64,000 bases of DNA, taken from positions 409,653-473,652 of the forward strand of contig NZ_FQZU01000001.1 in NCBI RefSeq assembly GCF_900142135.1, in the 5' to 3' direction. This document shows, in pieces, positions 1 through 64,000 of this stretch. The position numbers and the translations under genes were made by a program. The notes under the pieces were generated by a model, which was given only the letters and a program-made list of their open reading frames with translations, was not told where the DNA came from and searched no databases. Origin of the DNA: Desulfatibacillum alkenivorans DSM 16219. GTDB taxonomy: Bacteria > Desulfobacterota > Desulfobacteria > Desulfobacterales > Desulfatibacillaceae. Position 1 is the first letter of the stretch, and every line of letters begins with the position of its first letter.

Positions 1-94
1 ACTTCCGTCGGGTTTGAAGTCCATCAGCGTTCTCGCCCAAGAGCAGCGCAAGGCCGGATTAGGTAACCCGGCCTGCGACCTTCCCAATGGAAGC

Positions 95-829
95 GTAGGT
101 TGGGTAGAGCTCCGCGAAACCCAACAAGCCGATTTGGATAATCCGCCCGACATGCATGAACCTCCGCAGGAGAGGCTTAGGGGCAGGGTTTCCCTGCCCA
201 ATGGGCGTTTCTTGGCGCCTGATGAAGATCATATCCATGTCGGCGCCCATACCCCCTCTCCCTTGACGGGGGAGGGTAGGGGTGGGGGTGACGATAAAAT
301 CAACCCTTGCCTTAACGAATCGCCTATGACCCCGTCATCCTCGCGCACGCGGGGACCCAGCGTCCTTCCCTCATTCCCATGCTGTGCGTGGGAATGCATA
401 CTTATGGAACCAGAAGACCGATTGTCCGTAGTTGGTTTAGAGCCTGCGAAACCCGACAAACAACTATTGTCGGGTTTGAAGTCCATTGGCGCCTTCGTCC
501 ATGAAAAGCGTAACGCCGGACTTCTTAACCCGACCTACAATCGTTCCAGGGAGGACGTAGGTTGGGTAGAGCCCCGCGAAACCCAACAAGCCGATTTGGA
601 TAATCCGCCCGACATGCATGAACCTCCGCAGGAGAGGCTTAGGGGCAGGGTTTCCCTGCCCAATGGGCGTTTCTTGGCGCCTGATGAAGATCATATCCAT
701 GTCGGCGCCCATACCCCCTCCCCCTTGACGGGGGAGGGCTGGGGTGGGGGTGGCGATGAAATCAACCCTTGCCTTAACGAATCGCCTATGACCCCGTCAT
801 CCTCGCGCACGCGGGGACCCAGCGTCCTT
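95..829. repeat. Direct repeat of a 273-bp block (95-367 and 557-829)
   Basis: Two nearly identical 273-bp copies lie 462 bp apart in the same orientation. Each starts with a GTTGGGTAGAG...GCGAAACCCAAC inverted repeat, includes a CCCTTGACGGGGGAGGG hairpin, and ends near GACCCAGCGTCCTT. Each is preceded by a diverged 'GGGTTTGAAGTCCAT...' segment (from about 10 and 474), so the full unit is about 460 bp. Open frames run through both strands, but their translations simply duplicate the repeat, so I do not call a gene. Confidence 0.85.
372..401 (-). repeat. REP-like palindrome (inverted copy)
   Basis: An imperfect hairpin in which a TTCCCA arm pairs with TGGGAA, flanked by GTATGCA. It is the inverted-orientation relative of the elements at 1032-1063, 1122-1153, 11949-11980 and 22225-22259. 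All lie outside apparent coding regions. Confidence 0.7.
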
Positions 830-1444
830 TTCGCTTCGGGGCAGGGGCGCTCATTCAACGAATGCGATCCCCCCCATCCTGTCCTTCCCCCGCCAGGGGG
901 GAAGGGACGAAGGCCCGTCGGCTTTGGCTCCAACATGTTGTTAAGGCGCGAACTTGCTCCTGCCTCCTATGATGACGCCGCAGCCGAAAATTTCGAGGCC
1001 GAAGTAACCCCGGTCCAAGAAGGCAAGTTCCGTATGCATTCCCACGCAAAGCATGGGAACGAGAATGCCGCAACCGAAAGTTCTGAGGAGGAAGGATGCG
1101 CCGCACAAGACGGCAAGTCTTGTATGCATTCCCACGCAAAGCATGGGAACGAGAACCCAGGCGGCCTTTTTGACCCTGGCGGCTGCGAAACCCCCTCCGC
1201 CTTGGTCAGGCGGCTGGCCCTGCAGCACCTCTCTTGCTTTTATGGTTTGGATGATTCCGCTTTGCGGATTGTCCGGAAAAAGCGGGGCGGAAAATTAGGC
1301 CCCCCTTTGGTGCAATGCGGCGACGCCGACCTGCCCGTATCCCTCAGCCTCAGTCATGACGGGCCTTATCTGGCCTGGGCGTTTCTTATTAATTCGGATC
1401 AACGGCTTTGCGATACCGCACAGCCGGATTAAAAGGCCGGTCAT
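830..1444. other. Intergenic region downstream of the hybrid kinase
   Basis: Apart from the REP pair and a GC-rich CCTTCCCCC...GGGGGGAAGG hairpin near 887-906, I see no supported gene here. The frames that stay open are repeat-derived and resemble no protein family I recognise. Confidence 0.5.
1032..1153 (+). repeat. Tandem pair of REP-like palindromes
   Basis: Two identical 32-bp elements (1032-1063 and 1122-1153) begin GTATGCATTCCCACGC and end GCATGGGAACGAG. Each forms a 9-bp stem with one mismatch and an AAA loop. The flanks (GGCAAGT before each copy) are also similar, so this is a partial 90-bp tandem duplication. Confidence 0.75.
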
Positions 1445-4753
<3,309 letters not shown>

Positions 4754-4871
4754 GCAGCAGCCTTCGGAAGAGACGCATTCTTTGCGTATACAATTTCACG
4801 CAGGAAAACGCCTGTTCTTGTTTATGCGTCACAAACTTGACGAACTGCAGCCTTTCGCCGGTTGCATTCGG

Positions 4872-5246
4872 TTAGGATGCGGCGTCGGGGGTGTTATGCC
4901 TGACAATATTGAAAAGGTTGATGGAACTGTCCCCGTCAATATCAAACAGACTCAACCCCATGGTGTTAAACCCCCCGGTTTTGTCCGGCTGGCTTCTTAT
5001 GACCTTAAAATTCGCCAGCACCAGCAGGGACTCCCGGCCCATAACATGAAGAATGCGGACTCTGCCCGAAGCTCCCAAGGGCAAGGATTTGGGGCTGGAA
5101 ACCAGCATTCCGTTCATGGAAAGATTGCGGCACCCCACCTCAATGCTTTCCCCGTCCACATCCATGGTTGCGTGCACGGAAAAACTCACGCGCGGCCACT
5201 TTCTTTGATCATCCCTGCTTTGAGCCTCTTGTCCCATGGTTTCCAT
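4872..5246 (-). CDS. PilZ domain protein
   Basis: A 124-residue soluble single-domain protein. It carries the two elements of c-di-GMP-binding PilZ domains: an N-terminal arginine motif (RKWPRVSFSV, RxxxR-like) and CRNLSMNGMLV, matching the D/NxSxxG box. It probably senses c-di-GMP and acts through protein contacts. It lies upstream of, and co-directional with, the hybrid kinase across a 118-bp gap, so joint transcription is possible. A second stand-alone PilZ gene occurs at 59907. The partner process cannot be told from sequence. Confidence 0.85.
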   Translation of the reverse strand: METMGQEAQSRDDQRKWPRVSFSVHATMDVDGESIEVGCRNLSMNGMLVSSPKSLPLGASGRVRILHVMGRESLLVLANFKVIRSQPDKTGGFNTMGLSLFDIDGDSSINLFNIVRHNTPDAAS

Positions 5247-5467
5247 ACTGACGACTCCTTTTTTGCATCCGGTTTTTCAAGCCTGCAACAAACACCTTTT
5301 ATGAAGCAATAAGCATACCAAAACCGGCCTTTTTCAAGGTCTCGGCGTGAAGGGGCTTGACGGACTTAAGGAAAAGGGGTATCTTTTACCAAGCGTTCAA
5401 AAAATCGGGGCCTTCCCCCAAATGCCCCCCTCTTTATTGCATCCTGTTTGTGTGAAAGGGTTTAGCC

Positions 5468-7204
5468 ATGCATTTTGATCTTGTTATCGAACAGCCTTCC
5501 GTCTTTGACGGCTCGGGAACCAGGGCCGTCATTCAGGATGTGGGGGTGAAGGACGGAAAAATTCAGGCCTTGGGAAACCTGGCGGAGGCCGAGGCTGCAG
5601 AGCGGATTTACGCCCGGGACATGGGGCTGTGCCCGGGTTTTATCGACGTGCACACTCATGCGGATATGGCCCTGCACCGGCCGGAGCAGGTGGAGGTGCT
5701 GGCGCCCCTGGTGCGGCAGGGAATCACCACCATCGTAGGGGGGAATTGCGGGGCCGGCATGGGGCCCATCTCGGACCGCAATGCGGATTTTCAGTACAAG
5801 TTCTATGAAATTTTTCTGGGCAAGGATCAGCAGCCGTATATCACCTGGCAAGGTTTCGGCGAGATGCTGGAGTCTCTGGAGGCGGGCGGCCTGTTGGTTA
5901 ATACGGCCATGCTGGCGCCCCATGGCATTCTTCGCATGCACGCCATGGGGGACAGCGTGGAAACCGCGGGGCCGGACGACCTGGCCGTCATGATACAAAG
6001 CCTCCGGGAGTGTATGGAGGCGGGCGCCGTGGGCATGAGCACGGGGCTTCAGTATTTTCCGGGGCTGTGCTCCGACTCCCGCGAGCTTTTGGAGCTGGCC
6101 AAGGTGCTGGCCGAATACGACGGGGTGTTCACCTCCCACCTGCGCAGCTATAATTCCAACGGCCTTCAAAACGCCATGGACGAAATTATGGACATAGGCC
6201 GGGAGGCGGAGATTCCCGTTCAACTGAGCCACCTGTTCTGGGTGCCTTATATGTTCGAGCCCCTGAACACCATCATGAAGGCCTTTGTCAAGGCGGCCAG
6301 CCGGCTGTATAAAATTCACCCCTTTCCCATTCCCCTGGACTCGTCCACCAAGTCCCACATGGCCAAGTTGGCGAGACTGGTTGACAAAGGACAGCCCATC
6401 GGCGTGGACGCCATGCCCACCAGCGCCGGCTTCACCCATCTTTTCGCCTTTTTTCCGCCCTGGAGCCTGGAGGGGGGCATGCACGGCGTGCTGAAACGGA
6501 TCGCCGATCCCAAAGACCGCCTGCGCATCAGAAAAAGCATAGAAAAAGGCAAGCCGGTCTGGCCTCATCGCGGCCCGGATTCCTGGTCCATGAACCTGTT
6601 CAAAATCATGGGGTGGGATTGCGCGTCGGTCATGAGCGTCACAAGTGAAAAAAATCAAAAATACATCGGGATGAACTTCGGCGAAATCGGAAAGGCCCAG
6701 GGCAAACACCCCTTTGATGCGGCCTGCGACCTGGCCCTGGAGGAAAACGGAAGGGTGTTGATTTTCGAAACCCCTACCTATCCCGGCGACCCCATGGTGG
6801 AACTGTCCCTCCAGGGAACCCTCATGGACCCCAACGTGAGCATCGGCACCGATTACATCCCCCTGGGCTTTGGCAAGCCCTCCCATCTGACCTACGACTG
6901 CTTTCCAAAATTTCTGGGCCAATACGCCCGGGACTGGAAGCTCCTGGCCCTGCCCGAGGCCATCCGGAAATGCACCGAACTGCCGGCCTCTCAAATCAAT
7001 CTCCCCAACCGGGGGAATATCGCCGAGGGCTATTATGCGGACATGGTTTTGTTCGATCCGGAAACCATCGGCTCCAACTCAACGGCCCAGGATCCCGCGC
7101 ATTCCCCCAAAGGAATCCATATGGTGTTCATTAACGGCCGCAAGGTGGTGGACGGAGACGACTTCTCGCCCGATCCTTTGCCGGGTATGATGATTCGAAG
7201 ATAG
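5468..7204 (+). CDS. N-acyl-D-amino-acid deacylase family amidohydrolase
   Basis: A 578-residue member of the amidohydrolase-3/D-aminoacylase family, which hydrolyses N-acyl bonds in a metal-dependent TIM barrel. The metal-binding HTHAD motif sits in GFIDVHTHAD (about residue 60), followed by GITTIVGGNCGAGMGP. A conserved SHLRSYN segment (near 225), an SHL motif (near 257) and the C-terminal GNIAEGYYADMVLFDP, closing the composite beta-sandwich, are also visible. The length fits the family. A GAAAGGG ribosome site precedes the ATG. It could act on N-acyl-D-amino acids, cyclic amides or dipeptides; substrate cannot be assigned. It appears monocistronic. Confidence 0.85.
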   Translation: MHFDLVIEQPSVFDGSGTRAVIQDVGVKDGKIQALGNLAEAEAAERIYARDMGLCPGFIDVHTHADMALHRPEQVEVLAPLVRQGITTIVGGNCGAGMGPISDRNADFQYKFYEIFLGKDQQPYITWQGFGEMLESLEAGGLLVNTAMLAPHGILRMHAMGDSVETAGPDDLAVMIQSLRECMEAGAVGMSTGLQYFPGLCSDSRELLELAKVLAEYDGVFTSHLRSYNSNGLQNAMDEIMDIGREAEIPVQLSHLFWVPYMFEPLNTIMKAFVKAASRLYKIHPFPIPLDSSTKSHMAKLARLVDKGQPIGVDAMPTSAGFTHLFAFFPPWSLEGGMHGVLKRIADPKDRLRIRKSIEKGKPVWPHRGPDSWSMNLFKIMGWDCASVMSVTSEKNQKYIGMNFGEIGKAQGKHPFDAACDLALEENGRVLIFETPTYPGDPMVELSLQGTLMDPNVSIGTDYIPLGFGKPSHLTYDCFPKFLGQYARDWKLLALPEAIRKCTELPASQINLPNRGNIAEGYYADMVLFDPETIGSNSTAQDPAHSPKGIHMVFINGRKVVDGDDFSPDPLPGMMIRR

Positions 7205-7801
7205 AAGGGAAAGGGCGCTATTTTTTTGTAATAAAAAAAAGGAGACCCTCAAAACGGATTTTTTACCCGCCCTGGACGAGCCTTCCGCATTGCCGCATGG
7301 CAAAGCCAAAGATGGAATCAGCCCGGCAAAGCGGGAAAGCCCCTGAGTATTTTCAGCGGCCCTGCCGTGGTGTTGTTTGCATCTGAACACAGATAAAAAT
7401 TATATAATAGTTAATGATAGTGTGATTTAGTGTTAGTTTTTAGTTATTTTCGTCTGTCTCTTGACTATCTGTTTTGCATCTGTCAAACTTAGTTCCGATT
7501 GGAACTCGGCCTGTGACTGTCTATTTAGGTGAGCCAGTATTTTGAATTGGGGGAACCGATGGGAAATGATTTAGGGGCGTTGTTCTTCCGCTTCATATCA
7601 GCGTTTGTTTGACGGATTGTTCCTTCCTTGGCCGGGTATTTCACTTCTTTGTAATTTCGGCTTTTCCACCAGACCAAGCACGTCTTTCTTGATTGAACGG
7701 CCGGCGCTCCGCCGCGTTTGCGCAACCAACGTCGAAGACATGCTTCCATCCACGGCTGGATTGCAGGACCGGTAACACGATGAATGGAAAGGGGATATCC
7801 C
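7205..7801. other. Intergenic region, AT-rich in the middle
   Basis: No supported gene. About 7385-7450 is strongly AT-rich, unlike the surroundings, and is followed by TTGACT near 7460, a possible -35 without a convincing -10. It may hold the promoter of the 4Fe-4S protein downstream. Confidence 0.4.
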
Positions 7802-8926
7802 ATGGCAAGACGTAAGATGAAAGACCATTACCGGAAACTTTCCTTCATCACGGACCTGGGGGGCATACAAAACGCCCTGGGCGAGATGCGCGGGTTCGGC
7901 TTTCCCAAGCAGCCGCCGTTAAATTGCGGGTGCCAATGTCAGCCGGGAGACCCTTTGTTGGACGAGAATTGGTTTTGCAGCACCATCAAAGCCAAGATCG
8001 CAGGACACCCTGAAAACGGAATGGAATATCCTTTTTACGGGGAGCGCATTTTTGAGGAGGCTCTGGTGGGCTTTGTCCGGGGCGATGATCCCATTTTCGA
8101 AGATTTCAAGGAAATCATCGGCCCTCATCATTTTACGCCATGGGAGATCATGGCGTGGCAGGCGGAAAACAACGGCGTGGAGCCGCCTTCCCCGGAGGAC
8201 GTCTCTGTGGTGAGCTTTGTCATGCCCATCACCAAAGCCACCCGGGACGACAACAGGAAGGCCGGCCAGTGGCCGGCCGAGCGCTGGGCTCAGACCCGCC
8301 TTCACGGAGAGCTTTTCAGCCAGCTTTTCGTCCGGGAGATTGTCACCTATCTCATGAGCCGGGGAATCCTTGCTGTGGCGCCGGACGTCACTCCCAATTT
8401 CAACAAAAAGAGATACCCGAAAGTCGGATGGGCGTCTCCCTGGTCCCATCGCCATGTAGCCTACGCCGCCGGATTGGGAACCTTTGGCATGCACGACTTC
8501 TTAATTACGGAAAAAGGCTGTGCACACCGTCTGGGCAGCTTTGTGGTCAACCTGCGCCTGCAGCCCAACCGGGAGCGGCCTGAGGACATCCATGCCAATT
8601 GCCTGCATTATCAGGGCAAAAAATGCCTGAAATGCATGGAAAGGTGCCCGGTGGACGCCATTTCGGAAGACGGCGCCCATGACAAGGAAAAATGTTATAA
8701 AAGGGTCAAGGATTCTTTAAGATACTGCAACAAAAATTACCATATTTTCATTTACGGCTGCGGCCTTTGCGCCACGGGCGTTCCGTGCGAAAACCAAATT
8801 CCCAGGCCTTTGCAAAAAAAAAAGCATAATTCCGCCTCTCAGGAAAAAACAGCCGATGTGTGTTCCGTTTCATTTTCCTCCCAATCCGCGTCCGATATAA
8901 TCAAATCCGCAAAAGCCCAGGATTGA
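7802..8926 (+). CDS. QueG-like 4Fe-4S double-cluster protein (reductive dehalogenase/epoxyqueuosine reductase type fold)
   Basis: A 374-residue cytoplasmic iron-sulfur protein. The segment WSHRHVAYAAGLGTFGMHDF resembles the cobalamin-binding core of epoxyqueuosine reductase relatives. The C terminus has a 4Fe-4S pattern (CLKCMERCP) and a second cysteine cluster (CGLCATGVPCENQIP), typical of the double-cluster domain in QueG. Early cysteines (NCGCQCQPGD) are unusual. The start chosen is the ATG preceded by AAAGGGGA at 6-7 nt; an in-frame ATG 18 bp upstream lacks such a site. True QueG is doubtful, as many stand-alone paralogues of unknown role occur in anaerobes. Confidence 0.7.
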   Translation: MARRKMKDHYRKLSFITDLGGIQNALGEMRGFGFPKQPPLNCGCQCQPGDPLLDENWFCSTIKAKIAGHPENGMEYPFYGERIFEEALVGFVRGDDPIFEDFKEIIGPHHFTPWEIMAWQAENNGVEPPSPEDVSVVSFVMPITKATRDDNRKAGQWPAERWAQTRLHGELFSQLFVREIVTYLMSRGILAVAPDVTPNFNKKRYPKVGWASPWSHRHVAYAAGLGTFGMHDFLITEKGCAHRLGSFVVNLRLQPNRERPEDIHANCLHYQGKKCLKCMERCPVDAISEDGAHDKEKCYKRVKDSLRYCNKNYHIFIYGCGLCATGVPCENQIPRPLQKKKHNSASQEKTADVCSVSFSSQSASDIIKSAKAQD

Positions 8927-9006
8927 GGCGTCCGCCGCTTTCCGGGCGGTATAACCCATGATTCAATACTAAATAACCCGCATAGCAGCGTTTGCTTTAG
9001 GGATTC

Positions 9007-11595
9007 ATGATCCCTCTGGCTGCGCAGCGTCCTTGTGGACGGTCAGGTGTGTGCAGAATGAGGAATCACATCCATTTTCTCCCCGTTTGTATTCGTGCGT
9101 TCAGCTTTGTTATTCCTATATTGCTATTATTGCTTTGGTCTCCGTCCATAACGGCCGCGGCGGATGATGAACTGGAAAATTACACCTTTACTCTGACCCA
9201 ATCCACCGGGAGCCATACCTTTTGGACCACGCCGCCTTCGGAAAGGGTGTTCAAGGACGGCGCTCCGCCCGAGGAGACCGGCTCGCAGATCCTCGTCTAT
9301 GCGGCAAAGAACGAATTCGAGCCTTTTCAGATTGTGGTCAATCCGGCATCCTCGGGAGCCGTTCAGGTGACGATCGGCGATTTCGGGACGGGCGTGACAG
9401 CGGAGTTGTATCAAGTCAAATACGTCAATATTGAAACCGTGTCGGACAATTTGGGCCGCACGGGCGATTACCCGGATCCGCTCTGGCCTCTGGAAAACGG
9501 CGCCAATGTAAACCTGACCGCAGGCGAAAACACGGCATTTTGGATCAGCCTGAACCTAAGCGGCGCTGCCGCCGCCGGGGATCATTTGGGCAGCGTGACC
9601 ATAGGCGGGACGTCCATCCCCGTCAATCTGCACGTCTTTAATTTTTCCGTGCCCGAGGAGCTGCACGTGAAGTCCCAGATGAATTTCAGCCATAACGCCG
9701 TGCTGCAAAAATACAGCGTTTCCGGGACCGGCGACAACTACTGGATGTACGTGGACATGATGAAGCAGTTTTTCATCGACCATCGCCTGACTTCCAAGTC
9801 GCCCCTTTGGTCGGGCGGGCTCACCTCCTCAGGAGGCGCGTCTTACATTAACTATAATTGCGACACGCAGGCGTTGAGCGACCCATGGGATATTTGGGGC
9901 TTTGAAAAGCCCGCCAAAAAATACCTGGACGGCATTGGTTTTGAAGAGGGAGAGCTGTTCAACGGCGGCGTGGGCTTCCCGTCCTTTATGGCCATTACCT
10001 TTCAAAATAACGACTCCTCCCAGGATCAGCGCCCCAGCACGTTTTGCGGATCTTCCCGCAGTGTAAACGACTGGTATACGGCGAACAATCCGGACTCGGT
10101 CTATAATACCAAGTGGAAGGATTACATGTACGCCACCCAGGAGTATTTGAGAGGCCTGGGCTACCTGGACAGGGCCTATTACTACATGGCCAATGAGCCC
10201 CAGGATGACGAGGATTACAAAGCCGTGGCCTGGTACGCCAACCTCTTAAAAAGCGCGGCGTCCGATCTCAAGCTCATGGTTTCCGAGGAGCCTAAAGAGG
10301 AAATCTACAATAATGAAGCCTTTCCGGGCGCCAAGATCGACATCTGGCTGCCTGTCCTGAACAATTACGACCCGGACGTCTCCCACGACAGGGAGAAGAA
10401 TCACCAGGAGGAAACCTGGGTCTATTTCCTCCACGGAACCCGGCCTCCCTATTACAACCCCATCACCCTGGACCACCCGGGCATTGAAAGCAAGTTCACG
10501 GGCTGGCTGTTATGGAAATACCGCATCCGGGGCATCGCCTATTATTCATTGAACAATTGGAGCCAAAACCCCTGGACCAGCCCCATGACCGACGGCCATA
10601 ACGGCGATACATTCATGTTTTACCCGCCGTCCGAGGACAATTCGGCCATCGATTACGGCGCAAACAACCATCGCCTGGTTCCGTCCATCCGCCTGGAGCT
10701 TATGCGGGACAGCCTGGAGGATTACGAGTACCTGTATCTGCTGAACGGCGGCGCCAATCCCGTGGTGGACGTTGTCAACGATTCGGACGCCCAGGCGGAT
10801 AAAATCATATCCAGCCTGACCTCCTACACCCGGGACAGCCAATTCATGTACAATCTGCGTAAGTACATCGGCCAATATCTTGGGAATGAAATCGCTGAAA
10901 TCCCGGATCTTTCGCCGCCGATGCTCCATGACCGCTCCCAGGGCGAGCCGGACAATTACTACATCAACTTTCAAAATCCGGCGGGCGAGCCTGCGGCCGA
11001 TCCCTTGAAAGTGGATGACAAAACCTATATGAAAATCGGCTGGAGCGAATACGACCAAGTCTTGGGCTACGGCTGGTACGGCGACATGGCCCATGTAAAA
11101 TATCAATACTTGTCCAGCGCCCCCAACGTGCTCCAGGGCAGCATCCTGTACGACGACTGGGGGCGGGAGAAAACCTTTGAATTCGACCTGCCCAACGGGC
11201 TGTATCAGGTTACGGTCTCCGTGGGATGGCAGGGCAGGACCTATTCCCATAACCAGATTGTGGTGGAGGGGGTGGATTTCGTGGTGGACGAAGCGACCAG
11301 CCCGTATCTGGTCCGCACCAGGATGGTGGAAGTCCAAGATTACAAGCTCACCATGGAAATGGGAATCTTCGACAAGTACACCATGCTCAATTACATGGAG
11401 ATCAAGGGCAAGTCCGACGTCCTTGGAGACCTGAACGGCGATTTTTCCGCAGACCTGACCGATGCGGTGTTGGTCCTGAAAATCCTGGCCGGCCGGGAAA
11501 CCGGCGCCCTGAACTCCAACGCCGACGCAAACGCAGACAGCGCCTTAGGCCTGGAAGAAGCCATTTACATCCTGCAAAAACACGCCGGATTATAG
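9007..11595 (+). CDS. Secreted DUF4091 (GH123-like) protein with C-terminal dockerin-like repeats
   Basis: An 862-residue exported protein. A hydrophobic signal segment (FSFVIPILLLLLWSPSITAAA) lies near residues 33-53. If translation begins at the ATG at 9058, the n-region is more normal, so that start is a real alternative. The middle (about 150-620) matches DUF4091/GH123-like proteins: YYYMANEPQDDEDY, RGIAYYSLNNW and RLELMRDSLEDYEYL. A beta-rich module resembling carbohydrate-binding domains follows (PNGLYQVTVSVGW). The last 55 residues hold two calcium-loop repeats (DLNGDFSADLTDA and ADANADSALGLEEA) typical of type I dockerins. Probably acts on extracellular glycans; substrate unknown. Confidence 0.75.
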   Translation: MIPLAAQRPCGRSGVCRMRNHIHFLPVCIRAFSFVIPILLLLLWSPSITAAADDELENYTFTLTQSTGSHTFWTTPPSERVFKDGAPPEETGSQILVYAAKNEFEPFQIVVNPASSGAVQVTIGDFGTGVTAELYQVKYVNIETVSDNLGRTGDYPDPLWPLENGANVNLTAGENTAFWISLNLSGAAAAGDHLGSVTIGGTSIPVNLHVFNFSVPEELHVKSQMNFSHNAVLQKYSVSGTGDNYWMYVDMMKQFFIDHRLTSKSPLWSGGLTSSGGASYINYNCDTQALSDPWDIWGFEKPAKKYLDGIGFEEGELFNGGVGFPSFMAITFQNNDSSQDQRPSTFCGSSRSVNDWYTANNPDSVYNTKWKDYMYATQEYLRGLGYLDRAYYYMANEPQDDEDYKAVAWYANLLKSAASDLKLMVSEEPKEEIYNNEAFPGAKIDIWLPVLNNYDPDVSHDREKNHQEETWVYFLHGTRPPYYNPITLDHPGIESKFTGWLLWKYRIRGIAYYSLNNWSQNPWTSPMTDGHNGDTFMFYPPSEDNSAIDYGANNHRLVPSIRLELMRDSLEDYEYLYLLNGGANPVVDVVNDSDAQADKIISSLTSYTRDSQFMYNLRKYIGQYLGNEIAEIPDLSPPMLHDRSQGEPDNYYINFQNPAGEPAADPLKVDDKTYMKIGWSEYDQVLGYGWYGDMAHVKYQYLSSAPNVLQGSILYDDWGREKTFEFDLPNGLYQVTVSVGWQGRTYSHNQIVVEGVDFVVDEATSPYLVRTRMVEVQDYKLTMEMGIFDKYTMLNYMEIKGKSDVLGDLNGDFSADLTDAVLVLKILAGRETGALNSNADANADSALGLEEAIYILQKHAGL

Positions 11596-12176
11596 AGCGC
11601 CTCTTTTGATCTGGGCGGCCCATGCAAAGCATTTATAGGGAATCCAAGGTGTTATGTTGCTGAAAATCGTGGGTTGGGTAGAGCCCCGCGAAACCCATTA
11701 TCAGTGCGGCTGGCCGCACCTATCCAAAAAACCGCGAAGCGGCATCCGAAATATGTCCATCATTCCCGAATGTAGTTGTCGGGAATCCAGGGGCCGTCTA
11801 TCGCTCTCCGGAAATCTTCGGAACGCATGGTAGTGGCAGGCCCCGGCGCCTGTCCGTTTTTGTCTTGTCATTCCTTAACGCCCATCATTGAAAACGGGTT
11901 CCGCTTGTTTTACGATTGCTTGAAATAGTTATGATTTCAGATGCTTCCGTATGCATTCCCACGCAAAGCATGGGAACGAGTCTTAACAGCCGCCGCGCCG
12001 CCAAGCCTTTTTTGGGCGTTCCGGGCATTCAAGGCCTGGGGCCGAAAGGCCAAAAGGCGCGGCCTGGGAGAAAATGAAAACAGGGGGCGGTCGGCGGGCG
12101 TACGGAGGCGGTCGAGATCTTGATTTACTTCCGTGTTTTCCGTGGTTTAAAAAACGTTTTCCCGGAAATCCGGAAC
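11596..12176. repeat. Repeat-bearing intergenic region
   Basis: No gene supported. It contains a GTTGGGTAGAGCCCCGCGAAACCCA element (about 11673-11698) and a REP-like palindrome at 11949-11980 identical in core to those at 1032 and 1122. A segment near 12027-12095 (GGCCTGGGGCCG...GGCCAAAAGGCGCG) is related to 45872-45935. Confidence 0.6.
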
Positions 12177-12878
12177 TTAATCTGCTTGTGGCGGCTGACC
12201 CGCCGGCGGGGTTTGCCCGGCGCCGTTTTGGGGCAGGCTGTGAAAGACGTGGGTCATCCACACCACGGCGATGATGGGGATGAACAAGTTCACCAAAGGG
12301 ACCAGAGCGATCAATGTGATGATAAAGCCTCCCCCGTACACGGCCGCCTTGTTGGTGGACTCCATGCGCAAGGCCTGGGGCTTGCCGATGTGGTATCCGG
12401 CGGCGCTTTCGAAAAACTCCCGGCCCAGGAGATAGGTGTTCAGGGCAATGGATACGAACAGCCCGATTCCTCCCAGCAGGTAAAAGGGCAAAACCAGCAT
12501 GTTCAGGAATACGGCCCATGCCGTGAATTTGATGTCGTGAAAAAGGTCCGGCCACAAACGGGGGCCTTCCTGGCGCACTTTTTCGGGGTAATAAATGCGC
12601 TCCACCTTGTCGATGGCGGTTTCCTGGAACACCCCGCCGATAAGCACGGTCAGGGCCGGAAGCATAAACCAGCCGCCCACGCCCGCGGCGATTCCCACGG
12701 TTCCCTGGATCAGCCAGTTGAGCCAGGCGGCGTCAAAGTTCACCAGCCAGGCGGTAAAAGCGTTGATTCCCATAAAAGCCGCGATCACAATAATCAGGGC
12801 CAGCCCGGCGCAAGCCAGCATAAGCGTAACAAGCCCCGCCTTGCCAATGGAAGCGATTGTTTTGGCGAATGGAAACAT
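12177..12878 (-). CDS. EI24/CysZ-like integral membrane protein
   Basis: A 233-residue protein with about five hydrophobic segments (for example GLVTLMLACAGLALIIVIAAF, GGWFMLPALTVLIGG, FLNMLVLPFYLLGGIGLFVS and GFIITLIALVPLVNLFIPII). The motif LLGREFFESAAGYH is characteristic of the EI24 domain shared by CysZ sulfate permeases and related proteins. A sulfate-uptake role would suit a sulfate reducer but cannot be claimed from the fold alone. The proline- and glutamine-rich tail (QTPPAGQPPQAD) is probably disordered. It is separated from the next operon by about 360 bp and seems monocistronic. Confidence 0.7.
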   Translation of the reverse strand: MFPFAKTIASIGKAGLVTLMLACAGLALIIVIAAFMGINAFTAWLVNFDAAWLNWLIQGTVGIAAGVGGWFMLPALTVLIGGVFQETAIDKVERIYYPEKVRQEGPRLWPDLFHDIKFTAWAVFLNMLVLPFYLLGGIGLFVSIALNTYLLGREFFESAAGYHIGKPQALRMESTNKAAVYGGGFIITLIALVPLVNLFIPIIAVVWMTHVFHSLPQNGAGQTPPAGQPPQAD

Positions 12879-13238
12879 GATAGATCCTGTTTGATGAATA
12901 GCGGTTGCACCGCGTCATTGTGCCGGCGGCCGGCGCGGCCGCCCCCCCCCAAGGCTTTGTCTCGCCCGATCATCATCGTTCGGGCGATCTGATTTCCATA
13001 TTAGCACAGATCCGCTGGTAATTGCTATCACTAGCAGCAAATAAAACTTCCAATAGCTTAATTGACTGCCTTAAGGCATTTTAGTTGAATATATTTATTG
13101 CGGGGATTATTGGAAAAAAACGGGAGGGCGTCCATTTGGTCAAAGCAATAAAGATCCATAATTGAGAGGGCCCGCATCCTATCCTTGGCGCCTGGCGGAA
13201 AGGGGGCGAGGCGCCCCCATTTCCCGCACTTCGAATCC
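12879..13238. other. Intergenic region between EI24 gene and the alkane operon 3' end
   Basis: No gene seen. It holds a C9 run at 12943-12951, a short TGCC-TTAA-GGCA hairpin followed by TTTT near 13069-13083, and the GC hairpin listed separately. Confidence 0.45.
13197..13218 (-). terminator. Possible terminator of the alkane operon
   Basis: On the minus strand GGGGGCG-CCT-CGCCCCC is followed by TTT, 20-40 bp after the carboxyltransferase stop codon. The stem is strong but the T tract is short, so this is a weak call. Confidence 0.4.
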
Positions 13239-14822
13239 TTACAACGGAATGTTCCCGTGCCGCTTGGCGGGATGGTTGACTGTTTTGGTTCGCAGCATTT
13301 TCAAGGCTTTGACCAAAAAACGCCTTGTTTCGGCCGGCGCCACAACTTCCTCCACATTGGTGTTGGAGGAGACGTCGTAAATGGGGTTGGCGTAGGTTTC
13401 GCGGTACTCCTTCAACTTGTTTTGGAGAAAATCGGGGTCGGTCATGGCGTCGGGATGCCTGCCGTACAAGAGCATGACGGATTGATCCGCCCCCAGAATG
13501 CCCGTCTCCATGATGGGCCAGTATACCACAAGGTCCGTGCCCAGTCCCGGAAGCACCCCCATGCCAAGGTTCCCCCCTCCGTAGGCCTTGCGGGTGACCA
13601 CGGAAATCCTGGGCACGGCGGCCTCGCACAAGGCGTACAGAACCTTGGCGCCATGCCGGATAATGCCTGCGTGCTCCTGAGCGGACCCAGGCAGATAGGC
13701 CGGGGTGTCCACCAACAGGACCAGGGGAATATTGAATGAGTCGCAGAACCGGATGAACCGGGCCTGTTTGTCGCTGCTGTTCACCGTCATGGACCCGGCC
13801 ATGACCTTGGGTTGATTGGCTATGATCCCCACGGACCGGCCGTCCAGCCGGGCAAAACCCACCACGACTTCTTTGGCGAACTCCTTTTTAACTTCAAAAA
13901 AATCTCCATTGTCCACAATGACCTTGACGGCCTCCCGGACGTCATAGGGCTTGTTGGGAGCGGTGGGCACGATGTCGGCGAGCTCGTGGCACATGCGGTC
14001 CGGGGCGTCCCCTGTTTCCACGATGGGAGGCTGTTCATCGCAATTCAGGGGGAGAAAACTCAACAGAGTGCGTATGTCGGTCAGAAGCGTTTTTTCGTCC
14101 GGGCTCCGGAAATCGCAGTTTCCCGACACCTGGGCGTGAACCCGGGCGCCGCCAAGGTCCTCCATGCTGATTTCCTCCCCGGTGACCATTTGCACCACCA
14201 TGGGGCCGGTAATGAACATGTGGCTGGTTTTATCCACCATAAAGACAAAATCATTCAAGGCCGGAGAATAGACGGAAATCCCGCCGCAGGCGCCCATGAT
14301 GGCCGAAATCTGGGGAATAATCCCGGAAGCCAGGGTGTTGGGATAAAACACCGAGCCCCCGTGCTTTTGGGAAATGCTGCCGAAAATAGACCGCTTGCCG
14401 GCGGACAAAAACTCCAGCTCGTCCTGGTTGGGCAGCCGCGCTCCCGGGGAGTCGTGCAGCCCGATCAGGGGCGCCCGCATTTCCAGGGCCCGCTCTATGG
14501 TGCGGTACATCTTGTACCCGTGCTCTATGCCCACGGACCCGCCCCGCACCGTACGGTCCTGGGAGTAGACAAAGACCTGGCGGCCGTTTATGGTTCCGCT
14601 TCCGCACACCAAGCCGTCCGCCGGGGCGTCGGCCTTGTGGCCCGCCAGCATGTTGAGCTCCAAAAAGCTGTCAGGGTCCAGCAAAAAATCCAGCCTTTCC
14701 CTGGCGGTCATTTTGCCTTCGCTATGATGTTTTGCAATGCGATCCTCTCCGCCGCCCAGGCGGACTTTCGCACGGGCTTCCTCCAATTGGGCAATTCTTT
14801 TGGAATACAATTCGTCCATCAT
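13239..14822 (-). CDS. Acyl-CoA carboxyltransferase (propionyl-CoA carboxylase beta type)
   Basis: A 527-residue carboxyltransferase (tandem crotonase-fold halves) that moves CO2 between biotin and an acyl-CoA. Family signatures include SEGKMTARERLDFLLD, GGSVGIEHGYK, HDSPGARLPNQDE, MGACGGISVYSPALNDF and, in the second half, VDTPAYLPGSAQEHAGIIRHGAK and RKAYGGGNLGMG. Length matches PccB/MmdA relatives. It is the last gene of the alkane block. No biotin carboxylase or biotin-carrier gene lies in the window, so those are supplied elsewhere. In context it may decarboxylate branched alkylmalonyl-CoA to a 4-methylalkanoyl-CoA, perhaps passing the carboxyl group on for fumarate regeneration. That direction is inference. 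Confidence 0.9.
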   Translation of the reverse strand: MMDELYSKRIAQLEEARAKVRLGGGEDRIAKHHSEGKMTARERLDFLLDPDSFLELNMLAGHKADAPADGLVCGSGTINGRQVFVYSQDRTVRGGSVGIEHGYKMYRTIERALEMRAPLIGLHDSPGARLPNQDELEFLSAGKRSIFGSISQKHGGSVFYPNTLASGIIPQISAIMGACGGISVYSPALNDFVFMVDKTSHMFITGPMVVQMVTGEEISMEDLGGARVHAQVSGNCDFRSPDEKTLLTDIRTLLSFLPLNCDEQPPIVETGDAPDRMCHELADIVPTAPNKPYDVREAVKVIVDNGDFFEVKKEFAKEVVVGFARLDGRSVGIIANQPKVMAGSMTVNSSDKQARFIRFCDSFNIPLVLLVDTPAYLPGSAQEHAGIIRHGAKVLYALCEAAVPRISVVTRKAYGGGNLGMGVLPGLGTDLVVYWPIMETGILGADQSVMLLYGRHPDAMTDPDFLQNKLKEYRETYANPIYDVSSNTNVEEVVAPAETRRFLVKALKMLRTKTVNHPAKRHGNIPL

Positions 14823-14852
14823 GATCTCCCTTTATGAAATCCCGCAGGGGAC

Positions 14853-15638
14853 TTATTTGCCTTTGAACACAGGCTCCCGTTTTTCCAGAAAGGCTCCGAA
14901 GCCCTCGATCATATCCTCCGTCTGCATGCATACGGAGAGCACATAGGATTCATAGTCCAGCGCCTGGGGCAGGTCCCATTTTCCGAAATTTTGCAGGCCG
15001 CGCTTGGCAAAGGCTATGGGAATGGGGGCGTTATGGGCGAAACGATAGGCCATGTCCCAGGCAGCCTGGGCCAGTTTCTCCTGGGGAACCAGCTTGTTCA
15101 AGAGGCCTATGCGCAAGGCTTCCTCCGCTTCCACCACTTCGCCGCCGAAAATAAGCTCGCAGGCTTTGGAATAGCCCACCAGGCGGGGCAGAAAATAAAC
15201 GCCTCCCCAATCCGGGTGCACGCCGCGCCGGACGAACACCTGGCCGAATTTGGCCTTGTCGCTCCCGATCCGAATGTCGCAGGCCAGGGCCAGGTTGCAT
15301 CCTCCCCCGGCGGCCGGGCCGTTGACGGAGGCGATGACCGGCTTTTCCATGCGGTTGATCAACAGCACCGCCTGGTTCATGGCATGGCGCTCCGCCGTAA
15401 CGGTTGGGGCCAGGGCCTTGGTGGTTCCCGAGGCGAATTCGCCCACGTCCCCGCCTGTACAGAAGTATTTTCCGGCGCCCGTGACGACCACGCACCGGAC
15501 GTCTTTGTCGGCCGCTGCATCCTCCAGGGCCTGGACGATTTCCTGACGCATGAGCCCGCCAAAGGAGTTATACCTATCAGGCCGGTTAAGAGTTATCAGG
15601 GCCACGTGCTCTTTTTTTTCCAACAGGACATGTTCCAT
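14853..15638 (-). CDS. Enoyl-CoA hydratase/isomerase (crotonase family)
   Basis: A 261-residue crotonase. The oxyanion-hole segments are clear: GKYFCTGGDVGEFASG near residue 60 and NGPAAGGGCNLALACDIRIGSDKAKFGQVFVRRGVHPDWGG at about 105-145. The usual hydratase glutamates are not both evident (the second position reads HPDWGG rather than PExG), so isomerase or another CoA chemistry is possible. It sits 30 bp upstream of the carboxyltransferase in the same operon. It plausibly handles unsaturated or methyl-branched acyl-CoA from alkane breakdown. Confidence 0.87.
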   Translation of the reverse strand: MEHVLLEKKEHVALITLNRPDRYNSFGGLMRQEIVQALEDAAADKDVRCVVVTGAGKYFCTGGDVGEFASGTTKALAPTVTAERHAMNQAVLLINRMEKPVIASVNGPAAGGGCNLALACDIRIGSDKAKFGQVFVRRGVHPDWGGVYFLPRLVGYSKACELIFGGEVVEAEEALRIGLLNKLVPQEKLAQAAWDMAYRFAHNAPIPIAFAKRGLQNFGKWDLPQALDYESYVLSVCMQTEDMIEGFGAFLEKREPVFKGK

Positions 15639-15668
15639 AATCCCCCCATAGATGACGACGCAAAAAAC

Positions 15669-16622
15669 TCAGCTAAAAAAAGACTTTTCCATTTGCCAGC
15701 CAATCCGCCTGAGGCCTTCCGTGATTTCGCGGATGATTTCCTCCACGCTTTGCTCCCCGGCGACAAGCCCTGCCGTCTGGCCGCACGGCATAACCGCGGT
15801 TTGCCGGTCCCCTCCGCTCATGACGTAAGTGGCGTCTCCGGACTTGATCATGGCCTTGTCCGCTTCGCCGGCGTCCATGCCCGCAACCATCTTTGTGACC
15901 GCGTTTTTCAAGACCCGGATGGGCATGGCTTCCTTCCCCAGGATCAGGGTTGCCTCGCAGTCCGCGTTTATAAGGCAGTCCTTGAAAAAGGCCGGAGCGC
16001 CGCTTTCCGTGCTGAGGACAAAGCGCGTCCCCATCTCCACCCCTTGGGCGCCCAGGGCGAAAGCCGCGGCCGCGCCCCGGGAGTCGGCTATGCCTCCGGC
16101 TGCGATGACCGGGATGTCCAGGTTGTCCACAAGCTGGGGGATGAGGCAAAAGCTTGTCACATGCTCCCTCCCCACATGTCCTCCCGCTTCAAAGCCCATG
16201 GCCGTGACCGCGTCCACGCCGGCGTCCTGGGCTTTCAGGGCCATGGCCAGGGAGGAAACCTTGTGCACGACCTTGAGCCCGCCCTCCCGGGCCAGACCCA
16301 TAATCTTGGCCGGACTCCCGGCGGAGGTGCTGATGGTCTTCACGCCCATTTCAATGGCGACCTCAATGAGTTCCTGCGCATTGGGCCGATACACCGGAAT
16401 ATTCACGCCCACCGGCTTGTCCGTCAGGGCTTTAACCTCTTCCAATTGCCTGCGCAGGGTTTCGGGCGCCATGCCCGAGGCGGCGATGAGGCCGAATCCC
16501 CCGGCATTGGAGACCGCTGCGGCCAGCCTGGCGTGCGTGATCAGCCGCATGGCGCCCAGAACAATGGGGTATTGGGTTCCCAGGATTTCCGAAACCGGGT
16601 TATTCTTGCTGCAACTTGGCAT
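15669..16622 (-). CDS. Nitronate monooxygenase/2-nitropropane dioxygenase-like flavoprotein
   Basis: A 317-residue FMN-dependent TIM-barrel protein. It shows PIVLGAMRLITHARLAAAVSNAGGFGLIAASG at the N terminus, DAVTAMGFEAGGHVGRE near 155-170 (phosphate-binding and active-site region of the family) and IPVIAAGGIADSRGAAAAFALGAQGVEMGTRF. An oxygen-using nitronate oxidase makes little sense in a strict anaerobe. Relatives act as enoyl-reductase-like FMN enzymes, so a reductase or dehydrogenase step on acyl-CoA is a fair alternative. Its start overlaps the 3' end of the acyl-CoA synthetase by 23 bp, indicating co-transcription. Confidence 0.83.
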   Translation of the reverse strand: MPSCSKNNPVSEILGTQYPIVLGAMRLITHARLAAAVSNAGGFGLIAASGMAPETLRRQLEEVKALTDKPVGVNIPVYRPNAQELIEVAIEMGVKTISTSAGSPAKIMGLAREGGLKVVHKVSSLAMALKAQDAGVDAVTAMGFEAGGHVGREHVTSFCLIPQLVDNLDIPVIAAGGIADSRGAAAAFALGAQGVEMGTRFVLSTESGAPAFFKDCLINADCEATLILGKEAMPIRVLKNAVTKMVAGMDAGEADKAMIKSGDATYVMSGGDRQTAVMPCGQTAGLVAGEQSVEEIIREITEGLRRIGWQMEKSFFS

Positions 16623-18174
16623 ACTCCTCCTTCAATTCCATTTTCTTGACTTTCATGGTGGCGGTGAGCGGCAATTCCTCCACAAAGAAAATTTTGGAAG
16701 GATGCTTGAACCGGGCCGCTTTTCCCTGGAGGTATTCCAAAACCTCTTCCTCGGTCAGCTCCTGGCCCATGGCGGGCACGATAAAGGCGGCGCCCGTCTC
16801 CCCCCATTTTTCGTCGGGCACTCCGATGATGGAAACATTCAACACCTTGGGATGGCCCGCCAGGATCTTTTCCACCTCCGCGGGATACACGTTTTCGCCG
16901 CCGCTGCGGTACATGTCCTTGGCCCGGTCCACAATGTACAAGTAGCCTTCCTCATCCATATACCCCAGGTCGCCGGTGTTCAGAATGCCGTTGACAATGG
17001 CTTTTTCCGTCATGTCAGGCAGGTTCCAATAGCGGCTCATGACCGTAGGGCCCTTAGCGAGAATATGGCCGATTTCCCCCGGGGGAAGCTCCTTGCCGTT
17101 GTTGTCCCCAATCCACACATGGGCGAAAAAGCCGGGCTTGCCGATGGAACCCATTTTTCGCTGGATGTCTTCCTTGGGAACAAGGGTCATGGCGCTGCAT
17201 TCGGTCTGGCCGAAGCCCTGCTGCATGTAGAGCCCCCGTTTGGCCAGTTCCTCAAACAGGCTGGGGGGCGTTCTTTCCCCGCCTCCCATGACGCTGCGTA
17301 CGCTGGAAGCGTCAATCTGATCCAGCTTGCCTGTGTCCAGGATAAACCGCCACATGGTGGTGAGCGCGAAAACCGCCGTGGCTTTATAACGCTCTATGTC
17401 CCGGGCGAACTCATCCGGGTTGAATCCCCGCCGCATGACCAGGGTGATGCCCGAAAAAATCACGGGGGTGGCCACAATGAACAGGCCTCCCGAATGGAAC
17501 AAGGGCATTTGGGCCACCATGACTTCGTTGGCGCAGATGTCCTGATTGTCCTGCACATAGAGAGAGGTTTGAAAGCACTTGAAATAGGTCTGCCCGTGGG
17601 AAAGGACCGCGCCTTTGGGATTGCCGGTTACGCCGCTGGTGTAAACGATGGCCAAATCGTCGTCCATGGCGATGGGGCTGTCCGGGACGGGCTCGGTAAC
17701 GGGCTTGTCGTCCGCGCCTTCATGAAAATCAACGGCCCATTCAGGCCGGGCCGGGGCGTCGGGGTTTCCGCTTTGGCAATAGACGAACTTGTCGTTTTCC
17801 ACCTTCAGGTTGGAACGAACAGGATCGATGGAGTAAAAAAAGCAGTCGTGAAAAAGCAGCAGGCGGCATTGGGAGTCGTTGATTTGGTATTCCAGCTCCG
17901 GGCCTGTCAGCCGCCAGTTCAAGGGAACGAATATGACCCCCAGCTTGGCCGCCGCAAAGTAGCATTCCAAAAACTCCATGCAATTGAGCATGAGCACGCC
18001 GATCCTGTCGCCCTTTTTGATCCCCAACTCCTGCAGATAATGGGCGCACCGGTTGGCGCCCTGGTTAAGCTGTTTGTACGAAAAAGGTTTGTCTTCAAAA
18101 ATAACGGCAGTCTTGTCAGGCGTGTTTTGCTCTCTTTTTTTGATAATATATCCCACATCCCAATGCGTTGACAT
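16600..18174 (-). CDS. AMP-forming acyl-CoA synthetase
   Basis: A 524-residue ANL-superfamily ligase that makes acyl-CoA from acid, ATP and CoA. The P-loop-like motif is VYTSGVTGNPKGAVLSHG (Val replaces the common second Thr). GQTECSAM, NTGDLGYMDEEGYLYIVDRAKDMYRSGGENVYPAEVE and a C-terminal lysine motif (PLTATMKVKKMELKEEY) complete the set. It most probably activates the alkylsuccinate made by AssA, or a branched fatty acid derived from it, since it lies in the same operon. Fatty-acid chain-length specificity is not readable. Clean start with a GGAG-like site. Confidence 0.9.
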   Translation of the reverse strand: MSTHWDVGYIIKKREQNTPDKTAVIFEDKPFSYKQLNQGANRCAHYLQELGIKKGDRIGVLMLNCMEFLECYFAAAKLGVIFVPLNWRLTGPELEYQINDSQCRLLLFHDCFFYSIDPVRSNLKVENDKFVYCQSGNPDAPARPEWAVDFHEGADDKPVTEPVPDSPIAMDDDLAIVYTSGVTGNPKGAVLSHGQTYFKCFQTSLYVQDNQDICANEVMVAQMPLFHSGGLFIVATPVIFSGITLVMRRGFNPDEFARDIERYKATAVFALTTMWRFILDTGKLDQIDASSVRSVMGGGERTPPSLFEELAKRGLYMQQGFGQTECSAMTLVPKEDIQRKMGSIGKPGFFAHVWIGDNNGKELPPGEIGHILAKGPTVMSRYWNLPDMTEKAIVNGILNTGDLGYMDEEGYLYIVDRAKDMYRSGGENVYPAEVEKILAGHPKVLNVSIIGVPDEKWGETGAAFIVPAMGQELTEEEVLEYLQGKAARFKHPSKIFFVEELPLTATMKVKKMELKEEYAKLQQE

Positions 18175-18344
18175 AACAAAATTCTCCTTTCTTTTCAGGG
18201 CGTTTTACGTGCAAGTCAAGCTCCGGCGAAGGGCCTCGGGTTTTGAACGCAAAACGCCTGTCCGGGCCAAGCCGCCCGAAAATTCCGAAGCGCGCCCCCA
18301 TGGGGACGGCCTTCTATTTGGTAATTATGATTTTACAAAACCCC

Positions 18345-19142
18345 TTATATTCCCTGGAACACGGGGCTCCTCTTTTCAATAAAGGCCAGTTGGCCTTCTT
18401 TAAGATCCTCGCTGGCAAAGCTCTCCGCCTGAAGCTGTTCCGCCAAAGCCTTCTGCTCGGCGGTCAATCCGGTTTGGCGGGCCAGCATATTTAGTATGGT
18501 TTTGGCGCCTTTGAGGGAAAGAGGCGCATTGCCGGCGATGGAGGCGGCGAAACGCTCGACCTCTTCCTGAAACGTCTCCCTGGGATACAAATGGCTGACC
18601 ACTCCCATTTCCCTGGCCTGACGCGCGGTGTACGTCCCCGCGGTCATAAACAGCTCCCGGGTTACGCTCATTCCAACGGCGTCCACAAATTGCCGGAAGC
18701 CTTCCGCGTGGTAGACCAACCCCAATTTGGCCGGAGGCATTCCGAATTTGGCGTCGTCCGCCGAGACCCTGATATCGCAGCATACCGAAAGGTTCAGGGC
18801 CGCGCCGAAGCAGAACCCGTTCCACGCGGCCAGGGTGGGATAGGGGAAGTTTTCCAGGGAGTGCAGCGCCAGTTCAATAGGATTGGCGCTTTTTAAAAGC
18901 TCTTCCATTTCCGGGGCGATGTCCGTAGGTATCGCCGTAATATCATACCCGGAAGAAAAGGCCCGGCCCCGGCCTCCCGTTACGACCACGCACCGGACTT
19001 CCGAGCCTTTGGACCATTCCTCCAAAGCCAGGTGCATCCGGATGAGCATGTCCGGCGTGAGGGAATTCCTTTTTTCCGGACGGTTGAAGGTCAGGGTTCC
19101 CACATGGTTTTTTACTTCCACGAGCAGGTTGTCCCGGGTCAT
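18345..19142 (-). CDS. Enoyl-CoA hydratase/isomerase (crotonase family)
   Basis: A 265-residue crotonase. Motifs are RPEKRNSLTPDML near the N terminus, GGRGRAFSSGYDI for the first oxyanion loop and NGFCFGAALNLSVCCDIRVSADDAKFGMPPAKLGLVYHAEG for the second. As in the other crotonase of this operon, the canonical catalytic glutamates are not obvious. The start was moved inward to the ATG preceded by AAAGGAAG; the upstream extension is not supported. It lies between the FMN-binding protein and the acyl-CoA synthetase and probably serves beta-oxidation of branched acyl-CoA. Confidence 0.85.
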   Translation of the reverse strand: MTRDNLLVEVKNHVGTLTFNRPEKRNSLTPDMLIRMHLALEEWSKGSEVRCVVVTGGRGRAFSSGYDITAIPTDIAPEMEELLKSANPIELALHSLENFPYPTLAAWNGFCFGAALNLSVCCDIRVSADDAKFGMPPAKLGLVYHAEGFRQFVDAVGMSVTRELFMTAGTYTARQAREMGVVSHLYPRETFQEEVERFAASIAGNAPLSLKGAKTILNMLARQTGLTAEQKALAEQLQAESFASEDLKEGQLAFIEKRSPVFQGI

Positions 19143-19223
19143 AAGCAGCTTCCTTTCCCTGTACGCCCCCTTGCCTGTGCAGAGGGCCGGCCTTGCTTGG
19201 GCGATTCCGGCCACAGGCCCGGA

Positions 19224-19634
19224 TCAAACCCCCTGCCCGAAATCCAGGATTGGCCGGGTTTCCACCACTTCCAGCTTGACAAGGTGCTTGAGCATGGAGG
19301 CGGCGTCGCCAATACGTTTTTTGATTTCCGCATGAACCGCCTCGAACTCCGGCCCTGCGTCGGCCGTGTCCAGCATTTTCAAATAAAGGCGGCATCCTTC
19401 CATGGCCATGCCGGCCTTGCCGTGGATGCTCACAAAAAGGGCGGCGAAGGGATTTTGATTGAGATTGTCGTAGGTCCTGTTATCGCCCAGCATCAGGCGG
19501 ATTTTGTCGCCGTCCACCAGCATGGGGGAGCCGAAAACCGCCGCATTAACCCTTCCTTCGGCGTTGGCGGTGGCAAGCACATTGGTTCTGTCGGGCGACT
19601 CCAGGAATTCGGCGACGGTTTCACTTACCTGCAT
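19224..19634 (-). CDS. Pyridoxamine 5'-phosphate oxidase-like FMN-binding split-barrel protein
   Basis: A 136-residue protein. The start is the ATG with AAAGGAG spaced 7 nt upstream. The sequence ESPDRTNVLATANAEGRVNAAVFGSPMLVDGDKIRLMLGDNRTYDNLNQNPFAALFV fits the split-barrel flavin-binding fold of the PNPOx-like group. The C-terminal third is helical (HAEIKKRIGDAASMLKHLVKLEVVE). Such proteins bind FMN, F420 or haem, so function cannot be fixed. It lies between the VWA protein and a crotonase in the alkane operon. It may support the FMN-dependent neighbour or detoxify oxygen, but that is speculation. Confidence 0.75.
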   Translation of the reverse strand: MQVSETVAEFLESPDRTNVLATANAEGRVNAAVFGSPMLVDGDKIRLMLGDNRTYDNLNQNPFAALFVSIHGKAGMAMEGCRLYLKMLDTADAGPEFEAVHAEIKKRIGDAASMLKHLVKLEVVETRPILDFGQGV

Positions 19635-19660
19635 AACGTTTCTCCTTTGCGTCTTGAGCT

Positions 19661-21385
19661 TCAATCAGTGGAAAAGATCCTGTTCAGCCTGTTTTCAGCG
19701 GCCAGGTTTTTTGCGTCTCCATACAGAAAAGACCATTTTAAAAGTTTTTCCATGGCGGACGGAAGCTGTCCGAAGCGGCTTACGAACTGAATGGTCCTCC
19801 CATACTGCTCCTGCATTCGGCTCCGGTCCTTTACGCCGCATCCAATGGTGACCAGATTGATGTTTTGCTGACGGCAGTAGTTTATCCCGCACGACGCATC
19901 CACCCCGAAATTGGACTCCCCGTCCGTGACGTGGATCAGCAGCTTGCGCCGCTTGTCTTTCGGCATAAAATAAGCCGCCGCGATGATGGCCTGCCCCGAG
20001 GCGGTCTGGCCGCTGGGCGGGACGGATAAAAGGTTTCGGCCGGAAATCAGCCGGGACATCATGCAAATGCCGTCCATTTCAAAATAGGCCCAGGCGCCCA
20101 GGCGGTTTTGCGAGCCGGAAAGGGCCTTGTGCATGTTGCCCACGGTGTTTTCCACCATGCGCCATTTACCGCCCCGCATGCTGCCCGTGGCGTCCAAAAG
20201 CAGGGTGACGTTCCAGTCCTCGGAAGGCATGGAATCCACCTGACGAAAGCAGCGGCCGTTGATGGGGGCCCGGTAAAGCCTCCGCCGGTCTATGCGTCCG
20301 CTGGCAAGGCCCCGGCTTACGATTTTTTGCCGCTCTGCGTAATTGGCGAATACAGCCCTCAGCCGGCCCACGGTTTTCCGGTCTATGACCGGGTGGGCGG
20401 CGATGTTGAAATCCCATCTGGATATGGGCGCCACGTCCGGGTTATCCGGCCCGACTATGGACCGGATAATGGGCGTAATATCCGCGGAGCCTTGCGCAAG
20501 GCTGACTTCGACATCCCGTCTCAGCTCGGCGTCCAGGCTTCCTTTTTTCGTTTCGGCGGGCAGGGGGGCGTCCTGCGCATTGACGCTGGAGACAGCCGCC
20601 GGCGCCCACAAAAGGCGTTTATCCTGAATAGACAGGCCTCTCAGGGCCCCTTCGAGCGCAGCCCAGGCGTTTTTGTAGAGGGCCGCCCGCTCCTGGCAGC
20701 GCTGGAGTACGCCTGCGCGCCGATCCGGAAGACTCTTCAGGTTTCCGGTCAGATTTTGAAGGATCTCCAGGCCCTTTTCATAGGCCGGGTTCATGGCGTC
20801 CACATCCTGTACAGTCCATACGGACGCCCACCAAAGATGAATGAGAGCCTCCAGGGTGGGCTTTTCTCTGTTTAAGCGGGATTCGGCCTCCTCCAAAACC
20901 CTGTTTCGGACGCCGGACGTGTAGCGGCCCAGGACCGAGCGGTCCGCCAGGAGGTCCACGTAGATATCCTCGCCGGTGTGGACAATTTTTTGAAAGGCGA
21001 CCCTGGACATTCCGGGCAATGCGGCAAAATCCGGGGAGAGCAGTTTCCAGACTTTTTCCGACCATTCCGTTTTATGGAAGGCCTCATGGACCGTCAGCCC
21101 CACGGCCGCATCCACGGTCTTGGGAGGCACGGGGTATTCGCCCATCACCAGGGCCGGATCAATGACAATGGAAGCCGCTTCACCGTGGGACATGCCCGAA
21201 TATTCGATCACGCCCACATTAGGCCCGATGTGGCCGGCCGCCTTGCGGAGCGCCCGAAGCAGGTTGGCAAGCTCCTCGGCTTCGATGCAGGAGGTGTTTT
21301 TCCGCCAGAAGCCTGACAGGGACGGAGGCGCCGCGTCCCCATGATGATCGGCTCGCGGATTAGTATGCATTGTATCTGCTTCCAT
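19661..21385 (-). CDS. VWA-domain protein with N-terminal HExxH motif (NorD/CoxE/CobT-like partner of MoxR)
   Basis: A 574-residue cytoplasmic protein. The N-terminal half has VHEAFH (His100-Glu101-His104), a candidate zinc-metallopeptidase HExxH, followed by HTGEDIYVDLLAD (near 136-149), which could supply a third ligand as in other HExxH-VWA proteins. The C-terminal VWA domain carries the MIDAS motif DATGS (Asp398-Ser402) plus HVTDGESNFG. It overlaps the 3' end of the MoxR ATPase gene by 26 bp (or 11 bp if the ATG at 21370 is used), a typical MoxR-VWA pair. Such pairs act as remodelling chaperones that insert or activate metal cofactors. In benzylsuccinate operons a MoxR-type ATPase (BssE) occurs. 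Its target here may be alkylsuccinate synthase. Confidence 0.82.
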   Translation of the reverse strand: MEADTMHTNPRADHHGDAAPPSLSGFWRKNTSCIEAEELANLLRALRKAAGHIGPNVGVIEYSGMSHGEAASIVIDPALVMGEYPVPPKTVDAAVGLTVHEAFHKTEWSEKVWKLLSPDFAALPGMSRVAFQKIVHTGEDIYVDLLADRSVLGRYTSGVRNRVLEEAESRLNREKPTLEALIHLWWASVWTVQDVDAMNPAYEKGLEILQNLTGNLKSLPDRRAGVLQRCQERAALYKNAWAALEGALRGLSIQDKRLLWAPAAVSSVNAQDAPLPAETKKGSLDAELRRDVEVSLAQGSADITPIIRSIVGPDNPDVAPISRWDFNIAAHPVIDRKTVGRLRAVFANYAERQKIVSRGLASGRIDRRRLYRAPINGRCFRQVDSMPSEDWNVTLLLDATGSMRGGKWRMVENTVGNMHKALSGSQNRLGAWAYFEMDGICMMSRLISGRNLLSVPPSGQTASGQAIIAAAYFMPKDKRRKLLIHVTDGESNFGVDASCGINYCRQQNINLVTIGCGVKDRSRMQEQYGRTIQFVSRFGQLPSAMEKLLKWSFLYGDAKNLAAENRLNRIFSTD

Positions 21386-22208
21386 TGGATTTTTCCGTTG
21401 CTCCGGTCTGCAGGTGCAGGGAGAGCAGCACCGATTCCAGAATATCGCGGCTCACCTGAAGGCTTTCGGCGAAAGCCTCCTTCACCGTAGCTCCTACGGC
21501 GACCATTTCGGCGATCATGAGGGTGTGACGGGTGGACACGGTAACGGGCTCCTGGGCGTTTTTTCTAAGCTGGCCCGCCACATTCACGATGGTTTGGGCG
21601 TCCGCCGGGCTGATTCCGGTTTTCAGGTGCAAAACATTGGTTTCCACTTGGGGCGTCAGATAGTCCATGAGGGTCACGTAAAACCGGTCCCTCAAGGCGG
21701 CGTCCAGCATTTCGGTTCCCACAAACTCCTCGCCCTCATTAAGGGTTGCGAAAAAAACCACCCCCGGCGCCACCTTGATAAGCCCCAATTCGTCGGTCCA
21801 GACCTGCCGGTCCTGGGAGAGAACCGAAAACAGCATGTTCAAAGCCTTGGGATGTTCCGGCCTGTTGATTTCCTCCAGGTGAATCACGCATCCGGGAGTT
21901 TGGATGGCCTGGGGGAAAAGGAACTGCTGATAATAGGTCTCGCCGTCCTTGAGCCTGTGCTCTCCAAAAAGCTGTCCGGGTTCGGATAAAACGCCGATTT
22001 GAAAGGCGGCCAGGGGGCGATGGTTCCTGGCGGCGAACTGACGCACCATGGTGGATTTTCCGCAGCCCTGCCTGCCGGCCGCCAGTACATTGACGGGGTG
22101 GCGTTGCGACAAGGCTTCGATCCTTCCCAGGTTGTCAATGATGTCTTGGGGCAGGAAAAAATGCTCCTCCCGCTGGGGGATTTCCAATCCGTGTTCCGTT
22201 TCCGCCAT
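21360..22208 (-). CDS. MoxR-family AAA+ ATPase (BssE/NorQ-like)
   Basis: A 282-residue AAA+ ATPase. Walker A is GRQGCGKST (45-53) and Walker B IHLEEINRPEHPKALNMLFSVL; sensor-1 and arginine-finger regions follow (FFATLNEGEEFVGTEMLDAALRDRFYV). MoxR proteins remodel partner enzymes together with VWA proteins, and the gene downstream is one. The start used is the ATG after AAAGGGAGAAAC; the open frame continues upstream only through a REP-like repeat, which shows that extension is not coding. Known benzylsuccinate synthase operons carry a similar ATPase (BssE), so a role in maturing or activating the glycyl-radical enzyme is likely. Confidence 0.88.
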   Translation of the reverse strand: MAETEHGLEIPQREEHFFLPQDIIDNLGRIEALSQRHPVNVLAAGRQGCGKSTMVRQFAARNHRPLAAFQIGVLSEPGQLFGEHRLKDGETYYQQFLFPQAIQTPGCVIHLEEINRPEHPKALNMLFSVLSQDRQVWTDELGLIKVAPGVVFFATLNEGEEFVGTEMLDAALRDRFYVTLMDYLTPQVETNVLHLKTGISPADAQTIVNVAGQLRKNAQEPVTVSTRHTLMIAEMVAVGATVKEAFAESLQVSRDILESVLLSLHLQTGATEKSNGSRYNAY

Positions 22209-22443
22209 TGTTTCTCCCTTTATTGTTCTTGTCCCCGTGCTTTGCGTGGGGACGCATACGGATGCAACTAAAAGCCATTGGGATTTAAGTTCCAATGTTG
22301 GGTTCAAAGCCCAACAACGCCATCGGTCAGGAATGACGACTAGCCGGACTTCTTAAACCAACCTGCGGCTTGTCTACTGCGATGTAGGTTGGGTAGAGCT
22401 TGCGAAACCCAACAAAATCAGTCGACTGGATCTCAATAACGCC
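22209..22443. repeat. Intra-operonic repeat segment
   Basis: A REP-like palindrome (about 22225-22259) is followed by a diverged copy of the composite repeat: a GTTGGG...CCCAAC hairpin near 22298-22312, GCCGGACTTCTTAAACC, and GTAGGTTGGGTAGAGCTTGCGAAACCCAAC near 22383-22412. It separates the zinc-ribbon gene from the MoxR gene inside the alkane operon. Confidence 0.7.
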
Positions 22444-22782
22444 TTAAAAAAACAACTCCCGGGACCGCTGTTTGATAAAATCCCCCAACTGGGGAATATT
22501 CCAGCGTTCGTTCATACGCCGCAGCCCGCCTATCAATTCCATGGCCCTTTTCTGCACCTCCGGCTCGTCAGAACGTTCTATCCCGGCCAGTTCCCGGCAC
22601 AGATCGCGCATTTGCACTTCTTCCTTTTCCAGAGCCGCGGCCCGGGAGAACATGACATGAGCCCCGCACCGGGGGCATTGGCGCATATCGGACTCCCCGC
22701 AGGCGGGGCAGCCGTTTTTGCATAGAAAGGCAAAGTCATGGACTTCGCCCTTAAAACCGCATTCATGACAAGCAAGCTCCAC
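22444..22782 (-). CDS. Small zinc-ribbon protein of the alkane operon
   Basis: A 112-residue protein of unknown function. The first 40 residues hold seven cysteines: CHEC (5, 8), C21, C25, C28 and CPRC (36, 39), which fit two metal knuckles. The remainder is charged and helical (EVQMRDLCRELAGIERSDEPEVQKRAMELIGGLRRM). It lies between the AssA group and the MoxR ATPase on the same strand, so it may be an accessory or maturation factor of the synthase. I do not recognise a named family. Confidence 0.65.
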   Translation of the reverse strand: MELACHECGFKGEVHDFAFLCKNGCPACGESDMRQCPRCGAHVMFSRAAALEKEEVQMRDLCRELAGIERSDEPEVQKRAMELIGGLRRMNERWNIPQLGDFIKQRSRELFF

Positions 22783-22902
22783 GCTTACCTCCTTGGCTCC
22801 GCCTTATCCGGGCGTTTGCATTGATTAAGCCCTGCCTGATGCCTAAAAGCCGGGCCGGGAGCATCTTATGCCGAAAGAAATCCCGGCCCGGCGGCGAAAC
22901 AA

Positions 22903-23124
22903 TTACCTGGCGTCTTCGGCCAAGCCTTCAATGCCCGCGGATTTGCCCCAGGGGGCCTCGCCCGCGTCCACCCTCTGGCGGGCTTCCCCGGCCATTTCGT
23001 CTACGGCGAGCCATGCCTGGCATTGGGGGCACTGACGCAGGGTTATGGGAGCGTCAATGCGTGCGTTGTAGAGATACCGGAAAGAGGAAACTCCGGCTTC
23101 GTGACTGCATTCCGTGCATTTCAT
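22903..23124 (-). CDS. Small Cys-rich protein following assA (MasE/AssE-like candidate)
   Basis: A 73-residue protein starting at the ATG after GGGAGGAAAACAC. It has two CxxC knuckles (Cys3/Cys6 and Cys32/Cys35: MKCTEC and CPQCQAW), as in rubredoxin-like or zinc-ribbon folds. It lies 75 bp downstream of assA. Methylalkylsuccinate synthase loci of alkane degraders encode an extra small subunit (MasE) in addition to the B and C subunits, and this protein suits that role by size and place. In toluene operons the gene after bssA is bssB, so an AssB assignment is the alternative. Confidence 0.65.
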   Translation of the reverse strand: MKCTECSHEAGVSSFRYLYNARIDAPITLRQCPQCQAWLAVDEMAGEARQRVDAGEAPWGKSAGIEGLAEDAR

Positions 23125-23199
23125 GTGTTTTCCTCCCAAAATCCGGGGGTCTCAGCCCCCGGATTTTTTCTTTCTTGCGGAATGATGCATTTCCTCCGG

Positions 23200-25698
23200 T
23201 TAGATGCCCTGGACGGTCCTTTGAATGATGTTGTCCTGGGTTTTGCGGGAAATATCCACAAAATGGGCGCTGTATCCGGCCACCCGGACGATGACCTCGG
23301 AGTATTTCTCCGGATCCTTTTGAGCGGCCCGCAGGGTTTCGTCCGAAACCATATTGAACTGGACGTGGTCCAGCCCCAGGTCGGCCCAGGTGCGGATATA
23401 GGCTTTCCAAAGCTGATAGCCTTTTTCCCCGGCCAATTGGGTGGGGGAAAGCCGCTGGTTCAACAGGAACGCCCGGCCGTCGGAAACGTGGTCGATTTTG
23501 CCGCAGGATTTCAAAACGGCCGAGGGGCCTTTTTTGTCCAGGCCGGGGCCGGGGGAAATGCCGCCGTCGTACAGGGCGTCCCCGCACCGGCGCCCGTTGG
23601 GCAGCGCGCCCACGATGGAGGCGTAATGAATATTGCCGGAGACGTTTTCTGGCAGGATGGGCCAGCTGTTGCCCGAGGGACATTTCATGACGCGGCTGTG
23701 CCTGGCGGTTTCCCGGAGGCAGCGAAGCATGATGTCGTCCACGTAATCGTCGTCATTGCCCCATTTGGGAGCGTTGTTGACGAAGTCCAGGCGCATTTCC
23801 TCGTAACCGTCCCAATTGGCTTTAAGAGCGGAGAGCAACTGCTCCATGGTGTATTTTTTATCGTCAAAAACCAGCTTTTTGACCGCGGCCAGGGAGTCGA
23901 TGTTTTCCACCCAGGTGAATGCCGTGACCCAGCAGTTGCCGCGGTCCCCGACCGGGCTCACCACGTCCAGGCCTGATTCCACACTGCGTTCGCTCATGCC
24001 GGAGAGAAAAGGCCTGCCGAAAAACTCGGGGTCCTTGTATCTGCCCAGGTTGACGGTGCGGACCAGGAGGCTGGTGAGCCATTCCATCTGTTTGACCCAG
24101 GCCTGGAAAAGCTCCTCAAAATCATGGAACTTGGCGGCGTCCCCGGTTTCCGGCCCCATTTGCATGCCCACCACGTGGTCATAGCCGTTGTGCAGGGCGT
24201 ATTCCACCATCTTGGCGCAGTTGGCGGTGGCTGAAGCCATGCGCATGGGCTGCACCCCGTGCTTGGTGGTGGGGCAGGGGCTCATGCAGGCCTGATGCAC
24301 CCAGGTGCGCGCCTCTTCCAGAGGATGGCCGTGCCAGTGCATGGCGTTCTGGATCAGCAAGGGATCGTTGCGCATGGACGGATACCCCAGGCCGTGGCGG
24401 ATGCACTCAAAGCATTCGCGCAGGACTTCGTCCTTGACCTTGGGATGCCACCGGAACCCAAAGGTGGGATTGGACACCCTGACCAGGCGGGCCGCCTGGA
24501 GAAAGGCGACGGTCAGATCGTTGCACGCATCCGAGCCGTCCTTGTTCACGCCCCCCAGGGTCCAGACCCAGGTGCCGGTAATGCCCTGAAGGCCTTCCCG
24601 CGCCCACCGGGGGGCGAAGCCGCCCACCTCGTAAGCCCGGATCATGAACTCGCCCACCAGATCCAATGCTTCTTCCTTGGTGAGGGTTTTGTCGACGTTC
24701 ACGTCCTTGTCGTAATAGGGCCCGTGGTAATAGTCGGGCCTTGCCGGCCAGGCCCCTTCGTGGGCTTCCGTTCTGGCGAATATCTGGATGAAGTGGTCGT
24801 ACTGCAGGGATTCCTGGAGATTCCTGGGCGCCCTGGCGGGAACTCTCTCGCAGGTTTCGGCGATTTTAAGCAGTTCTTCCCGCCGTTTTTCATCCGTCTC
24901 CATGTTTTCGGCCATGGTTCTCGCCAGCCTTGCATACCGCCTGGCGTGACGGATGCCCGCCTCCAGGACCAGGATCATGGCGTCCCAGTTCTGAAGCCTG
25001 TCGTAGATATCCAGGATTTCAGGGCCGGGGACGCCCACGGTTTTATCCTCGGCGTTTTCAACGGCTGCGTTGATTTCCTCGATAATGTCTTCAAATCCCC
25101 GCCTTCCCGCAAACAGGTACTCATAATCCTTGCCGGAGTAGCCGTAGGCGGAGGAAGGCGCTCCCCATCCAATGGCGCCGGATAGGAATTTCACCGCGTC
25201 TTCGGGGTCCAGGATGCGGGCCACTTTGTCCACGGCTGTCTGGCCCGCCCAATAGTCATTGAGCTCCGCCACTTTTTGCAGGGATTCGTTTTCGGGCTCA
25301 GGCATGATGCCCGGCTCGTTGTAAGCTTCCTCATTGACCATGGAAGCGCCGTCCACACGCCACATGATGGTGTTGGGCAGGCTGCCGAAGTAGCCCACCA
25401 GTTGGGAGTGGTCGGTGATGAAGATCGTTTTGTTGTCCAGGACATGGGCGATGGCCTTGGCTCTGCGCATCATGATCGGGTCGTATTTCCAGAATTTCCA
25501 CATGTCCGTAAAAAGGGTCGCGCATTCCAAATCCAGCTTAATTCCCGGGGCGTAATTGCCCCCCAAAGCGCCTTTTTTCCATACAGATTTTCTTAAGTAA
25601 TCCAGACGCTTGGAACGCTTTTTTTCGGCGACCCACCACCATTCCTGTTTGTCTTCCAGTTCTTGGACAGACTGGTCCTGTGCTGGTTCTGCTACCAT
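23200..25698 (-). CDS. assA: Alkylsuccinate synthase, catalytic alpha subunit (glycyl radical enzyme)
   Basis: An 832-residue glycyl radical enzyme of the fumarate-adding class, which joins an alkane (usually at C2) to fumarate to give a (1-methylalkyl)succinate. The PFL-like domain spans most of the protein. The thiyl cysteine is most likely Cys471 in HQACMSPCPTTKHG, and the radical glycine is Gly808 in RVAGYSAHFVDISRKTQ near the C terminus. The N-terminal tryptophan-rich EWWWVAEKKR segment and overall length fit AssA/MasD. Two ATGs are possible; GGAGGA directly abuts the first and is correctly spaced for the second, used here. Neighbours are the small subunits and AssD. A naphthyl- or benzylsuccinate synthase is less likely given the mutase genes alongside. 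Confidence 0.93.
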   Translation of the reverse strand: MVAEPAQDQSVQELEDKQEWWWVAEKKRSKRLDYLRKSVWKKGALGGNYAPGIKLDLECATLFTDMWKFWKYDPIMMRRAKAIAHVLDNKTIFITDHSQLVGYFGSLPNTIMWRVDGASMVNEEAYNEPGIMPEPENESLQKVAELNDYWAGQTAVDKVARILDPEDAVKFLSGAIGWGAPSSAYGYSGKDYEYLFAGRRGFEDIIEEINAAVENAEDKTVGVPGPEILDIYDRLQNWDAMILVLEAGIRHARRYARLARTMAENMETDEKRREELLKIAETCERVPARAPRNLQESLQYDHFIQIFARTEAHEGAWPARPDYYHGPYYDKDVNVDKTLTKEEALDLVGEFMIRAYEVGGFAPRWAREGLQGITGTWVWTLGGVNKDGSDACNDLTVAFLQAARLVRVSNPTFGFRWHPKVKDEVLRECFECIRHGLGYPSMRNDPLLIQNAMHWHGHPLEEARTWVHQACMSPCPTTKHGVQPMRMASATANCAKMVEYALHNGYDHVVGMQMGPETGDAAKFHDFEELFQAWVKQMEWLTSLLVRTVNLGRYKDPEFFGRPFLSGMSERSVESGLDVVSPVGDRGNCWVTAFTWVENIDSLAAVKKLVFDDKKYTMEQLLSALKANWDGYEEMRLDFVNNAPKWGNDDDYVDDIMLRCLRETARHSRVMKCPSGNSWPILPENVSGNIHYASIVGALPNGRRCGDALYDGGISPGPGLDKKGPSAVLKSCGKIDHVSDGRAFLLNQRLSPTQLAGEKGYQLWKAYIRTWADLGLDHVQFNMVSDETLRAAQKDPEKYSEVIVRVAGYSAHFVDISRKTQDNIIQRTVQGI

Positions 25699-25812
25699 TT
25701 CCATTCCTCCGCATTGTGGGACAATCTCCCCCCGGACCTGTCCCGTTTTGAATTATGGGTATGGTAAAAACCCAACTGATACGGTTTTTATGACTCTGCT
25801 TTTTTTCAGATT

Positions 25813-25977
25813 CTACTTCTTTTGAAAGGATTCACATCCGGAAGCGTCGTTATCCTCCCTGACCGGCTTGCTTTGGTAGAAAGCCTGCCTGGGATCCACC
25901 ACCCTGCGGACGCAGTCCCCCTGGCCGGGTTCATCTTCCCTGAGGAAAAAACTTCTGCATTCGGCGCATGTCGACAT
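25813..25977 (-). CDS. assC: Alkylsuccinate synthase gamma-type small subunit (54 residues)
   Basis: A very short gene preceded by a near-perfect AAAGGAGGTGAT ribosome site. The product has four cysteines at 4, 7, 22 and 48 (CAEC, GDC, GC), the CxxC-x14-C-x25-C arrangement expected for the HiPIP-like fold that binds a 4Fe-4S cluster in the BssC subunit of benzylsuccinate synthase. It lies directly before assA, as bssC does before bssA. It would pack on AssA and shield or tune the radical site. The B versus C label rests on order and cysteine spacing, not on a database match. Confidence 0.8.
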   Translation of the reverse strand: MSTCAECRSFFLREDEPGQGDCVRRVVDPRQAFYQSKPVREDNDASGCESFQKK

Positions 25978-26037
25978 AAGAACCATCACCTCCTTTCAAT
26001 TCGGTTTGACCTGAGAATTCGATTGGCAGCGCAGCGT

Positions 26038-26406
26038 TTATTTAATGGCTTTTTCCATCTGACGCTGCACTCTCCTGTATGAAGGATCATTGACTTCGTT
26101 GCCGTCGGTATCAATTAAATCCTGGCGGTTGAAATACTCGCACCCGGCTCCGTCGCTGTTGAACAGAACGGTCAGGCTGGCCTGGCCTTCCATGACATAG
26201 ACAGGCGGAGTCACCTTGATGTCGGACCCCACCTTGAGCTTTCTGCAATAGCCGCGGCCGTCCGAGGCGTAGGCGTTTTCGGAAAAGTTTTTGCAAAACC
26301 CGCATGCCTTCTCGGGGACGTTTTCCCTTTCCTCGACGGAACGGGCCTTGCTAACGTCTCCCAGCATTCCATTAGCCACTTGTTTCCACTGACTCCTCCG
26401 GGACAT
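26038..26406 (-). CDS. assB: Alkylsuccinate synthase small subunit, HiPIP-like (AssB candidate)
   Basis: A 122-residue protein with exactly four cysteines, at 35, 38, 54 and 89 (ACGFCKNF, GYCRKL, GAGCEYF). This repeats the CxxC...C...C order seen in the 54-residue subunit and fits a 4Fe-4S HiPIP-like domain, here with N- and C-terminal extensions (the tail SYRRVQRQMEKAIK is helical). A good AAGGAGG site precedes the ATG. It sits between assD and assC. In benzylsuccinate synthase the beta subunit has this fold and controls access to the active site. The gene name is tentative, because gene order differs from the toluene operons. Confidence 0.7.
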   Translation of the reverse strand: MSRRSQWKQVANGMLGDVSKARSVEERENVPEKACGFCKNFSENAYASDGRGYCRKLKVGSDIKVTPPVYVMEGQASLTVLFNSDGAGCEYFNRQDLIDTDGNEVNDPSYRRVQRQMEKAIK

Positions 26407-26470
26407 TGATGCCTCCTTGTCATGACGATGAGGGTTTTCAGGTTATACCGGGCGGATCAACCGCCGATGG

Positions 26471-27433
26471 TTAGTTTGCTTCTTCAAAGCCGGAGCCGCC
26501 GATGGTGGTTTTCAGGCCGCTCATTTCGTAAAACTCCTTGGGAATTTCCAGCAGGGAGGGCTCCATGGCCTCCACCCGCCCCAAGGGCCAATCCAGCCCC
26601 AGCCACCCGTATTTGTCCTGGCACCAGTTGTGGTAGGGCAGCAAATCCACCCGGCGGATTTTCCCGGGAAGGCCGTTCAAAAACTCCACGGCCGCCTTGT
26701 GATCCTCTATGGAATCATTGAAGCCGGGAACCACCGGGATTCGCACCCAGATTTCCACCCCGGTTTGAGTCAGGCGGGCGAGGTTTTTCATAATCAAGGC
26801 GTTATCCACGCCCGTCCATTGTTTGTGCTTCTCCGGGTCCGTGTGCTTGAGGTCGAACAACACGATGTCTGTGTAGGCGAGAAGTTTTTCCAAAACCTCC
26901 CAGGAGCAGTACCCGTTGGTGTCCAGGCAGGTGTGAAGCCCCCGAGCCTTGGCGCCCGCCAGAAGTTTTTCAGCGAAGTCCGGATGCGCCGTGGGTTCTC
27001 CGCCGGAAAGAGTCATGCCCCCTCCGGAGTTTTTGTAAAAGGGCAGGTCCGATTCCACTTCGTCCAAAATTTCCTTTACGGTCAGGAGCTTGCCCGTTAT
27101 TTCCAGGGCGCCGTAAGGGCAAACCGCCGCGCATTGCATGGAATGGTTGCAGCGGGCAAGGTCGATTTTGTAATAATCCACGCCTTCCGACTGGGCCAGA
27201 ACCGGGTCGATGGGAGGCTGGATCGCCTCCGTGGGGCAGGCTTCCATGCAGGCGCCGCATTGCACGCAGAGCCTTTTTTTCCAGTAAATCTGGGCTTTTG
27301 CGTCAATAGTTTCGGGATTATGGCACCAGGCGCACTTGAGGGGGCAGCCCTTTAAAAAGACGTTGGTGCGGAATCCCGGACCGTCGTTTATGGCAAAACG
27401 TTGAATTTCCGTAATCAAGCAGGCATTGCCCAT
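26471..27433 (-). CDS. assD: Alkylsuccinate synthase activating enzyme (radical SAM activase)
   Basis: A 320-residue glycyl-radical-enzyme activase. The radical SAM triad is CPLKCAWC (Cys30, 34, 37). A ferredoxin-like insert follows with CVQCGACMEACP and CNHSMQCAAVCPYG, so two additional 4Fe-4S clusters are expected, as in BssD. The SAM-binding GGE motif appears in MTLSGGEPTAHPDF. The enzyme abstracts hydrogen from Gly808 of AssA to start the radical. GGGAGGGATC precedes the ATG. It lies 64 bp upstream of the small-subunit gene and 50 bp downstream of the MmgE/PrpD gene. Confidence 0.93.
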   Translation of the reverse strand: MGNACLITEIQRFAINDGPGFRTNVFLKGCPLKCAWCHNPETIDAKAQIYWKKRLCVQCGACMEACPTEAIQPPIDPVLAQSEGVDYYKIDLARCNHSMQCAAVCPYGALEITGKLLTVKEILDEVESDLPFYKNSGGGMTLSGGEPTAHPDFAEKLLAGAKARGLHTCLDTNGYCSWEVLEKLLAYTDIVLFDLKHTDPEKHKQWTGVDNALIMKNLARLTQTGVEIWVRIPVVPGFNDSIEDHKAAVEFLNGLPGKIRRVDLLPYHNWCQDKYGWLGLDWPLGRVEAMEPSLLEIPKEFYEMSGLKTTIGGSGFEEAN

Positions 27434-27483
27434 TGATCCCTCCCGCTTCGTTTCCTTGTGACATGAAAATTTTTCGCCATAAT

Positions 27484-28818
27484 TTAAAGAATCGCCGCAA
27501 AGTCCGCCATGTCCGCCGATTCCAAATGATCGATCCTTCCGGCAAGATCCTCCGCCTTTTCCAGGCCGATCACAGCGCCCGCCAGGTCCAGAAACTTGGC
27601 TCTGACGCGCTCCTGCTTGGCGTCCAGGGGCGGAATTTGCTGGAGAATGTCGGAAAAGCCTTCGTAGTCCCGGCCATTGGCCCTGATTACAACCCGGGAT
27701 TCCAGGGCGGTCATGGACTCATCCTTGAGCAATTCAATTTTTTGCATCAGGCTTCTTACCTGGGAATCGTTCACCATGTCGTCGGTAAAGGCGGCCATGC
27801 CCGTGACTTCGCGGGTGAGGGCGTTGGCCACGCAATAGACTACGGAGAACTTGGCTTCGGTTCCGGTTTTGGGATTGGCGTTGGCCGCCGCCTGCATGGT
27901 GACCTCGGAGGAGTACACCCTAATGCTTTCAAGATCGTCCAGGCTCAGGCTGTTTTCCTGCATCACCTGCCTGGCGGCCTCCAAAGGCGAGTGGGTGGCG
28001 TGGCATGAGGCGTGGTACTTCTGGCTGAGGTTGACCACGTCCCACCCCAGGCCCAGCATGGACAGGATTTCGTCGTTCACCTTGCCGCGAAGCGCTTCAA
28101 AAAAACCCTGGGGCCCCTCCAGCACGTCATCAGCGCCGGTGAAGCCATCCCTTGCCAGCATGGCCGCCATCAGCCCGGACTGGCTTGCCCGGCCTGCATG
28201 AAAGGGCTTGCACATGGTGCCGAAACTGCGTTTAAGCCCCGAGGACTGGGTGGCCCCAATGCCCAAAGCCCAGGCGGTCTGCTGCGGATCCAGGCCCAGC
28301 AGCCGGGCGCATCCCGCGGCCGAGGCCATGTGACCCAAGGTGGATGTGCCGTGCCAGCCCGCCAGGTAATGATCCAGGCCGGCGCAGGCGCCGATGGTTC
28401 CTCCCACCTGGATTCCCATGATGTAGGCGTCCAGCAGATCCCTGCCGCTTTTGTTTTCCTTTTCCGCCAGAGCCAAGAGGGCGGGAAAAAGGGTGACCGA
28501 GGGATGCCCGAGAAAGGAAACCAAAGTATCGTCATAGTCCAATGCGTGGGACGCCGCGCCATTGATGAGGGCGGCCTGGCCCAGGGATTTTTTCTCTCCA
28601 AACCCGATGATCGTCGCCTGGGGGCTTCCGCCTTCCCGGCCGGCCCAGCGCATGAGTTTTTCCACCAGGGGCTCGTCCTTGCCGCCGTAGGTTACGGCCA
28701 GCCAGTCCATAAAAGCGGTCTTGGCGTGATCGTGCATTTCCTCCGGGATGGAGGAGGCGGGGGTGTTGGAGCAGAATCCCGCCAGTTTTTTGGTCATTCC
28801 CATTGTTTCGCCGGTCAT
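27484..28818 (-). CDS. MmgE/PrpD family protein
   Basis: A 444-residue member of the MmgE/PrpD group, whose known members dehydrate 2-methylcitrate or decarboxylate cis-aconitate. Signatures include KTAFMDWLAVTYGG, NGAASHALDYDDTLVSFLGHPSVTLFPALLALAE, GWHGTSTLGHMASAAGCARLLGLD and KYHASCHATHSPLEAA. The start used, with AAGGAGACC upstream, overlaps the meaB stop codon as ATGA, so the two are translationally coupled. Its presence between the mutase chaperone and the activase is striking. It could act on a propionyl-CoA-derived tricarboxylate to recover fumarate or dehydrate a branched intermediate; neither is proven. Confidence 0.85.
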   Translation of the reverse strand: MTGETMGMTKKLAGFCSNTPASSIPEEMHDHAKTAFMDWLAVTYGGKDEPLVEKLMRWAGREGGSPQATIIGFGEKKSLGQAALINGAASHALDYDDTLVSFLGHPSVTLFPALLALAEKENKSGRDLLDAYIMGIQVGGTIGACAGLDHYLAGWHGTSTLGHMASAAGCARLLGLDPQQTAWALGIGATQSSGLKRSFGTMCKPFHAGRASQSGLMAAMLARDGFTGADDVLEGPQGFFEALRGKVNDEILSMLGLGWDVVNLSQKYHASCHATHSPLEAARQVMQENSLSLDDLESIRVYSSEVTMQAAANANPKTGTEAKFSVVYCVANALTREVTGMAAFTDDMVNDSQVRSLMQKIELLKDESMTALESRVVIRANGRDYEGFSDILQQIPPLDAKQERVRAKFLDLAGAVIGLEKAEDLAGRIDHLESADMADFAAIL

Positions 28819-29783
28819 GTGGTCTCCTTGATTCCAAACGCCTCCCGCATCAGGGGCAGCAGGGAGTCGGCCGCGGAATACGGATCGGTTTGCTGTTTCA
28901 AAATTTGATGGATTGCCTTGTCCAGGTCTCCGGTGCGGTCCCATTTGTCTTGCAGATAATGCAGGATTTCGCTTTCCATGAGTGAGAGGATTTCCTCTTT
29001 GATCCGCAGAGCCCGCCAGTCCGCCCGATTTTTACCCGCATCAAAGCCATGGACCAGGACGTCCACAAGCTCCCTGACGCCCTGATAATTGATGGCCGAG
29101 GTTTTCAGGATCGGCGGCCTGGGGCCGGAGCCTTCGGAAGCAATGTCCAGCATGCCGCCGATATCCGCCGCCACTTCATGCGCGCCTTCCCTGTCGGCCT
29201 TGTTAACCACGTACAGGTCGGCGATTTCCATGATTCCGGCTTTCAGGGCCTGAATGCCGTCTCCCTGCCCCGGAACGCAGACCACCATGACCAGGTCGGC
29301 GGTCTTGACGACTTCCACCTCGTCCTGGCCGACTCCCACGGTTTCAATGAGGATCACGTCCTTGCCGAAGGCGTCCAGAATTCTGCTGACGTCGCGGGCG
29401 CCCTGGCACAGACCGCCCAAAGCGCCTCTGGTGGCCATGGATCGGATGAAGATTTCCGGCAAGTTGACGGCATCCCGCATGCGCAGCCTGTCCCCCAGGA
29501 GGGCGCCTCCGGAAAAGGGAGAGGAGGGGTCCACCGCGATAATGCCCACGGTTCGGCCCCGGGAAACCAGTTCCCTGGCGATGGAGTTGGTCAGGGTGCT
29601 CTTGCCCGCGCCCGGGCTGCCGGTGACGCCGATGATTTTCGCCTTTCCCCCCAGGGGGTAAAGACGCTTCATGGCGTCCTTCCAGCCGTTTTCCCGATTC
29701 TCCACCAGGGTGATGATACGGGCCAGGGAGCGTTCGTTTCCCTTTTTCACCCCATCCAACAATGTTTCCCAAGATGCCTGCAC
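28815..29783 (-). CDS. meaB: MeaB/ArgK-type GTPase (B12 mutase chaperone)
   Basis: A 322-residue G3E-family GTPase. The P loop is GVTGSPGAGKSTL, followed by IIAVDPSSPFSGGALLGDRLRM, ETVGVGQDEVEV (switch II) and the base-specificity VNKADREGA. The C-terminal helices form the dimer arm of the family. MeaB protects adenosylcobalamin mutases and gates cofactor loading. It follows the mutase large-subunit gene by 57 bp, so it very probably serves that mutase. Translation starts at GTG with AAGGA about 10 nt upstream. Confidence 0.92.
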   Translation of the reverse strand: MQASWETLLDGVKKGNERSLARIITLVENRENGWKDAMKRLYPLGGKAKIIGVTGSPGAGKSTLTNSIARELVSRGRTVGIIAVDPSSPFSGGALLGDRLRMRDAVNLPEIFIRSMATRGALGGLCQGARDVSRILDAFGKDVILIETVGVGQDEVEVVKTADLVMVVCVPGQGDGIQALKAGIMEIADLYVVNKADREGAHEVAADIGGMLDIASEGSGPRPPILKTSAINYQGVRELVDVLVHGFDAGKNRADWRALRIKEEILSLMESEILHYLQDKWDRTGDLDKAIHQILKQQTDPYSAADSLLPLMREAFGIKETT

Positions 29784-29840
29784 CAGAGATTTCGTCCTTA
29801 TGGGCTTGTGCGCCGAATGCTGAAAAGAGGCGCGGGATTA

Positions 29841-31616
29841 TTACAATTTGACCGGCTGGGCCTCTCCAAAAACCTCGCGCAACGCGTCGCAGATTTCCTG
29901 CAGCGTACAGTCGTTTTTCACGCAGTCGCAGATGTCGGGCATCAGATTCCGGTTTTCGTCCTTGGCATGGGTCCTGAGCGAGGACAAAAGGCTTGCGGCC
30001 GTCCTGCCGTCGCGCGTTCTTTTCAATTCCCGTAGAGATGCCTTTTGCCGCTCTTCACAGGTGGCCATGAGGGCCGGGTCGTAGGTGGCTTCCACCTCCC
30101 GGTTTATGGTGACTTCGAGCTCCAGGTCGCTGGTGTAGCAATTAACGCCCACCACCAGATCCTCCTGGCTTTCAATGCGTTTTTGCTTTTCGTAGGCGCT
30201 TTTAGCCACGGCCTTGGGCATGTATCCGCTTTCAATGGCCGCCACCGCGCCGCCCATGCCCCTGATTTTATCCATTTCCGCCAGGGCTTCGGCTTCCAGT
30301 TCGTCCGTAAGGGACTCCATGAAATAGGACCCCGCCCAGGGATCGCACACGTCGGTCAGGCCGGTTTCATGCATGAGAATCCGCGTGGCGTCCAACTGCA
30401 TCTGCACCGCCTCCTGGCTGTGGCCCAGCCCAAGGGGCTCGTCCCACGGGGGAAAAACCCCCGGCAGGCTGCCGGTCATGCCAGCCGCAACCCCTCCCAC
30501 CACGGCCCTTGGCCAGTTGTTTAGGGTTCTTTGCAGCGTGGTGGAAGAACATCCGATATGGGCGGTGATCGGCTGGCGGATGGTCATGGCCTTGGGGTTT
30601 GTCACTCCAAAGTCTTCTTTCAGCATGCGGGCGTACATCCGGCGGGAAGCCCTGTGAAAAGCGATTTCCTTGTAGATTTCCATGGACCCGCCAAAGGCGT
30701 TGAACGTGAATTTGGTCAGAAAATCGTTGGGATCCAGGCCCGCTTTGATTCCTTCCTGGATGTAGGCGGCCGCGTTGGCCAGGGAAAAGGCCAGGTCCTG
30801 GGTGCGGGTGGCCCCGGCTTCCCGGATGTGGTAGCCGCCGATGCTGTTGACGTTCAGCAAGGGCATATGCTTGCGCATGAACTGCAGGGTGTCGCGAAAA
30901 AGGCGCAACGAAGGTCCGGCCGGATAGATATAGGTCCCCCGGGCGATGAACTCCTTTAAGATGTCGTTTTGGGGGGTTCCCCTAAGTGCGGCGGGGTCGA
31001 CGCCCCTGGACCGTGCAAGCTCTGCGTACATGGCGATGATGATTGCGCAGGGAGCGTTTATGGTGAAGTTGGAGGGAACCTTGTCGATCTCAAGGTCTCC
31101 GGTGTAGGGCTCGTAGATGACGCAAAAATCGCGAAAACTGTCCACGGCCACCCCCACCCGCCCCACTTCGCCTTCCGCCATGGGAGAGTCCGAGTCGTAA
31201 CCGCACTGGGTTACCAGATCAAAGGCCATGTTGGGGCCGCCGAAACGCCCCATGGAATGCATGCGTTTCAGATAATCGCGGTAGTCGGCGGCGGCGCCGA
31301 ATCCGCCGTACTTGCCCACGCCCCTGGAGCCGCCCCAGTCCGGCCTGTAATTGGCCTGGGCCGCCAGTTTTTCATTGGCTTTGGCGAAATCAAAAGGAGC
31401 GTTTCCCGCGGTAAAGGGATATTGGCCGGGAAAACCGACCTTCTCGAGAAAATCAAAATCCTTTATAGCATTGGGCGTGTAAAAGCAGGTGGGAGACTTT
31501 TCCAGATTATAGCGGCTGACGCGCTTGTTCACTAAATTTTCCCGCCAGGATTTTTCCTCCCTGGCTATCTGCTCCCTTTTCTCCCGGCAGTCGCATTTGT
31601 TTTGATCGTCCTTCAT
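29841..31616 (-). CDS. Adenosylcobalamin-dependent acyl-CoA mutase, large subunit (alkylsuccinyl-CoA mutase candidate)
   Basis: A 591-residue methylmalonyl-CoA-mutase-type TIM barrel without a B12 domain, which is encoded by the next gene upstream. Conserved parts include GGYHIREAG with the catalytic His263, FNAFGG, DEPLGLGHSQEAVQMQLDATRILMHETG and DPWAGSYFMESLT. The CoA/substrate loop is abnormal: methylmalonyl-CoA mutases have PYTRG and RPWTIRQYAGF, here PFTAG (67-71) and SRGVGKYGGF. This suggests a different acyl group, consistent with rearranging (1-methylalkyl)succinyl-CoA to (2-methylalkyl)malonyl-CoA. The start follows AGAGGGGG. An isobutyryl-CoA-type mutase is the alternative. Confidence 0.85.
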   Translation of the reverse strand: MKDDQNKCDCREKREQIAREEKSWRENLVNKRVSRYNLEKSPTCFYTPNAIKDFDFLEKVGFPGQYPFTAGNAPFDFAKANEKLAAQANYRPDWGGSRGVGKYGGFGAAADYRDYLKRMHSMGRFGGPNMAFDLVTQCGYDSDSPMAEGEVGRVGVAVDSFRDFCVIYEPYTGDLEIDKVPSNFTINAPCAIIIAMYAELARSRGVDPAALRGTPQNDILKEFIARGTYIYPAGPSLRLFRDTLQFMRKHMPLLNVNSIGGYHIREAGATRTQDLAFSLANAAAYIQEGIKAGLDPNDFLTKFTFNAFGGSMEIYKEIAFHRASRRMYARMLKEDFGVTNPKAMTIRQPITAHIGCSSTTLQRTLNNWPRAVVGGVAAGMTGSLPGVFPPWDEPLGLGHSQEAVQMQLDATRILMHETGLTDVCDPWAGSYFMESLTDELEAEALAEMDKIRGMGGAVAAIESGYMPKAVAKSAYEKQKRIESQEDLVVGVNCYTSDLELEVTINREVEATYDPALMATCEERQKASLRELKRTRDGRTAASLLSSLRTHAKDENRNLMPDICDCVKNDCTLQEICDALREVFGEAQPVKL

Positions 31617-31703
31617 GAACCCCCTCTTTGCAGCGTACGGCCGAACATATTTAGGCCATGTTTGATGCCGTGAATCCGGCTGGGATGGTGTAACAGTCAA
31701 AAA

Positions 31704-32102
31704 TCAGCAGGCGACAGACTCCGATATGAATCCGGCCACCTGAGAGACGGCGGACCCTGCGGTAAACACGCCCGCCACGCCCATTTCCTTGAGCGAGGCC
31801 ACATCCTGCTCGGGAATCACGCCGCCCACAATCAGCAGGATGTCCTCGGCCTTTTTGCTTTTCAACTGATCCACGACCTTTTGAGTCAGGCTCAAATGGG
31901 CGCCGGATAAAATGGACAGGCCGATCACGTCCACGTCCTCCTGCAGGGCTGCGCTCACGATTTGCTCCGGGCTCTGGCGCAAACCCGTGTAAATGACCTC
32001 AAAGCCTGCGTCCCGCAGGCCGTAGGCGATAATTCTCGCGCCTCGTTCGTGGCCGTCCAAACCTGGTTTGGCTATGAGTACGCGAATCTTTTTGTTGTTC
32101 AT
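31704..32102 (-). CDS. Cobalamin-binding subunit of the acyl-CoA mutase
   Basis: A 132-residue B12-binding Rossmann-like domain. It has the base-off/His-on motif DGHERG (in KPGLDGHERGARIIAYGL), then GLSILSGAH and VGGVIPEQD lining the nucleotide tail. It matches the stand-alone small subunits of split mutases (IcmB/HcmB-like, McmA C-terminal type). It is the first gene of the operon, with GGAGGGAATTC before the ATG and the putative sigma-54 promoter about 45 bp upstream. Confidence 0.92.
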   Translation of the reverse strand: MNNKKIRVLIAKPGLDGHERGARIIAYGLRDAGFEVIYTGLRQSPEQIVSAALQEDVDVIGLSILSGAHLSLTQKVVDQLKSKKAEDILLIVGGVIPEQDVASLKEMGVAGVFTAGSAVSQVAGFISESVAC

Positions 32103-32147
32103 GAATTCCCTCCAAGTAGATAGTGGCAGGCTGGTGTGCAGTGTAAT

Positions 32148-32163
32148 GGCAAGAAGGGCGCCA
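32148..32163 (-). promoter_or_regulatory. Sigma-54 (-24/-12) promoter of the alkane operon
   Basis: On the minus strand TGGCGCCCTTCTTGCC matches the TGGCAC-N5-TTGCA consensus: invariant GG and GC dinucleotides with exactly 10 nt between them. The predicted start lies about 35 bp before the ATG of the B12-binding subunit. A sigma-54 activator gene is next door. A similar GG/GC pair on the other strand has the wrong spacing. Confidence 0.75.
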
Positions 32164-32356
32164 GAACGCGGAATTTTAATTTAACTATTTGAAATGATGT
32201 TATATTTTATTAAATACGGTCTTCGGGGGAGGCGCCCCAAGCGCGCCCAGTGGGACACAGCCGCCCAAAATCAAGGGCAGATACGCGGCTTTTGGAGAGG
32301 CGGCTTAGGTGTAACATTCTGAAATAATGCAGGAGTTGATTTTGGGTTCGCGGGTT

Positions 32357-32392
32357 GGGTCACAAGTGACCCGTCTGGGTCAGGATAGACCC
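32357..32392. promoter_or_regulatory. Tandem inverted repeats, candidate upstream activator sites
   Basis: Two 16-bp inverted repeats of identical design, GGGTCACAAGTGACCC and GGGTC-AGGATA-GACCC, have centres 20 bp apart (two helical turns). They lie roughly 215-235 bp upstream of the -12 element. The second overlaps the last codons of the activator gene. No T tract follows either, so they do not look like terminators. Confidence 0.6.
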
Positions 32393-34239
32393 AGGCGCTT
32401 CATCTTACGAAACAGGGTCTTGCGGGAAATGCCTAAAGACTCGGCGGTTCTGGACTTGTGCCCCCGGTTCTGGTCCAGGGCTTTTTTGATCAGGGCCTTT
32501 TCCACGTTTTCAGTAGCGCCTCTGAGGTCAGCCCCGTTTTCCACGGCTTCGGACAGGGGCGCCTTGGCCTGCAAGGGTTCGGGAGAGATGAAGTCCAGGC
32601 GATTTACCGTGAGATAGCGCTGAATCACGTTTTGGAGTTCCCGCACGTTGCCCGGCCAGTCATAGGCGACCAGATCGTTCAGAACCTTGCCTGGCAGGAC
32701 AGCCTGGCCCTGGCCTCCGGAATAGACTTTCATGAAGTGCTCCGCCAGCAGGGGGATGTCGTCCCGGCGTTGGCGCAGGGGCGGCAAGTTGATGGGGATG
32801 ATGTGAATTCTGAAGAAAAAGTCCTCGCGCATCTTGCCGGCCCGGGCTTGTTCCAGGAGGTTGCGGTTGGTGGCGGCGATAATGCGGAAGTCGGAGAATT
32901 TGACGGCATTGCCGCCTACGGGCGTGTAGCCTCCTCCTTCGATGGCCCGGAGGAGCTTGACCTGCAGCATGATGTCCAGTTCGCCCACTTCGTCCAAAAA
33001 CAGGGTTCCGCCGTTGGCTTGGTCCAGGAAGCCTTCCTTGTTGGAATGGGTGCCGGTGAAGGCCCCTTTGCGGCTTCCGAAAAACTCGCTTTCCAGGAGG
33101 TTGGCCGGGATGGCCGCGCAGTTTACGGGCACGAAGGGCTGGTCAGCTCTTTTGCTCATTTTATGGATGGCTCGGGCGACCAGTTCCTTGCCGGTTCCTG
33201 ATTCGCCGTAAATAATGACATTGGCGCTGCCGGCCGCCGCATTGAGGATAAGCTCGTAGACTTCCTGCATGGCCGTGCTTTTGCCGATAATATTGCCAAA
33301 CCGGTAGCGGTCCCGCATGGAGGAACGAAGGTTGACGTTTTCCCGGCGCAGGTTTTCCGCTTCCTCCTGCATGGAAAGCTCCCTGAGTTTTGTTTCCGTG
33401 ACGTCGCGGGCGGTGAGCAGCAGGCTGGGTTTTCCTTTCCAGGTGATAAAATTGGCCTTGCCTTCCACCCAGAGTTCATTGCCCAACTTGTGCAGGCAAC
33501 GGGCCTGGAATGTGCGTTCCTCCGCAGCGCCGGACTCCAGGGCCTGGTACAATTCCAGAAAATAGGGGCGAAACGGCTCAGCCGCCATAAATTCCGGGGT
33601 TTTGGCGAGGAACTCCTCCCGGGTGTAGCCAAACATGGAAGCCGCGGCTTCGTTGGCGAACAGAAACCTGTTTTTGTGGGCAAGCACGACTCCTTCGGTA
33701 ATGCGCTCTCCCAGCAGGCGATAGAGCGCTTCCGACTCCCGGAGGCTCTGTTCCGCGGCTTTTCTGGCCGAGATGTCCAGGCCCATGCCCATGAGATAGG
33801 ACGCTCCATTGATCCGGGTGCTGACGCCCGTGAACATGTAGGGAATCTTTCTGCCGTCTTTGGTGACTATGGTGGATTCGGCCAAACCCTCGCCGTTCAC
33901 GAATACGTCCTTGATGCTGTTTCGGATTAAATTCTTGTCTCCGCCCTTGAATAAGGTGAGCAGGCTGATGGAACCCACCTCCTCCTCGGTGTATCCGGTG
34001 ACGGTCTCCACGTTCCGGTTCCAGCGAAGCACCTGGAGCTTGTCGTTAAAGCAGTAAAATATGCCCGGCAGGCCCCGAATGAGGGTTTCGAAAAATTGGT
34101 TTTCGTTGGCCAGGGCCTTCAGAGCTTCTTCCAATTCCTGAAGCTGCTCCCCCCGGGAGCTTTCGGGCGCGGCTTTTCCTTTTGCCGTATGGAGGCTGCT
34201 TTCCGGGGTCTTCGAGGACGCTTTTAGAGTATTTGGCAT
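32380..34239 (-). CDS. PAS-PAS-sigma54 activator (Fis-type HTH)
   Basis: A 619-residue sigma-54-dependent transcription activator. Two PAS domains (about 48-165 and 175-295) sense a signal. A short coiled linker leads to the AAA+ domain with Walker A GESGTGKELVARAIH, the sigma-54 contact loop GAFTGT (the final residue is usually Ala) and Walker B GGTLFLDEVGEL. The C-terminal Fis helix-turn-helix is ALDQNRGHKSRTAESLGISRKTLFRKMKRLGL. There is no receiver domain, so it is probably ligand-driven rather than a two-component regulator. The start was moved to an inner ATG, as the upstream extension uses TTG. Position and orientation make it the likely regulator of the alkane operon. Confidence 0.88.
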   Translation of the reverse strand: MPNTLKASSKTPESSLHTAKGKAAPESSRGEQLQELEEALKALANENQFFETLIRGLPGIFYCFNDKLQVLRWNRNVETVTGYTEEEVGSISLLTLFKGGDKNLIRNSIKDVFVNGEGLAESTIVTKDGRKIPYMFTGVSTRINGASYLMGMGLDISARKAAEQSLRESEALYRLLGERITEGVVLAHKNRFLFANEAAASMFGYTREEFLAKTPEFMAAEPFRPYFLELYQALESGAAEERTFQARCLHKLGNELWVEGKANFITWKGKPSLLLTARDVTETKLRELSMQEEAENLRRENVNLRSSMRDRYRFGNIIGKSTAMQEVYELILNAAAGSANVIIYGESGTGKELVARAIHKMSKRADQPFVPVNCAAIPANLLESEFFGSRKGAFTGTHSNKEGFLDQANGGTLFLDEVGELDIMLQVKLLRAIEGGGYTPVGGNAVKFSDFRIIAATNRNLLEQARAGKMREDFFFRIHIIPINLPPLRQRRDDIPLLAEHFMKVYSGGQGQAVLPGKVLNDLVAYDWPGNVRELQNVIQRYLTVNRLDFISPEPLQAKAPLSEAVENGADLRGATENVEKALIKKALDQNRGHKSRTAESLGISRKTLFRKMKRLGLS

Positions 34240-34582
34240 GGGATTTAAATCCTGATGGGGGGACGGGGCCCGGCGCAGGCCAGCGCAGAGACTCCGGTTA
34301 TTGATGGCATGGTGCGTCAATAGCGAATGTATTCTTTTTACACTCTATTTCACTCCATTGTAAAGTTTTTTTTGACATTGCATGGCAGGGCGCCAAGGAA
34401 ATTGTCCCAAGTCGGGCCGTTAATCCGTTCGCGGCGGGAGGGCATTTTTCGCCCGTGACACCGGAACAGGTTTTTCAACCCAGGCAAGGGAATGGCGGCT
34501 TGAATCGGGATTGCTAAATTTCAGAAAGCCAGGCGGTGAAAATAGGGGATTGTACGGCAATTAGGATTTTTGGGCAAAAAAA
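34240..34582. other. Intergenic region upstream of the activator gene
   Basis: No gene seen. The stretch near 34325-34380 is AT-rich and may contain the activator's promoter, but I find no convincing -35/-10 or -24/-12 pair. Confidence 0.35.
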
Positions 34583-34674
<92 letters not shown>

Positions 34675-35019
34675 GCATTGTATGCGGCGTACTTCTATGT
34701 CTTGCCTGCATGAACTTTCCCTTGCGCGAGTAAGGCGAGCCTTCACATGCGCCCCAAAGGGTGGGTGTCTTATGGCGCATTTTAATCGTTTTGGCAAGAG
34801 GTTTTTTTTCTGTTAGGTTTTTCCATGAGGAACGGCTCTGATTTTCCTGAAACCCGTGAAATCCGCCCGGGCATGCCCTGGCGCAAAGGCTCTGCGGCGC
34901 TGTCACGCCGGATAAACTTCCCCGTTTTTTGCGCGCGGCGCCATGGAAAGGTTCTTTGCAGAGCTTTCTTTCAGGAAAGCGATATGCCGAAGGCTTTTTT
35001 TCTTGCTTGTTTTAGGCTG
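34675..35019. other. Intergenic region between tRNA-Ser and marR-type gene
   Basis: No gene supported. An ATGCGCC...GGCGCAT inverted repeat with a 19-nt loop, followed by TTTT on the plus strand, lies near 34748-34783. Its direction matches no nearby plus-strand gene. Confidence 0.4.
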
Positions 35020-35544
35020 TTACCGTTCTTCAGGAGGCCGGGCGTCCATGGACTCGTGGGACAGGGCCAAGCCGTTTTCGGGCATGAGCGGCTCGTCGAT
35101 AAAATGGATGAGCTTGGACAAGCTGGAGACGATCTCCGCCACTTCCTGTTCGGGCAGGTTTTCCAGTCCTTCTATGATTTGCTTTTGGAGCGGGGGAGGG
35201 GCGTGGGAGGCCATGTCCCTGCCTTTATCCGTGAGTTCCACGGTAATCACCCTGCGATCCTTGTTGGTCCGGGAACGGATCACCAGGCCTTTATTTTCCA
35301 GGCGGTCGATGATGCCGGTGACCGTGCTGGACTTGACCATGATTTCCGCAGCAAGTCGTGACAAAGAGAGGGGGCCCTTTTCGTACAAGGCCATGAGGCA
35401 TGCCAACTGAGGGCCGCTGACCAAATAGGTGCGGCTGAGCTCTTTGGTGTACATTTCCTCCGCCTGGATAAGGCGGCGGATAAGCCATACAATTTCTTTT
35501 ATTTTGTTATCAAAGACAACCGGTTCGTTCAACGGTCGATTCAT
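35020..35544 (-). CDS. MarR-family transcriptional regulator
   Basis: A 174-residue winged-helix protein. Core segments are YLVSGPQLACLMALYEKGPLSLSRLAAEIMVKSSTVTGIIDRLENKGLVIRSRTNKDRRVITVELTDKG, the HTH plus wing with the conserved DxRxxxV-like DRRVITV. The N-terminal helices form the dimer domain. The inner ATG after GAAGGCGG is preferred to the upstream TTG. It lies downstream of and co-directional with the betaine transporter genes, and AATTGAA half-sites occur before both it and proV, so it may control osmoprotectant uptake. Ligand unknown. Confidence 0.85.
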   Translation of the reverse strand: MNRPLNEPVVFDNKIKEIVWLIRRLIQAEEMYTKELSRTYLVSGPQLACLMALYEKGPLSLSRLAAEIMVKSSTVTGIIDRLENKGLVIRSRTNKDRRVITVELTDKGRDMASHAPPPLQKQIIEGLENLPEQEVAEIVSSLSKLIHFIDEPLMPENGLALSHESMDARPPEER

Positions 35545-35661
35545 AATAATAACCGCCTTCAATTATTCTACTGCAAGCACGGAAATTATCACCAGGCGTT
35601 AAGAAAGGCAACTGAAATACGCACGGCTGAAAAAATAGCGGGCCGCCTGATTCAAGGGCTG

Positions 35662-35700
35662 AAAGGCCCCGCCGCGCCCGTTATCGGAGGCGGCGGGGCC
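35662..35700 (-). terminator. Hairpin after proX
   Basis: A perfect 11-bp GGCCCCGCCGC/GCGGCGGGGCC stem with a 14-nt loop lies just after the proX stop codon; TTT follows on the minus strand. The stem is very stable but the T tract is short, so it may be a terminator or an mRNA-stabilising hairpin. Confidence 0.55.
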
Positions 35701-35727
35701 TGGAATGATCACGTCGGCAAATAACCG

Positions 35728-36768
35728 CTACTTGGCGGCTTTCCGGGCTTCTTCAATCCAGCCGTTCCATTTCTCCTGGTTCTTGGCGATCCATTCGTTG
35801 GCGTGCCTGTCAATATCCTTGGCGGATTTTTCGCCTTCGTTCATCCTGGTGTTCTGCTCGTTGATGTCAATCAAGGGCAGGGTGAAAACCTCAAAAAAGC
35901 GCTTGGCCGCCGGGTTTTCCGCCAGGAATTTTTTATTGGCCACAATCTGGATGTCGCAAACCACAAATCCCAGCTTTACGGGGTCGGTAACAGCGCCTTC
36001 TACGCCAGACACGGTCATGCGGTCCACGGCGGGTTTCTGCGTTTCCATGGGGATGATTTCAGGTACGTTGATCCACATGACGTCCTTGCCGGGTTTCATC
36101 TTGAAGATGGTCCAGTTGGGGGCCCAGGTGTAAAAGAAAACGGGCTTGCCGGATTTATAGGCCGCCAGGGCGGAAGCGATGCCGGCTTCATAAGAGGCCT
36201 TGACCGGGTTGATGTAGTCTTTCAGGCCGTATGTTTCCATATGAAAGGCGATGGCTTTTTCGCAGCCCCAGCCGGGAGGACAGGCGGTGAGGTCGGCTTT
36301 GCCGTCTTTGTTGGTGTCAAAAGCCTTGATCACTTCCGGGCGTTTGAAATCGTCCAGGCTTTTGATGTTGAATTTTTCCACGTCTCTTTTGGAAACCAGG
36401 TATCCCTGGAGCCCGCCGGCTTTGGCCACGTAACCGATGGTCTGGGCTTTTTCATCAAAGTCCTTGGGGACCTGGCTGTTGTGCATGGGGAACCAGCCGT
36501 TGCACCAGTAGTCCAGGTCGCCCAGGGTTACGGATTTATAGAAAATGGGGTTGGCCAGGTCTTTAGGCTTCTTGGCTTTGTAGCCAAGCTCTTCCAGGCC
36601 CTTGCGGACCAGGACTTCCTGGAAAAAGCCCGTGTTCCAGGTGGCGCGGGCGGGTTTGACGGTGACGCCCTTGCCGGGCTTCTCCTGGTAGGCCATGCCC
36701 GGCGCCGGAGCGATGAAGCAGGCCGCTACAGCGGCGATAACCAATGCTTTGACTAAACGTAAATTCAT
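35728..36768 (-). CDS. proX: Glycine betaine/proline ABC transporter substrate-binding protein (ProX-like)
   Basis: A 346-residue exported binding protein. The signal peptide is MNLRLVKALVIAAVAACFIAPAPGMA. The body fits OpuAC/ProX: GVTVKPARATWNTGFFQEVLVRKGLEELGYK, LGDLDYWCNGWFPMH and tryptophan-rich segments (ACPPGWGCEKA, FFYTWAPNWTIF) that would form the aromatic cage around a quaternary ammonium. The start has a textbook AGAGGAGGAATT site. The proVWX order on the minus strand indicates an operon with proX last. Confidence 0.9.
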   Translation of the reverse strand: MNLRLVKALVIAAVAACFIAPAPGMAYQEKPGKGVTVKPARATWNTGFFQEVLVRKGLEELGYKAKKPKDLANPIFYKSVTLGDLDYWCNGWFPMHNSQVPKDFDEKAQTIGYVAKAGGLQGYLVSKRDVEKFNIKSLDDFKRPEVIKAFDTNKDGKADLTACPPGWGCEKAIAFHMETYGLKDYINPVKASYEAGIASALAAYKSGKPVFFYTWAPNWTIFKMKPGKDVMWINVPEIIPMETQKPAVDRMTVSGVEGAVTDPVKLGFVVCDIQIVANKKFLAENPAAKRFFEVFTLPLIDINEQNTRMNEGEKSAKDIDRHANEWIAKNQEKWNGWIEEARKAAK

Positions 36769-36811
36769 AATTCCTCCTCTGCAAAATAAAGTTGTTGGTT
36801 TTGCCTGTTTA

Positions 36812-37645
36812 TCAGTCTTTTTTCTGAGCCATGGATTGGGTGATGCGGTCCAGAATAATAGCCATGAGAACAATGCCCAGGCCGCCGATCACAGCCTGTC
36901 CGATATCCAGCGTATTCAGGCCCAGGATGACGGGGGAGCCCAGGCCGCCCGCGCCGATGAGCGCTGCAATGACGACCATGGAAAGAGCCATCATGATGGT
37001 TTGGTTGAGCCCGGCCAGGATGGTGGGCATGGCAAGGGGAATCTGTACGCGTACAAGCACCTGCCAGTTGGTGGCGCCAAAGGCCTGGGCCGCTTCCACC
37101 AGTTCGGGGTGCACTCCCCTAATGCCCAGGCTGGTCAGGCGGATGATGGGGGGCATGGCGAACACGATGGTTGACAAAACGCCCGCCACGTTGCCCACGG
37201 AAAAGAGCATGACAATGGGCACCAGGTACACAAAAGCCGGAGTGGTCTGCATGGCGTCCAAAAAGGGCCGCATCCAGGATTCGAATTTATCCGATCGTCC
37301 CGCAAGGATGCCCAGGGGCGCCCCCACAAGAGTGCAGAAAATAACGGCTGAAAGCACCATGGCCAGGGTGGTCATGGCGTCCGTCCAGAGGCCCAGCATG
37401 CCCACAAAGGCCATGGTGACCACCGAGAATATGGACAACTTGATTCCGGAAAATTTCCAGGCCGCCAAACCAATGGCGATAATGACGATAATCGGATGGA
37501 TCGCGTTCAGGCCATTGTCAAATCCCGACAAGGTGGTTTCCACGGGCCACTTGATGGCCTGGAAAAAGGGCCGGTAATTGTCCACCAGCCATTCCACTGC
37601 TTGGGAAACCCAGGTGTCCAGGGGTATTATTTTGTCTTCAAACAT
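36812..37645 (-). CDS. proW: Glycine betaine/proline ABC transporter permease (ProW-like)
   Basis: A 277-residue inner-membrane permease with about six hydrophobic spans. The signature for contact with the ATPase is ELVEAAQAFGATNWQVLVRVQIPLAMPTILAGLNQ (EAA motif). The N-terminal extension (PLDTWVSQAVEWLVDNYRPFFQAIKWP) matches ProW/OpuAB. It follows proV by 48 bp and precedes proX by 43 bp. Confidence 0.92.
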   Translation of the reverse strand: MFEDKIIPLDTWVSQAVEWLVDNYRPFFQAIKWPVETTLSGFDNGLNAIHPIIVIIAIGLAAWKFSGIKLSIFSVVTMAFVGMLGLWTDAMTTLAMVLSAVIFCTLVGAPLGILAGRSDKFESWMRPFLDAMQTTPAFVYLVPIVMLFSVGNVAGVLSTIVFAMPPIIRLTSLGIRGVHPELVEAAQAFGATNWQVLVRVQIPLAMPTILAGLNQTIMMALSMVVIAALIGAGGLGSPVILGLNTLDIGQAVIGGLGIVLMAIILDRITQSMAQKKD

Positions 37646-37693
37646 TGCTTCTCTCCAATACGTCTATCAGGGGCGCAGCACGCCCCGGAAGGT

Positions 37694-38905
37694 TTATTCC
37701 GCCTCGATAGCGTTCTCGGCCCTATGCAGGGCGCCCAGGAACCGGTTTTTGGAAACCACGCCCTTATACCTATTGCCCTCATCCACTACGGGTACGGGCC
37801 AGGTGTGGCTGGCCACCAGAGGCAGGATGTCCTGCATGGAATCGTCCATTTTCACCGGCTCAGCATCTTGGATGAATGCCTGATTCAGAGGGGAGTCTCC
37901 GGTTCTCTTTTCCATGGCCTCTTTGATGGAGTCCGTGGAAACCAGCCCCAAAAACTGCTTTTTCGGCCCCAGGACGTACAAAAAATCCCGCTCGCTGCCG
38001 CTCAATAACTCATGGGCCGCCCGCAGGCTGCCGGCCTTGCTTATGATCAGCGTGGGCTGGGTGTCGCGGACAATATCGCCGGCGCTGATGACGTTTGTGG
38101 GATCCACGCCGCGGAAGAACGCACGGACGTAATCGTCCGCCGGATTCTGGAGAATCTCTTCGGGCGAGCCCACCTGGACTACCCGGCCCCCTTCCATGAT
38201 GGCGATGCGGTCCCCGATGCGCAGGGCCTCGTCCAGGTCGTGGGAAATGAACACAATGGTGCGCTGGGCGTCTTCCTGCAGTTTAAGCAATTCATCCTGC
38301 ATTTCCGTACGGATCAGAGGATCCAATGCGGAAAAGGCCTCGTCCATGAGCAGAATGTCGGGATCCACGGCCAGACCGCGGGCCAGCCCCACGCGCTGCT
38401 GCATGCCGCCGGAAAGCTGTTTGGGGTAGGAATCCTCCCAGCCGGCCAGACCCACCTGAGCCAAAGCCTCGGCCGCCCGTTCCTCGCGCTTTGCCTTGTC
38501 CACTTTGGCCAATTGCAGGCCAAAAGCTGCATTTTGCAGCACGGTAAGATGAGGCATTAGGGCGAAAGACTGGAAAACCATGCTCATGTTGTGAAGCCGG
38601 AAATCCACTAATTCGTCCTGGTTCATTTTGGTCACGTTTTCGCCGTCCACCAAAACATTCCCTGCAGTGGGCTCAATCAAACGATTGAGCATACGAACCA
38701 AAGTTGACTTTCCGGACCCGGAAAGCCCCATGACCACGAAGATTTCCCCCGCGTTCACGGAGAACGAGGCGTTGTTCACGCCGACGGTCAGCCCGGTTTT
38801 CTCGAAGATGGCGTCTTTTTCCATCCCCTGCTCCAGCAGGGCCATGGCTTTTTGCGCCGGGCTGCCAAATACTTTGTACAGATTTTCAATGACGATTTTT
38901 TCCAT
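37694..38905 (-). CDS. proV: Glycine betaine/proline ABC transporter ATPase (ProV-like)
   Basis: A 403-residue ABC ATPase. Walker A is GLSGSGKSTL, signature LSGGMQQRVGLARGLA and Walker B ILLMDEAFSALDPLIR, followed by the switch histidine in VFISHDLDEALR. A C-terminal CBS pair (from about 280) would sense ionic strength in the OpuA manner. The start ATG follows AAAGGAACC. First gene of proVWX, with an AT-rich regulatory region upstream. Confidence 0.92.
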   Translation of the reverse strand: MEKIVIENLYKVFGSPAQKAMALLEQGMEKDAIFEKTGLTVGVNNASFSVNAGEIFVVMGLSGSGKSTLVRMLNRLIEPTAGNVLVDGENVTKMNQDELVDFRLHNMSMVFQSFALMPHLTVLQNAAFGLQLAKVDKAKREERAAEALAQVGLAGWEDSYPKQLSGGMQQRVGLARGLAVDPDILLMDEAFSALDPLIRTEMQDELLKLQEDAQRTIVFISHDLDEALRIGDRIAIMEGGRVVQVGSPEEILQNPADDYVRAFFRGVDPTNVISAGDIVRDTQPTLIISKAGSLRAAHELLSGSERDFLYVLGPKKQFLGLVSTDSIKEAMEKRTGDSPLNQAFIQDAEPVKMDDSMQDILPLVASHTWPVPVVDEGNRYKGVVSKNRFLGALHRAENAIEAE

Positions 38906-39552
38906 GCCGGTTCCTTTTGCCTGTGTTGCTTTTAGATTTTCGCCGGGCATGGCCGCGCCGCGCGCAGCCAGGGCATGTTTGGGTTTGGCGATCCCGCCCG
39001 CAATGCATCCGACACTTGGCGTTCTGATTATTTCAATAATAATACTTTAAATTGAAGATTATTTCAATTCAAAATATATTTTCTAATAATATCTATTCCG
39101 TAAGTATTATTAAAATCGAAGCGGCAAAGTAAAACTTAAGACCTTATCCAAGATTAAAGAGGGCGGCCCAAGGGGTTCTTTTTGATAAAAACCCCGTTGA
39201 TAAACGTTTTGTCCCTGCATGGAAAATGGAGCGGTGGGTTTTCGAGCGCCGGATAATCGGGACCTCTATTAAGTAAAACTTTAGTATAGCTGTGCTTTTT
39301 AATTCCCAGGCTGGATTGCTCCGCGCTTTCCTTGGTGTGGAGCGAGCCTTTGCGGAGCATTTGTTTCGCCTTGGCCCTCTTTGGCTGGTCGCAGCCTCCT
39401 ATACAGGTTTCTCACATTCCGCCAATCAAAGACTAATCCGTGCTTAACAGTTTTATAACCCTGGGGAGCTAAGTACACCCTCATGCTTCAAGGGCATCCG
39501 CCCCTGTTAAATCAACCCAATTCCATTATTCAATCGATAGAGGAGCGTGTAC
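38906..39552. other. Divergent intergenic region between proV and the large lipoprotein gene
   Basis: No gene supported. The proV-proximal part (about 39020-39120) is strongly AT-rich and carries the repeats listed separately. The distal part holds an 8-bp TGCTCCGC/GCGGAGCA inverted repeat near 39317-39361. Promoters for both flanking genes must lie here. Confidence 0.5.
39026..39068. promoter_or_regulatory. GATTATTTCAAT direct repeat with an ATTGAA-N6-TTCAAT palindrome
   Basis: GATTATTTCAAT occurs at 39026-39037 and 39057-39068 (31 bp apart, three helical turns). The second copy is half of the 18-bp palindrome ATTGAAGATTATTTCAAT, a shape typical of MarR-type operators. It lies about 120-160 bp upstream of proV. 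Confidence 0.4.
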
Positions 39553-42500
39553 ATGGATAAGAGACTATTCCGGCTTCTGGCGGTTTTGTTGGCGCTGGCC
39601 CTATGTTTTTCCGTCGGGTGCAGCGACGACGATTCATTGACCCCGGAGCAGAAAGAATGGCTGTTAAAGGGAAATGCCGTGGACGGCCCCATTGAGGGCG
39701 CCAAGATAACCATCACCGATTCCAGAGGCAATGAATGGACAGCCTCCTCCCTGACGGACGCCGCAGGCGCCTACCGCATAACCCTGCCGGAGGACATCAA
39801 GGGGCCTTTGCGCATCCGCCTCTACGACGGCGGGTGCGACAATTCGACGAACCCTTGCACCCTCTTTGAGGGGGAGTATTACGCCCTGGTCAGCCAGTTC
39901 AGGGGTGAAGCCGCCTCCGGCCATCCCACGCCCCTCACCACGCTTATTTATTTTGTCGCCCTTGCAAGGGCAGGCGGCGATCCCCTGGCCGTCACAAACA
40001 CCGATGTGAACGCCGCGACCAGTATTGTGGAAAGCCTGTTCGGCCTGGGCCTGGAATTTGAATCCATTGCCACGCCCCCCACGGTGCAGACAAATCAGAA
40101 GATTGATCAGGACATTCTCGATGAGATGACGGCCCATCGTACGGCTATTGACTTCCTGCTTTATGTGGTTGAAAACGCGGCCGCCGGTACGGACGCGGAC
40201 ATTGACGAAGTTTTGCTTACTTTCGCCCTGGATATCATGGACGGAACCGTGGACGGCGCCGCCGACGGCTTGGACCAGGACCTTCTGAGCGCCCTGAATT
40301 TCGACGATTCCTATATGGGCATGCTGAGCGAGTTCGGACAGCGCTTTGTGAGCCGCCTGAACGCATTGGACGACCCCGCCGCCCTGGAAGCGGCTCTGCA
40401 GGCCGCCGCCGCCAAACTCGCCAATGAGGATGCGGACGGCGCCATCGGAGAAGGCATGGGCGCCGCCGCCGTGGCCAACCTGGGCGCGGAAGCCGATACC
40501 TCCGGCGCCAAAGCCCGCTTGGCGACCTCTTCTCCAGTAGCCGTGCAACTGGCGGTTTTGGGAACTTACGATCCCGATCCGAATGCGGATATCTCGGAAG
40601 CCTATGCTGAAATCGTTGCTTACGATCCCGCGACCCAGCAGGTTTACGTCACCAACGCCGGCGAAATGCCGGACCGCAAAGACGATTACGTGAAGGTGGA
40701 TATTATTGACGTGTCTGATCCCACGGCCCCGGCTTACGTTGACAGCATCGACGTTTCCGGCATGGGCGCCGGGGTCAACTCCTGCGCGGTGAAAAACGGC
40801 GTGGTGGCCATCGCCATCGAGTCCGACCCCAAGCAGAATCCCGGCGTGGTCGCCTTTTACCAGACCGACGGAACTTACATCAATCATGTGACGGTGGGCG
40901 CCTTGCCCGACATGGTCACGTTTACCCCGGACGGCGCCAAGGTCCTGGTCGCCAACGAAGGCGAGCCTAACGGCGACTACACCACGGACCCTGAAGGCTC
41001 CGTCTCAATCATCGACATTTCCGGCGGGGCCGCCTCCGCCAGCGTATCCACTGCCGGATTCGCCGGCTTCAACGGCGACAAGGAAGCCCTCATAGCTTCC
41101 GGCGTTCGCATCTTCGGCCCCAACGCCGCCGTGGCTCAGGACCTGGAGCCCGAGTACATCGCCGTCAACGCCGATTCCACCACGGCTTACGTCACTTTGC
41201 AGGAAAACAACGCCATTGCGGAAATCGACCTGGCTACCGCAACGGTCACCGGTATTTTTCCCCTGGGATACAAGGATCACAGCCTGGAAGGAAACGGCCT
41301 GGACGCCAGCAACAAGGACGACGCCATCAATATTGCAACCTGGCCTGTCCTGGGCATGTACATGCCCGACTCCATCGCTGCGTATAATCTGGGCGGAGAA
41401 ATCTTTCTGGTTACGGCCAACGAAGGCGACGCCAGGGAATACGACGCCTTTGAGGAAGAAGAATCCATCGAGGATCTGGATCTGGATGAAACCGCCTTCC
41501 CCAACGCATCCACCTTGCAGGAAAAGGAAAACCTGGGCAAACTCAGCGTCACCAATACCATGGGCGACGCGGACAACGACGGCGACTACGATGAACTCTA
41601 TTCTTTCGGCGCCCGTTCCTTTTCCGTATGGAAAGTCGGCGCCAGCGGCCTGGAGCTGGTTTTCGACTCGGGCGATAAGATGGAGCAGGTCGTAGCAGCC
41701 ATGTTCCCGGAAGCCTTCAACACCACGGACGACGAAATCAAGTTCGACAACCGCTCCGACAACAAGGGCCCCGAACCGGAAGCCCTCGCCATCGGCGAGA
41801 TCGACGGCCGCGTTTACGCCTTTGTGGGTCTGGAACGCATGGGCGGCATCATGACCTTTGACATCACCATTCCCGAAAATCCGGTTTACTGCCACTACAT
41901 CAACAACCGGAACATGACCTGGGACGAGGACGACGAAACCACGGGCCCGGCCCTGGACATGGCGCCCGAAGGCCTGATTTTCATCCCGGCTTCCGACAGC
42001 CCCAACGGCAAGCCCATGCTGGCCTGCGCCAACGAGATGTCCGGAACCACCACCCTGTATTCCGTGGACAGCGCCTCCCGTAAAGCGGAATTCGCGGTTT
42101 TTACCGACCCCCATTATTACGACTCTTCCCTGGGAACCGAAGGCGCCGCCTTTGAAGCCTATCTGCTTCAGGACCGCAAGCTCATCGCGGAGAGCGAGGC
42201 AATCATGGATTCCACCGTCCGGATGATCCGTGCGGAAAACCCTGACTTTGTGCTGGTGTGCGGCGACTTGACCAAAGACGGCGCCTTGGCCAGCCATCAG
42301 GAATTCGCCGAGGGCATCGCCAAGATCGAGGCCGCCGGCGCCCAGGTGTACGTGGTTCCCGGCAATCACGACGTGAACAATCCCCAGGCGTACGGCTACG
42401 AGGGCGACAACGAAGTGGCCGTGGACAACATCAGCGCCGAAGACTTTGCAACCATTTACGCAGACTTTGGGTACAGCGAAGCCATCGCACGCGACCCCAA

Positions 42501-43323
42501 CTCCCTGTCTTATGTGGTTCAGCCCAATGACTGGCTGCGCATCATTGGCATGGACTCCTGCAAGTACAGCGCCGAAGACAATGCCGAACACGCGGAAACC
42601 AGCGGCGCTTTTTCCGCTGAAACCCTGGCCTGGATTAAAGCCCAAACCGGGGAAGCCATGGACGCGGGCTTCACGGTCATCGGCTTCCAGCATCACAACC
42701 TGGTGGAGCACTACACCGGCCAATCCGTGGACGCCATCGGCGCGGACTACGTGATCGACGACTACGAAAACGTCGCTGAGACCCTGGCCGACGCCGGCAT
42801 GCACGTCGTCTTTACCGGCCACTACCACGCCAACGACATCACCAAGTTCGCCACGGAAGCCAGCTTTGTGTATGACGTGGAAACCGGCTCCACGGTGACA
42901 AGCCCCTGCCCCTGGCGCACGGTCTCCCTGGACGGCTCCGAACAGACCATGGAAATCGCCACCCATCTCATTGAGTGGATCGACTACGACCTGGACGGCG
43001 AATACTTTCAGGATTACGCAGCCGAATACCTGGAAGACGGCCTGGAAGTGGTGGCGACCGTCCTGCTGCAGTCCCTGTTCGGCGTGGATGCTGCCACGGC
43101 CCAGGCTTTGGCCCCGGACGTAGCCGCCGCCTACGCCGCGCACTACGCCGGCGACGAAACCCCCACGGCGGAAGTCCTGGCGAAAATCAACGCCTACCTG
43201 GCCGATGAAAACACCGCGACCCTGGGCCAGATGATGGGAACTCTGTGGACGGACCTCAATCCCTCCGACGGCGCAGTTTTTATTGACCTGGTAACGGGAG
43301 AGAGCGTGGACCTTTCCAAATAG
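39553..43323 (+). CDS. Large lipoprotein: choice-of-anchor I beta-propeller plus calcineurin-like phosphatase
   Basis: A 1256-residue exported protein. The N terminus is a lipoprotein signal (LFRLLAVLLALALCFSVGC; lipidated Cys about 24). Residues about 35-330 form a poorly recognised alanine-rich region. Residues about 340-830 match the choice-of-anchor I propeller type (EYIAVNADSTTAYVTLQENNAIAEIDL, GPEPEALAIGEIDGRVYAFVGLER). From about 855 there is a metallophosphoesterase with DPHYYD, CGDLTKDG, PGNHDVN, FQHHN and GHYHAND, covering the bimetal ligands. GAGGAG precedes the ATG. The likely site is the cell envelope, as a phosphatase or nucleotidase; the substrate is unknown. Very acidic overall. 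Confidence 0.8.
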   Translation: MDKRLFRLLAVLLALALCFSVGCSDDDSLTPEQKEWLLKGNAVDGPIEGAKITITDSRGNEWTASSLTDAAGAYRITLPEDIKGPLRIRLYDGGCDNSTNPCTLFEGEYYALVSQFRGEAASGHPTPLTTLIYFVALARAGGDPLAVTNTDVNAATSIVESLFGLGLEFESIATPPTVQTNQKIDQDILDEMTAHRTAIDFLLYVVENAAAGTDADIDEVLLTFALDIMDGTVDGAADGLDQDLLSALNFDDSYMGMLSEFGQRFVSRLNALDDPAALEAALQAAAAKLANEDADGAIGEGMGAAAVANLGAEADTSGAKARLATSSPVAVQLAVLGTYDPDPNADISEAYAEIVAYDPATQQVYVTNAGEMPDRKDDYVKVDIIDVSDPTAPAYVDSIDVSGMGAGVNSCAVKNGVVAIAIESDPKQNPGVVAFYQTDGTYINHVTVGALPDMVTFTPDGAKVLVANEGEPNGDYTTDPEGSVSIIDISGGAASASVSTAGFAGFNGDKEALIASGVRIFGPNAAVAQDLEPEYIAVNADSTTAYVTLQENNAIAEIDLATATVTGIFPLGYKDHSLEGNGLDASNKDDAINIATWPVLGMYMPDSIAAYNLGGEIFLVTANEGDAREYDAFEEEESIEDLDLDETAFPNASTLQEKENLGKLSVTNTMGDADNDGDYDELYSFGARSFSVWKVGASGLELVFDSGDKMEQVVAAMFPEAFNTTDDEIKFDNRSDNKGPEPEALAIGEIDGRVYAFVGLERMGGIMTFDITIPENPVYCHYINNRNMTWDEDDETTGPALDMAPEGLIFIPASDSPNGKPMLACANEMSGTTTLYSVDSASRKAEFAVFTDPHYYDSSLGTEGAAFEAYLLQDRKLIAESEAIMDSTVRMIRAENPDFVLVCGDLTKDGALASHQEFAEGIAKIEAAGAQVYVVPGNHDVNNPQAYGYEGDNEVAVDNISAEDFATIYADFGYSEAIARDPNSLSYVVQPNDWLRIIGMDSCKYSAEDNAEHAETSGAFSAETLAWIKAQTGEAMDAGFTVIGFQHHNLVEHYTGQSVDAIGADYVIDDYENVAETLADAGMHVVFTGHYHANDITKFATEASFVYDVETGSTVTSPCPWRTVSLDGSEQTMEIATHLIEWIDYDLDGEYFQDYAAEYLEDGLEVVATVLLQSLFGVDAATAQALAPDVAAAYAAHYAGDETPTAEVLAKINAYLADENTATLGQMMGTLWTDLNPSDGAVFIDLVTGESVDLSK

Positions 43324-43384
43324 GATTTTTGGGCAACAAAAAGCTCTCCCGCTTGAAGCTCCGGGAGTGCGAAGAATAACCTGA

Positions 43385-43427
43385 GCCCGCCAGGACCGGA
43401 ACAACCGGTTTTGGCGGGCTTTTTTTT
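43385..43427 (+). terminator. Rho-independent terminator after the large lipoprotein gene
   Basis: GCCCGCCA pairs with TGGCGGGC, with an additional inner CCGG/CCGG pairing, and eight T residues follow. It lies 60 bp after the stop codon. Confidence 0.9.
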
Positions 43428-43588
43428 ATCATAAATAAAGGTTAACATCCTTGGTTTCAGGCGGATGGATTTATCCTTTGATCTGTGATACTCCTATGCC
43501 TGCAGTGCGGCTTTTTACGGCCCTTTGCAACCCTCAAAACATCTTGCCGCTCGTCCGGAGTTAATGCGTCCATTGCATCCGAGGTTTT

Positions 43589-45634
43589 ATGGAGTATCGT
43601 AGAGAAATTGATGGAATGAGGGCCGTCGCCGTCATACCGGTTATCCTGTTTCATGCAGGGCTCAATCTGTTTCAAGGCGGATACGTCGGCGTTGATATCT
43701 TTTTCGTCATCAGCGGATATCTGATCACTACGATAATTCTTAACGACCTGACCAAGGACAATTTTTCCATCGTCGCCTTTTATGATCGAAGAGCGCGCCG
43801 GATTTTGCCCGCCTTGTTTTTTATAACCGCGGCTTGCTTCCCCTTTGCCTGGATGTGGCTGTCTCCGCATTATTTGCAGGAGTTCTCCCAAAGCGTGATG
43901 GCCGTCGCCTCATTTTGCTCCAATTTCCTGTTTTACTCCCAAAGCGGATATTTCGACACAGCCGCGGAATTAAAGCCCCTGCTCCATACCTGGAGCCTGG
44001 CGGTGGAGGAGCAGTTTTACCTCTTTTTTCCGGTCTTCCTATTTTTATTATGGAAGTTTGCCAGGAAGATTCTATTCGGAGCCTTGCTTGCCGCCGGCCT
44101 AGGCAGCTTGCTTTTGGCCCAGTGGATGGCGCATCATAATCCGTCCGCCGCTTTTTACTTGCTGCCCACCCGCGGCTGGGAGCTGGCCATCGGCGCATTG
44201 CTGGCCTATTATTTTGTGTTTAAAAAGGATCAAAAATCCTTTGCAGAGTCCGCAAAGAAATTAGGCGGGCCGTTGGCGTTCGTGGGCTTGATTTTAATCG
44301 TATACGCGGTTTTCGCCTATGACAAAACAACGCCTTTTCCCGGGCTATACGCCCTGGCGCCCACAGTGGGCGCGGCCCTGGTCATCGCTTTTGCAACCCC
44401 GGGCAATGCGGTGGGGCGACTTTTGGGCGCCAAACCTCTGGTTGGGCTTGGTTTAATCAGCTACAGCGCCTATTTATGGCATTATCCGCTTTTTGTTTTC
44501 GCCCGTCACAGACTATTGACCGAGCCCAGCCGGAATGTATTCCTGGGTTTGGCTGCTGCGTCCCTGGTTCTTGCTTATTTAAGCTGGAGATTTATAGAGA
44601 CTCCATTCAGGAACAAAGCAAAGGTCCAAAGAAAAACGATCTTCACTTTCGCCGGCATAGGATCCGTTTTTTTAATCACTGCCGGATTTTTGGGGTATTT
44701 TGGCTACGGCTGGCCCACAAGAATGCCTGATGGGCTCATAAGCGCTTTATCCAGTGCGGTGAATAAAGGCCCCCTGGTTGATAAATGGCATATCATGGGG
44801 CCGGGGCAGCCCGATGACGTCCGGCACTCGTTTAAAAATGTCGTCCCCGGCAAAAATGACGATAATATCATGTATCTGATTGGGGATTCCCACGCGGGGG
44901 CCATTGCGGAAGGCCTGATGCAGACCCTGGAAAACTCCGATTACGGCTTCATGTACATCTCGTATACGGCGTGCCCTCCCATTGAAAACGTCTACAGGCC
45001 GGATAAGGGAGACGACCACAGGTGTTATGAGCACAACCAGGATTTGTACAATTACATCCTTGAAAACGATCAAATCAAATACGTGGTGTTGGCCGCCCGG
45101 TGGACCCTATACCTTGAAAAGGAAAGGTTTAATAATGGAGAGGGCGGCGTGGAATACGGAGAGCCGGGCGGCTTGGACGTTATATCGGACACTCGGAAAA
45201 TTGTCAGCCGGGAGGAAGACCGAAAAAGCAATCTTGAAGCAGCCTACCGGGAATCGATACAGAAGCTCTTGGACGCTGGCAAAAAGGTGGTGATCGTCTA
45301 TCCCATTCCGGAGGTCGGGTGGAACGCGCCGGCGTATATCAACAAATGGGCGTTTATCCACGGCGCGGAAGCGTCCGGCCTGGATAATAGCGTGGGCTCC
45401 ACCGACTACCAGGCCTTTCTTGAACGCAATAAAGGGGCCTGTGAAATGCTTGATTCCTTGGGTCAACATCCCAATTTGCACCGAGTGTATCCCGAGCACA
45501 TCTTTTGCGACACGTTCGTTAAAGGACGATGCGCCGTCCAAAGCAACGGCCATATTTTTTATCGGGACGACAACCATTTATCCCTTTTTGGAGCAAGGCT
45601 TGTGGCCCGGGAAATCCTGAAGGTTCTCCGGTAG
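43589..45634 (+). CDS. Acyltransferase-3/SGNH fusion (OafA-like O-acetyltransferase)
   Basis: A 681-residue membrane protein. The N-terminal acyltransferase-3 domain (about 1-375) has about ten membrane spans and the motifs YRREIDGMRAVAVIPVILFHAG (opening), GGYVGVDIFFVISGYLI, FYDRRARRILPALF and HTWSLAVEEQFYLFFP. The C-terminal periplasmic SGNH domain begins at about 425 with YLIGDSHAGA and ends with DDNHLSLFGA, containing the Ser and Asp-x-x-His catalytic residues. Such proteins O-acetylate lipopolysaccharide, capsule or peptidoglycan. Acetyl passes across the membrane to the SGNH domain. It stands alone between two non-coding regions; the target glycan is unknown. Confidence 0.9.
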   Translation: MEYRREIDGMRAVAVIPVILFHAGLNLFQGGYVGVDIFFVISGYLITTIILNDLTKDNFSIVAFYDRRARRILPALFFITAACFPFAWMWLSPHYLQEFSQSVMAVASFCSNFLFYSQSGYFDTAAELKPLLHTWSLAVEEQFYLFFPVFLFLLWKFARKILFGALLAAGLGSLLLAQWMAHHNPSAAFYLLPTRGWELAIGALLAYYFVFKKDQKSFAESAKKLGGPLAFVGLILIVYAVFAYDKTTPFPGLYALAPTVGAALVIAFATPGNAVGRLLGAKPLVGLGLISYSAYLWHYPLFVFARHRLLTEPSRNVFLGLAAASLVLAYLSWRFIETPFRNKAKVQRKTIFTFAGIGSVFLITAGFLGYFGYGWPTRMPDGLISALSSAVNKGPLVDKWHIMGPGQPDDVRHSFKNVVPGKNDDNIMYLIGDSHAGAIAEGLMQTLENSDYGFMYISYTACPPIENVYRPDKGDDHRCYEHNQDLYNYILENDQIKYVVLAARWTLYLEKERFNNGEGGVEYGEPGGLDVISDTRKIVSREEDRKSNLEAAYRESIQKLLDAGKKVVIVYPIPEVGWNAPAYINKWAFIHGAEASGLDNSVGSTDYQAFLERNKGACEMLDSLGQHPNLHRVYPEHIFCDTFVKGRCAVQSNGHIFYRDDNHLSLFGARLVAREILKVLR

Positions 45635-46231
45635 CTTCATGTGGTCAAAAACAGTGGACGGGCGGGACCCTCGGACCGGTCCTGAAAGCCCGGGCGCCGT
45701 TGGCAGGCATGGAAACCCTTCGCCCCACAAATCAAACATTCAACCCATGGCGTATCAAAAGGCAGTGCGGCATCAGGGCTTGCCCTGCGTATTTTTGGGC
45801 GGCCCATACGGGTCAGTAGGAAATCCGGGAGTAGGGCGCGAATTCATCCAGGCAGGGTGGCCCAGGCATGCAATGCCTGGGGCCGGAGGCCAAAAGGCGC
45901 GACCCACGAAGAATTTTCAAATTGAGGATGGCCGGCGGGCGCATGGCGCTGGTTGAGTCCCTGTTTTTGTTTGGTTTTGGGTGGATCGTCCGTTCGCTTG
46001 AGATGCAAGGATTCTATGGCCGCAAAAGGTCGTACCTACTGTGCTGTCGCACCCGGTCAGGATACTGCTCTGACCGGGCCGCCCCACAAAAAGAACTGGG
46101 AAACCCTGCCCCTACAAACCAAATTCAACCCATGCTGTTTCACAAGGCAATGTAGCCTCAGGGCTTGCCCTGCTTATTTTTTGGAGCCCCGCTAAATGCC
46201 GGGAGACCACCCGTGCAACAAACTGTCAGGC
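45635..46231. repeat. Repeat-rich intergenic block
   Basis: No gene supported. Two diverged direct copies of a roughly 95-bp element lie at about 45708-45803 and 46098-46187 (GGAAACCCT...CCCCACAAA...TTCAACCCATG...CAGGGCTTGCCCTG). GGGCTTGCCCT can form a small hairpin. The segment about 45872-45935 is related to 12027-12095. Confidence 0.65.
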
Positions 46232-46263
46232 AAAAAAAGGGCCGCGGAATAGTCCACGGCCCC
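46232..46263 (-). terminator. Rho-independent terminator of the crotonase/DUF3617 pair
   Basis: On the minus strand GGGCCGTGGA-CTAT-TCCGCGGCCC (one G-U wobble) is followed by seven T residues, 30 bp after the crotonase stop codon. Confidence 0.88.
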
Positions 46264-46291
46264 TTGTAAATCATGCAGAAAGCTGGAAAGG

Positions 46292-47113
46292 CTATTTCCC
46301 CGTATATTTGGGTTTGCGCTTTTCGGCGAAGGCGCCCACGGCTTCGTACAGATCGTCCGACGGGATGATGTCCGTGCTGATGAGGCCCACGTATTTCAGG
46401 CCGTCCTCCACGGTCTTTCCAATGCCGTAGTTCAATACGTTCTTGCAGGCCATGACCGCCAGGGGCGCGTTGTCGGCCATTTCCACGGCCAGCTTTTCGG
46501 CCGCTTCCATAAGCGCCGCTTGATCTTCGTACACGTCGTTGATCAGCAGGATATCCTTGGCGCGCTGGGCGTCGATGAGCCGGGCGGTATAGGCAAGCTC
46601 CCTGGCGTGGCCCTGGCCCACGATGTGGGGGATGCGCTGGAGCACGCCCACGTCCGCCACGATGGCCACGGCGGCTTCCTTCAGGGAGAATTTGGCGTCC
46701 TGGGAGCAGATGCGGACGTCGCAGGCCGTGATCATGTCCAGGCCGGCGCCGATGCAGTTTCCGTGCACAGCCGCGATGACCGGTTTGCGGCATTTTTCAA
46801 TGCAGGTGATGCTTTCCTGGAGCTTGTAGATTTTATGCACCAGGCTCCATTTGGTTCCGCCTTTCTGATTGGGATCCAAGAGTTCCGGAAGCTCGTTGGT
46901 CATGGCCATGAGGTCAATGCCTGCGCAAAAGCAGTCGCCCTTGCCGGCCACGATGATCACCCGGATTTCCGGATCCTGGTCCAGGTCTTCGAAAATAATG
47001 GGCGCCTCGCTCCACGCAGGCGGATTCATGGCGTTTTTCTTTTCGGGCCTGTTCAGGTACACCCAGGCGATGGGCGGCTTTTTTTCCACAACGTAAAACT
47101 GCAGATCATCCAT
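46292..47113 (-). CDS. Enoyl-CoA hydratase/isomerase (crotonase family)
   Basis: A 273-residue crotonase distinct from the two in the alkane operon. Motifs are RPEKKNAMNPPAW, GKGDCFCAGIDLMAMTNELPEL (oxyanion loop) and HGNCIGAGLDMITACDVRICSQDAKFSLKEAAVAIVADVGVLQRIPHIVG. The acidic pattern KEAAVAIVADVG resembles dienoyl-CoA isomerases, where Glu and Asp replace the two glutamates of hydratases. So delta3,5-delta2,4-dienoyl-CoA isomerase activity is a reasonable guess. A GGAGAC site precedes the ATG; it follows the DUF3617 gene by 8 bp. Confidence 0.85.
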   Translation of the reverse strand: MDDLQFYVVEKKPPIAWVYLNRPEKKNAMNPPAWSEAPIIFEDLDQDPEIRVIIVAGKGDCFCAGIDLMAMTNELPELLDPNQKGGTKWSLVHKIYKLQESITCIEKCRKPVIAAVHGNCIGAGLDMITACDVRICSQDAKFSLKEAAVAIVADVGVLQRIPHIVGQGHARELAYTARLIDAQRAKDILLINDVYEDQAALMEAAEKLAVEMADNAPLAVMACKNVLNYGIGKTVEDGLKYVGLISTDIIPSDDLYEAVGAFAEKRKPKYTGK

Positions 47114-47121
47114 GATGTCTC

Positions 47122-47796
47122 CTATTCCGGGCAGGGACCCAGGTATTGGCCCTTCATGCTATTATTCATCGTCATCATGCCCCCCTCTTTGGGCTTTACG
47201 GTAATCACCACGGTTCCTTCAAACGTTTTGCCGTGGTAAGTGATTTCGCCCCGCGAGTATGTGGCGGATTCCTGGTCAATGCATTCCATGGTCCAGTATA
47301 CGGTGTCGCCTTTGGCCTTCAAACCGGTGATTTTGCATTCGCCGTCGTCCGGTTTTTCCTGGGGTACGATGTTCTCCCGGGTCAGGCAGGTGGTGTAATT
47401 CTGGGGCGGCATGGTAAAGCCGTTGGCCTGCATGATCATGGTGGTCTTCCAGTTTCCCTCTTTCATGTTGATGGAGTTCCGGTCGATTTCCTCGATCACG
47501 CCTTGCGCCGGAGAGGGTTCAATCGCTGCGGTCCGGCCCTGGGGTTGATAGCTCTGGGCGGCCTGCTGCTGGTATGCGGCCGGCAGTTCCTCAGCCTCAT
47601 CCTCCTCTTCCTGCGCTTCTTCCATAGCCTCTTTGCCGGCGTTTTTTCCGCCCTCATAGGCTCCGTCAACAGCCTCTTCAATGCCCCGCTCCCCGGCTTT
47701 TTGCAGGGCGCCCTTCAGTTTGTCGTCAAACCAACCGGCCTGGGCGATGCCGGCCAAAAATACAAGGGTGAATAAAATGGCAAAAATTCGTTTCAT
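47122..47796 (-). CDS. Exported DUF3617 protein
   Basis: A 224-residue secreted protein. The signal peptide is MKRIFAILFTLVFLAGIAQA. A glutamate- and alanine-rich linker (EEAQEEEDEAEELPAAYQQQ) follows. The C-terminal half (about 105-224) matches DUF3617: MKEGNWKTTMIMQANGFTMPPQNYTTCLT, a cysteine pair (ECKITG...MECIDQ) and YHGKTFEGTVVITVKP. Function of the domain is unknown. It is co-transcribed with the downstream crotonase, an odd pairing. Confidence 0.75.
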   Translation of the reverse strand: MKRIFAILFTLVFLAGIAQAGWFDDKLKGALQKAGERGIEEAVDGAYEGGKNAGKEAMEEAQEEEDEAEELPAAYQQQAAQSYQPQGRTAAIEPSPAQGVIEEIDRNSINMKEGNWKTTMIMQANGFTMPPQNYTTCLTRENIVPQEKPDDGECKITGLKAKGDTVYWTMECIDQESATYSRGEITYHGKTFEGTVVITVKPKEGGMMTMNNSMKGQYLGPCPE

Positions 47797-47958
47797 TAAA
47801 AAATGTCCTTTCTAAAAAAAAACCTTTCCCCCAATTGAAAAAAACGGAGTTGGGATCGCCCGCCGCTCCACACTCATCAAGTCGCAGGAAACCCAATCTC
47901 CATTGCTTCATATAAAACATCCCCTCAGGAGAACAGGCGCTCCCCTTTATATCAGCGC

Positions 47959-49635
47959 CTATTCTTCCATTTCACAAGGCTTAAGCAGGCTTGTCGCCGT
48001 CATTTCCCCGGGTACAGGCAATTGCATAAGCTCCAAAATCGTCACGGCGATGTCCGACAGCTTGCCGTGGTCCACCAGGCTGCAGGAATCCGCGTCGTTG
48101 GCGACCCAGAAAAAATGCACGGGGCTGGTGGTGTGAGAGGTCTGCACTCCGCCGGTGGCCGGGTCGATCATCTGCTCCGCGTTGCCGTGGTCGGCAGTGA
48201 CCATCACAATCCCGTCTACGGCCAGAACCGCATCGCAGACCTTTTCCACGCATTCGTCCACGGCTTCCACGGCCTTGACCACGGCGTCAAAGTCGCCGGT
48301 GTGGCCCACCATGTCGCAGTTGGCGAAATTGATGGCGATGAAGTCGTAGCCCTTCTTTAGCCGGTCCCCGCCGTCCACGGAGTTTTCTTCCACGCTCAAT
48401 GTGGTTTTCTCCGTATTCTGCGCCTTGCTCCTGAGCGAATCGATGCTGCCGGTGACGGCCTCCAGGACCAGGTCCGCGACTTCGTACACGCTCATTTCAG
48501 GCTTTTGGTTTTCCGGAATGCTGATGGACTCCACCAAAACCCTGTCCTCCTTGGGAAAGGGCGCAACCAGCTTGCCGTTAAAGAAACTGGTGACATGGCG
48601 GTACTTCTGGTATTCGGAAATCCTGAGCTGCCACAGGCCGTGGTCCGCCAGCACCTTGCCAAGCAGGTTGGCCATGTTCATGGGCGGGATGATGGCCTGG
48701 GTGAACTCGTCGTAATACCTGGTAAGCCCGGCGAAAAAAACGTCCGGGACCGGCCCCCGGTCGAACTCCTTGAAGTCCGGCTCCACAAAAGCCTGAGCCA
48801 ACTGGATGGCCCGGTCCTGCCGGAAATTGGTATGGATGACCGAATCTCCGGGCCGGATCATGCCGCAGCACTCCCCGCAATCGTCCTCGATCATGGTGGG
48901 CTGGATGAATTCGTCGGTTTCCGGCGGAACGTCGCCTCCCTGTTGGGTTTTGGCGCGTTCGTAAGCCTGTTCGATGGCTTCTCTGGCGGATTTGGCCCTG
49001 AGCCCCGTTCCCTGCATGAGGGCGTCATAGGCTTTTTGGGTGCGGTCGTAATTCCGGCCCCGATCCATGGCGTAATACCGGCCCATGACGCTGGCGACCC
49101 GGCCCACGCCCAGTTCGGCCATTTTGTTCTCCAGCCTTTCCAGGTAGGTGAGGGCGCTTTGGGGCGGCGTGTCCCTGCCGTCGCTGAAAAAATGCACATA
49201 GACCTTTTTAAGGCCGTTTTCGGCGGCCCATCCCAAAAAAGCGTGCAGATGATCCTGCACCGCGTGCACGCCCTGGTCCTGGACCAGGCCCATGAGATGG
49301 AGGGCGGAGTCGTTTTTTTGGCAGTTTTCCAGGGCCTCCTTGACCCGGGGCGTTTCAAACAGCTCCCCGGATCGGATCATCTGGTCCACCCGGACGATTT
49401 CCTGCATGACGATCCTGCCGGCCCCCATGTTCAAATGCCCCACTTCCGAGGACCCCTGGGCGCCCGCCCGAACCCCGACGGGCTCTCCGGAGGCGTCGAT
49501 GGTGCAATGGGGATAGGTCTCCAGCAAATGCTTGAAGTGCGGCGTCCTGGCGGCGGCCACGGCGTCGCCTTTCCCGCCGTCTCCGATGCCCCAGCCGTCC
49601 CTGATCAGCAGAACCACAGGTCTTTTGGTATGCAT
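47959..49635 (-). CDS. gpmI: 2,3-bisphosphoglycerate-independent phosphoglycerate mutase
   Basis: A 558-residue alkaline-phosphatase-fold mutase that interconverts 3- and 2-phosphoglycerate using two Mn ions. It shows VVLLIRDGWGIGD near the N terminus, the active-site serine loop GSSEVGHLNMGAGR (GNSEVGH in most homologues), the metal site FANCDMVGHTGDFDAVVKAVEAVDEC and VTADHGNAEQMIDP. It is slightly longer than the usual 510 residues, with extra sequence around 230-260 (QQGGDVPPETDEF). Acts in glycolysis/gluconeogenesis in the cytosol. It lies 52 bp upstream of no other same-strand gene and downstream of the DUF3786 pair. Confidence 0.93.
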   Translation of the reverse strand: MHTKRPVVLLIRDGWGIGDGGKGDAVAAARTPHFKHLLETYPHCTIDASGEPVGVRAGAQGSSEVGHLNMGAGRIVMQEIVRVDQMIRSGELFETPRVKEALENCQKNDSALHLMGLVQDQGVHAVQDHLHAFLGWAAENGLKKVYVHFFSDGRDTPPQSALTYLERLENKMAELGVGRVASVMGRYYAMDRGRNYDRTQKAYDALMQGTGLRAKSAREAIEQAYERAKTQQGGDVPPETDEFIQPTMIEDDCGECCGMIRPGDSVIHTNFRQDRAIQLAQAFVEPDFKEFDRGPVPDVFFAGLTRYYDEFTQAIIPPMNMANLLGKVLADHGLWQLRISEYQKYRHVTSFFNGKLVAPFPKEDRVLVESISIPENQKPEMSVYEVADLVLEAVTGSIDSLRSKAQNTEKTTLSVEENSVDGGDRLKKGYDFIAINFANCDMVGHTGDFDAVVKAVEAVDECVEKVCDAVLAVDGIVMVTADHGNAEQMIDPATGGVQTSHTTSPVHFFWVANDADSCSLVDHGKLSDIAVTILELMQLPVPGEMTATSLLKPCEMEE

Positions 49636-49687
49636 TGTATTATCCTGATTTTTCGGGATGATAATCCCCGGAGGCGCGCCTCCCTGT

Positions 49688-50287
49688 TTACAGCAAGTTT
49701 AAAATCGTCCGGGAGGTGTATTCTCCCACGTCTGCCAGCCCGTCCGTGGGCATATGACTTCCAGCGTTGTTGGAAAACAAGCATGTAACGGAAGCAGGAA
49801 AATCATCGTCCGGCAAGTAAAAAATGTAGCACAGGCGGATTTTCGGCAAAGGCTGGACCACCATGGAAAAATCGCCCGGCATATCGTCCGGTCCGGCGGT
49901 CCCGTCCAGCTTCTCCAGAATCCCGTCCAGCCTGGCTTTGATGGCCTCCACCTTGGGGACCAGGATGTTTTCCGTATGCGTGGCGAAAGCCCCTGCGTAG
50001 GGCATGCTGTCGTCCATTTCCTTGAAAGCCTTGAAGGGCTGCTCCTTCATGGGCGTTTCCACGGCGTGAAGCGCATAGAGCGAGACCACCACCCCGGAGG
50101 GATCGGTCAGGGGCCGGCCGTCCAGAGAAATGCCTTCGGGGGTGATGACGCACTGGCCTCCAAAAGCCTTGAACAGGATTGCGTCGCCGTTCCTTTCCGC
50201 CCCAATGGCCGCTTCGGCGTTTCTGGTTTCGTTCTTGTACAGGGCGTTAATATTATCCAGAATGATAGCCGCGTAATTTCCGCTCAT
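49688..50287 (-). CDS. DUF3786 domain protein
   Basis: A 199-residue soluble protein of the DUF3786 type, often found in sulfate reducers and other anaerobes and sometimes linked to corrinoid or Fe-S proteins. Recognisable parts are ILFKAFGGQCVITPEGISLDGRPLTDPSGVVVSLYALHA, FKEMDDSMPYAGAF and QPLPKIRLCYIFYLPDDDFPASVTCLFSNNAGSHMPTDGLADVGEYTSRTIL. The ATG used overlaps the stop codon of the preceding gene (ATGA), so translation is coupled. Function unknown. Confidence 0.75.
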   Translation of the reverse strand: MSGNYAAIILDNINALYKNETRNAEAAIGAERNGDAILFKAFGGQCVITPEGISLDGRPLTDPSGVVVSLYALHAVETPMKEQPFKAFKEMDDSMPYAGAFATHTENILVPKVEAIKARLDGILEKLDGTAGPDDMPGDFSMVVQPLPKIRLCYIFYLPDDDFPASVTCLFSNNAGSHMPTDGLADVGEYTSRTILNLL

Positions 50288-50670
50288 ATACCGTTGTCCT
50301 CTTTGATCAGCCATCCGTGGGGGATGCCTGCTTCCTTCATTTTTTGCCTGGTGTCCTCCACCACAAAGGGCGTGGCGCGGACGGCCAGGCTGCCTTTGCG
50401 CACCCAGATGCGAACCATGGTCACGCTCTCCCCCTCCGAATTGACCAGGCTGGGGAGCTTCTCCGCATGATCGATATCCGCCATGGCGAACTCATAATAA
50501 AAAGTATTGGACGAAAACGGGTCCACGATCAAAATCAATTTTTCCGAGTCCAGGGAGTGCTTTTGGGGCGCTCCGGTATAAGGGACGTGGGTTGCCGGAA
50601 GGTTCCTGACTTTTTTATATGGTTCAATTTCGTACTTGGCGGCTTTTTCCAGCAAAGTTTTTACGGTCAT
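50284..50670 (-). CDS. Conserved small protein of unknown function
   Basis: A 128-residue soluble protein; I do not recognise its family with confidence. It starts at an ATG after TGGAGGACATC. Notable segments are DSEKLILIVDPFSSNTFYYEFAMADIDHAEKLP and SEGESVTMVRIWVRKGSLAVRATPFVVEDT. It has no membrane segment and no cysteine motif. It overlaps the DUF3786 gene by 4 bp, so the two act as a unit. Confidence 0.6.
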   Translation of the reverse strand: MTVKTLLEKAAKYEIEPYKKVRNLPATHVPYTGAPQKHSLDSEKLILIVDPFSSNTFYYEFAMADIDHAEKLPSLVNSEGESVTMVRIWVRKGSLAVRATPFVVEDTRQKMKEAGIPHGWLIKEDNGI

Positions 50671-50785
50671 GATGTCCTCCACAATCAACAATGAGAAAAT
50701 GAAAACAAACATGGGCGCAATGGCTTGGCGATATCACAAGGGGGAAATCCTGGCAAGGCCGGCGGAACACCCCTCCATTTTTTTC

Positions 50786-50814
50786 TTGACAGAGCCTTTT
50801 GCTCCTGGTATCGA
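50786..50814 (+). promoter_or_regulatory. Sigma-70-type promoter of the PaaK/liv cluster
   Basis: A perfect TTGACA -35, then a 17-bp spacer and TATCGA as a weak -10. It is the best candidate upstream of the first ligase gene and implies a leader of about 280 nt. Confidence 0.5.
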
Positions 50815-51098
50815 ACCGTTAACCTTAATGGTTATTTATAAAACATATAGCTACGAATCGGGCGGCAGATGTCTGGTATCTTTTTTTTCTTTTTTTATTT
50901 TACCAGGTCTGCTCGTGAGATGGCAACATGATCAATAACTGACAGATTGCCAGCCACGGGTAGACAGCACGCCTCCCGTGGCTATGTAGTAGTTTATTAT
51001 AGGCCGTGGGAAGCTAATCCCACGGCCTTTTTGCATTTTAAGGGTTTTAAACGTTTAACAAACCCATGTTTCATGGGCGACGAAGGAGGACTAAGGGT
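50815..51098 (+). promoter_or_regulatory. Structured leader of the PaaK/liv cluster
   Basis: The leader holds three inverted repeats: GCAGA...CTGGTA with TACCAG...TCTGC enclosing a T-rich loop (about 50865-50931), GCCACGGG with CCCGTGGC (about 50953-50992), and the terminator hairpin at 51002. The CCACGG and CCGTGG arms of the last two can pair with each other in alternative combinations, as in an attenuator. No known riboswitch class is recognised. Confidence 0.45.
51002..51032 (+). terminator. Rho-independent terminator 67 bp before the first ligase gene
   Basis: GGCCGTGGGA-AGCTAA-TCCCACGGCC (10-bp stem) followed by TTTTT. It points into the ligase gene, so it either ends an upstream transcript or attenuates the cluster. 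Confidence 0.82.
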
Positions 51099-52400
51099 AT
51101 GATTTTTAACATGGAATTTGAAACGCTTCCCAGGGAGGCTATTGAAGCCATCCAGTTGCGCAGGCTCAAGGCGGTAGTGGAAAGAGCCTACAACAATGTG
51201 CCTTTTTATCGGAAAAAATACGATGAAGCGGGCATAAAGCCAGCCGATATCCAGAAGCTGGAGGACATCCAAAAACTGCCCTTCACCACCAAGCAGGACC
51301 TTCGCGACAACTACCCCTTCGGCATGTTCGCCGTACCCATGGACAACGTGGTGCGCATCCACGCTTCCTCCGGAACCACCGGCCAGCCCACGGTGGTCGG
51401 CTACACGGCCCGCGACATCTCCACCTGGGCCGAGCTCATGGCCCGTTCCCTGCAAGCCGGCGGCGCCACCCGGGACGACATCATTCACAATGCCTACGGC
51501 TACGGTTTGTTCACCGGCGGCCTGGGCGTGCATTACGGCGCGGAATGCCTGGGCGCCTCGGTCATTCCCATTTCCGGCGGCATGACCGAACGCCAGGTGC
51601 TGATCATGAAGGATTTCCGTCCTTCCATCCTCACATGCACCCCGTCCTACGCCCTCCATCTGGCCGAAGCCGCCGTGGAAAACGGCATGGACTTCGCCGA
51701 TTTCAACTTCCGCGCAGGCATCTTCGGCGCCGAGCCCTGGTCTGAAGCCATGCGTCAGGAAATCGAGAAGAAGCTGCATCTCTCCGCGGTGGACATCTAC
51801 GGCCTCTCCGAAGTTCTGGGGCCAGGCGTGGCCATGGAATGCCAGGAGGCCAAAGCCGGCCTGCACGTGTGGGAAGACCATTTCATCCCTGAAATCATCA
51901 ATCCGGACACGGAAAAGAACGTGGCCGCCGGAGAAACCGGCGAGCTGATTTTCACCAGCCTGACCAAAGAGGCTTTCCCGGTCATTCGTTACAGAACCCG
52001 CGACATCTCCAGCCTCAACTACAGCCCTTGCGTATGCGGACGCACCCATGTGCGCATGAACCGCGTCAGCGGCCGCACCGACGACATGCTCATCATCCGG
52101 GGCGTGAACGTGTTCCCCTCCCAGATCGAGTCCGTGCTCATGGAAGTCTCCCAGGTGGAGCCCCATTACCAATTGGTAGTGGACCGGGAAGGCGCCATGG
52201 ACACCCTTACCGTCAAGGTGGAAGTGGGCGAAGGCTTTTTCTCCGACGAAGTCAAGCAGCTCCAGAGCCTGCAGGCCGAAATCGCCGGCCACATCAAGGA
52301 GCTTTTGGGCGTGTCCGTCAAGGTCAAGCTGGTGGAGCCCAAAACCATTGCGCGCAGCCAGGGCAAGGCCGTTCGCGTCATCGACAACCGCAAAATTTAA
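51099..52400 (+). CDS. Phenylacetate-CoA ligase family protein (PaaK-like), intact
   Basis: A 433-residue AMP-forming aryl-CoA ligase. The nucleotide loop is [10 protein letters not shown] (89-98). [57 protein letters not shown] and the C-terminal lysine motif [11 protein letters not shown] complete a normal catalytic set. AAGGAGG precedes the ATG. PaaK homologues next to ACT-domain genes and liv transporters are common in anaerobes that ferment or oxidise amino acids through aryl or acyl-CoA. Substrate may be phenylacetate, indoleacetate or a branched acid; not resolvable here. Confidence 0.9.
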
Positions 52401-52415
52401 GCCAGGAGGCTAATT

Positions 52416-52847
52416 ATGTTTGCAGATCAAATTTCCGTGTTTCTCGAGAATAAAGCAGGCAGGCTGGCGGAGGTCACCAAAACCCTGGCCGGCGCCTCCG
52501 TCAATATCCGGGCCCTTTCCCTGGCCGACACCTCGGACTTCGGCATTCTCCGCCTGATCGTGGATAACAACGACAAAGCGGAATCCGCCCTGAAAGAGGC
52601 CGGCTTCACCGTGCGCACCACCCGGGTGGTCGCCGTGGAAGTTTCGGACAAGCCAGGCGGCCTGATGAGCATCCTGGAGTTTTTGGATTCCAAGCAGATC
52701 AACGTGGAATACATGTACGCGTTCGTGCGCCAAAGGCACGACAACGCGGTCATGATTTTCCGGTTCGACAACACCGACAGCGCCGTGGAAGCGCTGACTT
52801 CGGAAGGTTTTGCAGTGATCAAAGGAGATGAGTTGTACACCATGTAG
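52416..52847 (+). CDS. Tandem ACT-domain protein
   Basis: A 143-residue protein of two ACT domains: DQISVFLENKAGRLAEVTKTLAGASVNIRALSLADTSDFGILRLIV (residues 4-50) and VVAVEVSDKPGGLMSILEFLDSKQINVEYMYAFV (about 71-104). ACT domains bind amino acids and regulate partners. It starts 15 bp after the ligase gene, in one transcript, and probably senses a branched-chain or aromatic amino acid for the ligase or transporter. A close paralogue is at 59385. Confidence 0.9.
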   Translation: MFADQISVFLENKAGRLAEVTKTLAGASVNIRALSLADTSDFGILRLIVDNNDKAESALKEAGFTVRTTRVVAVEVSDKPGGLMSILEFLDSKQINVEYMYAFVRQRHDNAVMIFRFDNTDSAVEALTSEGFAVIKGDELYTM

Positions 52848-52892
52848 TTAACCCATAAGCAGTTAACCCAAACGACCCAACAAGGAGGCGGC

Positions 52893-54050
52893 ATGAAAGC
52901 AGGAAAGATGAAAACATTGGCGACATTGGCAGTTTGCATTGTATTGGCGGGCTTGGTATTTGCGCCTGGAGCTTTTGCGAAAGACACATACAAGATCGGC
53001 GGCATCTTTTCCGTGACAGGCGGAGCTTCCTTTTTGGGCGCCCCTGAAAAAATGAGCATGCAGATGGTGGTGGACCAGATCAACGCCGCCGGCGGCATTG
53101 ACGGCCACATGCTGGAAGCCGTGATCTACGACACCAAGGGCGATCCCACCGAAGCGGTCAACTTCGCCAACAAGCTGATCAACAAGGACAGGGTCCTGGC
53201 CATCGTCGGCCCCAGCACCACCCCCACCACCATGGCGGTGATTCCCCTGTGCGTGCGCGCCCGGCTGCCTTTGATCAGCTGCGCCGCTGGCAACGGGATC
53301 GTCAACCCCATCCAGCCTTACGTGTTCAAAACCGCTCAGAGCGACATCCAGGCCGTGGCGACCATCTATGCCTACATGAAAGAGCAGGGCATGAAAAAAA
53401 TCGCTATCCTGTGCGTGGATAACGGGTTTGGCGCCAGCGGCGCCGTGCAACTGCGCGAGCAGGCCGCCAAGTTCGGCCTGGAAGTGGTCAGCGATGAAAG
53501 CTACGGCGGAAAAGACACCGACATGACCGCCCAGCTCACCAAGGCCCGCAAGGCCGCCCCCGACGCTCTGGTCTGCTGGGGAACCAACCCCGGACCCGCG
53601 GTCGTCGCCAAGAACGCCCAGCAGCTCAAGCTGGACTTTCCCCTGTTCATGAGCCACGGCGTGGCTTCCCCCAAGTTCATTGACATTGCCGGAGACGCCT
53701 GCGAGGGCATCATGCTGCCTACGGGCGCCGTGCTCATCGCCGACACCCTGGCCGCTGACTACCATCAGAAAGCCGCTCTGGACAAATACATCAGCGATTA
53801 CAAAAACGCTTACAATGCCGGCGTTTCCGGCTTCGGGGGATACGCCTACGACGCCATGAAGATTCTGGAAATCGCCCTTAAGGGAACCAACGGCGACAAA
53901 GCCAAAATCCGCGACAACATCGAAGCCATTCAGGGTTACATCGGCGTAACCGGCACGTTCAACTTCTCCCCCACGGAGCACAACGGCCTGGGCGCCGACT
54001 CCTTCCTCATGGTGGAGATCGCCGATGGAACCTGGAAGGTTATGAAATAA
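52893..54050 (+). CDS. livK: Branched-chain amino acid-type ABC transporter substrate-binding protein
   Basis: A 385-residue periplasmic-binding protein of the LivJ/LivK class. Signal peptide: LATLAVCIVLAGLVFAPGAFA. Mature motifs are YKIGGIFSVTGGASFLGAPEKMSMQMVVDQINAAGGIDGHMLEAVIYDTKGDPTEAVNFANKLI, IVGPSTTPTTMAVIPL and VTGTFNFSPTEHNGL. It may bind leucine-type amino acids or an aromatic acid, since related proteins accept both. It is followed by a terminator-like hairpin before livH. Confidence 0.9.
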   Translation: MKAGKMKTLATLAVCIVLAGLVFAPGAFAKDTYKIGGIFSVTGGASFLGAPEKMSMQMVVDQINAAGGIDGHMLEAVIYDTKGDPTEAVNFANKLINKDRVLAIVGPSTTPTTMAVIPLCVRARLPLISCAAGNGIVNPIQPYVFKTAQSDIQAVATIYAYMKEQGMKKIAILCVDNGFGASGAVQLREQAAKFGLEVVSDESYGGKDTDMTAQLTKARKAAPDALVCWGTNPGPAVVAKNAQQLKLDFPLFMSHGVASPKFIDIAGDACEGIMLPTGAVLIADTLAADYHQKAALDKYISDYKNAYNAGVSGFGGYAYDAMKILEIALKGTNGDKAKIRDNIEAIQGYIGVTGTFNFSPTEHNGLGADSFLMVEIADGTWKVMK

Positions 54051-54068
54051 TTAACCATGCCGGAATAA

Positions 54069-54094
54069 TCCCCCCGGAGACGGGGGGATTTTTT
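54069..54094 (+). terminator. Hairpin-T tract between livK and livH
   Basis: TCCCCCC-GGAGAC-GGGGGGA followed by TTTTTT lies just after the livK stop codon. It probably causes partial termination, giving more binding protein than membrane components. Confidence 0.8.
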
Positions 54095-54206
54095 CAGTGC
54101 ATTCCATCGTGAAATATGGTAGCACCCCAAGGGGAGGCTCGCCCATGCTGCGGCCTCCCCTCTAAATTATAATCAAAATATTTTCAGTATATTTGGACAA
54201 TCCGCC

Positions 54207-55085
54207 ATGATGCAGGAACTCTTACAGTATCTGTTCGGAGGCATCACGAACGGCGCTATATACGCCGTTATTGCTCTGGGCTTTTCCACCTTGTACAGCG
54301 CCACGGACCTGATTAACTTCGCCCAGGGCGAGTTCGTCATGCTCGGGGCTTTGCTGCTGGTCACCCTGTGGCTGAACCTGGGCCTGCCCCTGCCTTTGGC
54401 CTTTGTGCTTGTGGTGCTGGCCGTAGGGCTGGCGGGAATCATCTTTGAGCGGCTGGCCATTCGCACGGTGAGCAAGCCCGACCCCATTGTCTTGGTGATC
54501 ATCACCGTGGGCGCCTCGATTTTCCTGCGGGGACTCGGCATGGTGGGGTGGGGCAGGGACCCCCTGGCCATTCCCTCCTTTTTCAAGCTGGATTCCATTG
54601 AAATCGCCGGCGCCTACTTGCTGCCCCAAAGCCTGTTTATCGTCATTACAGTCACAATTCTGGTGGCGGCTCTGACCTTTTTCTATAAAAAGACCCTGAC
54701 CGGCAAGGCCATGAGCGCCTGCGCCATCAATAAAAAGGCTGCCTCCCTGCTGGGAATCGGCACGGAACGCATGACCCTGATGGCTTTCGCCCTGGCCACC
54801 GGCCTGGGCGCCGTGGCCGGCGTTATGATTGCGCCCATCACCATGGCCACTTACGACATGGGCTCCATGCTGGGCCTGAAAGGCTTTTGCGCCGCCATGC
54901 TGGGCGGCTTGGGAAGCCTGTGGGGCGCTTTGATCGGCGGCCTGCTTTTGGGCATAGCCGAAGCCTTGGGGGTGGGGTTTGTGTCTTCGGGCCTGAAAGA
55001 CGCCATCGCCTTTTTACTTTTATTACTCATCCTGTACATCCGGCCCACGGGCATCCTGGGAGCAAAGTCCAGCCATCGGTTCTGA
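54207..55085 (+). CDS. livH: Branched-chain amino acid ABC transporter permease LivH
   Basis: A 292-residue inner-membrane permease with about eight hydrophobic segments. It opens QYLFGGITNGAIYAVIALGFSTLYSATDLINFAQGEFVMLGALL, the usual LivH N terminus, and has KAMSACAINKKAASLLGIGTERMTLMAFALATGLGAVAGVM and GLKGFCAAMLGGLGSLWGALIGGLLLGIAEALG. Located 156 bp after livK and 25 bp before livM. Confidence 0.93.
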   Translation: MMQELLQYLFGGITNGAIYAVIALGFSTLYSATDLINFAQGEFVMLGALLLVTLWLNLGLPLPLAFVLVVLAVGLAGIIFERLAIRTVSKPDPIVLVIITVGASIFLRGLGMVGWGRDPLAIPSFFKLDSIEIAGAYLLPQSLFIVITVTILVAALTFFYKKTLTGKAMSACAINKKAASLLGIGTERMTLMAFALATGLGAVAGVMIAPITMATYDMGSMLGLKGFCAAMLGGLGSLWGALIGGLLLGIAEALGVGFVSSGLKDAIAFLLLLLILYIRPTGILGAKSSHRF

Positions 55086-56059
55086 TGCGCCCGCGGCTGC
55101 GAAGGCCGGAATGAATGAAAACTGGTTTGACGCCATGAAACAATCTTGGAAAAAAGGCTTGGCCTTCTTCGTCTTTGCAGGCGTGATTTTTTTCGCCGGG
55201 CTTTTCCTGGACAATTATTTTTATCAACAGCAGCTCACGTTCATCGGCATATTCACCCTGCTCGCCGTGGGGCTGAACATGCTCATGGGCTACGCCGGGC
55301 AGATTTCCCTGGGGCACGCGGCATTTTACGGCATCGGAGCCTATACCACGGGCGCCCTCACCGTGCACCTGGGGTGGTCCCCCTGGGCATCCCTGCCATG
55401 CGCCCTGGCCGCGTCCGGAATCATCGCCTACATCGTGGGCAAGCCGACCTTAAAACTTTCGGGCTACTACCTGGGCATGGGAACCCTTGGGTTCGGCATG
55501 ATCATGCATGTCCTTTTCCGGGAGTGGGGAAGCATCACCGGCGGCCCCAACGGACTCGTGGGCATCCCCTCCCTCAGCCTGTGGGGGATAGACCTTTCCA
55601 CCGGCCGCAATTATCTGTGGGTGGTGTGGGGCTGCGTGCTCATAACCTTCTTTATTTGCGACCGCCTGGTGAACTCCCGCGTGGGACGAGCCTTGCGGGC
55701 CATTCACTTCAGCGAGCAGGCGGCCTCCGCAGTCGGTGTGGATACGGCCAAAGCCAAGCTGCAGGTCTTTGTGTTCAGCGCCATAATCGCCGCATTGGCC
55801 GGTTTTTTGTACGCCCATCTGGTCATGTTCATCAGCCCCGGCAGCTTTAACTTTCTGGTTTCCGTCAAGTTGGTGGCCATGGTGGTCATCGGCGGCATGG
55901 CGAGCATCTGGGGCGCCTTGCTGGGCTCGACCCTGCTGACCATGCTGCCTGAATGGCTGCACGCGTTTTCCGATTATGAAATGGTAATTTACGGGGGCAT
56001 CCTCATGGGCGTGATGATTTTTCTGCCCCAGGGACTTACCCGGGGAGTATTGGATATCT

Positions 56060-56839
<780 letters not shown>

Positions 56840-57310
56840 GGAATGGGGTCAAATCTACGTTTGACGTTTGAGACCCGGCAAGGCGGGCTTTTAGGGAGCT
56901 GATGGGTGATTTTTGTTGGGTTTCGCAGGCTCAACCCAACCTACGTCGCAACAAGCAAAGCTGTAGGTTGGGTTGCGAAGTCCGGCTATGCCGTTACAAG
57001 GCGCCAATAATGCTATTGGACTTCAAACCCAACATGAAAGGGTTCATGGGACCAAATTGCTTGAAATAGAAGCGGCAAGGGATCATTTTGTTTGGGTTTC
57101 GCAGGCTCAACCCAACCTATATGGCGCCAAGCAAATCCGTTGGGTGGTTCTGCGCAAGAGGACATTTGCTTAGGAAGGCATTTATCCTTCTTTCAATGGC
57201 AAATATGATCCATTTATGATCACGCGCAGGTTCGCCCAACAAAATGATGGATATAAAACCGGGCGTCACCCGCCCGGCAATAATACGGCCCATCTGGGGC
57301 TGGAGGCAAA
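56840..57310. repeat. Repeat insertion between livG and livF
   Basis: No gene supported. Two direct copies of TTGGGTTTCGCAGGCTCAACCCAACCTA lie near 56916-56943 and 57092-57119. Between them is a GTAGGTTGGGTTGCGAAGTCCGG...GGCGCC...TGGACTTCAAACCC segment, related in inverted orientation to 474-525. The segment splits an otherwise tightly packed operon. Confidence 0.75.
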
Positions 57311-58054
57311 ATGCTTCAAATTAGAAATCTCAAATGCTATTATGGGGGCATACGGGCCTTGTCCGGGGTAAGCCTTTCGGTCTCCCAGGGGGAATTGGTG
57401 GCCCTGATCGGCGCCAATGGAGCGGGAAAAAGCACCCTGCTCCAGGCCGTTTGCGGCCTGTTGCCCTCCTGGGAAGGGGAGATCCAGTTTGACGGAAAAT
57501 CCCTGACGGGCCTCAAACCGCCGGCCATCGTGGCCCGGGGCGTCTCCATGGTTCCGGAGGGAAGGCTCATCTTTCCGCCTCTGTCGGTGCTGGACAACCT
57601 GAAATTGGGGGCTTATTTGCGTTCCCGCCAAAAGGACCATGCAGGCGTTCAGCAGGACCTGGAAAAGATGCTGGACCTTTTTCCCGTCCTGCGGGAGCGG
57701 GCCAGGCAAAACGCGGGCACCCTGTCCGGCGGCGAGCAGCAGATGCTGGCCGTGGGCAGGGCGCTTATGGCCAACCCCAGGCTTTTGCTTCTGGACGAGC
57801 CTTCCATGGGCCTGGCGCCCCTGGTGGTTCGCAAAATATTCGACACCCTCACCGAATTGAGAAAGACGGGCCTGACCATTCTGATTGTCGAGCAAAACGC
57901 CCAGGCCGCCCTGGAAATTGCGGATCGCGGCTATGTGTTGGAAACCGGCCGCATGGTCCTGGCCGGAGAAGCCTCCCAGTTATTGGAGGATAAAGAGGTC
58001 AAGCGGGCGTATTTGGGAAAAGATTATTCCAAGTTTTACGAAGGGAGAGGATAA
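57311..58054 (+). CDS. livF: Branched-chain amino acid ABC transporter ATPase LivF
   Basis: A 247-residue ABC ATPase. Walker A is GANGAGKST, with SMVPEGRLIFPPLSVLDNLKLGAYL (LivF-type Q-loop region), signature LSGGEQQMLAVGRALM, Walker B LLLLDEPSMGLAPLVV and the H loop as ILIVEQNAQAAL. It is separated from livG by 471 bp of repeat DNA but keeps the canonical order. Ends 2 bp before the next gene. Confidence 0.93.
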   Translation: MLQIRNLKCYYGGIRALSGVSLSVSQGELVALIGANGAGKSTLLQAVCGLLPSWEGEIQFDGKSLTGLKPPAIVARGVSMVPEGRLIFPPLSVLDNLKLGAYLRSRQKDHAGVQQDLEKMLDLFPVLRERARQNAGTLSGGEQQMLAVGRALMANPRLLLLDEPSMGLAPLVVRKIFDTLTELRKTGLTILIVEQNAQAALEIADRGYVLETGRMVLAGEASQLLEDKEVKRAYLGKDYSKFYEGRG

Positions 58055-58055
58055 T

Positions 58056-59342
58056 ATGGCCGTCCCTGGTTTTCCTGAGAATCCGGATTCACAGCAAAGA
58101 TCCCAACATCAATTGGAGCGTTTGCAGGAAACCCTTAATCGCGCCTACCGCAGCGTTCCTTTTTACCAGGCGGCGTTTAAGGAAAAGAATATAGACCCTC
58201 TGGACGTTGGCGGCCTGGAGGATCTGGCCAAGCTCCCTTTCACCGAGCGCAGGCATTTGGCCGAAAACTATCCTTACGGGCTGTTCGCCGTGCCGCTTCG
58301 CGACATTGTGCGCATTCACACCGCTCCCGGCGAAGGCCAGGCGCCTTCGGTTTCGGGATATACGGCCCAGGACCTGGACCTTTGGAGAGGCCTGGTGGCC
58401 CGCGCCCTGGCGGCGGCCGGAGTCAACGCCAACGACATCATGCAGATTTTTCTGGATCCCGGCCTGGCCTCCTGGGGCAGGGGATACAAGGACGGCGCCG
58501 AGGAACTGGAGGCCAGCGTGATTCCGCTGACCGCCCTTCCTCTGGAAAAGCAGCAGATGGTTTTGAAGGATTACAAAACCTCCGTGGTGGTGACCACGCC
58601 CTCCTCGGCCGAGGAATTGTGCCAGGGGCTGTACGCCAAGGGCATCAATCCCAACGAACTGGCCTTGAAAACCCTGATTTTCGCGGGCGAGCCCATAACC
58701 CTGGAAGACAGAAAGGTCATCGCCGGCAAACTCCACGTGGACACCTGGGTGCATTACGGCCTGTCCGAAGTTCCGGGACCGGCCATCGCCTTTGAATGCA
58801 AGGCCCATGAGGGCCTTCACGTGAGCGAAGATCATTTTTATCCCGAAATCATCAACCCCTCCACCGGAGAGCCCGCCGCTCCCGGAGAGGAAGGCGAATT
58901 GGTCCTCACAACCCTTACCACACGGGCTTTTCCCCTGATTCGCTTCCGCACCGGGGACCGGGTTTCGTATATCCAGGAGCCATGCTCCTGCGGCCGCACC
59001 CTGTGCCGGATTAACTGGCATCAGGAGCGCACGGACAATATTGTTGTCATTAAGGGCGTAAAAGTGCATCATGCACAAGTGATGGCCCACATCAGCAAGG
59101 CCTTGGGCTTTACCCCGACCTGCTGCCGTCTGCTGGCGGGCAAAAAAGGCGACAGGGTGGGGCTGGAGGTTTGGCTGGGTATGGACGAAACCATTTTTTC
59201 CGACGAAATCAAGGAGTTGGAGAAAGTGGTGGATAACGTGGAAAACGCCCTGATTCAGGAGCTTGGCATTACCGCCCGCGTGCGTTTGGCGGAAGGCGAA
59301 GTGGAGTGCGCTGAGCCCGGAAGACGGGAAGTGGCGCCCTGA
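58056..59342 (+). CDS. Degenerate PaaK-like protein (probable non-catalytic ligase paralogue)
   Basis: A 428-residue homologue of the ligase at 51099, alignable over its whole length (VPFY, LPFTERRHLAENYPYGLFAVP, HYGLSEVPGPAIAFEC, CGRTLCRINW). The nucleotide loop that reads [10 protein letters not shown] in the paralogue is TAPGEGQAPS at the same position, with no SGTTG. The C-terminal lysine motif (SQGKAVR) is absent; the end reads [31 protein letters not shown] is changed to ERTDNIVVIKG. So adenylation is probably lost and it may be a regulator or partner of the first ligase. The start follows AAGGGAGAGG 2 bp after livF. Confidence 0.85.
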   Translation: MAVPGFPENPDSQQRSQHQLERLQETLNRAYRSVPFYQAAFKEKNIDPLDVGGLEDLAKLPFTERRHLAENYPYGLFAVPLRDIVRIHTAPGEGQAPSVSGYTAQDLDLWRGLVARALAAAGVNANDIMQIFLDPGLASWGRGYKDGAEELEASVIPLTALPLEKQQMVLKDYKTSVVVTTPSSAEELCQGLYAKGINPNELALKTLIFAGEPITLEDRKVIAGKLHVDTWVHYGLSEVPGPAIAFECKAHEGLHVSEDHFYPEIINPSTGEPAAPGEEGELVLTTLTTRAFPLIRFRTGDRVSYIQEPCSCGRTLCRINWHQERTDNIVVIKGVKVHHAQVMAHISKALGFTPTCCRLLAGKKGDRVGLEVWLGMDETIFSDEIKELEKVVDNVENALIQELGITARVRLAEGEVECAEPGRREVAP

Positions 59343-59384
59343 AGAAAAATCGGTTATGAATGATCCGGCCACAGGAGGTTTTTT

Positions 59385-59816
59385 ATGCAGGCTGAACAGA
59401 TTTCCATCTTTATTGAAAATAAGGCGGGCAGATTAGCGGAAGTAGCCAGAATTCTATCGGATTCCGACGTAAACATCAGGGCCTTGTCCCTGGCCGATAC
59501 ATCCGACTTCGGCGTGTTGCGTTTAATTGTCAATCATACGTCCCGCGCCCGGGACGTGCTTAAGGACAACGGTTTTACGGTGCGCCGCACCTCGGTGGCG
59601 GCCGTGGAAGTGATGGACCAACCCGGCGGCCTGCTGGCTGTTCTGGACCTGTTGAACGGCGCCGGCGTTAACATCGAATACATGTACGCTTATGCAAATC
59701 CTCCCGGAGGCAATGCGGTCATGATTTTCCGCTTCGACCGCATGGAAGACGCCATTGAACTCCTGAAGAATAATAATATGAGGATATTGGAAGCCGAAGA
59801 ACTTTCCGGCATATAG
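59385..59816 (+). CDS. Tandem ACT-domain protein (paralogue of 52416)
   Basis: A 143-residue protein of the same length and plan as the ACT protein after the first ligase: EQISIFIENKAGRLAEVARILSDSDVNIRALSLADTSDFGVLRLIV, then VAAVEVMDQPGGLLAVLDLLNGAGVNIEYMYAY. Many positions are identical, so the ligase-ACT pair was duplicated as a unit. It follows the degenerate ligase by 42 bp with a CAGGAGG site. Confidence 0.9.
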   Translation: MQAEQISIFIENKAGRLAEVARILSDSDVNIRALSLADTSDFGVLRLIVNHTSRARDVLKDNGFTVRRTSVAAVEVMDQPGGLLAVLDLLNGAGVNIEYMYAYANPPGGNAVMIFRFDRMEDAIELLKNNNMRILEAEELSGI

Positions 59817-59906
59817 CAGGATAAATCCCCTTGATTCCCAGTTATGCACCTGATAAGGATAAGGCTTATCTTTACACATAATTTCGGAGTCACAGGAGGC
59901 ATCCTA

Positions 59907-60281
59907 ATGAGCGGGAAGGAACGCAGGCGCCACAGGCGTCACAAAACCCCGGACAGTTGTTTCGCCGCTCTCCGTGCGGAGTCAACAACTGTCGGACGCA
60001 TACGGGATATCAGCAAAGGCGGCCTGTCTTTTGAATACCTGGAAGACGTGGACGCCCCAGTCCCCTGGCACGGCGGGGAGAGCGTGGATCTTTTTATGGC
60101 CGGCGGCGGCCTTTTTGTGCGTCAAATTCCCTGCCAGACCGTGCGGGACAATCTGGCCGCACACGACGGCCTGACCTTTTCAGGCCTTGGGGTCCGGCGC
60201 CGCGGCTTGCAATTTGAAGAACTGAACGAACAGGCCTCCGGCGAAGTGGAGGCCTATATCGCCCTGTGCTCCAGGGATTGA
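59907..60281 (+). CDS. PilZ domain protein
   Basis: A 124-residue PilZ protein. The N-terminal arginine box is RRRHRRHKTPDS and the second motif DISKGGLSFEY (DxSxxG). The start follows CAGGAGGCATCCTA. It could link c-di-GMP to the polysaccharide genes just downstream, a common pairing. It differs clearly from the PilZ protein at 4872. Confidence 0.87.
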   Translation: MSGKERRRHRRHKTPDSCFAALRAESTTVGRIRDISKGGLSFEYLEDVDAPVPWHGGESVDLFMAGGGLFVRQIPCQTVRDNLAAHDGLTFSGLGVRRRGLQFEELNEQASGEVEAYIALCSRD

Positions 60282-60354
60282 ATGACGCACGCTGGGGGGC
60301 TGTGTTCATTTTTGGAGCCGTAACCAAGGACAAGCTATTTGGGACTAAGAGTTT

Positions 60355-61752
60355 ATGACGGATTTTGAAAAGAAGATTTTGTGCATCGGAGCCGGCTATG
60401 TCGGCGGCCCCACCATGGCGATGATCGCCCTCAAGTGCCCCCAGTACAAAGTGCATGTGGTGGATATCAACCCGGACCGCATCGACGCCTGGAATTCCCA
60501 GGAACTGCCCATTTACGAGCCGGGCCTGGAAGAAGTGGTTTTTGAAGCCCGGGGAAGGAACCTGTTTTTTTCCACGGACATCCAGGAAGGCATTGAAGAA
60601 GCGGACATCATTTTCGTCAGCGTCAACACCCCGACGAAAACCTTCGGCGAGGGCGCAGGCATGGCGGCCGACCTTCAATATTGGGAAAAAACCGCCCGCC
60701 AGATCCTGGAGTGCTCCAAATCCCCCAAGATCATCGTGGAAAAAAGCACCGTGCCCGTGCGCACGGCCCAGGCCATGGAACGCATCCTGGGAACCGACGG
60801 ATCAGGCAAGTTCCAGGTGCTTTCCAATCCCGAGTTTCTGGCCGAGGGCACGGCCATTGAAGATTTAAAATGCCCGGACCGGGTGTTGATCGGCTCCCGG
60901 CTCACGGAAGAAGGCCTGAAAGCCCGGGATGAACTGGTCTCCATTTACGCCAACTGGGTGCCCAAGGAAAATATCGTCACCTCCGACACCTGGAGCAGCG
61001 AGCTCTCCAAACTGGTGGCCAACGCCTTTCTGGCCCAGCGAATTTCGTCCATCAACGCCATTTCCGCTTTATGCGAAAAAACCGGCGCCGACGTCAGCCG
61101 GGTGGCTTACGCCGTTGGCAAGGACGGCAGGATCGGCGACAAGTTCCTCAAGTCCAGCGTGGGATTCGGAGGCTCCTGCTTTAAAAAGGACATCCTGAAC
61201 CTGGTGTATCTGTGCCGCAGCTACGGCCTCCAGGAAGTGGCGGATTACTGGGAGCAGGTGGTCAAGATCAACGAGTACCAGAAGGAACGCTTTGTCCTGA
61301 ACATGCTTCACACCATGTTCGACACCCTGGCCGGCAAGAGGATCTGCCTCCTTGGCTTTGCATTCAAGGCCGACACCGGCGACACCCGCGAAACCCCGGG
61401 CATCTACATCGCCCAGCGCCTCGCCGAGGAGCATTGCCGGGTTGTGGTTTCCGACCCCCAGGCTTTGGACAACGCCAAAATTGACCTCAAAGATTTGGGA
61501 GACGCGGTAAGCTACGTGGAAGACCCCTACGAAGCGGCCGCAGACTGCGACGCCCTGGCGGTTCTCACCGAGTGGAATCTTTATAAAGAATTGGATTACA
61601 CTAAAATATACAACAGCATGACCAAACCCGCTTTTGTGTTTGACGGCAGGAACATTCTGGATCATCAGGCGCTGCATGACATCGGCTTCAATGTATTTCC
61701 TATTGGTAAGCCCGCGCTTACCCATTACCGGATGAATGGGCGGACAAGATGA
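60355..61752 (+). CDS. ugd: UDP-glucose 6-dehydrogenase
   Basis: A 465-residue NAD-dependent dehydrogenase that converts UDP-glucose to UDP-glucuronate. It has the Rossmann glycine motif IGAGYVGGPT at the N terminus, ISVNTPT-like VSVNTPTKTFGEG, EKSTVPVRTAQAM, NPEFLAEGTAI and the catalytic-cysteine motif SVGFGGSCFKKDI. The GGPT and SSINAISALCEKTGADV style is closer to animal-type UGDH than to short bacterial Ugd. The last codons overlap the next gene by 4 bp (ATGA). UDP-glucuronate feeds acidic exopolysaccharide, consistent with the epimerase following. Confidence 0.92.
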   Translation: MTDFEKKILCIGAGYVGGPTMAMIALKCPQYKVHVVDINPDRIDAWNSQELPIYEPGLEEVVFEARGRNLFFSTDIQEGIEEADIIFVSVNTPTKTFGEGAGMAADLQYWEKTARQILECSKSPKIIVEKSTVPVRTAQAMERILGTDGSGKFQVLSNPEFLAEGTAIEDLKCPDRVLIGSRLTEEGLKARDELVSIYANWVPKENIVTSDTWSSELSKLVANAFLAQRISSINAISALCEKTGADVSRVAYAVGKDGRIGDKFLKSSVGFGGSCFKKDILNLVYLCRSYGLQEVADYWEQVVKINEYQKERFVLNMLHTMFDTLAGKRICLLGFAFKADTGDTRETPGIYIAQRLAEEHCRVVVSDPQALDNAKIDLKDLGDAVSYVEDPYEAAADCDALAVLTEWNLYKELDYTKIYNSMTKPAFVFDGRNILDHQALHDIGFNVFPIGKPALTHYRMNGRTR

Positions 61753-63467
61753 GCAATCCCCTGATCGGAGCGCCCCATGGCGGGGAACTGGTTGACCTGA
61801 TTGTTTCGGAAAGCCGGGCGGAGGAACTGCGCGAGCTTTCTCTGGATATGGAAAGCGTGGTCCTTACGGACCCGCAGCTTTCGGACCTGGAGCTTTTGGC
61901 CAACGGCGCATACTCCCCGTTGACGGGCTTCATGTGTAAAAACGATTGCCGGCAGGTTCTGGAAACCATGCGGTTGTCGGACGGCCTGCTCTGGCCCATC
62001 CCCATTTGCCTGGACGTGCAGGAGGATGCGGCCGCCAATCTTTCCGTGGGCCAAACCGTTGCTTTGCGCGACGCCGAGGGCTTCATGCCCGCGGTCATGC
62101 ACATTAAAGACATATGGCCTGTGGATCGCCAGGCCTATGCGCAAGGCGTGTTCGGAACGGCGGATCCGGCTCACCCGGGCGTGGATCGCATGTTTAACAC
62201 CATGGGAAGCCACTTTATAGGCGGGGACGTGGAGGTTCTCACCCTGCCGCTGCGTTTTGGATTCCGCAGGCTTCGCCACACGCCCCAGGAAATCCGCACC
62301 TTGTTCAAAAAATTGGGGTGGCGCAGCGTAGTCGCCTTTCACACGGAAAAAGTGCTGCACCGGCCTGACTACGAGCAAACCATCCGGGCCATGGCCCACG
62401 CCCGGGCCAATTTGCTGCTGCACCCGGTCATCGGCAGAATCCGCCCCGGCGATATGGACACATACACCCGGGTTCGATGTTATTTGGCGGCTTGCCAAAA
62501 ATACTCACCAGGCTCCATGATCACCCTCAGCCTGCTTCCCTACACCATGCGTTACGCCGGCCCCCGGGAAGCGCTGCTTCACGCAATAATCCGTAAAAAT
62601 TACGGATGCACCCACTTTATTGTGGCGCCGTGCCACGCCGGCCCGGAAGCCGGCGAGTCCTGCACCGCGTTTTACGATCCGGACGCCGCATTCAGCCTGG
62701 CCGCCTCCTACGCCGGAGAGTTGAATCTGTCCGTCTTGCAATTCGAAGATTTGGTCTACGTGGAAGAGGACGGAGCTTATGTGCCTAAAAAAGAGGCCAA
62801 CGGCCGAAAAATCCGGTCCATGACGGAGGAAGAGTTTATCAAGCGGATTCAGGACGGCAAAAAAGCCCCTGAATGGTTCACATTCCCCGAAGTGGCCAAG
62901 GAGATGGAACGATCCTATCCGCCCAAGTCCGTCCAGGGTTTCACTATCTTTTGCACCGGCCTCTCCGGCGCCGGAAAATCCACCATAGCCGGCCTTGTTT
63001 GCGCCCGCTTGCAGGAGATGGGCGGCCGCCCCGTCACCTTTTTGGACGGGGATATCGTGCGAAAGAATCTATCCAGCGAGCTGGGCTTTTCCAAGGAGCA
63101 TCGGGACATCAACGTGCGGCGCATTGGTTTTGTGGCCAGCGAAATCACAAAAAACCGGGGAATCGCCATTTGCGCCCCCATTGCGCCTTACGGGGCCACT
63201 CGCAGGCAAATTCGCAGGAATATTGAAACCCACGGCGGATTTATAGAAATCCATGTGGCCACTCCTTTGACCGTTTGCGAAAAAAGAGACCCTAAGGGCT
63301 TGTATTCCAAGGCAAGGTCTGGTTTGATCAAGGACTTTACCGGGATCGACGACCCTTACGAGGAGCCCGAACGCCCGGAAGTGACTTTGGATACAACGGA
63401 TATGACTCCTGAGGAAGCCGCCCAGGAGGTCCTCTTGTATCTGGAACGGACCGGGTACATCCGCTAA
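61749..63467 (+). CDS. ATP-sulfurylase-like/APS kinase fusion (sulfurylase half degenerate)
   Basis: A 572-residue two-domain protein. Residues 1-385 are clearly a sulfurylase homologue (DLELLANGAYSPLTGFM, MRYAGPREALLHAIIRKNYGCTHFIV). But the ATP-binding motif QTRNPxHRAH is changed to HTEKVLHRPD (198-207), and GRDHAGPG to APCHAGPE. Residues 396-572 form an intact APS kinase: GLSGAGKST (404-412), DGDIVRKNLSSELGFSKEHRD, NVRRIGFVASEI, DPKGLYSKARSGLIKDFTGIDDPYE. It would make PAPS from APS. Coupled to ugd, so sulfation of a polysaccharide is a reasonable guess. The domain order resembles the bacterial Sat-CysC fusions. Confidence 0.87.
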   Translation: MSNPLIGAPHGGELVDLIVSESRAEELRELSLDMESVVLTDPQLSDLELLANGAYSPLTGFMCKNDCRQVLETMRLSDGLLWPIPICLDVQEDAAANLSVGQTVALRDAEGFMPAVMHIKDIWPVDRQAYAQGVFGTADPAHPGVDRMFNTMGSHFIGGDVEVLTLPLRFGFRRLRHTPQEIRTLFKKLGWRSVVAFHTEKVLHRPDYEQTIRAMAHARANLLLHPVIGRIRPGDMDTYTRVRCYLAACQKYSPGSMITLSLLPYTMRYAGPREALLHAIIRKNYGCTHFIVAPCHAGPEAGESCTAFYDPDAAFSLAASYAGELNLSVLQFEDLVYVEEDGAYVPKKEANGRKIRSMTEEEFIKRIQDGKKAPEWFTFPEVAKEMERSYPPKSVQGFTIFCTGLSGAGKSTIAGLVCARLQEMGGRPVTFLDGDIVRKNLSSELGFSKEHRDINVRRIGFVASEITKNRGIAICAPIAPYGATRRQIRRNIETHGGFIEIHVATPLTVCEKRDPKGLYSKARSGLIKDFTGIDDPYEEPERPEVTLDTTDMTPEEAAQEVLLYLERTGYIR

Positions 63468-63529
63468 CCGGTTTGGATCCTAAAACATATTATAGAAGAA
63501 AGCCTCGGCTTTCTTGAACGGAATAGTCC

Positions 63530-64000
63530 ATGACGCAACTAATTACCGGCGCTGCCGGATTTATTGGTTTTCATTTAAGCAAACAGCTTTTGGAACAGGG
63601 CGAGACGGTTGTGGGCCTGGATAATCTCAACGATTATTACGACCCCCAACTGAAGATGGACCGCCTGAAAATTCTCCAGGATTACGACAAATTTATCTTT
63701 GAAAAAGGAGAAATGGCGGACCGGGAATTCATGCCCGCTCTTTTTGAAAAATACGGGTTTGAAAAGGTCACCAACCTGGCCGCGCAGGCCGGGGTGAGAT
63801 ACTCCCTGAAAAATCCCCACTCCTATGTGGACAGCAATCTGGTCGGCTTCACCAATATCCTGGAAGGCTGCCGCCATACCAAGGTCGCGCACCTGGTATT
63901 TGCGTCCTCCTCCTCCGTCTACGGCGCCAACACGGACATGCCCTTTTCCGTGCACCAGAACGTGGACCACCCGGTTTCCCTGTACGCCGCTTCCAAAAAG
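63530..64000 (+). CDS. NAD-dependent nucleotide-sugar epimerase, 5' part (UDP-glucuronate 4-epimerase type)
   Basis: The first 157 codons of a gene that runs off the window (family length about 335). The start is MTQLITGAAGFIGFHLSKQLLEQGETVVGLDNLNDYYDPQLKMDRLK. GxxGFIG binds NAD; DNLNDYYDPxLKxxRL is typical of UDP-glucuronate 4-epimerases and related enzymes. The SSSVYG segment (Ser of the catalytic triad) and the YAASKK motif (Tyr/Lys) at the window end complete the active site. Given ugd upstream, UDP-glucuronate to UDP-galacturonate conversion is likely. Confidence 0.85.
   Translation, partial: MTQLITGAAGFIGFHLSKQLLEQGETVVGLDNLNDYYDPQLKMDRLKILQDYDKFIFEKGEMADREFMPALFEKYGFEKVTNLAAQAGVRYSLKNPHSYVDSNLVGFTNILEGCRHTKVAHLVFASSSSVYGANTDMPFSVHQNVDHPVSLYAASKK

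Follow-up and report, generated by a model that had tools for sequence, protein, structure and literature searches.

The locus analysed here raises the question of what a PaaK-type ligase without adenylation motifs is doing directly behind livF, an ATPase gene of a Liv-type importer. It lies in a 64,000 bp stretch of the 6.47 Mb genome of Desulfatibacillum alkenivorans DSM 16219 (contig NZ_FQZU01000001.1, positions 409,653 to 473,652), which we call the window and which holds two such genes, ligase 1 and ligase 2 (table 1). A sequence-only reading had placed two ligase-ACT pairs at 51099/52416 and 58056/59385, on either side of livKHMGF, and these positions are correct; the livKHMGF block occupies 52893-58054, between ligase 1/ACT1 and ligase 2/ACT2. 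Ligase 2, called the pseudoligase below, starts one base past the livF stop, and its ribosome site GGGAGAGG sits within the last livF codons. The closest named relative is a Desulfatibacillum MAG (locus L031, 86% identity). Downstream, at 60355-63467, are what we take from the sequence to be a nucleotide-sugar dehydrogenase-like gene and an ATP sulfurylase/APS kinase fusion-like gene.

Table 1. Features of the ligase-liv locus (window coordinates)
Feature	Position	Strand	Size and basis
Ligase 1, PaaK type, SSGTTGQP loop and GKAVRVID tail	51099..52400	+	433 aa; ORF, family-model scan
ACT1, paired ACT domains (PF19571 ACT_8)	52416..52847	+	Pfam scan
livK-like substrate-binding protein	52893..54050	+	Family-model scans
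livH-like permease	54207..55085	+	ORF; name from operon place and sequence-only reading
livM-like permease	55111..56103	+	ORF; name from operon place
livG-like ATPase	56060..56839	+	Family-model scans
livF-like ATPase	57311..58054	+	ORF; ABC motifs read in the sequence
Pseudoligase (ligase 2), PaaK fold without adenylation motifs	58056..59342	+	428 aa; motifs, predicted fold
Altered P-loop HTAPGEGQAPS, residues 88-98 of ligase 2	58317..58349	+	Sequence
Clade motif GLASWGRGYKDGAE, residues 136-149, replacing the acid-pocket stretch	58461..58502	+	Alignment; predicted helix 135-150
Retained A7 motif PLIRFRTGD, residues 293-301	58932..58958	+	Alignment
Tail after the last strand, without A10 lysine, residues 414-428	59295..59339	+	Alignment; residues 419-428 pLDDT <50
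ACT2, paired ACT domains	59385..59816	+	Pfam scan

The second ligase and its clade

At the P-loop position ligase 2 has HTAPGEGQAPS where ligase 1 has an SSGTTGxP-type loop (SSGTTGQP), and comparison of the two sequences shows no GK in the ligase 2 tail; an ungapped side-by-side alignment puts a Gly-Arg of ligase 2 opposite the Gly-Lys of ligase 1, but other clade members do not share this alignment and it may be a coincidence. The motifs and the open reading frame thus bear out the sequence-only description of an intact frame without canonical loop or GK tail. That description overlooked that the acid-pocket loop is replaced too: YGYGLFTGG of ligase 1 has become LDPGLASWGRG, and the pocket region of ligase 2 reads LDPGLASWGRGYKDGAE where ligase 1 has its own stretch.

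TIGR02155 (PaaK equivalog, cut-off 646.3 bits) and other PaaK models do match it, below cut-off, with 314.4 bits for TIGR02155 (ligase 1 has 638.9 and is also below); it reaches 26.0 bits with Pfam AMP-binding PF00501, under the gathering score of 29.9, and the Pfam scan reported no match of ligase 2 to the C-terminal PF14535. By score, SSGTTGxP P-loop and A10 lysine alike, ligase 2 falls outside the PaaK equivalog. The two-domain adenylate-forming ANL/PaaK fold is nevertheless retained in the AlphaFold model of ligase 2 (mean pLDDT 85.8), whose best structural matches over 420 residues are PaaK2 (2y4o_B; Z 46.4, rmsd 2.6) and BT_0428 (4r1l_A; Z 46.0, rmsd 2.7); in a Foldseek search with this model BT_0428 is 34% identical. 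The alignments behind the models of both ligases had 60 rows, three of them clade members. In these models the helix after the pocket loop starts at residue 135 in ligase 2 and at residue 140 in ligase 1, and the GLFTGG loop is predicted to have been turned into part of a helix in ligase 2. Both models take the same thioester-like pose; since the true ligase has it too, the pose is uninformative, and we rejected it as a functional clue.

In an order-wide search with a threshold of E 1e-100, 95 of 389 genomes (33 of 150 genera) gave a match. All of these matches, taken with their flanks, yielded 85 core rows (the window included) and 10 rows of a divergent family, f42. Two second copies of another type were among the loci fetched (L219 and L224). 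A search of the phylum (395 genomes) added nine close members in families f139 and f155 (55-60% identity) and a basal group, f79/f122 (46-51%), so that the clade also occurs in other orders; the threshold of that search admits ordinary PaaK proteins, and its tally of 98 genomes is therefore not a count of pseudoligases. Most f79/f122 loci (L032, L239-L253) have an additional LivK-like substrate-binding gene 3' of the pseudoligase. In the f42 locus L217 (11511-13909) the pseudoligase is followed by a ResA-like and then an MlaD-like gene, and a ResA-like gene also lies 3' of the second ligase-like copy in L219 (13577-14110).

SGTTG is present in none of 84 core rows (one further row begins past the loop) and the A10 GK motif in none of 85 (one row has a GK elsewhere in its tail); all 45 ligase 1 rows have both SSGTTG and the GK tail. 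Among the core rows the loop follows the consensus HTAPGxxxxP[TS][VI][ST]GYT, with His and Thr in 84 of 84 rows, Ala90 in 81 and Pro91 in 76. Its last glycine is replaced variably (R in 18, T in 16, L in 12, H in 7, A in 6, and others), which leaves the loop partly free to vary. Since one or two Thr are retained in many loops of the clade (APGTTRNP is an example), a degree of contact with phosphate may persist. At the site of the acid-pocket stretch, the pattern GLxxWxR(x4)GAE was found in 84 of the 85 core rows, in 9 of the 10 f42 rows and in 22 of the 23 rows from L230-L253. It was found in none of 145 other rows, which comprise 45 ligase 1 rows, 93 PaaK rows (loci L033-L110, mostly other phyla) and seven rows of a further group described below. 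The alignments indicate that the pocket stretch has been rebuilt around a conserved Trp and Arg.

The remaining core motifs are largely kept. A5 has Tyr in 77, Phe in 6 and Trp in 2 of the 85 core rows; the A7 Asp is present in 81 (Glu in 4) and the A8 Arg in 74 (Gln in 11), and ligase 2 itself carries both the A7 aspartate and the A8 arginine. The passages of PMC8388817 on these motifs assign phosphate and adenylation roles to the A3 loop and the A10 lysine, and ATP and ribose contacts to A5, A7 and A8; they also have Ser94, Thr96 and Thr97 of the PaaK1 loop helping to hold phosphates, and a table there lists A3-loop changes in an aryl-CoA ligase that cut activity 4- to 2,000-fold or abolish it. 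With A3 and A10 changed or gone and A5, A7 and A8 largely kept, it would be the phosphate chemistry that was lost and not the whole nucleotide site.

Our tree was built by a quick method, is unrooted with SH-aLRT support only, and contains 29 of the 85 core rows, the 10 f42 rows, 14 of the 45 ligase 1 rows, one in three rows of the wider PaaK loci and 9 others. The core pseudoligases form a single clade (SH-aLRT 100); core, f42 and L032 lie on one side of a branch with support 99, and the wider-set PaaK proteins and ligase 1 form another set, also with support 99. Ligases 1 and 2, which are 40-41% identical, are by this evidence ancient paralogues in separate, well-supported clades. If the root lies among the ordinary PaaK proteins, the lysine may have been lost once. 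The L032 and f79/f122 rows have SSPGTTxxP-type loops and no tail, as if the tail had been lost before the loop. A further group of seven PaaK-like proteins (L213, L215 and L219, which are second copies, and L224, L225, L227 and L228) stands apart in the tree (support 95) and has other degenerate loops and the lysine tail in none of seven; five of the seven directly follow a livF.

The clade is under purifying selection. Pseudoligase dN/dS is 0.097-0.258 in six pairs, and 1.1-3.1 times the ligase 1 value in the three pairs in which both were measured, in frames that include some upstream sequence overlapping livF and with high dS in some pairs. The alignments were built from uninterrupted open frames, which reach the domain end in those inspected. 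Stop codons were listed inside seven search matches (G253, G362, G319, G369, G726, G675 and G549), and we take these to sit at or past the natural end.

Neighbours of the pseudoligase gene

The constant neighbour of the pseudoligase is livF. It is the labelled gene directly upstream in 83 of the 85 core rows, the other two being at contig ends, and in all 10 f42 rows. For 79 core rows a start was assigned by simple choice, and the gap to livF then has a median of -4 nt. Both catalytic motifs are missing from all 113 of the 274 PaaK-like rows that start within 150 nt after livF. Among the remaining 161 rows, 153 have the lysine tail and 139 have the strict loop pattern as well. Five of the eight tail-less rows are clade members (L138, L180, L032, L262 and L271) whose frames open 219-420 nt past livF, and the other three (the L213 second copy, L225 and L228) belong to the further group. 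L032 and L271 come from a single contig, which makes two of the 274 rows repeats, and since related rows are not independent the association between livF and motif loss is a strong pattern, not a probability. The alignment of homologues that the sequence-only reading had proposed therefore makes the motif loss a character of the clade (113 of 113 livF-adjacent rows, with GLxxWxR(x4)GAE in 115 of 118), and the random loop decay that it had named as counter-evidence was not seen, some varying positions aside.

Ligase 1 is a less regular neighbour. All 22 genomes of family f36 that were tested have it, but outside the stretch fetched around the pseudoligase (13-22 kb off on the same contig in G352, G353 and G256); livF precedes the pseudoligase in all 22, and livK, H and M were recognised in 16. 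The pseudoligase can thus stay with the importer without ligase 1 alongside. Ligase 1 was found in 34 of 40 other carrier genomes, the six without it being 69-96% complete, and PaaK-like genes are present in 35 of 40 relatives at E 1e-60; since ligase 1 is common anyway, its co-occurrence with the pseudoligase is weak evidence.

The g73 loci (family f69; L144, L169 and L175) have liv genes of a distant type within an otherwise similar operon. Distances were taken from a mirror-tree comparison of the pseudoligase with each operon gene in 57 loci (L032 and L271 sharing a contig), in which the correlation hinges on the three g73 rows and the livF column included one mispicked ORF (L131). Relative to the usual distance from the rest, the proteins of the three full g73 loci stand at factors of 2.1-2.7 for LivK, H and M, 1.4-1.5 for LivG and F, and 0.96-1.07 for ligase 1, ACT1 and the pseudoligase. 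It appears from these distances that the importer was swapped in place, so a different importer need not part the pseudoligase from ligase 1, and the pseudoligase does not belong to a single Liv complex alone.

Both ACT proteins match PF19571 ACT_8 far above its gathering score of 23.5 (ACT2 94.2 bits, ACT1 92.6 bits), and ACT2 is related to 2f06. All 8 loci of family f1, to which the window belongs, have ACT2 3' of the pseudoligase, and no ACT gene was found after the pseudoligase in the labelled loci outside f1, some of which end soon after it. The second ligase-ACT "pair" is therefore not ancestral. The ACT tree, with its long branches and 7 of 39 forks starred, gives no clear sign of whether ACT2 arose from ACT1. 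Since PaaK often has an ACT-like neighbour in the wider PaaK loci, ligase 1 and ACT1 are probably an ancient unit. The name "duplicated pair" given to the two sets by the sequence-only reading is accordingly misleading, and a recent duplication of a ligase-ACT pair is ruled out by the 40-41% identity of the ligases, their separate clades and the restriction of ACT2 to f1.

In four loci from other phyla (L039, L048, L066 and L100) an ACT-like gene and a gene for indolepyruvate ferredoxin oxidoreductase lie close to PaaK; these are the four with a nearby iorA among the seven wider-set loci scanned. Each of 12 carrier genomes has genes that match iorA, and in 11 the match is over the cut-off. No iorA was found among 10 neighbour proteins scanned from seven pseudoligase operon loci, and we rejected a link of this oxidoreductase to the pseudoligase operon.

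Known relatives

Burkholderia cenocepacia PaaK1 and PaaK2 (2Y27, 2Y4N, 2Y4O) are like ligase 2 in fold over 420 residues and in the A5, A7 and A8 motifs, but differ from it at the P-loop, the acid-pocket stretch and the A10 lysine, which ligase 2 has in altered form or not at all. Bacteroides thetaiotaomicron BT_0428, a putative acyl-CoA ligase (4R1L), has the same fold and, unlike ligase 2, keeps the SSGTTG loop (the alignment excludes the BT_0428 tail). A shortened form of the superfamily fold is found in a phenazine antibiotic biosynthesis protein (3HGV and 3L2K; Z 23.1 and 22.7) that has 16% identity to ligase 2 and belongs to another pathway; we take this protein to be EhpF, which presumably is without the C-terminal domain. 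NatL2, AjiA1 and ClxA are, like ligase 2, divergent PaaK-fold proteins (19-23% identity to it). Going by their entry titles, the NatL2-type and ClxA structures were solved with AMP or adenylate, so those proteins do bind such ligands. AjiA1 and NatL2 are placed in benzoxazole biosynthesis in the part of PMC8388817 that treats them.

An orthologue of the pseudoligase is probably already in print as a ligase. In its account of these genes PMC5109826 gives Desulfococcus multivorans two PadJ genes, dmul_C22990 (54% identity to EbA5402) and C23060 (35%). The second is presumably the pseudoligase orthologue: in L165 (genome G018) ligase 1, ACT, livKHMGF and the pseudoligase lie in a row, and the dmul tag numbers fit eight genes. 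PMC5109826 calls dmul_C23060 a phenylacetate-CoA ligase, a name that the motifs do not support. The same paper draws the D. multivorans phenylacetate-specific proteins that it names from other clusters, so the ligand of the pseudoligase need not be phenylacetate; this placement argues against phenylacetate breakdown as the job of the operon. A literature search that took in few subscription papers turned up no description of a PaaK paralogue that is non-catalytic and lies next to liv genes.

Possible roles

Long retention next to an importer ATPase gene, without the parts that use ATP, suggests that the pseudoligase senses or regulates rather than catalyses. We put at about one in two the probability that it serves an import and activation module in an accessory or regulatory role, as a protein that binds a ligand but does not adenylate it. 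The ligand would be small (the imported acid, the CoA ester of that acid, or AMP/CoA), and the protein would bring import into line with the activation to CoA esters that the true PaaK carries out; in the family of the window a second ACT protein has been added, perhaps for amino-acid feedback. Much of the sequence-only interpretation stands: by its motifs the protein is non-catalytic, it is conserved across a clade, and its gene goes with the transporter. ACT2 as a general partner of the pseudoligase does not stand.

That reading had also offered a heteromeric partnership, with the pseudoligase as a structural or regulatory subunit of ligase 1. The presence of ligase 1 in most carriers tested (22 of 22 and 34 of 40), the description of PaaK1 and PaaK2 as dimers in the structural passages of PMC8388817 and PMC4498308, and the g73 operons, which keep both ligases and ACT1 while liv differs, all speak for such a partnership, but PaaK-like genes are so common among relatives that co-occurrence says little, and in f36 the ligases are apart with the pseudoligase still after livF; we consider it rather doubtful. 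A changed catalysis is somewhat less probable again: adenylation would have been lost and another reaction gained, such as transfer from ready-made acyl-AMP or acyl-CoA, or the reverse half-reaction. The largely kept A5, A7 and A8, the conserved Trp and Arg that have newly arisen around the pocket and the existence of PaaK-like proteins with other products (AjiA1 and NatL2, in the part of PMC8388817 noted above) are what one would expect of it, but no new catalytic residue is identifiable, and the thioester-like predicted pose, common to the true-ligase model, says nothing.

It is quite improbable that the pseudoligase is still a phenylacetate-CoA ligase, as its presumed D. multivorans orthologue is named. 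That name was given, in the relevant part of PMC5109826, on 35% identity, and PaaK models do match; but the TIGR02155 score is less than half the cut-off, loop and lysine are changed in the clade rows examined, and changes in the same loop are costly in the aryl-CoA ligase tabulated in PMC8388817. Nor do we give any real credit to a pseudogene in decay. The loss of catalytic motifs and the freely varying loop positions might suggest one, but we reject it in view of the open frames, the low dN/dS, the conserved replacement motif and the tight coupling to livF.

Beyond the single locus, we suggest tentatively, and as something that may well prove otherwise, that transporter-linked ANL pseudoenzymes form a class of their own, in which a dead CoA ligase, recruited as a receptor in the cytoplasm, responds to an acid or acyl-CoA and gates a Liv-type importer or the adjacent ligase. 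The pseudoligase is a clear example of how a CoA ligase can become a conserved protein, probably non-adenylating, next to an importer, and the motif that replaces its pocket is a direct handle on ligand and function. Annotations that count it as a second phenylacetate-CoA ligase would need correction. If receptors of the kind suggested here exist, they would give feedback control of the uptake of aromatic or branched-chain acids in sulfate reducers and their relatives.
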